64,000 bases of DNA from Daucus carota subsp. sativus. Taxonomy: Eukaryota > Streptophyta > Magnoliopsida > Apiales > Apiaceae. The position numbers and the translations under genes are program-made. Numbering within the stretch: the stretch's first letter is position 1; each line of letters begins with the position of its first letter. The stretch is taken from positions 24,478,558 through 24,542,557 of the forward strand of contig NC_030388.2 of assembly GCF_001625215.2 (NCBI RefSeq), given 5' to 3'. Shown here piece after piece: positions 1 to 64,000 of this stretch. The notes below the pieces were generated by a model. The model saw nothing but the letters and a program-made list of their open reading frames with translations, had not been told where the DNA came from and made no database searches.

Positions 1-302
1 GTGGTATCACGATACTTGTGCAAATACTCCTCCGCCTTGTCCACATACTTCCCATAGCTCGTGTCCCCCAGCTTCCCATACTCCTCCGCCGCCTGAAGCA
101 GATCCTCCGCCGCTCCGGCCACCTTACCCTTATCCACCTTTTCCTTCCCCATCGCCGCGTCCGCCACCACTTTGGCGCTGGCTAAAAGCTCGCTGTTCGA
201 GGGCTTGTGGTGGTCCCCGGCCGTGGCGCCCGCCGCGTGGGAGGCGGCGTCGGGTTTTTTGTCGTCGGATTTTTTGTCGTGGCCACCGAATAGAGCGTCC
301 AT
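1..302 (-). CDS. NRP1: Nodulin-related protein, 5' part (runs off the window)
   Basis: Open frame on the minus strand from the ATG at 302-300 to the window edge, about 100 codons without a stop. The product starts MDALFGGHDKKSDDKKPDAA, then a His/Ala/Gly-rich stretch, then a helical Ala/Glu/Lys-rich part (GKVAGAAEDLLQAAEEYGKL) typical of plant nodulin-related proteins. These are small, soluble, stress-associated proteins of unclear biochemistry; Arabidopsis NRP1 has been linked to heat and ABA responses (family knowledge). No signal peptide is visible. The GC-rich third positions of this exon contrast with the AT-rich flank. The 3' end is missing. The neighbouring MIR398 and ankyrin genes match the Arabidopsis neighbourhood of NRP1, which supports the call. 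Confidence 0.85.
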   Translation of the reverse strand, partial: MDALFGGHDKKSDDKKPDAASHAAGATAGDHHKPSNSELLASAKVVADAAMGKEKVDKGKVAGAAEDLLQAAEEYGKLGDTSYGKYVDKAEEYLHKYRDT

Positions 303-977
303 TTTTGTTAGTTGATGTTTTGGGAAATGTTGGAGATGAAAGTGTTTTTATGGGGGGGAGAGTTGGTTAGTTGATGTTTGGATGAGATTGGAGGATTTTG
401 TTGTTTACGTTAATGCCCTTGCATGAGGATATTCGGTGGTTGATTTGGAGTGGGGTTTTCTAAATTTGATATTCGTCAAAGGGTATGGATGTAATGTAGA
501 TTTGAGTGGAGGTTAGTATCTTATCCGTGACTTGCCGACAATTGTTTCGATGACGCGGCATGTTGCCCGGCCCTTCAAATATAAATATCTCGGTTCATTA
601 TTGAATTTGTTGTTGTCTTTTCGTATTTATACAGTAATTTATAAATATAAATTGTGTATCCGAGTGAATCATACATGTTGAGTATAAATATCACTTCATA
701 CCTCCCAAACCCCCACCCAATTATTTACATTCAGTTTGAGCACGAAGGTTAAAAAAGAAATAATAATAGCTGAAGTGGTGAGATTCATTGATTTTTGATA
801 TATAAATGAGAGATACGGTAGTGTGAAAAGGAGAAAAAGTGAGAAAGTGATGCGACTCATTAAATATTTTAGGAAAATTTTATAATGTAAACAAATAAGA
901 CGTCCAATAAAAAAAAATCATAAAGAATCCACTAGGACATAGGGAGTATGCATGTCTGAAGTACTAGTTAATTAATA
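303..977. other. Intergenic; promoter side of the NRP1-like gene
   Basis: Between the minus-strand NRP1-like start codon and a Stowaway element. AT-rich below 480. I see no coding potential; it should hold the NRP1 5' UTR and promoter, but I could not fix a TATA box. Confidence 0.4.
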
Positions 978-1211
978 CTCCCTCTGTTTTTTAATATATG
1001 AGATTTGACTTTTTGGCACACACTTTTAAGTGCTTTGACCGGGTAGTTAAAAGTATTATTTTTGAATTTTTTTTTTCTAAATAAAAATATATAATCAAAA
1101 CTTTAATTCACAAAAAAAATCAATTAAAAATAATAATTATTACTATGTGGTCAACTCACCTAAAAGTATGTGTCCAAATCAAAAGTGTCATATAAAAAAA
1201 AACAGAGGGAG
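978..1211. mobile_element. Stowaway-like MITE
   Basis: The left end CTCCCTCTGTTTTTT and the right end AAAAAAACAGAGGGAG are inverted repeats, and TA dinucleotides flank both sides, the target duplication of Tc1/mariner-type Stowaway elements. Internal stretches pair over most of the length (AAGTGCTTTGACC on the left, GGTCAACTCACC on the right). A close relative lies at 22276-22508. Non-coding, non-autonomous. Confidence 0.85.
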
Positions 1212-1584
1212 TAATTACATATCACATAAGTTTAAAAGAAAACAATAATACAAATTGAGTGGAAAGAGCTCAACTCTAGAAACTATTTTAGTGTATAGTT
1301 AAAAGTCTACATCCCAACCAAAAATCGTTTTACAAGTTTAGTATAAACAAGCATCGTTATTTGGGTTTTCCAACGAACAGGTCAAGTTGACGAGAACTAT
1401 CACAATTCACAAGTATGTCAACACTATATGGTGCCATGACCACATTATGACAATACTCGTTTCCGGGATTTACTACAAAAACAACTATGAGCCCTCTTCT
1501 TCTTCTACTGTAAATGTTAGCAACTTACAAATGCAAAACACTTTGCTCTATGTCGATGCAAGTTAATATACATCTATTGAAGCT

Positions 1585-1686
1585 ATATTCTGGAGGAGTG
1601 CTGCCTGAGAACACGCGTGCATTTGGAAGCTTGATGCTCTTAGAATACACTTGTGTTCTCAGGTCACCCCTTTAGAAAATAGTTCC
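1585..1686 (+). ncRNA. MIR398: MIR398 microRNA precursor hairpin
   Basis: The 21 bases at 1652-1672 begin TGTGTTCTCAGGTCACCCC and end TT. As I recall it, this is the mature miR398a sequence. The opposing 5' arm at about 1594-1612 contains GCCTGAGAACACG, which pairs with it, and the pairing extends outwards (TATTCTGGAGGAGTG against CACCCCTTTAGAAAATA) to give a typical plant stem with the mature strand on the 3' arm. miR398 represses Cu/Zn superoxide dismutases (CSD1, CSD2), CCS1 and a cytochrome c oxidase subunit, and is induced at low copper through SPL7 (family knowledge). Upstream I found only one GTAC core (about 961-964), so strong SPL7 control is not obvious. Precursor ends are estimated from pairing. 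Confidence 0.93.
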
Positions 1687-1939
1687 CCATCTTGTCTTCA
1701 ACCAAAATATACTCTGCAGTTTCTACAGCTTTATATGTAGTTCCGTAATCCCAAATATTGTTTTAGCTGCAGATTATTGGTTAGCTTAAATAATGCAGAT
1801 TGATAGGGTCAGTGACAATTTGAATTAATTTAAAATATTAATAAAATAATATATTTTTTAATCATTATTTAATTTTGAATTAAATATTTACATTTAGTTA
1901 CTTAAAAATATAAGAAATAAAAGTTATTCCGGTACCCAA

Positions 1940-2118
1940 AATATATAGTTCCGTAAATTATTTTTGAGATTTTCTTTTTCTGTATAAAAATATAACATCC
2001 AAATTTTAATTTAAAAAAAAATTTTAAAAATAAATTACACAACTACATTTTTACAGGAGTATTATAGTCTGTCTCCGTGACTCCGTCCCCAAATGTATAC
2101 TAATGGGACGGAGGGAGT
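1940..2118. mobile_element. Truncated Stowaway-like MITE
   Basis: The right end GGGACGGAGGGAGTA (to 2118) is a Stowaway terminus, and the interior (AGTTCCGTAAATTATTTTTGAG) resembles the element at 42469-42718. The matching left terminus is missing, so this is a degraded copy. It ends about 110 bp upstream of the ankyrin gene ATG and may have contributed to its promoter (inference). Confidence 0.6.
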
Positions 2119-2226
2119 ATGAATTTAGAATAAACAAGATTTCCTGAACCACCCCGGCCAAACGACCCCTTTGATCGTTGAAAGCGAAGAAACCAAAAAC
2201 CCTAAATTCCCAAAAAGTTAGTAGAC

Positions 2227-5200
2227 ATGGAAATGGAAATAGACAATCCTGAAGAAATTAAAGCAGATGAAGTGTTCAAAGCAGCCGAGTCAGGCGATTC
2301 ATCAGTCTTCGACTCACTCTCTCCCCAAAATCTCCTCAAAATCCTATCTTTCCGAAACGAAGACCAGCGCTCTCTCCTCCACGTCGCCGCCTCTTCTGGA
2401 CGCACTCAGGTACTCACTTCCCTCACTTATTTATACTTTGTTTATGTAGTTATAATGTTGAATTTTACTTTTAGGGTTTGTTGATTGATTATATATATCC
2501 TAGTAAGTTTTGGTTTGTTGATGATAGGTGGTGAAGATACTATCGGCTTTTGATCCGTTAGTAAGTGGTATAAACAGTGCTGATGAGGAAGGTTGGGTTC
2601 CTTTACATTCTGCTGCAAGTAGTGGCAATGTTGAGATTGTCGAGCTTCTGCTCACTAGAGGTGAGCTTCCGAAACAATTCGGGGAATTATATAACCTATT
2701 GTGGGTGTGTTGAGCCCGGGTTGTTTCATCTTTTTCTTGACAAGTAATGATGGTTTAATAATTTTTGACTAGTGGTATATAGATTTATAGTTTGTAGTCG
2801 TTGCAGACATACATAGTCTAAATCCTTTGTAAAAATTTGTATCTTGCAAGTGGATCACAGTGTGTAAATTCTGTTAACTTATTTTGTACTAGTTCTAAAT
2901 GTTTTCGTAAATATGTTAGTTTGCAAAGTAATCAACATTGGCCATAATTTCATTGAACAAAAAAAGTTCTATCCACCTGGCCAGCTCTACTTTATTTACA
3001 TCATATTTGAGTAGTTTTTTTTTTTTTTGGTTTAATTCTGTATATGGTATTTAAACCTATCATGTCATTATCTTTTCTCCTATGAATTCGAGTTGTATTT
3101 TTAGATGTTATACAGGAGTTTCCTTTGAGAATTTAAACCCCGGTAACTAGTGTGTTGTCATTGTGTCACAAGCACATAATTTCTATGTTACAGGGAATCA
3201 GCCTCTCAGTTCTGCCTCGGTAATTGGTAGCAAGAACGTATATAAAAGTTAGGATGTACTGGTGATCTGAATAGTGATGTATTGACAACATTTATTTTAC
3301 CCTCCTGTAACTGATTGTAACTCTTGGAGCATATTTCGAACTAGCTAGGATTAATATGTTACAATATTTGGTCAATTTAACACCAATGAGCTGAATCTAA
3401 TTCCTTACAGGAGCTGATGTTAATCTGAAGAATAATGGCGGTCGCACTGCCCTTCACTATGCGTCTAGCAAGGGTTGGTTGAAAATAGCTCAACTTTTGA
3501 TTGCACATAATGCTAAGTTGAATGTGAAGGATAAGGTTAGTGATCACATGAATGAGATTTGACTTCTGTTACAAATCTTTTTGTTTCAGTAACAATGTTT
3601 AAGCCCATTCTACAATCACTATTACACATAACTCACTTCTATATAATCTTTTACAAGGCTTTTCATCTGTTATAATGTGGTGGTTTGCAATTAATTTAGG
3701 TTGGATGCACCCCACTGCATCGTGCAGCGAGCACTGGTAACGGGGAGCTCTGTGAATTTCTCATTGAAGAAGGCGCAGAGGTTGATGCTGTTGATAGGGC
3801 AGGTCAAACTGCCCTTATGACTGCAGTGATCTGTGACAACAGAGAGGTATTGAAGGAGATTTACCAAACTAAATTTCTAAAATGCAACGTAGTTTGGTCA
3901 TGCATCATACTCATAATATCTACGCTAAAAAGCACTTTAAGTTCTTATTTAGATGCTATTTTCTACTTCGTCAGTTTGGTCTTTATACTTTGCTAGATTG
4001 GTCACTTGTACCGGTCAGTAGGACCTTAGTTCAGTATCAACGCTTACTTTCTAGGGATCAGTGGTGGACTTTGGGTCTGAGCTTTAGCTTGGGTGATTAA
4101 AGATTAAATAATCTATTTACATCTTTTATTCAAGTGAGCAAAAATCAGTATTGTTAATGAGCTTATACCTCTTTCCAACATCTTCCTCATATTGGGCCTG
4201 CTACTGAATTATTATGATGCCGACAAGAGCTTGGTTGCAGACCTTTACATGTAATGAGTATTATAGTGATGCAGTTTGGGCCGTGCAGCCCCTAATGGGT
4301 GTAATGAGGATGTCATCATAGTAATCTTGGTACAGTACCTGTCAACATATTTTAACCACAAATTTATATTTATAGGTGTGAATCGTCTGACTGAGCCGTG
4401 CAGTCTTATGATATGAATTGTACAATGCATTTGTATGAATTTAAAAATCTCTGCAGTAGGCAGGACTGTTCAGGATCTTGGTGTTATTTTTTTTATTAAG
4501 TTTATATAATTTTGGATTATACTAAGGAGCTCGTTATAAATTATGAATTAGAGTCAGAAAAATAAGCTGGAGAAAGAGGGATAATAGTCCTTGCTATATA
4601 GTATGTAGGAATCACACAGCAATGGAGGATTTTAGTTCTCTAAAATTGGTGCCCTCATCCCTTCCTGCTTGCAGTGTCTTTTTCCATCAATGTGTCATTC
4701 TTATATTTATATTTTTGATTGAGCTTTACTCTTCGCCACATTGCACCAGATAATGTTCTTAAAGTTATATGCACCAGATGTTTGTGGAACCAGTTTACAC
4801 GTCTTCTTACGGGATTCCATCCTTGTGTCTGCATTGCCCTTCGTGTGTTGTAAACTGATTTAATGCTGCTGACCACAACTAGTTAGTGGATTGCGCCTTG
4901 ATTGATCTCTGTGTTGCCATAATTCACTTTGGATAAAGTGAATGTAAAACATTGTGATATCAAGGGCAATTACATGAGAAAAAAAAAGGGAATGGATATA
5001 ATAGACCAATCCCGTTGGTCACAAATTTGCAATGTAATATAAACTGCATCAATTGTGAGTGATTTCATTTATAATTCTGGGCTTGTTCATTCTATTGACA
5101 AAGTGCCACATTATAGCAGTTGATTCGTGCATATACTTGGCAATTTATCATGATTAGTATGAGCGGTAGGAAATTTGGCGAGGGAGTAGCAATATGCTAA

Positions 5201-5408
5201 TCCACTGTTTTCTTAACGTCTTGTCAAACATAAGCTAATGTATCTTTAAATCTTATCTGTATCTGGTTAACAGGTGTCTCTACTACTGATAAGACATGGA
5301 GCGGACGTGGACGTAGAAGACAAAGAAGGGTACACTGTACTTGGTCGAGCTTCAAATGATCTAAGACCACTACTAATCGATGCTGCCAAGGCAATGCTTG
5401 AAGGATGA
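2227..5408 (+). CDS. Ankyrin-repeat protein, gankyrin/PSMD10-like
   Basis: Five exons with GT-AG junctions in phase: 2227-2409, 2528-2660, 3411-3535, 3700-3846, 5274-5408; 240 aa. The first ATG follows a leader with no in-frame start. About five ankyrin repeats are visible: RSLLHVAASSGRTQVV, GWVPLHSAASSGNVEIVELL, GRTALHYASSKGWLKIAQLL, GCTPLHRAASTGNGELCEFL and GQTALMTAVICDNREVSLLL, with the TPLH and G-ADV turns. Length and repeat layout match the plant homologue of the 26S proteasome assembly chaperone PSMD10 (gankyrin/Nas6), which binds the Rpt3 ATPase during base assembly (known in yeast and animals). That role is inferred for plants. No signal peptide or membrane segment, so cytosolic or nuclear. 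Intron 4 (1.4 kb) is the longest and I see no element in it. From memory, Arabidopsis At2g03430 is the same length and sits next to NRP1. Confidence 0.93.
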
Positions 5409-6267
5409 ACAAGTTGTGGTTGTGGTCTTGTAATTCCAAATGGTAATGAAAAATGAAACTTTGGAATGATTAGGCTATGGAGCTTTTGAAAACCTGTTAA
5501 AAGAAATGAAAAAATGTATTTAAGTCGGGGTGGTCGGATGGGTCTGAAGAATCTGTAGTTGTAGTTGAAAGAAACAGTTAATGCTTCGTATTTAGTTGTT
5601 TCTTATGTTCCAAATACAATTTTTGTTTTGTTCCCTTGCTTACTCATCACTCATATTTACACTACACAGCATCTCAGTCATGAAAGTTCAGACCTATTTT
5701 TATTTTTTGCAAAAACCTGTTCCAATATTTTGTTTGAAACTTCGTTCGAGTTGGTTGGTTACTTTGTCCCTGAAAGATGCAGGAATGTGACACTAAACAA
5801 AAAGGACGGTCATTACATTGCACAAGTGTGTATATGCAGAGACCAGAGTGTTACGTGTCGCAGAGATGTACATACAATATGGGGTATAATCCCCCAAGCC
5901 AATCCCTTTTAATGTTTTTTTTTTTTTGTTTTAACCGGTGTTTTAAAGATCCTTGATCTATACAAAATATTTTACCTGATTATATTTCGATTTGACTAAA
6001 AATCTTCAATTTATCAAAAAGTATTTAATAAATCTTTGACAAATCCTGAATCGGTGGATCAACTGATTAATTCCATTTTCCGATATATACGTTCATGGTT
6101 TTAACTGTTAGAGGAGCTGAAGGGCAAACTTGGAAACTTGAACTAGACTAAAGAGCAGGATATAGGAGTATATTTTTGTGTAATGCTAATGAAATTCCAG
6201 CCGTTGGTTCATCTATCTTCCCTCCCACATCTTCTAGTTATCTCCTCTTGAGCAGGAGTTAAAGAGA
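5409..6267. other. Intergenic, no gene seen
   Basis: Holds the 3' UTR of the ankyrin gene (to about 5650) and the promoter and 5' UTR of the next plus-strand gene. A 115-codon open frame at 5565-5912 has Cys/Phe-rich composition and no recognisable domain; I regard it as chance. Confidence 0.5.
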
Positions 6268-8239
6268 ATGATGATGGCATCTTCTACTTTACTGGATGCT
6301 TCTGTCAGAACCTCCACACTAACTACTACCACCATTAATAAGCACAGCATCTTATCCTCTTCAAATCCTACAAGCATCAGAACCCCTCAGCTTGCTCTGC
6401 ACAGTCAAAGGAAACCTCTACTTTCTGTACATGTTCTTTCCAAGAATGTTCTTCATCAGTTGCCAACATGTTTACAAGATTCTATTCTTCAGACATCCCT
6501 TGTTCCTCTAACTGCTTCTCTTGCTCTTCTCCTGTTCTTCAGTCCTGCAGGTAATTTTTTTCTGCCCTGTCTAAATTATTTTATTTTTTCATTATTTGTG
6601 AATAACAGAATTTCAAGATTCAAGTTTAAGTTTACTGTATTACCTATTCTGTTTAGAAGTGATAATGAGGTCAGTTAACGGGAATCAGAACCTCAATCTC
6701 ATGCATAAGTGTTTGGACTAGTTATGTGGTTATATGGAATGGGAACCCAATCCTTTCAGGTGTTAAATCATACTCTTCCCACCCCTTGGGTTTCCATACG
6801 ATTCCCATTCCGGTTAACCCCCATTCCCATTCCCGATTCCCTTTCCCAACCTTAATCCAAACGCCCCCAAAGTATTAGAAGATCACCTTGATATGCATAT
6901 TATATTTGTGTTGAAACTTAAAACAGTCCCACTCGAAATCACGTCCTTTGGGATTGAAGAGTGGTTTACTAATTGAGTCCATTGAGCTCTGGGACATGTA
7001 TTTTTCTGTCAAGTAGCTCAGGGACATGTAAATTTTAGCCAAGTAGCTCTGGTACGTGTGAAGTTACCTCTTCAAGGAGGTGGAATGGCATTCAAAGTAC
7101 TATAGCAAAATGTGAATCTTCAAGGTTTATTTTATGGACTAGAGATTGCTCCCACCCCCTAGTTAGGACTTTAAGAAATAATGATGATTTACTTCCAGAG
7201 CCATCTCGACTACACTGCAGTAAATTTATGTTGGATTAAGTATATTTTTGTTTACGGCTAGTAAACTTCTGTTTACTGTACTTTTTGAGTCTGTATGTGT
7301 GGGGTTTAGGACGCTGATTTTACACTGATATTGAGTTTGCTTGAAATGCAGCAAATGCCGGATTACTCTCGGGTTCAACTGGAATAGAATCTGTCCCTGG
7401 TCCCGAGTTGCCTAAAATTGAATTCCTCAACAAATTTAATGGTATGAATGCTCTGCACATTCTCTCAAGCAATTTATGTATAAGTTGATACTCATAGATT
7501 ACTGGCCCTGGCATATGCAGAGGAAAACCAAAAAAGATATGCAGAAAATGATGCAAGATTCAAAGACTCTCCGGTGCTTAAGGAATTGCTTGAGAAATCC
7601 AAGATAAATAAAGAGAAGTAATTCTCTCTTCCAGCATAGCTTATTCCTTTACTGAACCTAATTTTGTTTGTTTTGTTTTCTCCCCCATAATTTTGTTTTC
7701 TTAAGTATATCAGGCTTAGAACTTCACATATGACAGAGAATGCAGTGAACTCTAAGACCTAGTTTCATAAAATTATTTCGAGTAGTATATGTATTGGTTT
7801 AGTTTAAGCTATAGTTGAACACACACTTGCATGATTCAGGTAAACTGAAACTTATCATGTTCGATGAAAACTTAAGAAAAAGTAAGCACATTTGCTCAAT
7901 TGGTGGTATTAAGCTGTAGTTTACTCATGTCAAGAATTTTTTTATATTCCAGTCCAAGTAATATATCCGTCCCAAGGAAGTTGTAGTGCTTTTGAAACAT
8001 GTATGATAAAGTCTACATCAATGTTTGCGAGTTGTAATGGTAAAATTATACATCAATGGTTGTGTTATAATTTCAATTTTGTCGGGGGACGAATATTCAG
8101 GAACAAACAAGCAATCTTGGACAAATATTGCTTGCGCGGTGCAGAATGGGGTGTTGGAGATTGTTCAACAGAAGGGATGAGACCGGATGAAAGAGATGAA
8201 TTCATTGCAATGTTAAGGAAGAAAACTGGAATAGAATGA
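6268..8239 (+). CDS. Predicted thylakoid-lumen protein of unknown function
   Basis: Four exons with GT-AG junctions in phase: 6268-6550, 7352-7441, 7521-7617, 8101-8239; 202 aa. The first 70 residues are Ser/Thr/Pro-rich and poor in acids, as in a chloroplast transit peptide. A hydrophobic stretch follows (LVPLTASLALLLFFSPAANA) ending in an A-x-A site, the layout of a bipartite lumen-targeting signal. No twin arginine precedes it, so Sec rather than Tat export would be expected (inference). The mature part of about 108 aa is charged and helical (KRYAENDARFKDSPVLKELL) with two Cys (YCLRGAEWG and GDCSTEGM) near the C-terminus that could form a disulfide. From memory it corresponds to uncharacterised At2g03420. 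It looks superficially like PSI-N around the signal, but the C-terminal half does not match, so I assign no function. Confidence 0.85.
6690..6870. mobile_element. Possible degraded MITE in intron 1 of the lumen-protein gene
   Basis: Contains stretches of alternating GGAATGGGAACCC / CCCATTCCCATTCCCG that can fold back, and ends TTAATCCAAACGCCCCCAA, like the GTTTGG-type termini of plant MITEs. The left end near 6705 (GTGTTTGGACTA) matches only weakly. No target duplication found. Confidence 0.4.
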
Positions 8240-9531
8240 TCAGAATATAGATGAGCACAATTGTTTGTTGTTTTCCAAATAATAGTGGATGTCAGTGAGT
8301 ATAGTATGGTGTTATCAACTATTGCTAAGTTACAATTCACATAATATTCTTCTCTCTTTTTTACTGTTTTACAATTGATGGGGATAGATCATTATTCATT
8401 CATATGCTTTGTTTAATGATTTAAATTTTTATAAGCTGAATTAATTGAGTTATATTGTCTTGCTATCTCTAACTAGAAGGACTCTGCGAGCCTGTATTTG
8501 CTCTAACAAAATGGATTTTGTGATCAAATAAGTAAATAACTATTTAATTAAAAATTATTTGGTTGGACATATTCATATGCACAAGAGTACATATAATTCA
8601 AATAAAAACGAAATTAACAAAGAATAAAATTATGATAAGTTTATATAACATATTTTTAAATTTTATATTTTTAGACGACGATGACAACTAATTTAAATAT
8701 TTTCTTATAGTTTCCCGACACAAAATGTAATAAAATGACCGGCTGGTCTTGATAATATATAAAATAAATACCCATGAATTTATTGTGGTATATAACTCTG
8801 AATATCATTATGTGATAATTTATAGAAATATTAATACTAAAAATAGTAGGTAAAAGAAGTGAAAGGAAATCTGATGAGGTTGACCAATTAAATAGGAAAT
8901 CAGCATAGTTGTAAGAACCAGAAACAAAGAAATGAACTAGAAACGAGGAATTCACTTGATCTCATTTGTTCCAAGGATGATCCAATTGTACTGGGAATGT
9001 CCCATTTCTAAATTTTAAGGTACACCAATTTTTTTTATTTTCTTTGCTTTGATGTGTCTGTTTATTATCAAGTTTCATTCTTTTTACCATTTTGTTGTTA
9101 CCCATTTCTTAATTGACTTCACATTGATCAAGAATCTGTATGTATACATCATTTGTGTGTTCTGTGTGTGTTCTGTGTGTGATCCTTCTTTATTTTCATT
9201 TGGTCTTGAATATAATTTAATCATATGAGTTTGGATTGAAAAATGGAGAATGTGGTATCTTTTGTAACATTAAGTTTATGTTTTTAGGGCAGAAACATAA
9301 TTGGAATTTAATGTCTGGTTAGTGTAAAATTAGTGGAATTCAGGCACCACAGTATGGGAAATTAGGAAGGTTTTATATATGCTCAGCCTCGATTTTCATT
9401 GAAAATTGGATTGGACATGCTTTTTATGTTATTTCAGATCCAGGAATGCAATCAGATTTTTATTGATGTACAGATGCGAGGGAAAAAGGCAAGGATAGGC
9501 TATATTTGATTTTAGTTCTTTTTTATTGATC
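8240..9531. other. Intergenic, no gene seen
   Basis: 3' UTR of the lumen-protein gene, then AT-rich sequence (8480-8900) and the promoter/leader of the TRAF-type gene. A 94-codon minus-strand frame at 8671-8955 is low-complexity, Phe/Ser/Tyr-rich, and looks like chance. The leader may contain an intron ending at the AG near 9436; this cannot be settled from sequence. Confidence 0.45.
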
Positions 9532-11794
9532 ATGGATCCTCCACCTACCGATGGCGGAATTGAAAGAGATAACTTCGAAGAAGTTAAAGAGGGAGGTCCT
9601 ATGCACCATTGCAATCTTTTTGATGCAGAAGTGACCCACAAGATAGCAGAAGCTTTTCTTCCCGGTTTAGCATCAGCATGTATTGACAACACACTTGGGG
9701 GTCTGTTCAAAAGCCCTGGATCAGTTGCCGTTGCAATTAGAAAAGAGATGGTGGACGCACTAATTCAGAGAAGTGAGACTTTCGTTGCAGAGGCTGTGGT
9801 GTTAGAAGGTGAAGCAGAAACTGAAGTGCCTGAACATCCTTTTGATATTATTTCGGATTTCATCGATGATTTTGCAAGTTCAAAAAATAACTTCTTTAGC
9901 AGGGTCTCTGGGTGGATGCTGAGTGATATGAGGGAAGATAAAATAGATGAGTTTGCTCAAGAAATGGAAATTAACGGGTTTTGGATGATTGATAGAAGGG
10001 AAAGTGTTGCCCAAACTCTGCTTAAGAATGTTGATTTTAAGGATGCTTTTCATTGCAACAAGAAGTTCAACACAGCAGACGAGCTTGTGGAGCATTTACC
10101 ACAATGCCGGTTTAGGACTATTCACTGTCCAAATGAGGGTTGTGATGACCAGTTCAGTGCTGGTAACTCGGAAATCCATGATGCAGTTTGCCCCTTCAAA
10201 ATGCTTCCATGCGAGCAGAATTGCTCAGAAATCCTAATGAGGCGTGACATGGACAGGCATTGCATCACTGATTGCCCAATGAAGCATGTCAGTTGTCCGT
10301 TTTCTTCGATAGGCTGTGCATCTTCTATTCCTCGGGCTAGGCTTGAACAACACAAATTGGAGAATGTGCGTGATCATGTGCTTAGCATTTTACAGAGCAT
10401 CCACAAAAAAGCGTCAACAGAGGATCTGAAGCACAGGGTGGATCAACTTATAGAGGTGAGTTAGTAACAGTTTTATCTAGCATCATAGATAATAACCCTT
10501 GTTAGTTTTGTCCAATTCTCATAAATTGACTGTTTAGACAGCTTGGCTAAAAACTCAAGTAGAAATGCTTAATTTCTTATGTTGCAGAATCTTTTTACTT
10601 CTACATTAACTTAAACACCTTCATATTTTGAGATCCCTTTTTCTGTTATGTGCTTTTACTTATCTAATGGTCGATTGATAGCATTGGGAAGTTCAAAACT
10701 TGTAATGTTGACGACAAACAGATTTTTACATTGTAAAAGCTGAATATGAACTGTGGGAATTCTAAAATTTTAAAACCTTACATGTTGAAGAATATCTTTG
10801 CATTCTCCTTGACTTTTAAAAACATGCTATTAGACATAGAAGAATTCCTCTGTATATGCTGTTGAATTTTTAAAACAAGTAGATATCATCTTTCATCTGA
10901 ATTATACACATATATTGCATCTTCCATTGACCTCTATAGTAATTAATGATTTCTCCAATGAAGCAGTTATCTTCACCTGAACAATTAGCAAAACCTCAGA
11001 ATGTGCGACCTTTAACTACTTTGATCAAGAATCTTGAAGCAAAGCTTGGTCCCCTAGAAGTTATGCCAAAAACTACCAGCTCTGAAGAGATTCCATCACA
11101 GAATGAAGGATCTACAGATTCACCAAAAACAAAGGAAGAACACGTGGAGTCATCAAACACAATGGAAGTGCGCACACAACCCCCGCCAGAAAATAAGACC
11201 AATGATTCACCTATTAAACATATAGACTCGCCACAAAGCAGCACCATGCATTCACCTGCCAGAACAGAAGAATTTGAAGATTCACCCACTAAAGGCAGCT
11301 CCATGCAGTCACCTGCCAAAGAACAACACTTGGCAGGGTCATCAGATGGAAATGATGATCAAGGAAAAAATAATGAGCTTATGGATTCACCCACAAAAGA
11401 CAGGACTAGGGAGTTGCCAGCTGAAGAAAAACACCCAGTTGAGTCTTCTGTTGTTGCAGAACACGTCCCTGCAGCCAAATCTGAAGAGCACAATGTATCT
11501 TTAGATAGAGAATCCCCTTCTGCAAATGATCTCTCTACCGGTCAAGCAAAAATGGATATACCTATGGATTCAGCTAAAAACGACAGTACTAGAGAGTCAC
11601 CAGCCGAAGAATACCCAGTTGACTCATCCACTGTTGCGAAAGACCTCGCTGACTCTCCAACCAAAATTGAGGAGCACAAGGAATCTTCAGAAAGATCATC
11701 ACTTTCTGGAAATGATATTTCTACCAGTCCAGCAAAAAAGGATGAAGTTGAAAATAAAGATCTCTCTGACCCTCCAGCCAAATCTGAGGTATAA
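9532..11794 (+). CDS. TRAF-type zinc-finger protein with SP-rich disordered tail
   Basis: Two exons, 9532-10455 and 10967-11794, phase-0 junction GAG|GTGAGT...GCAG|TTA; 583 aa. I use the ATG at 9532 (MDPPPTDGGIERD). Residues 1-160 form a helical region (IAEAFLPGLASACIDNTLGG). Residues about 165-275 hold Cys/His pairs spaced as in TRAF-type zinc fingers: FHCNKKFNTADELVEHLPQC, HCPNEGCDDQF, CPFKMLPCEQNC, HCITDCPMKHVSCPF, GCASSIPRARLEQH. Such fingers usually serve protein contacts in ubiquitin or signalling complexes; no RING is present, so no ligase activity can be claimed. Exon 2 encodes about 275 residues of acidic, Ser/Pro-rich, disordered sequence with repeated S-P-x-K sites. After the stop (GTATAA) another frame at 11817-11886 is open and basic. 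Exact Arabidopsis counterpart not recognised. Confidence 0.85.
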
Positions 11795-13651
11795 ATTTAT
11801 CTCCCAACGATCAAGAACATGATGAGTAGCTTGTCAGAAGAGATGAAGGCAAGAAGGAAGCGCAAAAGGCATCCACTGCCCAAATAGAATAGCACAGGAA
11901 AACGCCTATCAACATAGAATAGTTTGATGGCTCACCCAGGCAGAACGAAGAACTACTGCCTGAAACGAGAATACATGTACAGTCTTTGTCTTTGTCATCG
12001 CCAGTGGAAGCTAAAGCTAATTTTCCATAACATGTCCTTGAAAGAGATTTTTTCTTAGTTTCGGATGCTAGAACTGTAACTTATTCATTCATAACTTTGA
12101 TTTGCCAACTACTTAATGCATGAGAAGCCTTCTGGACTTAAGTGTGATCTTACTCTCATCTAAAAGGCATTGCTTAATGCTCAGTAACTCTGTTTGCTAA
12201 TTTGATAATTTAGTGGTTGTATTGGTTTGAAGTCATTGTGGAAGTACTTGGAGTCAAATACCAGATATGTTAATTTGTTTCATAAGGGGAGCTCAATGTT
12301 TAGATTTTTTGGAGTTATTCCCTAGTGGTTATATACATTCAGCATCCCACCTAATCATTAACATTTAGTTCGGGTACTAAGATTAGAAAATGTGAAAGAA
12401 AAGAGAAAAAAAATGGGAAAAGTTATCTACTAGAAATGAAGAAATATATGGTATTTTGGGAGTTGGTATTAAATAAAAGGAACAAAATTGTTAAGATCTG
12501 GAAAGAAGAATCAAAGTATGTGTTTCTTCATTGAATATCTCTGTAAATTTGTTACTTGCCAATGCATGGTTTTGGATTTTGATTTATGAAATAATAAACC
12601 AATTTTTAATGTCCTTCCACTGAATATCACTTTAAATTGATTAAGTAATAAAAATATGTTCCGATCAATTTAATAAAATGTATAAATAATAGCCGTTGTC
12701 GTTATCACTAATTTATAAGCTAACAGAAATTTATATATAAGATAATGTATTTTTGTGACTTCAAATTTCGAAAACGAACTTGATTTTCTTATGCGAATTA
12801 AAAAATTCAAAAAGGCTATATTCAAACCTTCTTATACGACTCTCCGAGAGTGATGTTTGTGTCCGTGATGATTAATAATATAAGAGGTGAATAATATTAT
12901 TTAGAGAGGATTTTTTCAACTTTTTATATGATCATTATTAAAAAAATTTGTATTCGTTCACACACACACGTGTGATCAAATAATAAGCGACTTATTCCTT
13001 GCAAACGTGTTTATTAGCAGGCTTGAGTTGCTCATTCGGCGCCATAGCTCTGCAATATTCCAATCCTCTTACAACCACCCGGTCAGTCCAGCCTTCACTC
13101 TTCCCTTCTTTATGCTCATTTTCATATATAAATAATTTTTATGTATGTATCTCCTCTGTGTGTGTAAAGACTAAAGTATGGTTTCTGTGTAATTTTCATT
13201 TCAAAGGGAGTAATTCACTTCTTGTATATTAGGGCTTCTTTAATTAGAGAAACATGCTGTAATTAAACTCAATTTTGTAAGTTTTGATTTGATCTGATTG
13301 TTCGACTTAATATATTCAAGTTCAAGATTGGTGAGAGGAGAAATAATAAATTTGTTGACAAGTTTCCCAAGCCAATTAGCTCTATATTCTTGGTAAAGTT
13401 TCAATTTTTAAATATGGGTTTATTTCTATCGTTTCTTATCATCTTTTTATGGGTAAATTATGTTATGTTATACAGTATTAAGGTCCATTGGCAATCTGTG
13501 TCTAGCTTTATGTGATTCCATTTTGTGTTTAAATTTTTTAGGTTTTTTTTAGAAAAATTGGTAATTGGGTTCTATGCATTAACTTAACATCAGATATGAA
13601 CAATTTTTTTAGTGCTGAAGAGGGAAGTTAAGAGGAACGTTTTGGGAAACA
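11795..13651. other. Intergenic, with probable 5' UTR intron of the ClpF gene
   Basis: To about 12300: 3' UTR of the TRAF-type gene. From 12300 to 12990: AT-rich sequence without coding signs. About 13000-13080 may be a non-coding first exon of the ClpF gene, with a possible donor (CCCG|GTCAGT) near 13080 and an acceptor near 13618 (CTGAAG). The frame starting around 12999 has no ATG and no homology I recognise. Confidence 0.4.
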
Positions 13652-16600
13652 ATGGTACAGTGTATGTCGGTCAGCACCGTTCCCAGAAGCAGTAGTGGTG
13701 TCAATGGACCCGATCATGTTTCGAGGAGAAAGTTCAGATTTTCGGAGACAAGTCATGTAATTTTTGGTGTTCAAAGACATGGATTTGGGGGTCCCTTTTT
13801 GCCCCGCCAATCTTCAATTTATGATGTTGGTATAGAGAAACAACGAGATTTTACTGTTAAAGCTGGGTGGCTATTTAAAGGAAATGATAAAGAGTCAGAT
13901 GCAAGCATAGAGCGTAGTGATTCTGCCATGGAGGATATAATGATATTCTTTTACCAGCTGGACTTGGGGACTCGTGTTCAGGTTTTCAATGATCTAGCCC
14001 TTTTAGAAACTATATATGTATTCAATACAAGCAGTTGTTTTAGCCTATAATGTTTTGTACTTGCAGTATGCACTGAATGTGGAGCAGTACGAGATTGCGC
14101 AACAACTAAGGAACAAACTTACTGAGGTCAGATGATAAGCTCCTATTTAAGTATATTTGCTTATTATTATTTGTTAGGTTCCTTATTCCAGAAGTATCGT
14201 GTTTGTCATTGAAGTGTGTCGGTGTCCTCATTGGGAAGCATTTCTACAACTGTTAAATTATTCAAATATTTCCATTTACATTTGGGGTCGGGATAAGTTT
14301 ATTTTTCATTTTTATTGTCATGAATCAACAAAAGTGCTCAAGCTGTTTCATATTGTAAGGTTATTTTATTGTCATCTGTACTTCTTGTTTCATATTTTAG
14401 ATGTACAAAGTATGTCAACAAAAATTATGTTAAAGTTGACTGCACATGTTGATTAAGTTTCCTGTTAAAAGGTTGATGCTGAAGTTATCAAGCAACAGGA
14501 AGCAAAAAGAGGATCTGCTTCTAAAAGTGAGGCTCAGGACAAAGCTATAAGCATCTTACGGCTACGGTGAGAGTCACATAATTCTGCTCTTGAAATTGGT
14601 CGAAGTTATGTATTTTCTAAATTATGATGTAATAATTTTCTGGTTCTGTCTTAGATCTTAAAGATTAATATGCTTCTTTCCTTCAGGGCAGACCTACAGG
14701 ATGCAATTCAGAGTGAGAATTACGCCAAGGCAGCTTCACTACGTGATGAAATTTCTAAGCTAGAGTCACAGTCTCTGGCTGTATCAATTAAGGCTCAGGC
14801 CTATATCAATACTAAGTTTGCATTTCGTTTGGGTCAGAAACTTAAGCATAAGAAGTTTGGTAAGTACTTTTTTTTGTTATATTAAAATTTTATTATGTCC
14901 AGATTCATCTGCATTGAAACACAGTGTTTCTTTCCTTTTCTTTTCCTTTTTTAGTTCATGATTTTGGGTAGTAAAAAAGAACTAATAATACTTCTCTGCA
15001 CGCATGACAAACATTTCTTTAACTTAGTGTATAGTAACAGTAGAGCTTCACTATTTCTAAATGTGAAGAAAAATAATCAAGCAATTAGGATCTATGTACT
15101 TTGTGTATGTTGGAGATGTTTAATAGGGTAATGCATTAAATTTTACTCTGGCTTGCAATTTTGACCCCAGTCAAGCCAGTGATACTGATATGGGTCATTG
15201 ACCAGGCTTATTCAGTCCATAGGACCAATAGGATTAGTTTCTGAAAAATTTGTGTGGATACATCCAGCGCGATAGTTAATAGATATTTTGTACATCAAAA
15301 GGCTCTCTACTATAATGTATGTAATTTATCATCTACAACTGGAATTTGACAAGTAGGTTTCCTGTTGCTACTTCTGGAATATCTGAATATAAATGTGCAT
15401 TATGAGAAATCTCCATCACAAATTTCCCGTGTTGTGTTTGAAATTACTTATTTTGATGGGACTTTAGGATATCGAGCTGTGGTTTGTGGTATGGATCCTG
15501 TATGTACCGAGTCAAGTTCATGGATGGAAAGTGCACAGGTTTCAAAGTTGAAGCATGGTCCAAATCAGCCATTTTATCAGGTATGATAAGATTTGCTACG
15601 TATTATAGTTGCAGCTGGACAGTGAGAATATTCTACTATACTTTTTGATTATCACTAGCCCTACTACAGTTTTCACTTAAAATCTGTTTCGGAGAGCCAT
15701 CTTAGGTATTATTGGAAAGAATTATACTTCTTAATATGATTGATAAACACCTGGGTGGTGCACAAAGCTTGTACGACCGTAGGTGTTTATCATCATATGT
15801 ATCACATCAATGGCATGTACTATACATTCTTGCTACAGTATCTCAAGTGCTTTTTATGGTTTTATGTGCACGTAACTTCTATTAAAGTATAGTGTTCATA
15901 TAAATTCTTATATATTTGATTCTTTGATCTTGTACCGAGGAGATTATAGAAGTTTTATTCATTGTATTTATTAGCAAATTAATGATACGCAGTTGCAGAA
16001 TTGATTGCCTGTTATCAATAGCAATTTACCATTTTAGCACAATCATTCGTTATGTACATATAACAAACAACAAAGAGCCCCTTCTAATATATTTTACTGT
16101 TTTTCAGGTCCTGGTTGATGTTCGTGCAGATCCCAATCTATTAGTAGCTTATGGTAATTAACATTTGTTTATCAAATACTCTCCAGTTTATGTCTTAACC
16201 CAACTTGGATTAAGCGGTTCTCTCATGTGATTTTTTATTTGCAATGGTTCACTTTAGTAGAGCATTTTATCTCATTACAGTCAAGCAATGCCTCAAGAAA
16301 ATAGTTAATTCATGTGCTATGATTAAACTTCCCACTCATACAATGGTCCTTCTAATATATGATTTTGAAAATTTTCCTGTCTATAAGCAATTTTTTTATC
16401 TTGGTAACGGTTCTGTATTACAGTGTCAGAAGAAAATTTGCTGGCTCCGGAACAACCAGATACAGTGAGTAAAACTTGCTTCTCATACTATTACATGAAC
16501 TTGTTCTTCATCTTACTGCAACACTTGTTTGCAATGTACAGGAGCGATTTGAACATCCTTATGCCCCCTTTTTATTCTACGGGGTGGATGCAGCTGGGGA

Positions 16601-16697
16601 CTTCATACCAGTCAAGCAATTGCGAGAGAAGTACAACAAACCTAGGCATGAAGTGCCATATGGTCCACAAGATGAAGAAAATGGACAAGATGGTTAA
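13652..16697 (+). CDS. CLPF: Clp protease adaptor ClpF (UVR + YccV domains), chloroplast
   Basis: Eight exons in phase: 13652-13981, 14067-14126, 14472-14566, 14687-14859, 15468-15580, 16108-16153, 16424-16464, 16542-16697; 337 aa. The first ~75 residues are Ser/Arg-rich, like a chloroplast transit peptide. Residues ~110-137 (YALNVEQYEIAQQLRNKLTE) and ~162-190 (ADLQDAIQSENYAKAASLRD) are two UVR-like helical pairs; the second is the canonical UvrB/UvrC motif. Residues ~205-310 form a YccV/HspQ-like domain: FRLGQKLKHKKFGYRAVV, HGPNQPFYQVLVDVRADP, YVSEENLLAP, HPYAPFLFYG. This pairing defines ClpF, which with ClpS1 acts as a binary substrate adaptor for the stromal ClpPRT-ClpC protease (family knowledge). 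Length is close to the Arabidopsis protein (At2g03390, from memory). The highly conserved C-terminus ends shortly after FIPVKQLREKYNKPRHE. No missing element seen. Confidence 0.95.
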
Positions 16698-17849
16698 GAC
16701 AGTTTCAGCTGCATATTCAAGAATCAAGATCTCAGAAACTATGTGCAGTCAATAATAATTAAAATTCCCGTTTTCCTCAGCCTCATCTCAGTGTAAAGAA
16801 TTGATCGATCAAATTTATCATCGCAGGTCAAATTATAATAGATCCCTCCTAGCGCTTTTTGCTGCAATATGCCGTTATTTGCTGGCATAAACCCTGGTAT
16901 ATGTATATATCCTACATCTAGGAGATTTTAACGCTACTCTTTGACTTGGAAACTTTAATAGATTGCTTGGCTCTTTATAGAACCAAAGTTATGTGTAGTA
17001 CAACGATTTACAAGCGTAATAGTGCATGGCAAGCATTCTGTTTATTTATTCTTCCTTTCGAACAGGCTTGTAAGAGCAAGTAATCTATCTCATTACCTAT
17101 TAATAATATAAAATAATGAATCCCAGTGAGTCTTAGTCATTTAGGTAATCTATTTTGATTGTCAACTCCAATAGCAATCCCTGTATTTGTTCCCTTATTA
17201 TTATTTTAATAATAAATTTGAGAGAGAAGGTGAGAGAGAAGGGGAAAAATAGGGAAAAGACAAAAGAACGAAAGTGGGGATGAATTTTTTAGTCAAAAAT
17301 ATTAAATAGGTAATGACTCGAGGTTACCTAAAAATAGGTAATAATCAGAAGATTTGAGGATGGGTTAGTGATTTAGGTAATCACTAGGATAGTGTTGAAG
17401 TACCTCTTTTTCGATACATTATCTAAATATGAGTTTAGAAGCTTATTTAGGTAACCTATTGGACTAGCTCTAAGCGTCCGCATGATCCGAGAGGGACGCC
17501 AAATTAGTGAGGGAAATTTAATTACTTCCCCCGTTAAAATATGGGCATATTTGCTATTTTTTGCATGATTTTCCATCCCGACCTGAATAATATATATATT
17601 TTTTTGATATTTTAAACAATCTATTATAATTGTTATCATCCTCTTCAATTATGTTTAAGAACAAAAATTAACCAGATGCAATAAAGGTGCAACATGATGG
17701 AGGTTGTTGATTAAAGATGGAGAAGAAAAATGATAATCGATGATGAACGAAGTGGAGAAACAATTACATAAACGTGCAAAACTATTGCATAGTATACAAG
17801 GATACATAAAAAACAATTGCATAGTATACAAGAATACATAAAAAACAAA
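16698..17849. other. Intergenic with a possible MITE and a short tandem repeat
   Basis: About 17068-17474 may be a MITE: the left end GTAAGAGCAAGTAATCTAT and the right end AATAGGT...GACTAGCTCTAA are roughly inverted, and internal ATTACCTATT / AGGTTACCT pairs occur, but I found no target duplication. At about 17779-17849 two copies of a 32-bp unit (ACTATTGCATAGTATACAAG and following bases) lie in tandem. No coding signal. Confidence 0.4.
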
Positions 17850-18041
17850 GGGTTTGTCTAGTGTGTGCCCATGAGCACATGCTAAGCGCGGAAATTTTTG
17901 CATTTAGATCATTTTGATTGGTGTGATTGATGTATTTGCAGGGGGTCCACTATTATTAAGAAGTGGGAGCCAATCAAGATGATCTAAACACAAAAATTTC
18001 CACGCTTAATATGAGCCTATGGGCACACCATAGAAAAACCG
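17850..18041. mobile_element. MITE, Mutator-like, family copy 1
   Basis: Left end GGGTTTGTCTAGTGTGTGCC and right end GGGCACACCATAGAAAAACC are imperfect inverted repeats, flanked by AAAAACAAA (17841-17849) and AAAAAGAAA (18042-18050), a 9-bp duplication with one mismatch. The centre holds GATCATTTTGATTGG and its complement. Copies 2 and 3 lie at 42730-42925 and about 48328-48503. Confidence 0.75.
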
Positions 18042-18778
18042 AAAAAGAAAACCATAGTTGATGCCAATGATTATAGCTGGTGGTTCGTATCTAATACAGT
18101 ATATCTAATATTCACCCACTAAACATAATTTAAAAAATAATAAAAGGAGAAAATAAGGGTCGTCGAATTAAATATAATGAATGACTATATATATTGGTCT
18201 ACCATACTACAATAAAAATATGGTCTACAAAGAACTTTACTCTAGTAGAATATAAATATATTATTATTTATGTATAGATATACAATTGGAGTCGGAGAGA
18301 TATGAATCTCCGACCCGTTCAGACCCCGGAATTTTTTTATAAAACTTTACCCATTCCCCGTCCTCAAATAATTCTTTGAATTCTCGATCCTAACAGGACA
18401 ACGATCGGATCGGGATCGAGCGGACAGGGTAAGCGCCCAATCCTGCCTAAAATATTTAGCCTAGATTTTAAAAAGAGATCCGGCCCAATTTTGAAAAACA
18501 ATCCGATCCGATTTGCACCCCGAATCCAGTTCGTGTGCATCTATATTCTTGACCCTCCTGTTTTGTTCCCTGGATTCGGTCTGTGTATCTCCATTACTCA
18601 ACTTGAAATGTTCACAAAGTTTTTTTCTTCAAAATTTTTTTTTTTGCAACTCCGCAATTAAATCTTGTAACTGTATATTAATTCTTGATTACATTGATGC
18701 AATTTTGTCATCAGCTCAAGTCTTTAGCTAAAGATTGAAGATTTACATACAATTTGGGTATTCGAAATTCACACAAGA
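18042..18778. other. Intergenic, promoter side of the PPR gene
   Basis: 18297-18500 is GC-richer (CGATCGGATCGGGATCGAGC) and resembles the interiors of the GGGG/CCCC-rich elements at 28387 and 63770; perhaps a fragment of such an element. The remainder is AT-rich promoter and leader. Nothing coding seen. Confidence 0.4.
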
Positions 18779-21040
18779 ATGACACTTTACATGCCTTTCT
18801 TTAACAGAACTTTAAGTTCAAGAACTCTAACTCAACTACATGCTCACCTTATAGTTAATGGTCACCAAAAAAGCCAACCTGCAGCAACTAAACTAATTGA
18901 ATCATATGCAAACATGGGTCATGTTGAATCTGCTAGAATTGTGTTTCAGAACTTCAAAAACCCAGATTCTTTCATGTGGGGTGTGCTTATTAAGTGTCAT
19001 GTTTGGAGTGGTTTGTTTAGAGAAGCTATTCTTTTGTATAATGAGATGTTGGGGAATTTTACCCAAGTTAGTAGCTTTGTATTTCCATCAACTTTGAGGG
19101 CTTGTTCTGGTATTGGTGATCTGGGTGTTGGTGAGATGGTTCATGGGAGGATTGTTAAATGTGGGCTTCAGTTTGATCTTGTGATTCAGACTTCTTTGCT
19201 TAGTATGTATGGTGAAACTGGGTGTTTGAGGTATGCGCGCAGTGTATTTGAGGATTTGTCTGTGAGGGACCTTGTTTTGTGGAGTTCAATCATATCGAGT
19301 CATGTGCAGAATGGTGAGGAGAGTGAAGGGGTAGATTTGTTTCGTGAGATGGTTGGGGAAGGTGTTGAACCTGATTCGGTGGTTATGCTTAGTGTGGCCG
19401 AGGCGTGTGCGGAATTGGGTTTGTGGAGAGAAGGGAAGTCGGTTCATGGATATGTAGTGAGAAATGCCATTTTAAGTGATGGAGCGCTGGATAGTTCTTT
19501 GATTACAATGTATGGTAAATGCGGTGATTTGCATAGTGCAGAGGGGATTTTTAACAATGTTGTTCACTTATCTACAGCTACTTGGACGTCAATGATTACA
19601 TGCTATAATCAATGTGGTTGCTATAGAGAAGTCATAGATATTTTCTCCAAGATGCTATTGTCTAATGGGGAACCAAATGCAGTAACTATGATGGGAGTTC
19701 TTCGATCTTGTGTTAGGTTGGGTTGGTTAAAAGAAGGCAGGTCTGTTCATGGTTTTGTTATTAGGAAAATTATGGACCCTGAATATAATTCTTTAGTGCC
19801 ATCTTTAGTTGATTTGTATGCTACTTCTGGTAATACAAGATGTGCCCACAAGATTTTATTTGTGTCAAGAGAGAGACATATTGTATCATGGAATTTGCTC
19901 ATATCACGCTGCATCGAGGAAGGGTCTAAAGAGGCGTTGACTATATTTAGGAAGATGCAAAGTTACAATATATCTCCAGATTCATTTACGCTGGCCACTA
20001 TGCTTTCAGCCTGTGGGAAGTTTGGTTTGCTGCTGTACGGACGTCAGATACATGGTCATGTTATAAGAACAAGCTGTCCAAGCGAGTTTGTCCTGAATTC
20101 GCTAATTGACATGTATGCTAAATGTGGGTTTGTGGATTCAGCTTACTTGGTATTTAAGAACAGGGGACAAGGAAGTGTTGTAACATGGAATTCAATGATA
20201 TGTGGATTCTGTCATAATGGCTTTTCAGCAAAAGCTATTAGTCTTTTTGATCAGATGTATTCAAAAAGTCTTGAAATGGATGCAGTGACATTTTTGAGTG
20301 TAATTCAAGCTTGCTCGAATTTGGGATATCTAGAGAAAGGGAAGTGGATACACCATAAGCTTATTACAACTTGTTTACAGGATGATACATACATTAATAC
20401 AGCTTTATTAGACATGTATGCCAAGTGTGGAGACCTTTACATGGCTAGGGGTATCTTTGATACCATGTCAGAAAGAACTGTTGTATCGTGGAGTGCCATG
20501 ATCGGTGGTTATGGTTCGCATGGCCAGATTGACCTTGCGATTTCACTCTTCAACAGAATGGTAGAATCTGAGGTAAAACCAAATGAAGTCACATTTATGA
20601 ATATATTATCTGCATGCAGCCATGCAGGATATGTGGAAGTAGGAAAGTCTTACTTCAACTTAATGAAGGACTTTGGTGCTGAACCACAGTTGGAACATTA
20701 TGCATGTTTAATTGATCTTCTAAGCCGAGGTGGAAACCTAGACGAAGCGTACATGATCATTGATACAATGCCATTTCAAGCTGATGCAAGCAACTGGGGT
20801 GCTCTGTTGAATGGTTGTCGGATTCATAGACGAGTAGACATGATCCAAAAAATTCAAGAAAAACTTTTAGGTTTAGATATGGATGACACTGGATATTATA
20901 CTCTACTATCTAATGTATTTGCAGAAGGTGGAGACTGGGGGGAGTTTAGTATGGTGAGATCATTAATGAATGGTTTAGGTCTAAAAAAATGCTTAGGAAT
21001 GAGTAAAGTTGAGATTGATACAGGGGTGCATGGAAACTAA
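18779..21040 (+). CDS. PLS-class pentatricopeptide repeat (PPR) protein, E subgroup
   Basis: Single uninterrupted frame of 753 aa, intronless as most plant PPR genes. From residue ~25 to ~650 it is a run of P, L and S repeats; the signature LIDMYAKCGFVDSAYLVF / LLDMYAKCGDLYMARGIF is repeated, with VVTWNSMICGFCHNGFSAKA and VVSWSAMIGGYGSHGQIDLA. An E motif follows (DASNWGALLNGCRIH ... TGYYTLLSNVFAEGGDWGEF). The protein stops soon after (VEIDTGVHGN), so E+ is short and there is no DYW deaminase domain. Proteins of this class bind organellar RNA and specify C-to-U editing sites together with a DYW partner (family knowledge). The start region resembles At1g69350 (annotated mitochondrial), as recalled. 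The first ATG is used. Target RNA unknown. Confidence 0.92.
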   Translation: MTLYMPFFNRTLSSRTLTQLHAHLIVNGHQKSQPAATKLIESYANMGHVESARIVFQNFKNPDSFMWGVLIKCHVWSGLFREAILLYNEMLGNFTQVSSFVFPSTLRACSGIGDLGVGEMVHGRIVKCGLQFDLVIQTSLLSMYGETGCLRYARSVFEDLSVRDLVLWSSIISSHVQNGEESEGVDLFREMVGEGVEPDSVVMLSVAEACAELGLWREGKSVHGYVVRNAILSDGALDSSLITMYGKCGDLHSAEGIFNNVVHLSTATWTSMITCYNQCGCYREVIDIFSKMLLSNGEPNAVTMMGVLRSCVRLGWLKEGRSVHGFVIRKIMDPEYNSLVPSLVDLYATSGNTRCAHKILFVSRERHIVSWNLLISRCIEEGSKEALTIFRKMQSYNISPDSFTLATMLSACGKFGLLLYGRQIHGHVIRTSCPSEFVLNSLIDMYAKCGFVDSAYLVFKNRGQGSVVTWNSMICGFCHNGFSAKAISLFDQMYSKSLEMDAVTFLSVIQACSNLGYLEKGKWIHHKLITTCLQDDTYINTALLDMYAKCGDLYMARGIFDTMSERTVVSWSAMIGGYGSHGQIDLAISLFNRMVESEVKPNEVTFMNILSACSHAGYVEVGKSYFNLMKDFGAEPQLEHYACLIDLLSRGGNLDEAYMIIDTMPFQADASNWGALLNGCRIHRRVDMIQKIQEKLLGLDMDDTGYYTLLSNVFAEGGDWGEFSMVRSLMNGLGLKKCLGMSKVEIDTGVHGN

Positions 21041-21707
21041 GCTGTATATATGCATCAATGATGAACAAAGTAAACATCCAACACTTGGAATCTTGTCCAG
21101 GAGTCCAGGATTGTAAGTAGATATGCTTGTTACGTTATTAAAGATAGATATGTTCATTATAATATTTACCAACTATTACTTATGTACAACGATTACTGTT
21201 ATTACAGACTACACTGTAATAAGTCAATTCACATTACTGCCCTTTGTACGCATGTATGTTAAGTTCCAAGAGTACCCGAAATATCGCAGAAGGGGGTCAA
21301 ATGCGTTACTCTTATAGTTTTGCTTTTCCTGACAAGATTATTATATAAGGATGAACTAGTACAATGAATGAAGAAGTAGTTTGATTCGGTCTGAAATCGT
21401 ATAAATAACATTAGTTTAAATCAATTCTCTACTATCCTTGATCACTCGCATAGACACATGCACATTACTTTGCATGCATTTAAGTATTTTTGGTGATTCA
21501 GTGAAAAGAACATGATGGTAGAAATGTTGTCAGTGCGAGGGCTTTTCTTATTCTTGCTAATATATACAGTCTAGTTACTACTTAGGGAACTATGCTAAAA
21601 TCTACAATGATGTATGTTGCCCCTAAAATAAATTGAATTATGTGAGATGAAGTTTTTTTTTAGATGATTATGTTTTTTTGTACCACCTAATTTTGTAGTT
21701 CTGACAG
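21041..21707. other. Intergenic, no gene seen
   Basis: Likely 3' UTR of the PPR gene to about 21330, then AT-rich sequence. A 64-codon frame near 21123 is composition-biased and unlikely to be real. Confidence 0.5.
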
Positions 21708-22275
21708 GCAGCTAAAATTGAGGCTGCAGCTGCCCATGGAAAAGATGGAGGATATATTGAAAACTAAATCCAGAATCCCAGGTATCTTATTCTTTTTTTC
21801 TTCTTGTCTACAAACTTGCAACAAGTAACTTTCTTTACTTAAATTCCCTACCGTACATCTCACCCTTGCACCAATTATGTCTTTTGGCAAATCTATTTTT
21901 GTAAACTGCAAAGTGAGCACTAAAAAATTGGTACCATTTTTTCTTTTCAAGTCTCAGACTTGAGTAATTGCCACTAAATTTATTTTTCATTCCATCTGAA
22001 AAATACAAAAAGGTGTGTTACATCCCTACATAGTTTTAACTTTCTCCATGACGTTGACCTTATACTTATAATCTGAACAATGGTATAAATGCATTATACA
22101 ATGTGATTTAATTTCTCCTTGAAATTACAAGTTGAAGTATGACATGTTGAAATTAACTTGGGAAACATAAATTATGACATGTTACTTGCAATCTGGAGGC
22201 CTGCCATTATAGTTCTCGAATCAAAAACTTAGTGTCTACCAGATGTTGAGTATGATCACTTCCCAGTATGTTATA

Positions 22276-22508
22276 CTCCCTCTGTTTTTTTTATATGATG
22301 CTTTGACTTTTGGCACACATTTTTAAGTGCTTTGACCGAGTAGTTAAAAATATTATTTTTTGAATTTTTTTTTTTGAATAAAAATTTTGATTATATATTA
22401 TTATTCAGAAAAAGAAATTTTGAAAAATAATATTTTTAACTACCCGGTCAAAGCACTTAAAAGTGTGTGCCAAAAGTCAAAGCGTCATATAAAAAAAAAC
22501 AGAGGGAG
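22276..22508. mobile_element. Stowaway-like MITE
   Basis: Ends CTCCCTCTGTTTTTTTTA and AAAAAAAAACAGAGGGAG are inverted and flanked by TA. Nearly perfect foldback: TTGACTTTTGGCACACATTT on the left, AAGTGTGTGCCAAAAGTCAA on the right. Same family as 978-1211; it lies between exon remnants A and B of the biotin carboxylase pseudogene. Confidence 0.88.
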
Positions 22509-22526
22509 TAGTTGTGTATTTGGGAG

Positions 22527-22806
22527 TCAGCATGAATATAGTTTCAAGTAGCACTATTACAAGATGTTCATTTAGTTTAAAATTATAGTATACTTCAAAG
22601 ATGCTAATTTGAGTTTCTTCATCTATTCAGCTAAATTAAAAAAGATCATTGTACGTGGGGCCTGTATTCATCTAGTCAGCATGAATGTAATTTCAAGTAG
22701 CACTATTACAAGATGTTCATTTGGTATAAAATTATAGTATACTTCATAGATGCTAAATTGAGTTTTTCCATCTCTTCAGCTAAATTAACAAAGATCATAG
22801 TGCGTG
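22527..22806. repeat. Tandem duplication, about 150-bp unit
   Basis: 22527-22660 and 22678-22806 share TTTCAAGTAGCACTATTACA, AAATTATAGTATACTTCA and CAGCTAAATTAA with scattered differences, so the duplication is not very recent. No coding content. Confidence 0.8.
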
Positions 22807-23622
22807 TGACACTGTATTCAAACTTGAGTTTAGTATCTTTTTTGTCACGAAACCTAAACATAGATGTAATATCGTACAATATTTTTTTTTTGCTTCAGTT
22901 TATTAGCGTCGAAGGTTAAGGTCTAAAATCTAAACTTTCCTGAAAATTAAGAGTACTCTTTCATTTAAAGACCCTCTAAACTAGATAATGCAAAAACGAA
23001 GACGGTTTACTTAAAACAGGGGTGTAGAAGTAATCTGACATGCTCTTTAAAGAGTGATGAACTGATATCTATACTGAATTTGGACCAATTGCCTATGCAG
23101 AGAATGAACCAGAAGTTGATGGAAGAAGCACCATTCCTTACATTGATATGCGAGCTGAGGAAAGCCATGGGTGATGCAACAGTTGCAGCTGCAGCATATA
23201 TAGGGTATACTGGTATTGGTACTGTCCTTAAAATGAATCCCTTTCCTTCATAAAACTTAACAATAAAATGCGGGTAAATAAATAAAGAAATGACTTACAT
23301 TTACGGGTTTTTAAGACATGAAAGTTTTTCTTGAAAACTACACAACTGTATTGTTATGTTTGGCCATATATAGGCCAAGCGTCCTGTGACAGAGATGATA
23401 TCTTCTGTTGACTTGATTGAAGAACAATTATGTGTTTCAAGAGGGAAGATACTTTGTTACAAACAGGTATGATATAATATAACCTAATATAGGAATAAAT
23501 CATTAATTTATGTTCACTTGCTGATTTTATTTAGAGGAAGATATTTTGCTTAGAGGACATTCAATATAATGCCGAATGATTGCAGAAGATTCTTTCAAAA
23601 TTTTCAGACCTGGGCCAGGGAG

Positions 23623-26600
23623 TTTATGCTAAATTAAGCATATGTTGAACACTTCACCATGAGGGTTTAACATTAGCAAAATTACATTGTTCCTCGTATT
23701 GCTACATATGACAGTATGAGACCATACTCTCCATACTACTATAGTTTGGTTTATTGACTAGGGAAAATTGGAATGTTTTATAAGCTGATATACTGAAAAA
23801 AATTGTGATGGGTGTGTATTGTTAATTTATTAGTTTGTATGAAGGTAGATTGTGTCGGCAGTGCTATCTCGAGATATCTAGCAATCCATGCCGGAAAAAA
23901 ATTAGTGCCCTATATTGATATCGTAAAAAGGTAATAAATGACATATCGATAATATTTATTCATTGGATCAGCCAAATAAGAAAGATATTTAACAACAAAT
24001 TATTTAATCAAAACATTTAACAACATGTTTGATGCTATTTTGAAGTAAAAATTAAAATCTGTGCCCCTAAGAAATTTTGTGCTTATATATTTTATTAAAT
24101 TTTTATTTACTCCTTTATATATATGTAAAAGAAATATGCCTTTAAAAGTTTAATTTTTAGGTACTCCCATTCGTTAGCATAAGCGGATTGGTCTCAGGCC
24201 AATGTGTCGGCGCTGTTGATGACACACATGTATCTGCTCACATAAGAATACCTAATAAACATGCTCTCGTGGTCATAGAGATACCCGAAAATTAATGTGC
24301 TGACTGACTGCATTTTTGATTCAAAATTCACATATACTTCGAGTGATCGGGGAAGGAACTGCATCAGATTCAAGAATAATTAAAATGCACTTATTAGAGA
24401 AGTTAAATTAGTAAAAAATAATTGACAGTGGGATAGACCCTAGCTTCCTAAAAATCTCTCTAACTCTTTTCATTTCTAGCTGTCGCCGGAGCTTCCATCA
24501 ATCTTCATGAAAAGTCCCAATCAATTAATTTCTTTTGATTTGTTGTTCTTCTTTCATTAAAACTCCTCACCAGATCTATTCTTAGATGTTAGATCTATTA
24601 GTTTTTCAAGATTTTGATTCGGTGATAAATCAATTGGGATGCATAAATGATAAGTTAGGCGACTGTAATTCAGTTTTAGCCATATCTGGAGTTCACATCG
24701 ATCGGTAAGATAAGGAACGTGTGAATTGACCCCACGATAATGGTATGCGTTCAAAATATTTTGTCATAGTACTTTTGAATTTGTCTGTCATATATGTCCT
24801 TTGAACAGATTTATATTTCGTAATTGAATTTTGTGATTCGTTTATAGCTAGATATATAAGGTTTTATACTACAAATTGTGTTATAGCGTTTTTGTATATT
24901 CAGTTTTTTATTGTGTTCCTTTCGAGGGAGAGTCATAGTTGATGGCTTTTTGATCGTATATTGTGATTTTATTTTGTCGTTAATTATCATTTGATGACTT
25001 TGTTTCGATGCTTGACATAAGCCTTTGTTCTTGATTATTTCTTCCCTCTTTTTTCTCTCTCTCTCTCTCTCTCTTTATTTCTTTCATTCGTTATTTTTTC
25101 TCTCCCTCTTTCTTTTCTTCCTTCCCGCAGATCTTGTGTCCTTCATCCGGGTTTTCTTTACGGTCATTAAAATTTTATTGACTAAATTTTGTGGGGCCAT
25201 CTTTGCATGATTGTGGTTAGTCGGTAGATTTCTTTAAATGAAAGTTCTCCTTTTCTTCTTAGTTCTGTGGTTTTGCTTCTTTTTTTTCGAGTGTTTTTTT
25301 TAGACATCAATTTTTTTTATCTGAATTTTTGTGTGACATTTCAGCAATGCCCTCTGGTTAGATGAAAGATTTTCATGTATGAAAGAAGCTCTTTCGATCC
25401 TCTCGGTATTGTATTTTGGTACAATTCACTAACGTGAAAGTCTTATGACAAAAAAGAAAAGTTAAATTAGTTATCCCTGCCGGTAATTATTGAACAAATA
25501 ATCAACCATTCTTTTTTCAATTCTTGTATTCAATATATTATACTGTATTTAATGTAGTCCTATATCTTATTTATGGGTAAATATTGTTTAGTTGATGCGG
25601 GTCTCCTCATAGAAGTGGACTAGTCCCACTTTTAGTGTTCATTACCATCTAAAAGAGTACACAAATCGTGGACCTGTAAATTGTAAAGAGGTATTTAATT
25701 ATCGCCATGCATCATTGAGGAATGCTATTGGAAGGGCAATTTTTTTCCTATTATTAGAAGTATAATTAAGCCATTCTATTCGTGTCAAGCACATTCAGAC
25801 ATATTTATCACTTGTTATATATTGCAGAACTTCTTTGTACAATTTCTTACGAGAAAAAGATCATGATATGACACATGAAGAAGAAGTGATACAAGAGTTG
25901 GAAAAAGAAACTCTCGAAGTAGTGTTTTATGCACTAAGAAACAAGTTTGAAGGTTGGGGCCATTGCAGGTAAAATCGAAATACAATAGCGAATACTATGT
26001 GGAGCGAATACTTATTGCACAAGGATAATGATGTTAAAATGTTAGATTAGTTAATAGTTGTGGCGAACTCATTCGTAGTTAGATTGTTTTTAACTATACT
26101 TTGAGTGAGTTGTTTTGTTATTATTTTTGATTTAATTTAATCAGTGAATGTACTTTAATATTTTTACTTTATATATGTATTGCAACTGATTTTTGTATTA
26201 AAATTTTGTTCTCTTTACTTTGTATATGTAGTTCATAACATTTTGATATAATTCATTTTCAGTTTGATTTTAATATTTCCCAACCTGATATAAAATCAAG
26301 GAAAAATCATTAAGATGGTGATAAACAATCTAGATTCAGCTAGACAGCTACTTATTAGATTGGAGATAATTTTATCAGCTGAAAATATCTAACAATGGCC
26401 CTGTTTGGGACGGAGGGAGTATCTAGATTTTCTTGAAATTTAGAAACTAAGTTATATGTGGCAACTGATGAAGAAATATGGGAACTATTAATAGTTGGGT
26501 TTAATAGTTGGGGGTCTAATTAAGATGTTTACTTAACTGATGACATGACCTAATTAAAAGTATTAACTTTATTATACTTCTGCATTATATTATAGGCAAA

Positions 26601-26927
26601 ACCTGATGCATGCAAGTGGAAAACGAAACAAATTTTTAACTACACTGAACTACACGAGTTAGTCGCAAAAGTAGAGCAGCAAGTTCAACAAGTGAAACAA
26701 ACAATAATAAAAGAATAAGAGAAGGTCTAATATATGTTTCGGGGATTGGGAATCAATAGAAGAAATCAATAGCTTGTTATTTGACAACACTCTGAATTTG
26801 GAAAACATAGACAATTACAATGACGATGACATTCAGTTTGTTCTCTATTCGTAAGAAAATTTTAATTTTGCACTTGAATCAATGGCAAAAAAGAAGTGCG
26901 TGGATGCAGAGGAATTACTCCCTCTGT
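23623..26927. other. Gene-poor AT-rich interval
   Basis: No complete gene seen. A (TC)n-rich tract occurs near 25059-25075. 25828-25968 is an exon-like piece listed separately. 26405-26420 has a solo Stowaway terminus (GGGACGGAGGGAGTA) without a partner. Other stretches are AT-rich without recognisable coding. Confidence 0.5.
25828..25968 (+). other. Exon-like open segment of unknown gene
   Basis: 141 bp between ATATTGCAG (acceptor-like) and CATTGCAG|GTAAAA (donor-like), open in one frame for 47 codons: LYNFLREKDHDMTHEEEVIQ, then ELEKETLEVVFYALRNKFEG. The composition looks like soluble helical protein rather than chance AT-rich translation. 26596-26717 is another open stretch (YTELHELVAKVEQQVQQVKQ) that could belong to the same gene. 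I do not recognise either and see no start codon exon, so this may be a relic. Confidence 0.3.
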
Positions 26928-27174
26928 CCCACAATACAAATATCTTTTGGAAGGAAATTTTTTTCTCATAATATTTGTCCACTTTTGGTTTTCAATGCAA
27001 ATGTATTGATATTATTCCAAAATTAACCTTCTTGAAAGTTGTATAAGAGGGTTGAATAAGAGTTTACATCCATACATTTATTAGGGGTAAAAGTGAGAAA
27101 ATATTATCCAACTAATGTTTCCTTACTATGTGTAATTTTTTTCAAAAGATACTTGTATTGTAGGATGGATGGAG
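26928..27174. mobile_element. Stowaway-like MITE
   Basis: Ends CTCCCTCTGTCCCACAATAC and TATTGTAGGATGGATGGAG are inverted, flanked by TA. Subterminal pairs ATACAAATATCTTTTGGAA / TTCAAAAGATACTTGTATTG extend the fold. No coding content. Confidence 0.85.
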
Positions 27175-27230
27175 TAAAAAATAGGAAGAAAACAATTGAA
27201 ATTTAAGATGATATAATTTAGCAGACTATG

Positions 27231-27655
27231 ATAACATCTCAAGCCCACAACTAGATGCATACCGGACCAACAACCCACTAAAGGTCGGCCCAAAAGTGCT
27301 AACGAATTGGTATACATTAGTTATTTGCTTGTGTTTATAAAGGCCCAAACACATGTCAGATGTTACAAATATCCCCTCTTATATGCTCGACGTCCTCGTC
27401 GAGCACACAATCAACTTAAGCAATCCAAGCAGTGCCTTGGCACTTCCGGCCGAGTCATGCGTGGTGGGCCCATAACCCACATGTCCAAGGATCGAAACCT
27501 CACTCTGATACCATTTATAACATCTCAAGGCCACAACTAGATGCATACCGGACCCAACAACCCACCACAGATCGGCCCAAAAATGCTACCAAATTGGTAT
27601 ACATTAGTTATTTGCTTGTGTTTATAAAGGTCCAAAACCGATACGGATGTTACAA
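27231..27655 (-). mobile_element. TRIM-type miniature LTR retrotransposon
   Basis: Two direct repeats of about 137-140 bp (27231-27367 and 27516-27655) share GGTATACATTAGTTATTTGC and TGTGTTTATAAAGG and end in GATGTTACA. Between them is a ~150-bp interior. On the minus strand the interior begins right after the first repeat with TGGTATCAGAG (plus strand CTCTGATACCA, 27503-27513), the primer-binding site for initiator Met-tRNA. It ends with the purine tract AAGAGGGGATATT (plus strand AATATCCCCTCTT, 27368-27380) just before the second repeat. This is the full signature of a terminal-repeat retrotransposon in miniature; it encodes nothing. A small palindrome (GCTCGACGTCCTCGTCGAGC, about 27385-27404) sits inside. 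No clear 5-bp target duplication. Confidence 0.85.
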
Positions 27656-27960
27656 CATGACTTCCTTGCAATATGTCGCAAATAGTATCAGGACATACCA
27701 TATTGAAGAAGTGTAATGTTATGTTAGAAAGGTCTCGACAACGTGTATAATCACTTGGAAACTATTAATTCGAATGCAACTTAAATTTGTGAAACTTACT
27801 TGTTTCTTGTGTGAAACATCCTAAAAGTGCAATGATAATATTTAGTTGTCCCCTTCAAATGCAAAAACATATCTTGAAAAATACAAGATTTAGTTTATAC
27901 TCTTTGTTTTATCATTTAATTATAATTCATAATAGGAACTTGGGATTATGATATCATTCG

Positions 27961-29005
27961 GGGGTCGTTTGGTTCGTGGAGCGGTATCCGGTTGGAATTA
28001 AAAATCGAGTTGAGGTGGTATGGGGTTAAGTTATCATTTTTGATATCATGTGTTTGGTTGAGTATTGGAATGAATTTATTTAATTTAAAATATTATCATG
28101 TTATTGATTAAATTAAATTATTTTATTAAATGAAAAATTATAGATTATTTTTATTATTATTATTAACATTTATTTGTACATATGGATATTTTTCTTTGAT
28201 ATTATTAATATTTTTTCAAAAAATAAAAAAAGAACATTAATAATAATACTCATACCATCATCTCATACCCATTTCTCCACTTGGGTTTCAATGAGTCATA
28301 ACCTGGGGTTTCAGGTATGGGTATGAAGATAAAAAAAAATCCAACCAAACACTAGGTATGGGTTTAGCTCATTTCATACCCATATCTAGGGTTAAAAATG
28401 GGATGGGGAAAATGAGGAACCCGCCCCAACCCGTCCCGAATGGGGCAAATCCGCCCCGCTTATATGGGGAATGGGGTAGTGACGGGGAATGATTTTCTTC
28501 CCCGCCAAAATATGGGGCAAGTATGGTATTTGTTGAATCCCCGCGGGGATTCCCCGCCCCGCCCCACATATATTTAATATAACTAAATAATTATATTTAA
28601 TATAATATATTTTTTATATTTAATATTATTATTTTATAATACACAAAACTATAATTTTACAATGTATAACATGTCTCTTTGATTTATATTATATTTAGTT
28701 TTTTGCTTTTAATATACATGTCTCGTATATTTTTATTAAATTCTGAAGAAAAAATTATTAAAATTTAAAGTAATTATTTAAAGTGTAATATTATAGTAGT
28801 GGGGTGGGGCGGGGCGAAATTATATTAAATCCCCGATGAGGCGGGGATGAGAATTAAAAATAAATCCCCACGGGGAATGGGGCGGGGACGGGGCAGGAAA
28901 AATATATATGGGGCGGGGTTGGGAAATGAAGTCCCCGCCCCGAACCCGCCCCATTTTTAACCCTACCCATATCTGATTTCTCATACCACCCAACCAAACG
29001 ACCCC
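27961..29005. mobile_element. MITE with GGGGTCGTTTGGTT ends, interrupted by a second MITE
   Basis: Left end GGGGTCGTTTGGTTCGTGG and right end CCACCCAACCAAACGACCCC are inverted. Interior pairs include ACCAACCAAACACTAGG and TGTTTGGTTGAG. Another element (28387-28965) is inserted near its right side. I could not find a convincing target duplication, so the superfamily (PIF/Harbinger or hAT) is open. Confidence 0.65.
28387..28965. mobile_element. hAT-type MITE with 8-bp target duplication, GC-rich interior
   Basis: Perfect 16-bp terminal inverted repeats TAGGGTTAAAAATGGG / CCCATTTTTAACCCTA, flanked by the perfect 8-bp duplication CCCATATC (28379-28386 and 28966-28973). The subterminal parts are strongly G/C-skewed (GGGGCGGGG against CCCCGCCCC) and pair over about 150 bp, around an AT-rich centre. 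hAT elements make 8-bp duplications and often begin TAGGG or CAGGG. No transposase. Confidence 0.9.
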
Positions 29006-29100
29006 TTAATATTGATTTATTATTTTAGTTTTTAGTTTTAAATTTATGATACTCTAATTATATATGTGTAATGGATTTAAATTCTCAAAAGTTAGACTTT

Positions 29101-29705
29101 TGTCACGGGTTTAGAGTTTTGACCTTTCTAAACTCACCGTGCCGGCGTCTAGCACTTGTCGCCCAACCTTGCGCACTACTAGATCAGCTTACTAATAAAG
29201 CCCTTCTCTATTAGTAAAACCCAATTACCCTTGATCCACACTACTAGCCCCTTGCTAGTTACAAAGCTTAGCACTCAACCCTCACAAGCTCTCTAGCTCT
29301 CACTATGAATGCTATTACTTTGCTTTCCCAACTTGTTGTTCCTCCAAATGAGGGGTCTCACCCTTTTATAGACTCCTCCACCACTTGGAGAGAATTCTAG
29401 AACATGTACATCTCACATGCTTCTAGATTATTCCACTAACTACACCACTCTATTCTAGAACCTACCTTTCTAGAATATACAAGTACTACATAGGAAAACT
29501 CTAGAAACTCCCAAGCCTCTTGAAGGTTCCAGAAGACTCCACCAAGCTCCACATGGTTCTCCTACCTTCTAGACTCTTCCAAAACTATGAGCTCCTTCTA
29601 GAGAATTCCGCCAAGTTCTTCACCATTCTAGATTATTCCGCACTCTTCCGATCTTCTCTAGAATGTTCCTCACTCAAAGAGGTTGAATTTTGTCGGGGCG
29701 TGACA
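29101..29705 (-). mobile_element. Solo LTR of an LTR retrotransposon
   Basis: Runs from TGTCACGGGTTTAGAG to GGGGCGTGACA: TG...CA ends with an inverted 7-bp TGTCACG/CGTGACA. On the minus strand a TATA box (CTATAAAAGGG, plus-strand complement near 29370-29380) lies inside, as in the U3 of an LTR. No second copy, primer-binding site or coding region is nearby, and flanks (ACTTT, CATTG) do not match, so this is a solo or recombined LTR. The family (gypsy or copia) cannot be told. Confidence 0.7.
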
Positions 29706-30712
29706 CATTGCTATCTATTATCTTGTCAAATACCTTTAATTGTGTTGTGCGATTATTAGCTGAGACACTAATCGTTATTAAATATAATATTGTCGTTGAG
29801 TTGTAACTTTAACGAATGAATTACTAAAATTTTAATTTAAGATTGAAATAAACTAAATTACTTTTGCTCTTTAACTATATTAAAAATTAATGTTAAATTT
29901 GCTTTAATTTTTTTACTTGCTTTTGCAAGTAGTGTATGTATTTCTCGCGAATAACAGTTTTTCTGAAAAGACTTAGTCAATTTATTTGCGGTCACTAAAA
30001 GAAGAAAGAATTTTAATAAGAGGATACATCGATAAACTCAAAATTATCATATCTCAATATTCTATACATAATTTACGAGTTTTTGTTATGATAACATATA
30101 AGTTATCACAAACTAAGCTGGAAAAGCAGGAAGTAGATATATTACCATGTACCATATTCCGGCGAACACGTTTTTATGTAATTTTGTTCTTGTCACCGAA
30201 CACATTTTCTTGTAATTTTGTTCTTGTGTATTTTTCAAAGTAATCAACATCCTAGTAAATTTATAATCGAATAAAAATCTTTAATACTTATAAAAAGATC
30301 GAGAAAACCCATGACCATATATCGACATGTCAAATCTTTCAAATATATATATAAAAGATAACATTTCAACCGCTTTTGTTTTAATATTCCGTCATATCAT
30401 ATTGTATCTTAACTCTTTTCTTGATTTGATTCGAAAGAATATAAGATTGGATGTTATTTTTATAAAATCCGTTCTTTAACTTTTTTTAATCAAATAAATC
30501 AATTCCATATCGAATAAGAATATCTTAATTCAAAACGATTAACGAAATTCATTATCGACGTGTTAAAAGATTGAGATTTGTATATATAATACCCATCCAA
30601 CCACCTTTGTTGTCAATATCTTGCTTCTTCTTATCACCTCTCTCTCTAAACAAATCTATATCCATTTCATAAACTATTACTTTGCATAAAAGCATTCTCA
30701 TTTTTGGTAAAA
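29706..30712. other. AT-rich promoter region of the response-regulator-like gene
   Basis: No coding region seen. The last ~120 bp (from 30590) is pyrimidine-rich (CACCTCTCTCTCT) and fits a 5' UTR; I cannot place a TATA box with confidence (TATATATAATA at 30580-30590 is a candidate). Confidence 0.4.
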
Positions 30713-33700
30713 ATGGTAAGGATGGAAGTCAATGTTAAGAATGTCCAAACAGAAGAATTCGGTGCCTTACCTTGTCTAGCTCGGGCTGTTCGGATTTTGT
30801 TGGTAGATCATGACATAACCTCACACATTTCCCTTACATCTATGTTTGTGCAACAAAATTATAAAGGTAATTATTTATTTTTTATACATTTCAGAACATG
30901 TTTTTCTCAATACTTCTCCTTTCGAATACATTTAAGATTTTGATTTTCTAAATTTTGTAAGTTTATGGATTCTTTCTTGTTTGGTGCTTTGCTCAGTGTG
31001 TACTACTTGAAATCTCAATATTTATCAGGGTGACTCATGTTAATGACTATGATTTATTTTCGAGATGCCTTATTCCTGAAAAGAAATCTATAGATACATG
31101 CTTTTTTGCCAATATATTTCTATCTTTGTAAATAACGAATATGAACCATTTTCAAATATTTAATTTTAAATCTTATATCATATCTCTTATTTAATCAACT
31201 AATGAACTTTTCAAATACTATGTGTGCAAGACTTTTGTGATTAATCTCTTACAATATTATTCGATGACATGTTTCTTGATCTGGTTGGTTTCAGTGACCA
31301 CTGTTGAATCCGCAACTCAGGCACTGTCATTCCTTGAAGAGAAGGAGGAGAATTATGATATGGTAATTGCTGAAATTCCCATGCCAGAAATGAGCATCTC
31401 TGAGTTTGCAGAGAAAATTCATGGTCACAGTAGTAAAATTCCAATAATATGTAAGCCAGATTATATTTGATCTCCTTTTTATTTACATCATATGTAGTCA
31501 AAATTGATCAGCTTGTATGTATGCAGTGATTGCTAAAGATTTACCAAGAGAGTTAATGTTGGAGGCTTTTGACAATGGGGTGTGCTATGTCCTCCCAAAG
31601 CCACCTAGTCAAAGTGACATTGCAGGATTGTGGCAGCATGTCCGTCGAGTGACAGGAGAAATGCCTGCTTCGATAGACTTCTCTAACTTTCGATTAGAGG
31701 ATTGGGACAATCCTACCAGTGATAGTGGTAGGGGTGGTTCTGCAAGAAATCAAGAAGAGATGAACTTAAAGATGAAAGGGGTCGTTACTGAAGAAGGCCA
31801 TGCAAAAAGGAAACAGATCCATATTGCAGGCACTTCTGGTTCTTCAACTGACTTTGAGGTGGAGGATGGTCACTACTCTAAGAAGACAAACATCTCTTAT
31901 TATTTGCATTTTCATGAGAAGTTTTTGAATGCAATAAGCACTCTCGGTGAACATGGTAATTAGCACTAATGTTGCTATAAATTATTTTATGATATATATG
32001 TATGCTGTTGTGTAATGGTAATAATGTGAACTTGTCTTTCTTTTGGAGCAGATGCTCAGCCAGAGAATATCTTAGCATTGATGAATGAGCCTGGCTTGAC
32101 ATATGACCAGGTTGCTAGTTATTTGCAGGTATATATTTATCTCAAACTAACTGATCAGTTCTGAAAAATATATGATATATATATTAAAACAATCTGCACC
32201 ATATTATTCACTATGTACATATAACTGACTCTCATTCCAAATATAGCATTGATATCATTTATGTTACTCCGATTATTCTGTTTAGGGAGTCGTATCCGTA
32301 TCCAACACTTGAACATGCAAACATGATATTATGTGCGGGATTCTTTGATTGAAATGTGGACACTCTGACAACCTAAAAGACTACATTTTAAGTTAAATTT
32401 ACAATGTAAACGGGAAAAAGCAAAAAAAATATAACGAAACATATAAAAAAAGAAGACCCTTAATTTAAAAAATATCTAATAACTTGATAGAGTTACCTTT
32501 TGTTAAAATATCTACTTACATGTTTATTATTTTATGTCCCCGCATCCGTATCCCAAAAATAGAATACTGTCCCCGTTTCCCCAATTCGAAGTTTTCAAGT
32601 TCGACACTTCGTATCCGAGTTAGACTAACCTAGGTTATCCTTATTCTAATGTTGCTTAAACATTGATGTGTATCTAGTTTAGGTACCAGTTTCAGCTTAT
32701 ATATCTTGTAATTAAGGTGGACCATTGAAGTGCCTTCTCAGTATCACTTACCCTTTAAGTGTTCTTAAGTGTACCAGTGGAGTTTGTTCTGATCATCACT
32801 TACCTTCTTAGCTGCTTAATATTAATGTTGGTACAGAGCAGGTACACATATCTTATAGTCCTTTGTTACCAGGATGACAAGTTCATAACAGGAAGATTAC
32901 TAAATCCTGTCCATATATGATTTCTTAATAGTTGTACAAGTACCATAATTTACAAATTGTTAAGCTTTTGCATGTAATCCTTATTGTAGTTAACTAATAT
33001 TGATTACATTTGTTACTATTTTCAGTACAACTTAATTACATCATCTAGTTTACTAGAAAGTTTCCTTCTTCACTGCAGACATATGAAGAACAGAAGAGAC
33101 TCTTGTCGAACGTGATGAAAACTGCTAGTCCAGTTATGCCAGCACCGGTAACCAATTCCAACCAAGGAAATGCCTTCAACTACCCGGGCAACCAATATGG
33201 TGTCCCAGTACCATACGCTGGAATGCAACAACCACAAGGTGCAAGTGGTTATTTTAGCAATAGATGGGAGGCTCAAGAACGAGGAGGTTCAAGCCTTCAT
33301 TACCCTGGCAACAATACTGCGAACGCAGTTATCAACCCATATGTCGTCCAAGTACCACAGGGTAATGGTGGAATTCAAGAACCACAAGGTGCAAGTGGTT
33401 ACTTGAGCAATAGCGGGGTGCCTCTAAATCAAGAACAAGGAGGTTCAAGCCTCGGTTACCCTCGCTACAATAGTGGTGGTTCAAGTATTGGTTACGTGAA
33501 CAATGGTTGGCAGGTTCCCAACCAAGGACCAGCAGGTTCCAGTATGCACTTGAGGAATCGTTGGGAGGCCATGAATCAAGAGCCAACAGGTGTATCTGGA
33601 ACTGCACCATATAGCTTTGGAAATGCACCAGCAGCTGCAAGCACACACTTGAGCAATAATTTCGAGGCTTCGAATCAAGGACCAGCTGGTGCATCTGGAA

Positions 33701-33864
33701 CTGCACTATATGGTTCTGGAAATGCTGGCAATACGGGTGCCATGAACAACAAAAATCACGGAGAAGGCACTAGTGGTTCCGGTCAGCTGTTTGATGGACT
33801 ACCTAGCGATGAAGAAATTAGCCGAATCTTGCAGGACTTTGAAGACTCTGGAGGTGACTTGTAG
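30713..33864 (+). CDS. Type-B response-regulator-like protein with degenerate receiver
   Basis: Five exons in phase: 30713-30866, 31295-31450, 31527-31955, 32052-32128, 33079-33864; 533 aa. The first ATG is at 30713. Receiver, residues ~26-140: VRILLVDHD keeps the acidic pair, the Lys of VLPKPP (about residue 128) is kept, but the phospho-acceptor Asp is Glu (MVIAEIPMPEM, about residue 78). Residues ~222-280 resemble the GARP/B-motif (FHEKFLNAISTLG, ENILALMNEPGLTYDQVASYLQ) but lack the usual RVVWS start. Residues ~290-520 are Gly/Asn/Gln-rich degenerate repeats (QEPQGASGYLSN, NQGPAGSSMHLRNRWEA). The end is acidic (SDEEISRILQDFEDSGG). The family mediates cytokinin-responsive transcription through phosphorelay; with Glu in place of Asp this one may be phosphorylation-independent or non-functional (inference). 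Two broken relatives lie downstream. Confidence 0.85.
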
Positions 33865-34125
33865 GATTTTATAAAGTGAGGTTTCAACAAGTGTCGCAAC
33901 TCTTCAGCAGTCATGTGGCTAATTGTCAATCGCTTGGGGGTGGAAACATATCATAACTTGAAGACTTGTCCAAATTAGTCACGTATCACCACATTGATGG
34001 ATTTAGCATTATTAGCTTTTTGAAATTTGGATGGATTTAGCATTATTATCTTGATATTACTGAAACTGCAAACACTGTTCTTAGCCAAGAATCAAGTGCT
34101 TCTTTTTGTTGAGGGTGTTTATAAG
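33865..34125. other. 3' flank of the response-regulator-like gene, duplicated at 38228-38465
   Basis: GTCGCAACTCTTCAGCAGTC through GCTTCTTTTTGTTGAGGG is repeated almost unchanged at 38240-38462, so the duplication that made the 37-kb copy included the 3' flank. An extra ~190 bp (38041-38239) is present only in the second copy. Confidence 0.85.
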
Positions 34126-34133
34126 ATTAATAA

Positions 34134-34854
34134 GAGTTATACAACTAATTCATCACTGACCTTGCTAAAACCATAAAACTGGCAATGATGTTGAAGAAAC
34201 TTTCAACACATCAAGTAATTAACAATTTTCAAACACATCACTCTCAGTTAATTACTTAACAGAAATTCAAAAACAATTTTTAAGAATATGAAAAAAAATC
34301 TTAAAAAATCGTATTTTTTTAAAAAAATAAAAATCTTAAAAATTCAGAAAAATCTGAAATTAAAAAAAACTTTAACAAATTAAAAAAAACAGGAATTTTT
34401 TTTCAAAGTTCAAAAAAAATTGGAAAAAAATCAAAAATTTAAAGAATTTGAAAAAATTTGGAAAAAAAATTAGGTGGCAAGTTTTTCTTTTCTCGATTTT
34501 GAAAATTTTGAAAAGAACAAAAAAAGGCTTGCCACGTTTTGTTTTCCATTTTTTGAATTTTTGATTTTATGCACATTTTTCAAAAAATAAATAAAAAATG
34601 ATCAGATTTTGTTACTTTTTTTCAGATTAAATAAATTTTAATATTTTTTCAGATTTTTTTTCAAATTTTATGAATTTATTTGTATTTTTTTTATTTCTTT
34701 TCGAACTTTCCGTTAATTACTTAACGAAACTGGCGAAGAGTGAAGCTTGTGAATTTTTTTAATTACTTGATGATGCGTTTGAAAGTTTTTTCAACAACAT
34801 GACCCGGTTGCAAACTTTCAGCGAAATTAGTGATGAATTAGCTATTTCACCCAA
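34134..34854. mobile_element. Foldback element with 8-bp target duplication
   Basis: 721 bp with long terminal inverted repeats (left AACTAATTCATCACTGACCT; right AATTAGTGATGAATTAGCT), pairing in blocks over about 120 bp per side, around a poly-A/T-rich core. Flanked by ATTAATAA at 34126-34133 and 34855-34862. The paralogous flank at about 38470-38490 has one ATTAATAA and no insert, confirming the borders. Long inverted repeats with 8-9-bp duplications suggest a Mutator-like foldback. No coding region. Confidence 0.88.
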
Positions 34855-34887
34855 ATTAATAATCAGCGTGAAGGTTGAATAAGAAAA

Positions 34888-35439
34888 GAGATTAAATATT
34901 AAATTGGTCACTGAAGTGAAAGTCATGTATTACTTCGTTCACTAGTCTTAACGGGATATCATTTCAATCTTTAAAGTCACAATAAATATCAACGAAGTAC
35001 CTCCAAATTTGAGTTCAAAATATAAAAATATTATTTATAGAGTTTGACACATTATTTTTGAATTCTACTGTGACCAAGTAAAAGATTATGATTCTAGTAT
35101 TTATGGTAATATATTAAGATTTTATTAATTTTATTTAATATTTAGTTTTACTTAAAACAAATAAAATAATTATTTGATAAAAAATAAATAGTAGATAGTA
35201 AATAAATTTGATAAAATCTAAATATATTATCATAAATCATAACATGTTAGTTGATTTTGGTAACATTCAAGAATAATGTGTAAAACTCTATAAATAATAT
35301 TTTTACTTCTTAAACTCATATTTTGAGGCATTTGTTTGATATTTATTATGATTTTACTAATCCAAATGATATCCCGTCAAGATTAAATAACAAAATGATA
35401 TATGAAGTCCAATTCAGTGACCATTTTGATATTTAATCC
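34888..35439. mobile_element. Second foldback (Mutator-like) element
   Basis: Left arm GATTAAATATTAAATTGGTC with AACGGGATATCATTT further in; right arm (complement) GGATTAAATATCAAAATGGT with GACGGGATATCATTT. The arms pair over more than 200 bp (ATATTATTTATAGAGTTTGACACATTATT and relatives). Flanks ATAAGAAAA (34879-34887) and ATAAAAAAA (35440-35448) are a 9-bp near-duplication. No coding region. Confidence 0.8.
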
Positions 35440-36014
35440 ATAAAAAAATGTCTAGAGTTACTAAAAAAGAATGTTGTTATATTAGATTTTTGAAAAGATT
35501 TAGAAGATAATCCGGCATCAAGATACGATTAGGGAAGCACCCCATCTCCATTCACAAAACACGGCTACTTGCTTTTTTCAGGCCGTAACTTACAAGTTTG
35601 TACTTTGCAAGTCCCCTTATTTTCTTGTGTATACTTTTCCAACGCCCAATGTTAACGAGACCATATTAGCCTAATTACAATTATACGGAGCAAAATCGAA
35701 CGAAAATTTAAAAAACAATTTTATAATTTCGATAGATTTTTCTAAAATTTTGAGTTTTTTTTTTGAATTTTTGATCCGGACCAAATAAATAAAATTATAT
35801 TTGTTATTTATTTTATATTATATTATGTATAATATATTTTTATTAGATATGTTTATATAATACATGTTCGACAAATATAATTTTATTCTAAACATTAATT
35901 TATATATTGATTAACTTGCCTATTATTTTAGTGTCAATCATTTAAATATAATTATTTTTGTTGATATATATATATATCTGTAAAACTAATATGATTGATA
36001 TATTATTGATTTAC

Positions 36015-36053
<39 letters not shown>

Positions 36054-36127
36054 TTTTTTATATTATTGATTCACTATTATTTACTATTATACGCGCGCGC
36101 ACATATATATTTTTATAACATTTTTGT

Positions 36128-36275
36128 TAAATTATGCATTAACAGCTTCTCGATGATTCTCGATGATTCTGGATAATTCTAAAAACTTTATAAACAGAGA
36201 CTCGATGATTCTCGCCGATTCTCGTTGATTCTGGATAATTCTAAAAACTTTATAAATAGAGACTTCAAATTTTCT
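36128..36275 (+). promoter_or_regulatory. Promoter with tandemly duplicated TATA region (copy A)
   Basis: A unit of about 55 bp containing GATTCTGGATAATTCTAAAA and CTTTATAAA occurs twice (about 36150-36200 and 36203-36262), so two TATA boxes (TTTATAAACAGAG, TTTATAAATAGAG) lie in series. Copy B at 52620-52710 has one full TATA box (CTTTATAAATAGAGAC). The leader CCATACCATTATATCTCTCC follows in both copies. Confidence 0.6.
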
Positions 36276-36604
36276 AACCTTGTCATTCCATACCATTATA
36301 TCTCTCCCCTCTCCGTTTATTATCTCCTAAAACCTCTTTTCCCTGTCTAAAGATCTTTGTCAAATAAACCCTTTTTTTTTATTTTGCACAGTGGTTGCTT
36401 GATTTGCCCGATCTTTGTTTAATTTGCCTAATTTCCTCTGTCATGACGAGCGTCTCGACTTTGCTTGATTGAATTGGTAAGATGTCGTCTAAAGTATTAT
36501 TATTTTTAAACGCTAGCACACACATACATACACTTGTGATGCGATTTGATTGGATATGAATGTATCAAAAAAAAATTGATTATATTTTCTACCACAAGTC
36601 CACA

Positions 36605-36770
36605 ACTTAATTTACATTTTTTTTTTTTTTTGACAATGCAGGCTTATATGCCTTACAACTTAGTATCAATAATTCTCGGGGTGAGCCAGAGTCGAACCCG
36701 GGTGCCCCGGGTCAACAGAGGATAAACCCACCACTGGGCTATCCAATCGTGCTCACTTAATTTACATTTT
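36605..36770 (-). mobile_element. tRNA-derived SINE with 16-bp target duplication
   Basis: Flanked by ACTTAATTTACATTTT at 36605-36620 and 36755-36770. On the minus strand the 134-bp body starts GAGCACGATTGGATAGCCC, with an A-box-like TGGATAGCCCAGTGG and a B box GGTTCGACTC separated as in a tRNA, and ends in an A tail (plus-strand T tract 36621-36631). This is the full structure of a plant tRNA-derived SINE. Confidence 0.92.
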
Positions 36771-37027
36771 AAATGTGAAATAAAATCAAACAAAATCTGC
36801 TTCAACACACACATAGGGTAATACTCCAATACAAACTACTATGTGTGTGTAAAATGTTTGGTTCAAATTAAAGTTATCGATCGATTATGATTTAGTTTTG
36901 TTTTAATTTTTATTTAATATTGGGTTAAGATATCTTTAAGTTCAGTTTGGATATTTAATCTGCATTTAAAAATAGATCACCCATGTTTCAATACAAAAAA
37001 GAGTTAACAACTCTAAATTTGCACAAT

Positions 37028-37191
37028 TTTTCATATCATTATGTTATGAGTTTTTTCTCTAAATGAATATATTAAAATTTAGTAATATCATTACCTTGAA
37101 CTGTGAATGTTTTCATATCATTATGTTATGAGTTTTTTCTCTAAATGAATATATTAAAACTTAGTAATATCATTACCTTCATATGTGAATG
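37028..37191. repeat. Tandem duplication, 82-bp unit
   Basis: TTCATATCATTATGTTATGA through TGTGAATG occurs twice in direct succession with a handful of changes. Copy B lacks this segment; there the flanks join directly (52990-53040). Confidence 0.85.
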
Positions 37192-38030
37192 TTTTTATTG
37201 TAAATTAACACACTGTATACTTTTTGTTTCAATTTATGCGCAATTGCAGTAGATAATGAAGAAAATGCTCCAATAAGATCACTATCTTATGGTTTGCGAA
37301 AGCAATTATCAACCCATATGGTGTCCCAGTACCATACGGTAATGCTCGAATGCAACAACCACAAGGTGAAAGTGGTTATTTTAGCAATAGATGGGAGGCT
37401 CAAGAACGAGGAGGTTCAAGCCTTCATTACCCTGGCAACAATACTGCGAAAGCAGTTATCAACCCATATGTTGTCCAAGTACCACAGGGTAATGGTGGAA
37501 TTCAACAACCACAAGGTGCAAGTGCTTACTTGAGCAATAGCTGGGTGCCACTGAATCAAGAACAAGGAGGTTCAGGCCTCGGTTACCCTCGCTACAATAG
37601 TATTGGTTACCTGAACAATGGTTGGCAGGTTCCCAACCAAGGACCAGCAGGTTCCAGTATGCACTTGAGGAATCGTTGGGAGGCCATGAATCAAGAGCCA
37701 ACAGGTGTCTTTGGAACTGCACCATATGGCTTTGAAAATGCTGGCCATATGGGTGGCATGAACAATCGATTGCACGTTCCAACCCAAGGACCAGCAGCTG
37801 CAAGCACGCACTTGAGTAATAACTTTGAGGCTTCGAATCAAGGAACATCAGGTGAATTTGGAACTGCACTATATGGTTCTGGAAATGCTGGCAATACGGG
37901 TAACATGAACACTAGAAATTACGGAGAAGGCACTAGTGGTTCCAGTCAACAGTTTGATGGAATACCCAGCGATGATGAAATTAGCCGAATCTTGCAGGAC
38001 TTTGAAGACTCTGGAGGTGACTTGTAGGAT

Positions 38031-39124
38031 TTTATAAAGTGAGGTATCAATAATGTTACATAAATGGAATATTGCAGAAAGTTAGTTAGAGAAGTGCCAA
38101 CTCAGCATAACAAACTTCAGTTTCTAGATCCTTCTGATCATCTTGTATACATATCATAGCTTGTACATTTCAGTTTTCAAGTTTATGAAATGTTAGCTTG
38201 TTTCCTCTTCATTTCTGCAACACCATTGCTGTTTGTACTGTCGCAACTCTTCAGCAGTCATGTGGTTAACTGTCAATCGCTTGGTGGAGGAAACATATCA
38301 TAACTTAAAGACTTGTTCAAATTAGTCACTTATCACCACATTGATGGATTTAGCATTATAATCTTTTTGAAATTTGGATGGATTTAGCATTATTATCTTG
38401 ATATTACTGAAATTGCAAACACTATTCTTAGCCAAGAATCAAGTGCTTCTTTTTGTTGAGGGAGTTTATACGATTAATAATCAGCCATAATTTAAGCTGG
38501 ATGCAGCAGAAAACAACTTTTTAGTTTATTGCAAATTATATGTAAGAAGATTAAAGGAAATGATTCAAGTAGTAGTAAATAGATCCCTAAGCTGAGAAGT
38601 CACAAAGGAAAAACAAAAAGGCTTGTATTTCAAGGTAAAAATGTCGGTGCTGGCAGGTCTCTTTGGAACTTACATCTGCAACATAGATGTGAAATTAACA
38701 TGAACAGCACTAAAACTTTCATCATAGTCTCTGTACTCCATGTTTGTTATTGTTCCAATTTCATCGAAGACTTGATATTCTGGTCTGACTCCTTGAGTGG
38801 CACCGTGATCGACTAAACAGTCCCTATGGCTTTATTAGTAAGGATACCGGTAAATAAGCTAAATCATCAATGTGCTATACTAAAACTCTCAGTTGAATCA
38901 ACTTCAGAGTCTGAATGATCAGTCACGACATTAATTCATAAGACGAGAACATAAAGAAGAATGAGTTACACAGGCTGAGGAGAGAACAATAATTTCATAA
39001 GACAAGAACATAAAGAAGAATGAGTTGCCAATGTAAATACTGTTATCCTCATATTAAAGAACCTAGATTGATTACAGAATGAATTAGACAGATATCTTGA
39101 GTAAAATTACGAGACTGGAGTCCA
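38031..39124. other. Intergenic, with duplicated 3' flank and an orphan exon-like segment
   Basis: 38228-38465 repeats the 3' flank of the gene at 30713. 38470-38490 is the empty site of the 34134 foldback element. 38670-38829 is listed separately. No other coding signal. Confidence 0.6.
38670..38829 (-). other. Orphan terminal-exon-like segment
   Basis: On the minus strand, after AATAAAG (acceptor-like), 53 codons are open to a TAA at 38670-38672: HRDCLVDHGATQGVRPEYQV, then FDEIGTITNMEYRDYDESFS, then AVHVNFTSMLQM. The composition is that of a real protein C-terminus. I do not recognise the family. The nearest minus-strand frame (39125-39655) has no donor in the matching phase, so the upstream exons are missing or I fail to see them. 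Confidence 0.4.
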
Positions 39125-39655
39125 TCAACAGACATGCACCACAGTGAATCCTCCTCTTCGACGAAGATATTCTTCACGCTGTTGATCCAATTTCATCAAA
39201 GCCTCATGAACGGAAGCACGATCACCAACAAAAGTCTTGATAAAAGTCATAGCCACCACCAGACCCTTGAAATCCTTCTTCTTATTCATCCTCTCCCCAC
39301 ACCGCATAACTTGACGAATAATCTTGTCATGAACAATATCAGCCTTCACATTCAAGGGCTCCAGAGCCGATTCCGAGATTGTCAAGTAAGACTTGAGCTC
39401 ATTACTTGCTTCGAAGAAATCACGCCGGTCCACAAAGAGCGTTCGTGTTCCAGTAGTCACTAGTTCCTCTCCGATCAAAGAAGATGTTGGTGAGTGCAAA
39501 TAGTTCTTGAGGGTGTTTGTGACGAATTTGAGGTGAATGATATTCTCTGATTTTTGACAGGTTGAATGAGAAAGAGGGTAATGATATGCCTTGCGAACTC
39601 TGATTTCTAGCTGAGTCCCACGCCTTTTCATCACTTTGCTTCCTAGACGGGCCAT
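39125..39655 (-). CDS. Hypothetical protein, 176 aa
   Basis: Intronless minus-strand frame with ATG at 39655-39653. The first 30 residues are basic (MARLGSKVMKRRGTQLEIRV), then mixed helical sequence (SNELKSYLTISESALEPLNV, VHDKIIRQVMRCGERMNKKK, DRASVHEALMKLDQQREEYL) ending GGFTVVHVC. No signal peptide, membrane segment or motif I recognise. Codon use and the absence of low complexity make it look genuine, and an A/G-rich leader lies upstream (about 39700-39760). It could be part of a larger gene including the exon-like piece at 38670-38829, but the phases do not fit. No function assigned. Confidence 0.55.
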   Translation of the reverse strand: MARLGSKVMKRRGTQLEIRVRKAYHYPLSHSTCQKSENIIHLKFVTNTLKNYLHSPTSSLIGEELVTTGTRTLFVDRRDFFEASNELKSYLTISESALEPLNVKADIVHDKIIRQVMRCGERMNKKKDFKGLVVAMTFIKTFVGDRASVHEALMKLDQQREEYLRRRGGFTVVHVC

Positions 39656-39867
39656 GCTTAATCCTCTGTATTACAATCAAGATAACCTAGTAATGTATAA
39701 TTTGAGAGAGATATAGTGGGAGAGACAATGGGAGAGATTGAGACAGAGAGAGAGTAGCAGCGATTATCTTTCTTTTTGTTTTACGATGACAAGTAGCAAT
39801 CAATATGGGCAATATATAAGGACACACAAACTTGGCCACTACGCTTCCTCTGTTTTACGATCAAAAC

Positions 39868-40338
39868 TAGGGCTGTTCACGAACCGAGCCGAGCCGAGTT
39901 TTGACCGAACCGAGCCGAGTTTTAATTTTTTTTCTGACGAGTCGAGCCGAGCCGAGCTTTTTTATCGAACAAAAATTGTGTTCAAGCTCGGCTCGTTAAC
40001 TAACGAGCCGAACACGAGCTTGTTCGCGAACAAATACAAGCCGAGCCGAGTCGAGTCGAGTCGAGCCGAGCCAGAAAAAAAATAAAGACAAACCGCTAGT
40101 TGACTCTTAAAATAGCTAACCAAATAATTTTAATTTTTTTGAAACTTTGTTTATATCACTAAAATGTATATATGTTAACATCCATACGGTTGGATCGGTA
40201 AGAAATATTTTTTAAAAAATTGAAACACTAATTTAGGATTAAACACTAGTTAGCGGTACTAGTTAACCTTCTACTTGACTGTTAAAATAGCAAACCATAT
40301 AAAATTATTATTTTCCGAAATTTTGGTTACATCACTAA

Positions 40339-40369
<31 letters not shown>

Positions 40370-40633
40370 TATATGTTGAATTCTGAGTTCAATAATATAT
40401 ATAAATTATAAAAAAAAACCCAAAAATATTACATTTTTTCGAGTTTTAACGAGCCGAGCTCGAGCCGAGCTCGAGCCGAACATACTAAAAGCTCGGCTCG
40501 AGCTCGTTTACTTAACGAACAATTTTTTGTGTTCGAGCTCGAGCTCGTTAACTTAACGAGCCGAGCCGAACGAGCTCTTAACGAGCCGAGCTCGAGCTTG
40601 TTCGCGAACAGCTCGGTTCGTTAAACAGCTCTA
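39868..40633. mobile_element. hAT-type MITE with perfect 8-bp target duplication
   Basis: Ends TAGGGCTGTTCACGAACCGA and TCGGTTCGTTAAACAGCTCTA are inverted and flanked by ATCAAAAC at 39860-39867 and 40634-40641. Subterminal arrays of GAGCCGAGC / GCTCGGCTC motifs on opposite strands fold the element back; the core is AT-rich with a (TA)n run near 40341-40365. 766 bp, no transposase. It lies upstream of the hypothetical minus-strand gene. Confidence 0.92.
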
Positions 40634-40641
40634 ATCAAAAC

Positions 40642-40662
40642 CAGATGAGGATTTTGATACAA

Positions 40663-40699
<37 letters not shown>

Positions 40700-42125
40700 G
40701 TTGTCCTATGTGTAGCTGTAGTTCAGAAGTGCTCTTCCAGGAAACTTGGTCACTACGTACGTATTGTAGGCTTATTTGGAAACCTCTGCCAGTTGTTTGA
40801 AGTTTGAACTACAGTATATCGAAAAACTTTTTACAACTGATTTAATTTTACGGTAAAGAGTGTTTTTATATTGGTATAAAATATATATTTTAATTAGAAA
40901 TATTTTTATTAATTAATATGAAATTGAGGTGAATTCATTATTATATTTTTAGGATAGATTCGGGTTACCTAAAACTCTTACATAAATCTTTCTTTCTACA
41001 TGTTATAACAATAATAATACATTATTATATTATTATATTAAATCTTTCTTTCTCATGCCAGCAAGATAAAACAAGAATCAATAACAATAATAAATCTATT
41101 CTCAAAAAGATAAAATAAAAAATAACAATAATAATTAGAGAAAAAGAGAGAAAATTACTTTTGAAATTATTTTAGTAAATTAAAAAGATCATCTCAACTG
41201 TTCCAGAAAAAATTATCAACTCATTTATTTCATTATCATGTGATGAATCTCCAAAGATAAAACGACACAAAACAATGTGTCATAGTTCGATGATGCTTGT
41301 ACAACCGTATCATAGTTCCATGATACTTCACATCGAATGTCACCCAATGTGACTTTATTTCCTAATTTGTGTAGGACCTTTTTATCCATTACAACTTAAT
41401 ATCATAAATAGCTATTCATCACAAACATTAGAATTTTTTTCATATTGAGGCCTGAAGGGAGTAATTCTAAGAATATTTACAACTAAATCATAACATAGGA
41501 TGTATGAATTCCAACTATTCTAGATATTTGTAGATATGTGAACATTCAATTTCGAAATATTATTTAAAACTTATATTATTCTAGTGATTCAGGACGCTCC
41601 ATATCATTGTTCGACTTATTTTCAATTTTTGAATTATGATACCAAATCATCTCCACAGCCTTCTCTTCCCTTTTACTTTGATGCAAATCATTAAAAATGG
41701 AAGATAACAAATTGTTACAAAAACAGAGTCTGATAAATGAATAGTGGTTAAGAAGGAAATTTCCAAGAACAAGCGAACAAGAAAAACAGTCTACAAATGG
41801 TTAAATACGGGAACAAAAAAAATGGTTTTTAGAATATCACAGACATTGCTTGTGGGATATTTCCGATTTCAGCCAATGGTAATGCAGGAATTCAAAAACA
41901 AAAGTTAAATTCCGCAACTTGAGGTCTGCAGAATATACACATCACAATTATTTGTAACATGTTCATTTCTGGGAAATGCACAACCCAAAACTATGATCTG
42001 TACTACTTACTATCAAAAACTAGGTATAATAAACTATATCCAGTATATATAGGAGATATTATCATATTCTAGCTAATAAATACCTATATGTCGCAACTAA
42101 TTTCTTTTCTTCAGATCTCTCTGTT
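40642..42125. other. Intergenic, no gene seen
   Basis: Starts with a (GA)n microsatellite (about 40668-40696). The rest is AT-rich; about 41900-42125 is likely the 3' UTR of RRG (minus strand). A short duplicated phrase (CATAGTTC[CG]ATGAT) occurs near 41280-41330. Confidence 0.5.
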
Positions 42126-45100
42126 TCAGAGAGGAAATACTGTTGCAATTGCTGTTGATTCGTGAACAATCTCATATATTCCTATAACATTCTCAATAGT
42201 CAGCAATACTATAATGCACCATTCCAGCAGGTCGGACTTCCGGTTTTGCAAGACTTCTTGAAGAAAATGAATGTTGTGCTGTCAAAATTAGTAACACAAT
42301 TAAATGGTGAAATAGAACACATCAAGAAAAACAAAATATAACCAAGTTTTGGATTAAAAAGTTGCCCTACATTTTACTGTCTACATTATAATTAAAAAAT
42401 TTAAATAATTCAGAGCTAATAGAAACATAATGCACATGTCTTTGGGTAAGGTAAACGGATATATTATACTCCCTCTGTCCCTCTAGGTAGTTTACCTTGA
42501 AGGACGAGAGTTTGGCACGCATTCTAATGCTCCTTGAAAACATAGTTCCGTAACTTATTTTTTATTTTTTTTTCTTTTGATAAAAAATTGATGTTTGAAT
42601 ATTTATACACAAAAAGAAAATCTCAAAAATAAATTACAGAACTATGTTTTATAAGAGTCTTAAAATGCGTGTCGAACAGTGAAAAAAAACTGTAAAGAAA
42701 TGAGAGGGATGGAGGGAAGAGTGAATTAAGGGTCTGTCTAGTGTGTGCCCATGGGCACATGCTAATTGCTAAGCACTAAATTTTATAAGTTTGGGACATT
42801 TTGATTGGTGTGGTTGTATATGCGGGGGGTCCACCATTATTAAGAAACTACAACCAATCAAAATGAGTCAAACTTGTGGAATTTGGTGCTTAGCATGTGC
42901 CCATGAGCACACACTAGAAAAACCGCTGAATTAATAAAGAGGACACTGTGAATATGTATGTTCACAATCAACTAATTCAATATTATAAGTTGTATTACTA
43001 GCAATTGAGGGACCTTTTTACGTACCTCAACAAATTTCAGTTTGAAGTCGAGGTTTCCAAACCGTTGTGTGACCTCGTATTCCTCACGTAGGTATTCGTA
43101 TATTTGAGCATATTTTGCATCTCTCCAAGCAATCTCTGATCTAAATAATGTAAGCACATCATTCAGATGTTAATTATCATGCTCTAATGCATGAGATATT
43201 ACATTGTAATTCATGGTTCAAGAGGCAACAAATAATATATACACATGAATGTCAGGAACGGCCTGTCTTAGTTGCAGTACTTGCTAATAGTAGTTGTCAG
43301 GATTAGTAATTAGCACAATAGTACAATTTAGTAAGGATAGTTGTGTCATTTCAGTACTAGAAGTTAGTTATAGCTGAGGTTTGCCTATAAATACTTGATA
43401 AGCTTTGTATTTCCAGTTATGTTGAATATGAATATGAAAATGGAACTTGTTCCACAATTCTCTCTCTCTTCTCTCTAGGGTTTCTCTCTCTCTAGAAATC
43501 TATCTTGTTCTTTAAGTTTCTCTTCTCATCTAACTCTGATCTATCTGAACTCTGCTTCTCATCTCTATTTCTGCCTATTTCTTCTCTAATTCTCTATTAT
43601 CAAGCTGTTACCTTACTTATAAACTCAGAAAACACCGAATATAGTAACAAAGCTAGGTCAGAACTCATCAGTTCCTGACAAATTGGTGTCGTAGCTGTAC
43701 AAATCGATCAACCACTGCTTCAATCATGTCGTGCACATCAATCCTAGCCGAGCGAGACTAGAAGTGTAGTAATCGCAGTAGCAAGTCAGAAACTTTGTTC
43801 TCAACAGTTCAGGTTCTTTGTTTTTATGTCTCTCTCTTAGATCTGTGCATTTCAGTGTTAGTTTGTGTTGATTCACTGTCGTTTAGAAGTCATTAGTAGT
43901 TGCTTGTACTTGTTGTCGAAGATAATCACAAAAAGAAGGAAGTTACATCTGAGTTGGTAAATTGGAGATAATACTACTCTGTTATGTCGAATTGCCGTTA
44001 CTGTGACTTGAACTGGACTGAAGAGGTGATTCATATCTGTGTTGTTGGCACTAAGAACATAAACAGAGGAGAACATTAGTCTAGGTGTGATTTTCAGAAG
44101 TCACTCTTGTGTGTAGAGAATCTATTTGTGTAAGTGTGCTTATAAGAGAAATTGTGTTTGATAGTTTTGCTGTTGGTGTGTTGATCTGCAACACTAGTGG
44201 AGATTTGTGTTGTGAAAGAAGGAATTACTTCTAGTGTGTAGTAGTGGAGGTAATGCTGGTGAATGGAATAAGAAGTAAAGGTGTAGCAGTGAAAAAAAGT
44301 AATCACTGGAGGAGTGTACATCAGGTGTTTGATTTCTGGTCTCAACTAGTTCAAACTGTTGTTTATTGAAGTTAAATAGTTTCCGGCTCTCATTTAGATA
44401 AATTTAGCAGTTCCGATTTGAGAAAAATCACAAAAATACTAGATCTATCAAGTTTTCTTACATTCCAGAACTGTAGCACTCTGTTTCTTGTAGTTGATCA
44501 GAGTTGAACTGGTTGTGAGTTGATATTCTTGGAACTAGTGGAAATTCTAGAATTAAGTGGCGAATTGAATAGTGGCCTCTGTGTGTTTGTGTTTGTACTG
44601 GATTTGGTGGAGTAATCTGCTGTGTAGCGAAGTACGAGAAGTTTTAGTTGTCCTGTAAACATCTTGTTTGATTAAGTGACTGTGAGGTGATCAGGTTGAT
44701 TGTGGTTGTACATTGTGGTTGTACTGAGAAGTTACTACTACAAACAAGTCGTTAACTAATTGGAGTAATGGAAATAGGAAGTGACAGGGCTTTTAATGAA
44801 CTCTCGCAAGAAGTTCAACAGCAATTTCTCTGGTACAGAGAACAATCCAGTAGGAAGTTTCAGGAATTGGAGGATTTAGTTGCTTTGGCTGCTCAAAAGA
44901 TTGAGTTATTGGAGAAAAGGAAGGCTCAGAAGAGAAGAAGACCTAGATTGGCAAATCCTTTTGCATCGAAACAGGAACCATTGGATTTACATTTCACTCA
45001 ATTTGAGGAGTATACTGATCAATTGAAGGAAACCAGGCCACTGTTTAGGATCACTCGGGAAGAAGAGATGTCTTCTCCAGAAAATTCAGAACCAAGCCCA

Positions 45101-48100
45101 GAGGAAAAGTCTGAGATAATTTCTGCAATCTCAGAATATCAGATTGGGGATTCTGTGCATCATCTTGAGTTAAGACCTCCTAAGTTTGAAGGTGCTAGAG
45201 TCTTCGAGTCATCACATGATTGTGAGCATCTTGTGGCTGTTGAACCTATCTATAATGATGATCCTATCTATGATGAAATCTCATGTGAAGATAAAGAAGA
45301 TTGGCAATCAGAGGAAATCATTTGTGTAGCTTTGGACCTGGAGGATTCCTTTAAGCCCAAACAGAATTATGACGACAATTCTGCTGGTGCCAAGGTGTGG
45401 GAATGTATTTCTGACTCTATGGAACCCTCTCCATCATTTTTTCTTTCTGCAGTTGCATATCTGCCTAGAGAGGTACCAGATGAGGCTGGTAATGTTGGAA
45501 ACTTATCAGAAAAGCAGGATAAACTTTTTGGTGTAAACAACATGTTTGATTGTTCTTTGGAGACCAATTTGTTCGACAAGGATACCAAAAGAAAGACAAC
45601 AACAAACGAAATGGGAGATGAATTGAATATCTCTATCACAAAGGAGGGAAGCAAAGAAGATAGTGACATGAAGTTATGGTTCGCTGGACAAGATGATATG
45701 ACTAAGATTGTAGATAGTTACAAAGTTGAGAAAAGACAAGGTATGAAATCTTGCAGTTTTGGTAAGGAAAACGTGCTTATCTTTGATCCTGGTGGTCAGG
45801 TGCAAAATAAGAATTCAAAAGGTGATTATAACAAGTTCAAAGATGTGATCTGGAGTGAGGTGAAGCTAGAAGAAGCTGCTATTCAACTCCGAGTTGGGGG
45901 TCAGCTTAGACATGTGCAGGAGGTTTGAAATTCTTGGCAATAGATCAACTATCGATGGAACCTTCTCAGTTGCAGAGGAAGCTGTTCATTTTTGAGGTTA
46001 GGAATCCACTTAGACAAGGCCAAAATATTCTGAAAGTGAGTGATGGATTCGATCGAATTGTAAGTGAAATCAATCAGCAACACGTTGATACTGTGGGAAC
46101 TAGGATGATTGCACTACCCTACAAGTATGAGTATGTGGTACTGGAAGAATGTGAACTGGAAATGAAGAAGTCCATGAGTCCTGAATACCATCAAGCCTCG
46201 AAGGCAAGTGTTACAATATACATATTTGATCCAGGAGGAGATTTAAGTTGTCTCCAAGTTGTTCTACTTAGTGTTTCGACTGGTACTGAAGTGCAAGATC
46301 AACCATGAGGACATGGTTTATTTTCAAGGAGGGAGATATGTCAGGAACGGCCTGTCTTAGTTGCAGTACTTGCTAATAGTAGTTGTCAGGATTAGTAATT
46401 AGCACAATAGTACACTTTAGTAAGGGTAGTTGTGTCATTTCAGTACTAGAAGTTAGTTATAGTTAAGGTTTGCCTATAAATACTTGATAAGCTTTGTTTT
46501 CCCAGTTATGTTGAATATGAATATGAAAATGGAACTTGTTCCACAATTCTCTCTCTCTTCTCTCTAGGGTTTCTCTCTCTCTAGGAATCTATCTTGTTCT
46601 TCAAGTTTCTCTTCTCATCTAACTCTGATCTATCTGAACTCTGCTTCTCATTTCTATTTCTGCCTATTTCTTCTCTAATTCTCTATTATCAAGCTGTTAC
46701 CTTACTTATAAACTCAGAAAACACCAAATATAGTAACAAAGCTAGGTCAGAACTCATCAGTTCCTGACAATGAAGGTGCACGAAAAATAAAACATATACT
46801 TCTTTGTTTTGCAATTTTAATCATACAGATTTAGATCAAAATTTCATACTAATCAATTAGACCCACTTAGCATTCTAAACTACTACAAGAAAACTACTAA
46901 TCACAAATTATTTTATATCTCAAAATGAAACAAAGACAATTTTGATTATATTCCTGACAGAGGAATTATAATTTGAGGCAACACTCGTCAATACTTAAAC
47001 ATAGCAGATGTGAGAGTGTCAAATCCGAAAAAAAACATTTGCATTCCAAGAGGGATTACCTGTCAAAAAGACCGACTCTGAGAATAACATCGGCAAGATT
47101 TGAATTGGCCTTCCCCACAAGTTGAAAAAGCTTTTTCCTATCCATCGTAAAAGTACCAGTTTTCTCCATCCCACGATTGATTCCGGCAAATTCTTCAACC
47201 ATGCCGTCAACCTGAGGAGTGTTACAGAAACAGGAAGAAGTTATAGAGAAGCAGGAAGAGGGAGGGGAGAGGGAGAGAGTGAGGGAGCGGGTGTGGGGAA
47301 GGGAGGCAGCGGGTGCGGGAGAGGGAGAGGGGGGGATCCCCAACCAAATTTTGTGTTGCAAATAACCAAATTGCAATAGCTGTCACAATGGATACATTTA
47401 ACTTCAAATACCCATTTGCAGTTGATGAAATCTAAGAAAACAAAGGTCCACTGTAAACTCCAACTATTTGTATTTCAAATCTACTGGATACAGTTTATTT
47501 TGTAGTCCACTTTCACTTAGGTACTCAGGTATATTACCTGTGAAACAAAATAATCCAGAGCAATACTTTGTCCAAGCACGCTACCAATAATGCGTATACT
47601 GTCAATGTCCAGACTTTTTAAAACAATGTAGTCTGCCCCTCCCTGCATGTCCTCAGATAGGTGTGGTTTCTCCTGTACAGCATAATCTGTGTATAGGACA
47701 AAATAATAGAAAGGATGAAGCTTTTTCAGAGAAATAAAAAGGTTACACCTGTCTGCAAAAACTGCACACTGTTTAATGAATTGCAGATGTTGATACTAAC
47801 GTATAGCATAATAAGAGAAAAGAAGAGAGCAATCGGCAGTGACCAAACACATTTCATCAAACATCATGAATATTAGCAATATGCACACTTGGTGAACATA
47901 AGTAAATATTGCGGCTTGCACTAGACATTTTGCATTGGCAAATTCAATCCCCCATAAATTTAACAATAAGGAAAGAGAAAAGGAGGAACTTTAAAGCTGA
48001 CTGCAAACTGTAATATAAGCACGATATATCACTCCTTTTTCATAGACGAAAATTTTCCTACTGCACCCATGGCCAGGCATCTCTGAGTTCAGAGTTTCAT

Positions 48101-50962
48101 CAGCAGAAGACATCATCAACTCCGACACACATTTCTTTAATATTGATATCATAGTCAACTTTCTTGCCAAAGGTAAGAAGTATAAACTTACAGTCTAATA
48201 ACTGTTCCTTAAAAAAATTACTAGATACATTTGAAACACAAATATAACTTATAAGCACAGGAAACATTAGCAAATATATGTATATTTATTTATACACACA
48301 CACACACACACACACACATATATCGAATTTCTGGTGTGTGCCCATGGGCACACACTAACAACCACTTTTTAGTTAGGTGTCAAGATTTTTATAGGCTGCA
48401 GTCTCATTAATGATGGACCCCCTGTATGCACAAAAATCTCCACTGATAAAAATTTGTTACCTAAGTAATAAGTGACTGTTAGTGTGTGCACACACTAGAA
48501 AGACCTATATATATAGGCACAGAAAACTTACTGCAGTATTGCAGGTCAAAACATCTATGCTTAAATGGGTCATGACCCACAGATCCATGTCCAATGTTGG
48601 GTGCAGTTATCATTTATGTAAATGTGCTCTATGTGTAGTTCAAATATAAACAATGAGAAAATACAATAGAAAAAAAAGGAAAAAGTGGGCATCTGAAAGT
48701 TCATGAAATTCAATTGTGCAAGGAAAAATACATTCACTGGAAGGTCTGCGTAAAGATACTGACCATCTTTCCTCATCTCATTAAGTAATCCGGAAGCATG
48801 CTTTTTGATGATTCCGATGTAAGATTCAACTTCATGCTCCTCCATGTTGAATAAAACAGCAGAACCATATTGGTATACAACCATAAATTGACTTGAGCTC
48901 GCTTTCTCTCCCTGTACCCAAACATTTACAACAACTCAAAGGAGAGGAGGAAAATATTGTAGGCTTTGCAGCATCATGCTAATTAATTGTCAATTTTACT
49001 CTGCACCTTCATTTCTGCTTTATGTATGCAACTTTTTGAATAATTAGCAACTTAATGAAATTGCAATATGATAAACACATCTAGATTTACCTAGATGTCA
49101 AGTTTGACCATCTTTGTCTTTTAGCTGCCAAGCTTAGAAATTATTATGTCAAATTCTTCAACTTTAATATCAATGAAGTGTAATTGAATAAAATTAGTGT
49201 ACCCCTAACATTGTAGTCAAATGGAAATATTGAACCTCATGTTTTCCCCAGACACAAATTAATCCATCCCTAGCTTTGTAGCCCAGTGGAGACCCCACTT
49301 CTCTTGATAATTCAAGTCTAAGTGGAGACATGTGTAAGTGTTTAAATTTCTGTAATTGACTTGAACACAAAAGAACAAAGAATTTAATTTACATGACCCT
49401 CGTTGTAGTTGAAAGATGAACATTTATCCCAATATATTTTCTTATGTTCTAGACATGTATCTACTAAACTAAACAAAAATGAGCTGCAACTCAGGCCACT
49501 GAGTCAAATATTCAGCCTATGAACCCCCATGTGCAAGAATGAAAACTCTATTTTACAGTAGGTAGTTATGGTATTTACTGAAAGAGTTTAGGTTGTATAT
49601 AAGTGTCAAGTGATTGATGTAGAGAAAAATTGATGAGAAAATCATAAGAACAATGATGTCCTAAACAAAACACAAGAGGAAGAAATAAAATATATTGATA
49701 TATGAGGGTACAGTGTTTCTTTATCCTTACCGTAGAATTTTTAGAAGAATTGCAAAATCTTAGAGCAATATAATTTGATGAGCGGGAGCTTGGAGGAACA
49801 ATATAACTCAAATGTTCTGCCTGCATGCTCTTCAAATCAATACTGTCAAAATTAAAAATCTGAGAAATTCAACCATAAGGAACTAAATTATGAAAAAAAA
49901 AGGGGGTAAGGTGAGCCCTGTAGTGTAAGACGTGAGGATATAAAAACATGAAACCAAGGTAGAATCAAATGCTACATCTATGTAAATGTTTATACCAGCA
50001 GAATCAATATGTACCTAAAAGTACTAAAGAAATAAGGTCTGACCCTGCTTTACGTTCGGAAATATATTAAGCATATCTCATTTTGATTAAACCCCCCTAC
50101 TTACCTATGCATCAATATGTTACACATTCAAATACTTTTGTTCTTAGACACTATTGTCTCTCTTTACTAAGTGCAAAAAAATAGGAAAAGGTATTCTTAA
50201 TCCCAATTAGCAATATTAGAGTTAACTGTACATACCCAATCCAACTATTCCATCGAATTCTGAACAGAAACTACATATATATAGCTAACAGATTCCCGCA
50301 TGACTTCAGAATTGATATAATTACAGATCTGTGACATCTGTCTCGCAATAGTAGACCTTATTTAACACAAAGCTTGTGTCTTTCTAATTATTCGAATCCA
50401 TTACACATCACAAAGAAATACTTATCTAAACAGCACACAAACCCCCATTCGTACTCATTAATATAATCCAAAAAATTCATCATCTGCCAGTTCATGAGTT
50501 CAAGCATCACAAAAGTACAAAACAGACTAATCAAACACAAAATCAATCTAGCAGCTACCCAAAAATCATAACTAGCATAAACAATACATATAAATCCCGA
50601 AAATTTTAAAGTATCAAAAAAAGGGGTTACCTAGTAGAGAGAAAGAAAGCTCTGACAGGGATCTTTTCAAAGTCTTGATCTTTAATTGGGTCATTATAAT
50701 CAAGATTATGAGATGGGTCACACCCATTTTCCTCAAATTCATCTTCATAAAGAGGGGTTGGACAAGGGACAGCAGAAAATGACCTGAAATTGTAAAACTG
50801 AAATCTGGGTACTTGTAAATTACAACAAGGTTGTATAAGAAATGGGCTACTATTACTGAAAAGAATTAAAGGGGTAGTCGTTGTTGTGTTAGAGACTCGG
50901 AAAGATTTAGAAGATAATCTGGCAAAGCAAGATATGATTAGGGAAGCACCCCATCTCCCCAT
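42126..50962 (-). CDS. RRG: RETARDED ROOT GROWTH / RMD1-like (DUF155), mitochondrial
   Basis: Seven minus-strand exons in phase: 50631-50962, 49731-49842, 48764-48911, 47538-47686, 47060-47211, 43026-43140, 42126-42278; 386 aa. The first ~60 residues are Arg/Ser/Thr-rich without acids (MGRWGASLIISCFARLSSKS), a mitochondrial presequence. From ~115 the DUF155 core is complete: GSAVLFNMEEHEVESYIGII, GGADYIVLKSLDIDSIRIIG, SVLGQSIALDYFVSQVDGMV, GKANSNLADVILRVGLFDRS, AWRDAKYAQIYEYLREEYEV, RFGNLDFKLKFVEHNIHFLQ. A hydrophobic C-terminal helix (LEWCIIVLLTIENVIGIYEI) fits the membrane anchor of the RMD1 family. Arabidopsis RRG (At1g69380, from memory) is mitochondrial and needed for root meristem cell division. 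Introns 3, 5 and 6 hold four mobile elements but the exons are intact. The 5' end was copied to 35472-35720. Confidence 0.94.
42469..42718. mobile_element. Stowaway-like MITE in RRG intron 6
   Basis: Left end CTCCCTCTGTCCCTCTAGG after TA; right end GAGAGGGATGGAGGGA is a worn counterpart. Interior CATAGTTCCGTAACTTATTT and AAATTACAGAACTATG are inverted. Related to the fragment at 1940-2118. Confidence 0.75.
42730..42925. mobile_element. MITE, Mutator-like, family copy 2, in RRG intron 6
   Basis: Left end GGGTCTGTCTAGTGTGTGCC and right end CACACACTAGAAAAACCG inverted; TGAATTAA at 42722-42729 and 42927-42934 (9 bp with one mismatch if extended). Only a few bases separate it from the Stowaway element before it. 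Interior GGGGGTCCACCATTATTAAG matches copy 1. Confidence 0.85.
44768..45928 (+). CDS. Unknown ORF inside the LTR element
   Basis: 386 codons from ATG 44768. N-terminal coiled-coil/basic part (FLWYREQSSRKFQELEDLVA, LLEKRKAQKRRRPRLANPF), then a long acidic, probably disordered region (PENSEPSPEEKSEIISAISE). Near the end is VLIFDPGGQVQNK. No gag, protease or polymerase motif. The N-terminal charge pattern could suit a structural (gag-like) protein, which is inference. It ends at TGA 45926-45928; the next frame (45925-46308) overlaps it. Confidence 0.6.
   Translation: MEIGSDRAFNELSQEVQQQFLWYREQSSRKFQELEDLVALAAQKIELLEKRKAQKRRRPRLANPFASKQEPLDLHFTQFEEYTDQLKETRPLFRITREEEMSSPENSEPSPEEKSEIISAISEYQIGDSVHHLELRPPKFEGARVFESSHDCEHLVAVEPIYNDDPIYDEISCEDKEDWQSEEIICVALDLEDSFKPKQNYDDNSAGAKVWECISDSMEPSPSFFLSAVAYLPREVPDEAGNVGNLSEKQDKLFGVNNMFDCSLETNLFDKDTKRKTTTNEMGDELNISITKEGSKEDSDMKLWFAGQDDMTKIVDSYKVEKRQGMKSCSFGKENVLIFDPGGQVQNKNSKGDYNKFKDVIWSEVKLEEAAIQLRVGGQLRHVQEV
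45955..46308 (+). CDS. Second unknown ORF inside the LTR element
   Basis: Starts at ATG 45955 (MEPSQLQRKLFIFEVRNPLR) and ends TGA 46306-46308; the frame is open from 45925, overlapping the upstream frame, so both may once have been one protein split by a frame change. Contains YIFDPGGDLSCLQ, echoing IFDPGG in the first frame. In another frame just after it, EDMVYFQGGRYVRN reads across the purine tract into the LTR, a layout seen at the end of some plant retroelement proteins. Confidence 0.45.
   Translation: MEPSQLQRKLFIFEVRNPLRQGQNILKVSDGFDRIVSEINQQHVDTVGTRMIALPYKYEYVVLEECELEMKKSMSPEYHQASKASVTIYIFDPGGDLSCLQVVLLSVSTGTEVQDQP
47228..47340. repeat. GA-rich low-complexity tract in RRG intron 4
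   Basis: Purine-rich GGAAGAGGGAGGGGAGAGGG and GGGAGAGGGAGAGGGGGGGA on the plus strand, so pyrimidine-rich on the transcribed strand, close upstream of the exon-5 acceptor (47212). It may act as an extended polypyrimidine tract (inference). Confidence 0.6.
48328..48503. mobile_element. MITE, Mutator-like, family copy 3, in RRG intron 3
   Basis: TTCTGGTGTGTGCCCATGGG at the left and GTGTGTGCACACACTAGAAA at the right are inverted; interior ATTAATGATGGACCCCCTGT resembles copies 1 and 2 on the opposite strand. Preceded by a (CA)n microsatellite (48296-48318). Target duplication not clear. Confidence 0.7.
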
Positions 50963-51143
50963 TCACAAAACACGGCTACTTGCTCTGTTTTTTCAGGCCG
51001 TAACATATAAGTTTGTACAGTATTTGTAAGTCGCCTTGTTCGTCTTGTGCATACTTGTTAACGAGAGCGTATTAGCGTAATGCGTAATTACAAATACGGC
51101 CGAGCTAACTTGAACAAAAATTCAAAAAAGAACCTTATAATTT
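50963..51143 (-). promoter_or_regulatory. RRG promoter and leader (duplicated at 35.5 kb)
   Basis: Between the RRG ATG and a retroposon insertion. The same sequence (CACAAAACACGGCTACTTGC, AGGCCGTAAC) occurs at 35550-35590. Before the insertion this was a short divergent promoter region shared with the mosaic copy on the other strand. Confidence 0.55.
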
Positions 51144-52485
51144 TTTTTATTTTTTTTTTGATAATGAGAATGAATCTCAACGAATACGATTCGGCAATTC
51201 GCCGTGATAATTCTTTCATTCAAGAAAGCTTATCATCTAACCGTCGGACATGCAAGATGACCGGAGAAATTTAGACAATAAAACTTTAATGTCCGAAAAG
51301 AAAATCCGTCTTCTTCCAAGCATCCTGAAAATATAAACAAAGGAAAACAGAGAAATATAAGTCGATATATATAACAGATTATATATATTATAAAAAAATA
51401 AAAGATAATATATCCAATAATTAAGCCAACAAGGTGGCACAAAATTGCAGCCAACAAGATGGCACGTAATTACCTCTTACAAGCCAAAAATATGCCATCA
51501 ATCAAAGCCCTCCTATAAATGGTACAAAAATTAACCATCAATAAAGCACAATTAACATAATAACTGAAAATAAAGACATATACAAAAATTTCAAAAAAAT
51601 TTCATAACACAAAAGAACCAGCTATAATGGATAAAGGAGATACTAAATAAGGAAATTAAAACTATTATACAAATTTCAAAAATCTGTGCAAAACATTAAT
51701 TAATCAATATAGTTAATATAACAATTACTAAAAAGGGTAATTTCAAAATTTAAAAAGTTAAACATAGCCACACACTAATTAAGAAAAAATTGCATGAAAC
51801 AATTTGCCTATATTACAACCAAAAAAATTAAAGAAATTGAATGCAGATAATCAAAATAATAAAATTAAATACAAAACTACAAAACTGAAATCGTAAATTA
51901 AGCCATAATTTTAGTCAAGAAAATCACAACCGCGAACCACCGAAGAACCACCGTAGAACCACCATCATCTAATCGATATCTAAAAATTCTTAATAAACAA
52001 TGTTAACACTAAATCTGTCGTAGTAACATAGAGTACAATTTTACGCAAATTAATAGCAAACTGCAATGAGTATATTTATAAAGTAAAGACATTAAGATCT
52101 GATGCAAAATCTAAATTACCAACGGATCATATAAACAAGTAATATGGTGAATTAGAAAAAGTACACCTTAGTTTTGTGGAGTATATTCACACAAAAAGAG
52201 TCGTCTTCTAATTCTGATCGGTCCTTTAAAAATGTCTTTCTTTTTTCGCAAATTCGACCCGGTTTGATGTATAGAGAAACGCAAACTCCACTCCCTTAAT
52301 AATCCTTGACTCGGTCGAATGATTTTGGTGGGGGTTTGGAATTGCCAGATCGTTCTATTTTGATTTAGTAAAGCAAATGCTATATAAAAATTAACGAGAG
52401 AGTAGAGAATATTTACATAGCCAATCACCAACGTAAAACGGAGGAGTTTCAATAGTAGTCCTTTCGATTAAGAACCTTATAATTT
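51128..52485 (-). mobile_element. Poly(A) retroposon, 1.3 kb, 16-bp target duplication
   Basis: AAGAACCTTATAATTT occurs at 51128-51143 and 52470-52485. Between them are 1326 bp that begin on the plus strand with a T-rich run (51144-51159), i.e. a minus-strand insertion with an A tail. The paralogous site near 35720 has a single worn copy of this sequence and no insert. No reverse transcriptase or complete protein is seen; a 94-codon minus-strand frame at 52168-52452 lacks an ATG start and a known motif. Either a 5'-truncated LINE or a retrocopied transcript. Confidence 0.88.
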
Positions 52486-53875
52486 CGGTCCAGTTTAATT
52501 TAGAATTTTCTATTTTCTATTTTTTTGAGTTTTTGATCCGGATCAAATAAATCAAATTATACTTGTTATTTATTTTGTATTATGTGTGTACTATATTTTT
52601 ATTATATATATATTAAGTTATGCACTAGCAGCTTCTCTATGATTCCCGATAGTTCCAAAGCCGCTTCTTTATAATTCTAGATAGTTCCAAAATCTTTATA
52701 AATAGAGACCCCAGATTTCCTAACATTGTCGTTCCATACCATCCTATCTCTCGCCTCTCTTTTATCCCCTAAAACCTCTTTTCCCTTTCTGAAGATCTTT
52801 GCCTAATTCACTCTTTTTTATATTTTAATTTTGCACAATCGTTGCTTGATTTACCTGATCTTTGGCTAATTCGCCTAATTTCTTTTATAATGACGAGCGT
52901 CTCGACTTTGCTTGATTTGAACTGGTAAGAAATTGTCCAAAATTAACTTTTAAACACCAGTACACACATACATACACCGTGAATACATGACTTGTGATGA
53001 TTTGATTGGATGTAAATGTGAATGTTTTATTGTAAATTAACATACTGTATACTCTTTTTTTTTTCAATTTATGGCAATTGCAGTGAATAATGAAGAAAAT
53101 GCTCCAAGATGGATTAAGATCACTATCTTATAGTTTGCAGGTTAGATTTCATTCAATCTGTTTAGTACATGCAAGTGAATGTTTTTTGTTCGTAAATGAT
53201 ATGTTGTTATACTAGTTGTTTTTAGTTAATTATTAGTTTCGACTATATTATAATTCATTGTTTCCTTTTTGATGTCATTGGCTAATGGGTCAGGGTCATC
53301 ATAAGTGGACTGCAAGAGGAAATCGCCATGAGAGATGGTGTAACCAAACACGGTGTTGGAAAATGGCGCATAATTCTCAGTGATCCTGAGTTTAGCATTT
53401 GGCGCACAATTCTCAGTGATCCTGAGTTCAGCACTGTGTTGGTTCAAGCCTCGGTTACCATGGCAACAATAGTGCGAAAGCAATTATCAACCAATATAGT
53501 GTCCAAGTACCGGACTGTAGTGGTGGAATTCAAGTACCACAAGGTGCAAGTGGTTACTTTAGCAATAGCCGGGAGCCTTTCAATCAAGAACGAGGAGGTT
53601 CAAGTCTCGGTTACTCTAGCTACAATAGTACGAAAACAATTATAAATCAATATGGTGTCCAAGTACTAGATGGTAATGGTGGAATTCAAGGACCAGGTTC
53701 AAGTATTGGTTACCTGAACAATGGTTGGCAGGTTCCAAACCAAGGACTCGCAGGTTCAAGTAAGCACTTGAGGAATAGTTGGAAGGCCCTGAATCAAGAA
53801 CCAACAGGTGTATTTGGAACTGCACTATATGGCTTTGGAAATGCTGGCAATATGGGTGACAGGCACCAACTGTAT
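52486..53875 (+). pseudogene. Mosaic copy B: promoter + TRB-type Myb fragment + response-regulator tail
   Basis: 52486-52925 matches the promoter/leader of copy A with TATA CTTTATAAATAGAG and start ATGACGAGCGTCTCGACTTT. 53092-53140 is a small exon-like piece, then GT. 53294-53435 encodes KWT...RDGVTKHGVGKWRIILSDPEFS, the end of the single-Myb domain of TRB (telomere-repeat-binding/SMH) proteins; WRxILSDPEFS is tandemly repeated by a 27-bp duplication. From about 53435 to 53862 the sequence is the repeat-rich tail seen at 33.3 and 37.4 kb, in a broken frame. Homology stops at about 53862, so the acidic end is missing. No continuous frame joins these parts. Confidence 0.75.
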
Positions 53876-55006
53876 TAGAGTTTATCGTCAGAGAATGTTT
53901 CTCGGAGTTTGTCAAATCTGGTTCTCAAGAGCTGATTGATTATAATCAAAGAGATATATTTTATAGAGATTTGTAGGTTACATGACTTTAGTAATCAGTA
54001 GCTATCAGTTATTGGATATTTAATCTAATGCTTAAATCATGTTTATCATATTTGTAATTGATAGGGTAGTTGTGCAGTATATAAGCACAGATTAGGTTTA
54101 CATTACAGAATCATGTTTAAGAGAGTTTCCTTAGAGAGAGAACCCACAGAATCCTTACCTTATTTGTAGTATTAGGTAGGGTTCCGCATCAGAACTTAAG
54201 TATTAGTTAGGGTTCCATATTTACCTTGAATATTGACTCCGATTTGCAATTTTTAAAGTCTATAACTTCTTCTTTTTATTGGAAGTCCACAATTTCTTTG
54301 AAGTAAATAAATTATTAGTTATTACATAAATACAAGAATGCATATACCAAAAAATTATTAACTATTACAAAAATACAAAAATGCATATACGAAAAATGAA
54401 AAAAAAGAGCCGATTGTAATTTGATGGCTATAATTTTTACCGATTTTTAAATTAGTGATTATAATTTCAAATTTAAAGATCGGCGTCTAAAATTTTTGGT
54501 GAGATTCAAAATGATGGCAATACTTCAAAATTTACAAACCGATGACTTTAGTTTATACCGAATTTCGAAAAGATAACCGTGTCTTAATAATTTAACAAAT
54601 ATATAAGGTAAATGAAATGATAATATCGTAAACTTATAGAGAAAGTTATTAAGTTAAAAAATAATATTGATGTCATGTACACACATAAATAGCTATTTAT
54701 ACGCCAAAATATTATTCAATTTAAACGATTTTTCTTCAAAATGTAAAATTTAAACTATCTTATTAAATCGATTTTGGAATATTAAATTTAAATAATATTA
54801 TAATCGTTATCAAATCAAAGTTGATGTGAATACGAACTTGATAACCTTTTAATCTTAATATAAATTTACGTGTCACCAAAATATTTTTAAAATTGGTAAA
54901 TTACTTTTTCATATGATATTACTAAAGTTTTATATGTTGAGCTGAAAAAATAGTGCCACTCTTTTTTAATTTGACTTAAATCATTGTCACTAATTTATAA
55001 ATTTTA
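53863..55006. other. Intergenic; possible transposon end
   Basis: The response-regulator homology ends abruptly at TGGGTGACAGGCACC (about 53862). The next ~330 bp (TATA-like AGTATATAAGCACAG near 54077) has the look of an LTR, but no partner is seen. 54250-55006 is AT-rich with no coding signs. Confidence 0.4.
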
Positions 55007-55070
55007 CTCCCTTCCTCCCAATATACATGTCTTTTTTGATTTTTGATTAGTTAAATTGATTATATTTTGA

Positions 55071-55073
<3 letters not shown>

Positions 55074-55155
<82 letters not shown>
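55074..55155. repeat. (TA)n microsatellite, left border
   Basis: Pure TA run of about 82 bp bordering the palindrome-bearing element. The opposite run is at 57308-57359. Confidence 0.98.
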
Positions 55156-55157
<2 letters not shown>

Positions 55158-57305
55158 GAAACCGGTCCACAGCCACCGGTGGATAAAGACCGGTTTCCAG
55201 CCACCAAATCATAACCACTCGTTGCTGTGATCCTACGGTTGAAAAAGAGACTCCTCGCAATGAAACATTGCAACCCCGCAATGAATCATTGCGGGTATAC
55301 ATGTCCCCGCAATGAAACAATGCAACTCCGCAATGAATCATTGCGGGTATACAAGTCCCCGCAATGTTTCATTGCAGGGAGTCTCTTTTTATTCCCTGGA
55401 CCCTTTTACCCCTCCCTTCACATATTATATGCCTTGTAGAGTTTATTAAATTAAATTGTTATCATTTAACATTTTAAATTATATTAAAAATATTGTTAAG
55501 ATTAGAAGTGGTGAGAAAATTTTAATTTTTCTTAGTACAATATATGAATAATTTTCTATCTAATTTCTATATATTTTTATCTTATTAACTATTTTATGTC
55601 TTTTTGCTATACGAATAATTTTACTTATTTTAATACTACTGCTTGTTTCTTAAATATATCGAACATATGTTTGAACTACATAGTTCACATGCTCTTTTAT
55701 GGTTGATTAACTTTTTGCAGTTAAAGTTGAATTATTTTATTACAAATTATTCACTTTTTTCAATTCTATTTTGTACTGGTAGTGTTTTCAGATATACTCG
55801 AAAATATTCAAATCAAAGATAAATATCAAAATTATGAATAAACATCACTTAAATTGGTTGAATATTCGTAAGAACACATATAATTAGTATTTTTGCTAGA
55901 ATTTAATATTTTTTGATAAATTATTAACTTTTTCCAATTCTCGTTTGTACAAGTAGTGTTTTGAAATATATTCGAACAAATGCAAATCATTGATACTCAA
56001 ACAAATACAAATCAAAGAAAAATATCTAAATTATTAATAAATGTTATTTAAATTAGTGAAATATTAGTAAGAACACATATATTAATATTTTCTAGCTAAA
56101 GGAGAATACATTCTTACAATTTATTGAACTTTTTAAAATATTTTGAATAAAACAAGTAATATTATTATCCCCGCAATGTTTCATTGCGGGGATAGTTTAC
56201 ATAATTTTCATCCCCGCAATGAATCATTGCGGGGTGTTAAATTTGATTGAAAAGGTGGTTGGATGAGGTGGATAGTTTTTATTGCAAAAAGACACCCGCC
56301 ATGTTTCATTGCGGGGCGTATTTTATTTTAAAAGATACCCGCAATGAATCATTGCGGGGGGTATTTTTTTACTTCATTTACACCAGTTTGATACCCACAA
56401 TGAATCATTGCGGGGGATATTTTTTTACTCCAAAACAACCAAACAAGGATTCGAACATTGTACCTTGCAGTTTCAGGACAAGTAATGACACCAGTTTGAC
56501 AATAGATGTTTTTCATTGGTAGTCGTCCATTAGGAAGGAGATATATAACCTTTGAAATAAAATTCAATAATAAATAAATTTTACTATATATTGAAATTGA
56601 TAATGTAACTTAATTTTATTTCTTATTTAATTAATAATATAAATAATTTAATTTAATTAATAATTAAATTAAATTAATTTTATATTCAGGTATTTTAATT
56701 AATATTATACTTTATAAAATTCAATTTTTATATTAAAATAATTTAATTTAATCAATAATATAAATAATATAATAAATAAATAGTTTAATTATTTAAAATT
56801 TAAACAAAAATATTTTTAATACAAATATTATAAAAAATAAATTCACTTCAGTTACAAAGTATTGCGAGATGTTAAAAATATATATTTTATATAAATAGTT
56901 TATAATATTAAAAGTTTAAATGAAACTATTTATTTTAATATAAATAATATAATAAATAAGTAATTTATATTATTTAATATTTAAAAGAAAATATACATAT
57001 TAATATAAACAATATAATAAATAAATAAGTAGTTAATATTATTTAAATAAAATATAGATGCATGTGGCAGAAGGGTACTGAGGGTATGAATTTTTCACCA
57101 GGCTTCCCGCAATGTATCATTGCGGGTAACTAACACCCAGCAATGAAACATTGCGGGTCAATACCCCGCAATGTGTCATTGCGGGAGTTAATTACCCCGC
57201 AATGTTTCATTGCGGGGTTGCAATGTTTCATTGAGGGGATTCCTTCTCATCCAACGGCTCAGATCTGGTGGTTCACTATCCAACGGTGGCTGTATAACAG
57301 CCCCC

Positions 57306-57307
<2 letters not shown>
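55156..57307. mobile_element. Unrecognised element with palindromic repeat arrays, bounded by (TA)n
   Basis: Left 230 bp and right 240 bp are imperfect inverted copies: ACAGCCACCGGTGGATA on the left, TATCCAACGGTGGCTGT on the right; then AATGAAACATTGCAACCCCG against CGGGGTTGCAATGTTTCATT. Both sides carry clusters of a palindrome CCCGCAATG-NNN-CATTGCGGG: five at 55255-55380, five at 56169-56415, five at 57104-57240. The left end also has a hairpin (GGAAACCGGTC...GACCGGTTTCC, 55157-55193), the right end GGCTGTATAACAGCC. The core is AT-rich and non-coding. Insertion in (TA)n recalls the rice Micron MITEs, but the palindrome arrays are not something I know from them. Short frames across the arrays are by-products of the repeats. 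Confidence 0.75.

Positions 57308-57359
<52 letters not shown>
57308..57359. repeat. (TA)n microsatellite, right border
   Basis: TA run of about 50 bp that starts directly after CCCCCAG, the right end of the palindrome-bearing element. Confidence 0.97.
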
Positions 57360-57364
<5 letters not shown>

Positions 57365-57606
57365 TATAATTGAAAAGATGTAAAAAAAATATCATTGAAA
57401 AGTAAATCCAACTTATTTTAGTATGTAACTTTCTATTTTCTAAAATAATGCATAAATATTTTAAATAATTTGATCAAAAATTAGTAAATTTGTAAAATAA
57501 AATTGAGGAGGAGGGAGTAAATTGTAGGTTTGGATCTGAGTAAAAACCTCTACCTTGATTACCGATTTACAAATTTAAAACAATAGCCATTACTTTGAAA
57601 TTGAGA

Positions 57607-58073
57607 AGGGTGTATTGGATTGAGATTTTAAAGCATTTTTTTGCATTCATGAAATCCGAGAGTATTTGATTGAGATTGTTTGAAATCCATTAAAATCTTG
57701 AGTTATTCAATTGGGATTTCAAATTATGCTACAAAATCTGGTGGTATTCAATTGGAATTTTAAATTATGCTTTAAAATCCGATGGTATTCAATTGGGATT
57801 GTTTAAAATCCATTAAAATTTGATGATATTAAAATGCTGATGGATTTTTTTTTCATTTCATAAAATGATGGATTTTGTGGCATTTTTCACTGTATTTTAA
57901 GTTTTTTTGAAATCCCACCAAAATCAATGGGATTTTGAAACATTGTACCTAAATCCTATCAATTTTGCGACATTTTATCAGGTATCCGCAAAAAATCAAA
58001 ATCACATACAATCTATTAAAATCCATAGACTAAAAACAATCTCTTAAAATCCCAATCGAATACAGCCAGTGAA
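57607..58073. mobile_element. MITE with GGGTGTATT-type ends
   Basis: Left GGGTGTATTGGATTGAGATT and right AATCCCAATCGAATACAGCC are inverted. The interior repeats GGTATTCAATTGGGATT several times. No clear target duplication. It ends about 130 bp before the likely first exon of the RPN6 gene. Confidence 0.65.
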
Positions 58074-60338
58074 ACTCGCCTCAAACTTTTATCCAAAATT
58101 ACAACTTTACTGAGAAAAGAACGATAATTCCTCGAAACTTGTAGAAAAAGAAAACAAAATATATTAGCAGCGAACAAAGAATATAAACAACTACTACGAG
58201 TCGAGGCTCGAGCAGCGACAACTGATCTTTCTGCAACTGCAATTCTCCGATCTATTATTATTCCAAGGTGCGGCGTTCTCCGATATCTATGCTTACAACT
58301 AATTGTATCTGTATATCTTTCGTTTTGAGGTTTCAATTTTGCTTTGCTACAAACCCTAGATTTAGTCATTCATCTGAAGCGTGTAATTAGTGGTTGCGCT
58401 GTTCTCTCTTATTTTAGTTGGTTGTATGTAGGCGAATGTTTGATCTTAATGTGATGTTTTTCAGTATTTTTGAAATGATTGTGTGGTTAATTATGTAATT
58501 TGTTGTTAATTAGTTGAAGAGATTGGGATTTATCTGATCTGTGAATTACGAAGGTTGTAGTTGTTGTGTTGAAATTAGATGCTGAAGAATTTGGGGCTGT
58601 AACAGAACTAGGAGGTTTTTGTGATGAAACAGAGATTCCGATAAGGTTGTTTCACCATTAGGTTGTTTACCCCTCTATAATTGTATAATAGTTGGAAAAG
58701 AACATTTTGTGTACCTCAATTTTACAGAATTGTGATCTTAATACATGTGCGAGATGTGTGCTTTGGTCTTTCGAGATAGATTTTTGTATTCCAGGGGCAT
58801 GTCATTTATTAAACCTTGCTATTTTTATGATTTGTGTTATATGACTTTTGATAGATTTTTAAACATAGTATTTCCCACAAGGTTTAATTAATTCAGATTA
58901 TTAAAATTGCAAATTACTCGCGTCTTTGTCCTTTGAAAACTGTAATTGATTTAATGCAAGTCTCTTCGAATTCACTGGTTGATTTATGGAAAACTGAGAA
59001 TTATGCTTGAAGTTTGCCTTGCACTTCGATTACTCTTTAGCTTCTAATAAATTGTCTTTTGATGCTGTGGACTTTTTGATTTCAGGTAGCTGATTAATAT
59101 CGGTAACTGTTTCTTATCTGTCATTGTGAGTTATATTCGGTTCTGTGGGACAATTTTAGCAGTTAAAACTTTCCTATTTTAATGAATTTTATTAATTTTT
59201 GTAACTTAGACCAGGAAATAGTGCTTACTAGGTACCATAATTCAGTAGTTTTATTGTTATGATTGCCAAGCTCAGTAAATAATTAGACATTAGTGTCAAG
59301 GTGCCGAGGAGGCGATCAAGTGTCTAGACAGTGAACTCCTAGGCACCAATGAAGCAATGAGGCACTCACAAGCTGTTTTGTTGCTTACTCCAGGACATTA
59401 GAAACTTATATATCTGATGATGAGGTTTACATTTAATGGCCACTGATTGCAATCAAATATTCACTTGACTTATCTTTCTCAATGGGAGCTGATTTAAACC
59501 ACTTAAATAACTGTATATCGTTCCATTAAATTTATTGAAGAAAATAACAGAAAATATGATAAAATGGAGGTCATATTATGATGTGGCAATTTTAGGGTAA
59601 GTATTTGACAAATAAAACATAAAAATAATGATTAACTTAGAACAGAAAGTATCAGTTTCGTCACTTTTTTGAGAAATTTAACAGGGTGAAATAATGGTGA
59701 TATAAGTTGGTTTAAACGAGCTCCCATTGAGTATCCTGAGTTAAGTGAGGTATCATGAGACATCTGAGTGCAATTAGTGGCCATATATAAACCCCCTTCA
59801 ATGATAAATTGAAAAGGTTATGTCTACCACATACATTTTACAGATCAGACAAAACCAACTATATCCTGTCTGAAGTTTATGCATCTGCGAGGTTTAATAT
59901 TTTATATTAACTTTTCTGCTAATTGTAAAGTTGTTACTTTTTTAATAATTGGTAGCTTTCATGAGATTCCAAATAAGTAAAGAGCTTAGAGTTTTAAATT
60001 TGTACTATTAAGTAGACAGTAAGAATATGACATAGCTTTTACTGTGAAATTTTTAGCTTGGCATTTTGGCTATGTTATAACAAAACCCCTGTGCACTTAT
60101 GGCATTCTATTATGGCATTCTATTGGTAGTTCTATAGAAAAAGATAGCAGTATGTTGCATCTTCATAAATTTCACAAAGCTTGAACTTGGAATAAACATA
60201 CCAAGGGGGCAGATAGTGTTATTAATTATAATTGAACTTTATATTAAAAATAATCTTCACAGTGAAGATGAACGAATGTTTGCTCGATATTTATCACTTG
60301 ATTATACTTGTACAGACTTTGAATATTGGAAGGGATTC
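58074..60338 (+). other. Probable promoter, 5' UTR exon and leader intron of RPN6
   Basis: A GC-richer stretch (58190-58270) ending TCCAAG|GTGCGGCG looks like a non-coding first exon with a donor at 58278. The next 2 kb is T-rich, intron-like, with no coding potential. A leader-intron acceptor shortly before 60339 is expected, but several AGs (60318, 60332) are possible. Confidence 0.45.
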
Positions 60339-61607
60339 ATGGCATCATTTCTCCCAGCAACAACTGAATCCTTGATTCAGGCTACAGAAGCCAAAGCTGC
60401 ACCTGAAGCCATTGCAATTCTCTACCGTGTACTTGATGACCCTTCATCGACTTCAGAAGCTCTAAGAATCAAAGAACAGGCAGTCTCCAGTCTTTCAGAT
60501 CTTCTTAGAGAACAAAGTAGGGCTGAGGAATTACGGAACCTTCTGACTCAATTAAGGCCATTCTTTTCCAAGATCCCCAAGGCCAAAACTGCCAAAATTG
60601 TTCGTGGAATTGTTGATACTGTAGCTAAAATACCTGGTACATCTGATCTTCAGGTCTCCCTTTGCAAAGAAATAGTTGAGTGGACCCGTGCTGAGAAGCG
60701 TACGTTCCTCCGTCAACGTATTGAGGCAAGGCTTGCAGCTCTTCTGATGGAAAGCAAGGAGTATTCAGAGGCGCTAAGCCTTTTGTCAGGTTTGATTAAA
60801 GAGGTAAGAAGGTTGGATGACAAACTCCTGCTTGTGGAGATAGACTTGCTGGAGAGTAAGCTCCATTTTTCTTTGAGAAACCTTCCCAAAGCAAAGGCTG
60901 CTCTCACAGCTGCAAGAACAGCTGCCAATGCAATTTATGTGCCTCCTGCTCAACAGGGAGTTATAGATTTGCAAAGCGGGATCCTTCATGCAGAAGAGAA
61001 GGACTATAAAACTGGTTACAGCTATTTTTTTGAAGCTTTTGAAGCTTTTAATGCACTTGAAGACCCTCAGGCCGTTTACAGTCTCAAGTATATGCTTCTG
61101 TGCAAAATCATGGTCAATCAGGCTGATGATGTAGCTGGAATAATATCATCACAAAAGGTGGGATTGCACTATCAGGGCCCGGAACTTGATGCAATGAAAG
61201 CAGTTGCTGATGCTCATTCAAAGCGTTCACTCAAGCTTTTTGAGTCCGCACTTAGAGATTTCAAGGCACAGCTAGAGGAAGATCCTATTGTCCACAGGCA
61301 CCTGTCCTCCCTCTATGATACTTTACTGGAGCAGAACCTCTGCAGGTTAATTGAGCCTTTCTCAAGGGTCGAGATCGCTCATATTGCTGAGTTAATTGAA
61401 TTGCCTGAAGAGCATGTTGAGAAGAAATTGTCGCAGATGATCCTTGACAAGAAGTTTGCAGGTACCTTAGACCAGGGTGCTGGATGCCTCGTTATTTTTG
61501 ATGACCCGAAGTCTGATGCAATTTACCCTGCAACATTAGAAACCATTTCTAATGTGGGCAAGGTTGTTGATAGCCTCTTCACCAGGTCTGCTAAAATCAT
61601 GGCCTAA
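60339..61607 (+). CDS. RPN6: 26S proteasome lid subunit RPN6 (PSMD11)
   Basis: Intronless frame, 422 aa from ATG 60339 (MASFLPATTESLIQATEAKA); the frame is open upstream to 60216, but that part is AT-rich leader and not conserved. Residues 1-~220 are helical repeats of the solenoid type (EQAVSSLSDLLREQSRAEEL, YSEALSLLSGLIKEVRRLDD, LPKAKAALTAARTAANAIYV). Residues ~225-395 form the PCI domain: GYSYFFEAFEAFNALEDPQA, LKYMLLCKIMVNQADDVAGI, RVEIAHIAELIELPEEHVEK, KLSQMILDKKFAGTLDQGAG. A C-terminal helix ends FTRSAKIMA. RPN6 clamps the regulatory lid to the 20S core and base ATPases and is essential (family knowledge). Length equals the usual ~420 aa. No broken residue seen. It is the second proteasome-linked gene here, with the gankyrin-like one; I infer no functional link from that. 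Confidence 0.97.
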   Translation: MASFLPATTESLIQATEAKAAPEAIAILYRVLDDPSSTSEALRIKEQAVSSLSDLLREQSRAEELRNLLTQLRPFFSKIPKAKTAKIVRGIVDTVAKIPGTSDLQVSLCKEIVEWTRAEKRTFLRQRIEARLAALLMESKEYSEALSLLSGLIKEVRRLDDKLLLVEIDLLESKLHFSLRNLPKAKAALTAARTAANAIYVPPAQQGVIDLQSGILHAEEKDYKTGYSYFFEAFEAFNALEDPQAVYSLKYMLLCKIMVNQADDVAGIISSQKVGLHYQGPELDAMKAVADAHSKRSLKLFESALRDFKAQLEEDPIVHRHLSSLYDTLLEQNLCRLIEPFSRVEIAHIAELIELPEEHVEKKLSQMILDKKFAGTLDQGAGCLVIFDDPKSDAIYPATLETISNVGKVVDSLFTRSAKIMA

Positions 61608-62847
61608 ATGTAGTGGCTCAGGGAATACTTTATTTCCCCTGTGGTTTCCTTTCGCATTTGCAACATTGACTTGCTCAAATGTATTACTACCAGAATTTTT
61701 CTTGTGATGTTGCTTTGGAAGACTGAGTCACTTTCATCATTGAATTCTCGGACCAAATCTAGCATGCTAATCTTTAACAGCTCCATGCTTTTGTTATGTT
61801 ATCCGTTCAGGATATGACTTGCATGAAGTTATAAGGAAGATATTTGTGATTGGCTAATAAGAAGTTTAAGTAAGCATTTACAAATTATTGGGTTTCTATT
61901 GTCCCTGAGACCCTGGCAGGTCGTGGTTTAATAGCTATATTTTCATGCAATCAGAGTTTAAATTCTGATCTGGTGTAATTGTCTCTTATCTATGGGTTTT
62001 GAATTCTTAAAGCTTTCATTCACCCACTTGACCAAGATTTCATGTATTCTGTCTTTTGTCGATTAGACGATCAACCAAACCAGCAAAGCCAGCCCTTCTG
62101 ACAATGTCCACCCAATGCAAATCAGCAAGCCCTTCTCTTCTTTGATATTACCTGTCCAACCCGAAACGGGTAAAGTGGAGAGGAGATCTATTTTAGTTGT
62201 AGTCTTTCATTCTACATTGTTGGATAACAACTAAATAATAATTTAAATTTCAAACTTATTTTGTTATTTATGTAATGTTTAAGAGTGTAATCACTTAATA
62301 GTTAACATATTTCAATTTTGACAAATTTAAAAAGCATTTTAATCGTTCAATCTGCATTGTTAATCGAAAAGTATAATATAACAAAAATTAGGATCATCTG
62401 AAACATCAACAGTCATGCACCTTAACATCTTCAAGATAAATTGAAATTATAGCATCTGCAATGAGTTATAGATGCAATAATTCAAAAACAAGTATATGTG
62501 TAAATCTACTTTCATTCAAGGTGGTTGTAAGTACATATATTTTCCGGTTTCTAATGTCTTCAAAACAAATAAAGTAACTACATCCAAGTTATGTTGTAGG
62601 TGAACCAAAATTAACAAACAGGTCGGCAACAAGGTTCTTCATCAACCATGATCATGAGGCGGTGGAGGAATTGAGAAACGCAGTCAGGTTTTACCTCCTC
62701 AATTTTTGGCAAAAATGAAATGTCAAATTAGATCTAACAAAAATCTGCATGGATACAGGTTGGCTAATTGGCGTTTCGACTGACCTCTCAAGTAAGATAA
62801 TGAACAATCTACTGAATGTGCTTCTTTCCACCAGCAACATCTAAATA
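61608..62847. other. 3' flank of RPN6, no gene seen
   Basis: To about 61800 probably RPN6 3' UTR. The rest is ordinary AT-rich intergenic sequence. One copy of the 62-bp repeat lies at 62441-62502. Confidence 0.5.
62441..62502 (+). repeat. 62-bp direct repeat, copy 1
   Basis: Starts TTGAAATTATAGCATCTGCA and ends CAAGTATATGTGTA; identical to 63672-63733. Flanks differ. Confidence 0.95.
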
Positions 62848-63104
62848 CTCCCTCCGTCCCATTTTAGTTGTCACATTTGGTTTTGTGCCGGTCAAATTGA
62901 CCAAAGTTTGACTGAAATTTATTAATATTTTATCAATTGAAAAAATAAAAAAAACATGTCACCGAAAATAACTTGTAATCTACTTTAAGATGTAATTTTC
63001 AGTTTTTTAAAATGATAAAAGAGTGACTTGTAATCTTTGGTCAAAAATTAGTCAATTTGACCAACAAAAAAGGAAATGTGACAACTAAAATGGGACGGAG
63101 GGAG
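62848..63104. mobile_element. Stowaway MITE
   Basis: Ends CTCCCTCCGTCCCATTTTAG and CTAAAATGGGACGGAGGGAG are perfect inverted repeats, flanked by TA. Interior GTTGTCACATTTGG and AAATGTGACAAC continue the stem. The best preserved of the Stowaway copies in this window. Confidence 0.95.
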
Positions 63105-63671
63105 TATTGTTATTCCTCTGTGTTTGTAACAAAATGTAATGTGCTATTGGCATTTCATCTCCTCCGCTCAGCATAATTTACTGTTATGCTCTTAATCAAT
63201 TTGCAGTGCGTTTGCAAAGAAGTTTTCTGTATTATCTACATGACCAGTCTAGAGATAAGTTTTAAGGTCCTGCAGTTTTACGAACTCCTTCCAACATACA
63301 GCAGTGATCAACAAATACTACATTCAACACCGTCATAATATATCTCCTATACTGATTAAAATCTGTTACTGAAATCACATCATACCTTGGTCATCACATT
63401 GTAACTTGACAAATCAAAACTATACACCTACAGAACAATTGCATATTTACAAACTGATAATAACAACAGCAGAAATTGGAAATCATAGTCACCATACTGG
63501 ACACCAATTCTATGCAACAAAAAAGCCTAAGTAACCATGACACAATTACGCATCTACGCTAGAATGCTTTGTCTTTCCTCTAAACAACCTTATTTCAATA
63601 TATAGAATTTCCTTTATTCGATAGCTTTTTTTTTAGATTTCAAAGCCCTGCAAGGCGGGCATCAATACTAG
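63105..63671. other. Intergenic, no gene seen
   Basis: AT-rich sequence between a Stowaway element and the second 62-bp repeat. I see no coding signs. Confidence 0.5.
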
Positions 63672-63733
63672 TTGAAATTATAGCATCTGCAATGAGTTAT
63701 AGATGCAATAATTCAAAAACAAGTATATGTGTA
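63672..63733 (+). repeat. 62-bp direct repeat, copy 2
   Basis: Identical to 62441-62502, 1.2 kb apart, same orientation. Confidence 0.95.
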
Positions 63734-63769
63734 CCTCATTTAAAAGATAAATTACATAAAATAGTTCGG

Positions 63770-64000
63770 ATGGGCATTCATCCCGCCCCGCTCGACCCCG
63801 ATCCGATCCCCGCCCCGTTCGGGTTGATTTGGGGAATTTTTCGGGGGGGGGGGGGGGGCGGGCGGGAAAGTTCTATAAAAAATTCGAGGATTGGGGCGGG
63901 GTTTGGGATTCGTGTCTCCCCGCCCCGATCCCCGCCCCCAATTGTATATTTATAAAAATAATAATATATATTATACTATATAAATTATTAAAAATAGATA
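63770..64000. mobile_element. G/C-skewed element fragment at the window edge
   Basis: CCCGCCCCG / GGGGCGGGG stretches with a G run (63844-63857), then AT-rich sequence, as in the subterminal part of the hAT-type MITE at 28387-28965. The right end lies outside the window. Confidence 0.5.

Follow-up and report, generated by a model that had tools for sequence, protein, structure and literature searches.

A 2.15-kb element with three ordered palindrome groups in a TA microsatellite of Daucus carota, very likely a non-autonomous Mutator-like transposon

Short palindromes with nearly constant arms recur in three groups at one locus of the carrot genome and raise two questions: what kind of element carries them, and what do the palindromes do? 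The locus lies in a 64-kb window, the whole stretch of DNA that was analyzed (C8:24478558-24542557). The window is plant nuclear DNA, with a PPR gene, a TRAF-type zinc-finger gene, and an RPN6 proteasome gene present. The element proper spans ~55157-57305 (2.15 kb) and has GGAAACC at its left terminus and CCCCC at its right terminus. In the window copy, one extra G and one extra AG lie between the termini and the TA tracts. The features of the locus are as follows.

55074..55155, no strand: (AT)41 microsatellite in the left flank, the insertion target, probably expanded (repeat scan; TA tracts in family copies)
55157..55241, plus strand: terminal region "end B", GGAAACCGGTCC-ACAGCCACCGGTGGATA, core at 55169-55185 (same terminus in other copies)
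55242..55254, plus strand: AAAAAGAGACTCC, left arm of an inverted repeat around the left palindrome block
55254..55378, no strand: left palindrome group, five units; 21-mers start at 55254, 55275, 55306, 55327, and 55358 (spacing 21, 31, 21, 31)
55378..55390, minus strand: GGAGTCTCTTTTT, right arm of the inverted repeat around the left palindrome block
56170..56414, no strand: middle palindrome group, five units (spacing 43, 82, 43, 56)
56756..56776, no strand: AT-rich junction where ~4 kb is absent relative to the longer copy L021
57106..57237, no strand: right palindrome group, five units (spacing 31, 28, 31, 21)
57238..57305, minus strand: terminal region "end A", read on the minus strand as GGGGGCTGTTAT-ACAGCCACCGTTGGATA, core at 57277-57293
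57308..57368, no strand: (AT)n microsatellite in the right flank (repeat scan)

The end regions had been described from the sequence as inverted copies of each other, and the 17-mers ACAGCCACCG(G/T)TGGATA, oppositely oriented near both borders with one difference, bear this out. The terminal inverted repeats (TIRs) are composed of this 17-bp inverted core, with 1 mismatch, and of the palindrome-bearing subterminal regions. The outermost 12-13 bp are not alike between end A and end B. The end-to-end TIR score in the window is 34, and none of 2000 letter shuffles exceeds 31. Of 2000 random pairs taken from the window, however, 27 score 34 or above (with a top score of 144 from repeats), and so the TIR claim rests on the family alignment. 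End B also has an inverted repeat of its own, GGAAACCGGTC/GACCGGTTTCC (55157-55199), around the inverted core; it is absent from end A. As the preliminary description had stated, coding capacity is lacking: the list of open reading frames of at least 110 aa (stop to stop) is empty inside the element.

The surroundings contain other repeats. Related open frames at 33049-33864, 37260-38027, and 53426-53878 have a common low-complexity protein sequence and look as if a single gene had been duplicated in pieces. The latter two carry internal tandem repeats of 147-156 bp, and the frame at 53426-53878 lies 1.3 kb left of the element. On the right, a 41-bp tandem repeat (3.6 copies, 57684-57830) begins 0.4 kb from the element.

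A pattern scan of the 64-kb window identified 15 CGCAATG-NNN-CATTGCG units within 55256-57235, in three groups of five (55256-55376, 56172-56412, and 57108-57235). When up to 3 mismatches are allowed, CGCAATGNNNCATTGCG is found at 16 places in the window. Fifteen of these are at 55256-57235, and the sole match outside the element is at 25703, with 2 mismatches. Dinucleotide shuffles of the window contain a mean of 1.23 and at most 4 matches, and 0 of 100 reach 16, which substantiates the roughly 15 short palindromes in three groups of five reported at the outset. The near-constancy of the arms also stands, as the inner arms are almost without variation across the 15 units. The varying centre stands only in part. 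The centres are AAA (3), TTT (5), AAT (5), TAT (1), and TGT (1); AAA and TTT are the same centre on opposite strands, and the "variable centre" is mostly two types, AAA/TTT and AAT.

The genome of the same species (441,086,747 bp, 11 contigs) was searched for further copies. The exact palindrome 21-mer occurs 262 times, and the pattern written backwards, used as a control, occurs 0 times. Fifty of the 262 places were followed up, all on C1 and all within 10 fetched clusters, and each of these 10 clusters is a copy or fragment of the same element. The right end of the window element has matches at 40 scored places among 128 candidates, the window included, on C1 to C9. The preliminary description had named the lack of any other copy with the same borders as what would tell against its reading; the 262 21-mers, the 40 right ends, and 22 copies with two ends show that such copies are plentiful. 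Six of the copies on C1 share 96.4-98.4% identity across 2.1-2.7 kb, and therefore the family moved recently. In copies that are ~75-85% identical to the window over long blocks, the palindrome groups recur in the same order. With small variations, the termini of copies are "A", GGGGGCTGTTAT-ACAGCCACCG (the right end in the window), and "B", GGAAACCGGTCC-ACAGCCACCG (the left end in the window). A bacterial or phage origin was rejected: the site has 0 hits in the viral contigs scanned, and the prokaryote genomes scanned contain it in 10 stretches, one site each.

Some copies are joined. At L024:4790-4912, tandem A ends have a TA run between them, as if the end had been duplicated via the microsatellite. 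L015:1830-5334 is a composite of two copies, in which a B end is directly joined to the middle palindrome group of another copy.

Target-site duplications of 9 bp are the mark of a Mutator-like element (MULE), a superfamily in which the duplication is 8-11 bp and usually 9 bp. Among 22 two-ended copies, 6 have an exact 9-bp duplication in complex DNA (L020, L055, L056, L057, L058, and L062), directly outside exactly the same termini. As a control, 105,143 random cut pairs were drawn from these six loci, and 7 of them agree over 9 bp. Flanking TA microsatellites, which characterize SaTar, MuTAnT, and Micron elements, are found on both sides of 10 of the 22 copies and on one side of 3 by the script's rule, so that 13 of the copies in this non-random sample have a tract on one or both sides; 3 of the 22 were classed as other. 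L061 has the 9-bp TATATATAT as a duplication and a shorter TA run, L068 has TA runs shorter than the script's rule, and L060, a two-ended copy with a weakly called end, has no duplication that could be seen. The 22 copies are those that were fetched. Excluded from the count are L023, where one end is missing, four loci in which the second end was not found (L018, L019, L064, and L067), and the 3-kb one-end loci; a locus fetched twice is counted once, and the composite L015 is counted as one. In TA-embedded copies, including the window copy, the length of the duplication is unreadable. Dispersed copies, inverted ends, and 9-bp duplications together confirm the transposon-like nature first suggested for the element. 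The family that had been left unnamed is a TA-microsatellite-targeting Mutator-like element of the SaTar/MuTAnT kind.

Related copies encode a transposase of the MULE/FAR1 type. FAR1 DNA-binding domains are found in L021 (E 2.1e-17), a 6-kb copy with palindromes at both ends, and in a copy on C2, L064/L069 (8.7e-15). In the C2 copy, the FAR1 domain is followed by an in-frame stop and then a MULE transposase domain (3.2e-27). Both copies are incomplete: L021 has the N-terminal part only, and the C2 copy has the in-frame stop and no B end that was found. A search of the same genome with the MULE piece yielded relatives of 95-96% identity at C9:23155771, C2:24727499, and C7:24738023, with open frames of 781, 700, and 600 aa, respectively; the C7 match spans residues 1-267 only. 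An A end, at 23.148 Mb on C9, lies ~7.4 kb from the C9 place, and another lies ~1.3 kb from the C7 place, each in a fitting orientation. Remnants of the transposase region (31-32 plus 16-17 residues) are kept in three other copies. At L016:521-1099 (minus strand), a distant FAR1-like match of 28.6% identity lies outside the element.

The window copy aligns to L021 in three blocks, at element bases 2-140 (95.7%), 173-1618 (85.4%), and 1601-2151 (92.4%). Between the last two blocks, ~4 kb of L021, including the coding part, is skipped in the window copy. Window positions 56329-56776 (448 bp) share 95.5% identity with the DNA that precedes the transposase gene in the C2 copy, and the last two units of the middle palindrome group fall inside this shared stretch. 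The right ends of the window and C2 copies match at only 68% over 449 bp. By these comparisons, neither L021 nor the C2 copy is the direct parent of the window copy. In the C2 copy, a palindrome group lies ~119-204 bp upstream of the transposase start, which is presumed, as the start piece and the FAR1 piece are in different frames. Judged from these alignments, the window element is a non-autonomous family member without the coding part. It is best explained as an internally deleted relative of the longer copies, and its movement would depend on a FAR1/MULE-domain transposase supplied in trans from another locus of the genome.

Pieces of a plant mobile domain (PMD, PF10536) lie opposite the transposase strand at L021:3713-4216 and L064:2884-4275 (minus strand). 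Two ~264-bp blocks in this region are 97.7-98.5% identical between L021 and the C2 copy.

The function of the palindromes was approached through 375 units from 25 loci (10 C1 clusters, 14 further loci with L069 added to L064, and the window); the 3-kb right-end loci were left out of this set. The units have 407 one-sided and 14 two-sided deviations. The compensated changes number 13, compared to a shuffled mean of 14.1, and 668 of 1000 shuffles reach 13. A smaller set of 162 units has 169 one-sided and 5 two-sided deviations (4 compensated), against 8.9 two-sided expected. Selection on paired arms, one of the explanations offered for the constant arms, is therefore rejected, since the changes are one-sided and compensation equals the shuffled mean. 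Transitions at the two CpGs make up 171 of the 435 changes, as expected of methylated DNA.

Conservation of the arms was compared across 11 aligned copies. Identity in arm columns is 0.931 (G/C) and 0.965 (A/T), compared to 0.843 and 0.935 elsewhere and 0.825 in the centres, in units that were recognized by their likeness to the consensus. Across the 375 units, the positions that vary least lie in the CAATG and CATTG halves. Much of the arm similarity is recent copying, as among the six near-identical copies, and in the pair of the window and L019 the arms (0.94) are no better kept than the rest (0.96). Gaps are more frequent in arm columns (0.28) than in other columns (0.13) because whole units come and go. 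Unit gain and loss proceeds by 31-bp steps in the aligned copies, and the left block of the window element is partly a 52-bp tandem repeat. In view of these steps and of the tandem left block, the statement that the pattern is "not simple copying" is accurate only in part.

The spacing of the units provides a further clue. Recurrent spacings are 21, 31-33, 42-43, 82, and 84 bp, with a best period near 10.5 bp. Five distinct spacings this near whole turns occur in 0.0008 of random sets, by a test chosen after the spacings were seen. The count-weighted phase peak is broad (0.86 at 10.5 bp and 0.76-0.82 at 11-13 bp), and units within one group are not independent in this family-wide phase test. 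Within the window alone, helical phasing is not significant, as 0.26 of random sets equal it. Conserved arms without compensation and spacings near whole helical turns favor a protein-binding dyad over a hairpin. The pattern favors a dimeric protein that would contact a single side of the double helix, both at the element ends and ahead of the transposase gene.

The best explanation of the locus, and in our judgment a very likely one, is that the window element is a 2.15-kb non-autonomous MULE that targets TA microsatellites and that its palindromes are predicted dyad protein sites. The palindromes would be bound by a dimeric DNA-binding protein, for which the transposase, through its FAR1 domain, is the first candidate. 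This protein would occupy sites in register at the two ends and in the DNA that precedes the transposase gene. In complete relatives, the same sites may serve a double role in end recognition and in control of the transposase promoter. Subterminal transposase-binding sites, as proposed in the preliminary description, remain the best reading, with the FAR1-type transposase of the relatives as the candidate binder. It is also conceivable, at a considerably lower probability, that this is a TA-targeting MULE lineage with an operator-like array of dyads, spaced by whole turns, at the ends and upstream of the transposase gene. An element-encoded reader would then link synapsis of the ends to self-regulation and possibly to escape from host silencing, and the PMD protein would be its partner.

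Several other explanations were weighed against this reading. The palindromes could bind an element-encoded regulatory or anti-silencing factor, such as the opposite-strand PMD protein, instead of the transposase. PF10536 is on the minus strand in both of the two transposase-bearing copies read, and palindromes are found not only at the ends but also ahead of the transposase gene. However, the case is built on those two copies, DNA binding by the PMD protein is putative, and the PMD gene is absent from the window copy. This alternative is rather improbable. DNA or RNA hairpins (cruciforms, small-RNA precursors, or replication hairpins) are a still less probable account. As single-stranded DNA, the three palindrome blocks form far more stable folds than their shuffles (z -11.8, -10.9, and -9.2), but such foldability follows from any perfect palindrome, and compensated changes in the 375 units do not exceed chance. 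Replication hairpins in particular, suggested earlier, find no support in a family that makes 9-bp duplications and has relatives with a gene for a MULE-type transposase. At window positions 57124-57197, both strands match MIR2600 (Rfam RF03843) below threshold (37.0 and 33.6 bits; gathering score 98), and the match is carried mostly by pairing. None of the Rfam matches listed in the searched stretch reaches its gathering score, and a microRNA or other known RNA was rejected. The centres differ as AAA/TTT in 7 of 213 unit pairs. Inversion of the centre as a trace of cruciforms was also rejected: aligned copies display a 31-bp unit shift in one column and a shortened array in the other, so unit gain and loss better explains the apparent flips.

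About as improbable as hairpins is a locally amplified satellite without function. Tandem steps of 31 and 52 bp do occur, six copies are very young, and the arm columns are gappier than others. Against it, the same groups stand in the same order in the copies ~75-85% identical to the window, and the arms are conserved above composition-matched columns, with the reservation that units are recognized by consensus likeness. Finally, arrays of short subterminal motifs resemble those of En/Spm, yet a CACTA element or a Helitron is extremely improbable given the 9-bp duplications and the MULE/FAR1 domains. Read directly, the borders have neither a CACTA terminus nor a Helitron 3' signature. A CACTA element would have CACTA termini and a 3-bp duplication, whereas the termini here are GGGGG and GGAAACC with 9-bp duplications; a Helitron would have no duplication, a TC start, and a CTRR end with a 3' hairpin, and these are not seen at the borders.

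En/Spm (CACTA) elements have many short subterminal TnpA sites at both ends and near the promoter. The model proposed here for the carrot element works with the same layout of many short sites, and the two differ in superfamily, duplication length, and termini. By description, the element belongs alongside the TA-microsatellite-targeting MULEs, namely SaTar, MuTAnT, the pineapple Ac-mMITEs (PMC8449440), the carrot families (PMC8227079), Micron, and TAFT. Micron of rice and TAFT of maize share insertion into TA microsatellites, according to papers that cite them. SaTar elements are found in guayule, rice, sorghum, and citrus and are ~230 to 1900 bp long; the accessible text makes no mention of palindrome arrays, which the window element has (PMC5907723). 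SaTar is marked by clusters in which unrelated elements are linked via microsatellites and never nested. In the present family, two A ends are joined via a TA run at L024, and two copies are joined at L015.

MuTAnT of Medicago truncatula also targets TA repeats, with 9-nt duplications in the minority of copies outside perfect microsatellites (PMC4486113). Its putative autonomous element encodes a Jittery-like transposase, its termini have a GGGG run, and TA repeats are more numerous at occupied than at empty sites (PMC4486113). Unlike the window element, MuTAnT copies are mostly 200-300 bp, and one of 292 bp is a fold-back; AutoMuTAnT has a single ORF in its 4.9 kb, and palindrome groups are not mentioned in the portion of the paper available (PMC4486113). 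The closest result of a literature search for subterminal palindromes or Jittery/FAR1 elements, in the extracts that it returned, was Muta1 of Aedes aegypti. Muta1, an active MULE, shows that terminal repeat arrays are compatible with activity: its 145-bp ends have a terminal motif that is palindromic, along with nine 12-bp subterminal repeats (PMC5225508). It differs in that the repeats are tandem, 3-4 bp apart, and within the ends, and the word "microsatellite" is absent from the text available (PMC5225508). A barley MULE has been described with an ORF in the opposite orientation (PMC9168764).

A text search of the literature, which covers papers and not plant repeat libraries, matched at least one of four unit strings in 16 papers; the 15 that were listed contain neither of the two longer palindrome strings, and their titles bear no relation to the element. 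We did not find a description of this family there; it is a known kind of transposon with an unusual cis-site architecture. How some MULEs come to target TA microsatellites is called unclear in the carrot paper (PMC8227079), and the authors of the guayule paper suggest that an ancillary mechanism or recombination is involved (PMC5907723). Targeting and end recognition are testable with this family: some copies are young and near-identical, the 9-bp duplications can be read, relatives encode the transposase, and an explicit candidate motif is repeated. The element is a real, well-bounded transposon whose cis-site architecture merits the attention of specialists. Its ordered palindrome groups and its size set it apart from the TA-targeting MULEs as these are described in the sources available.
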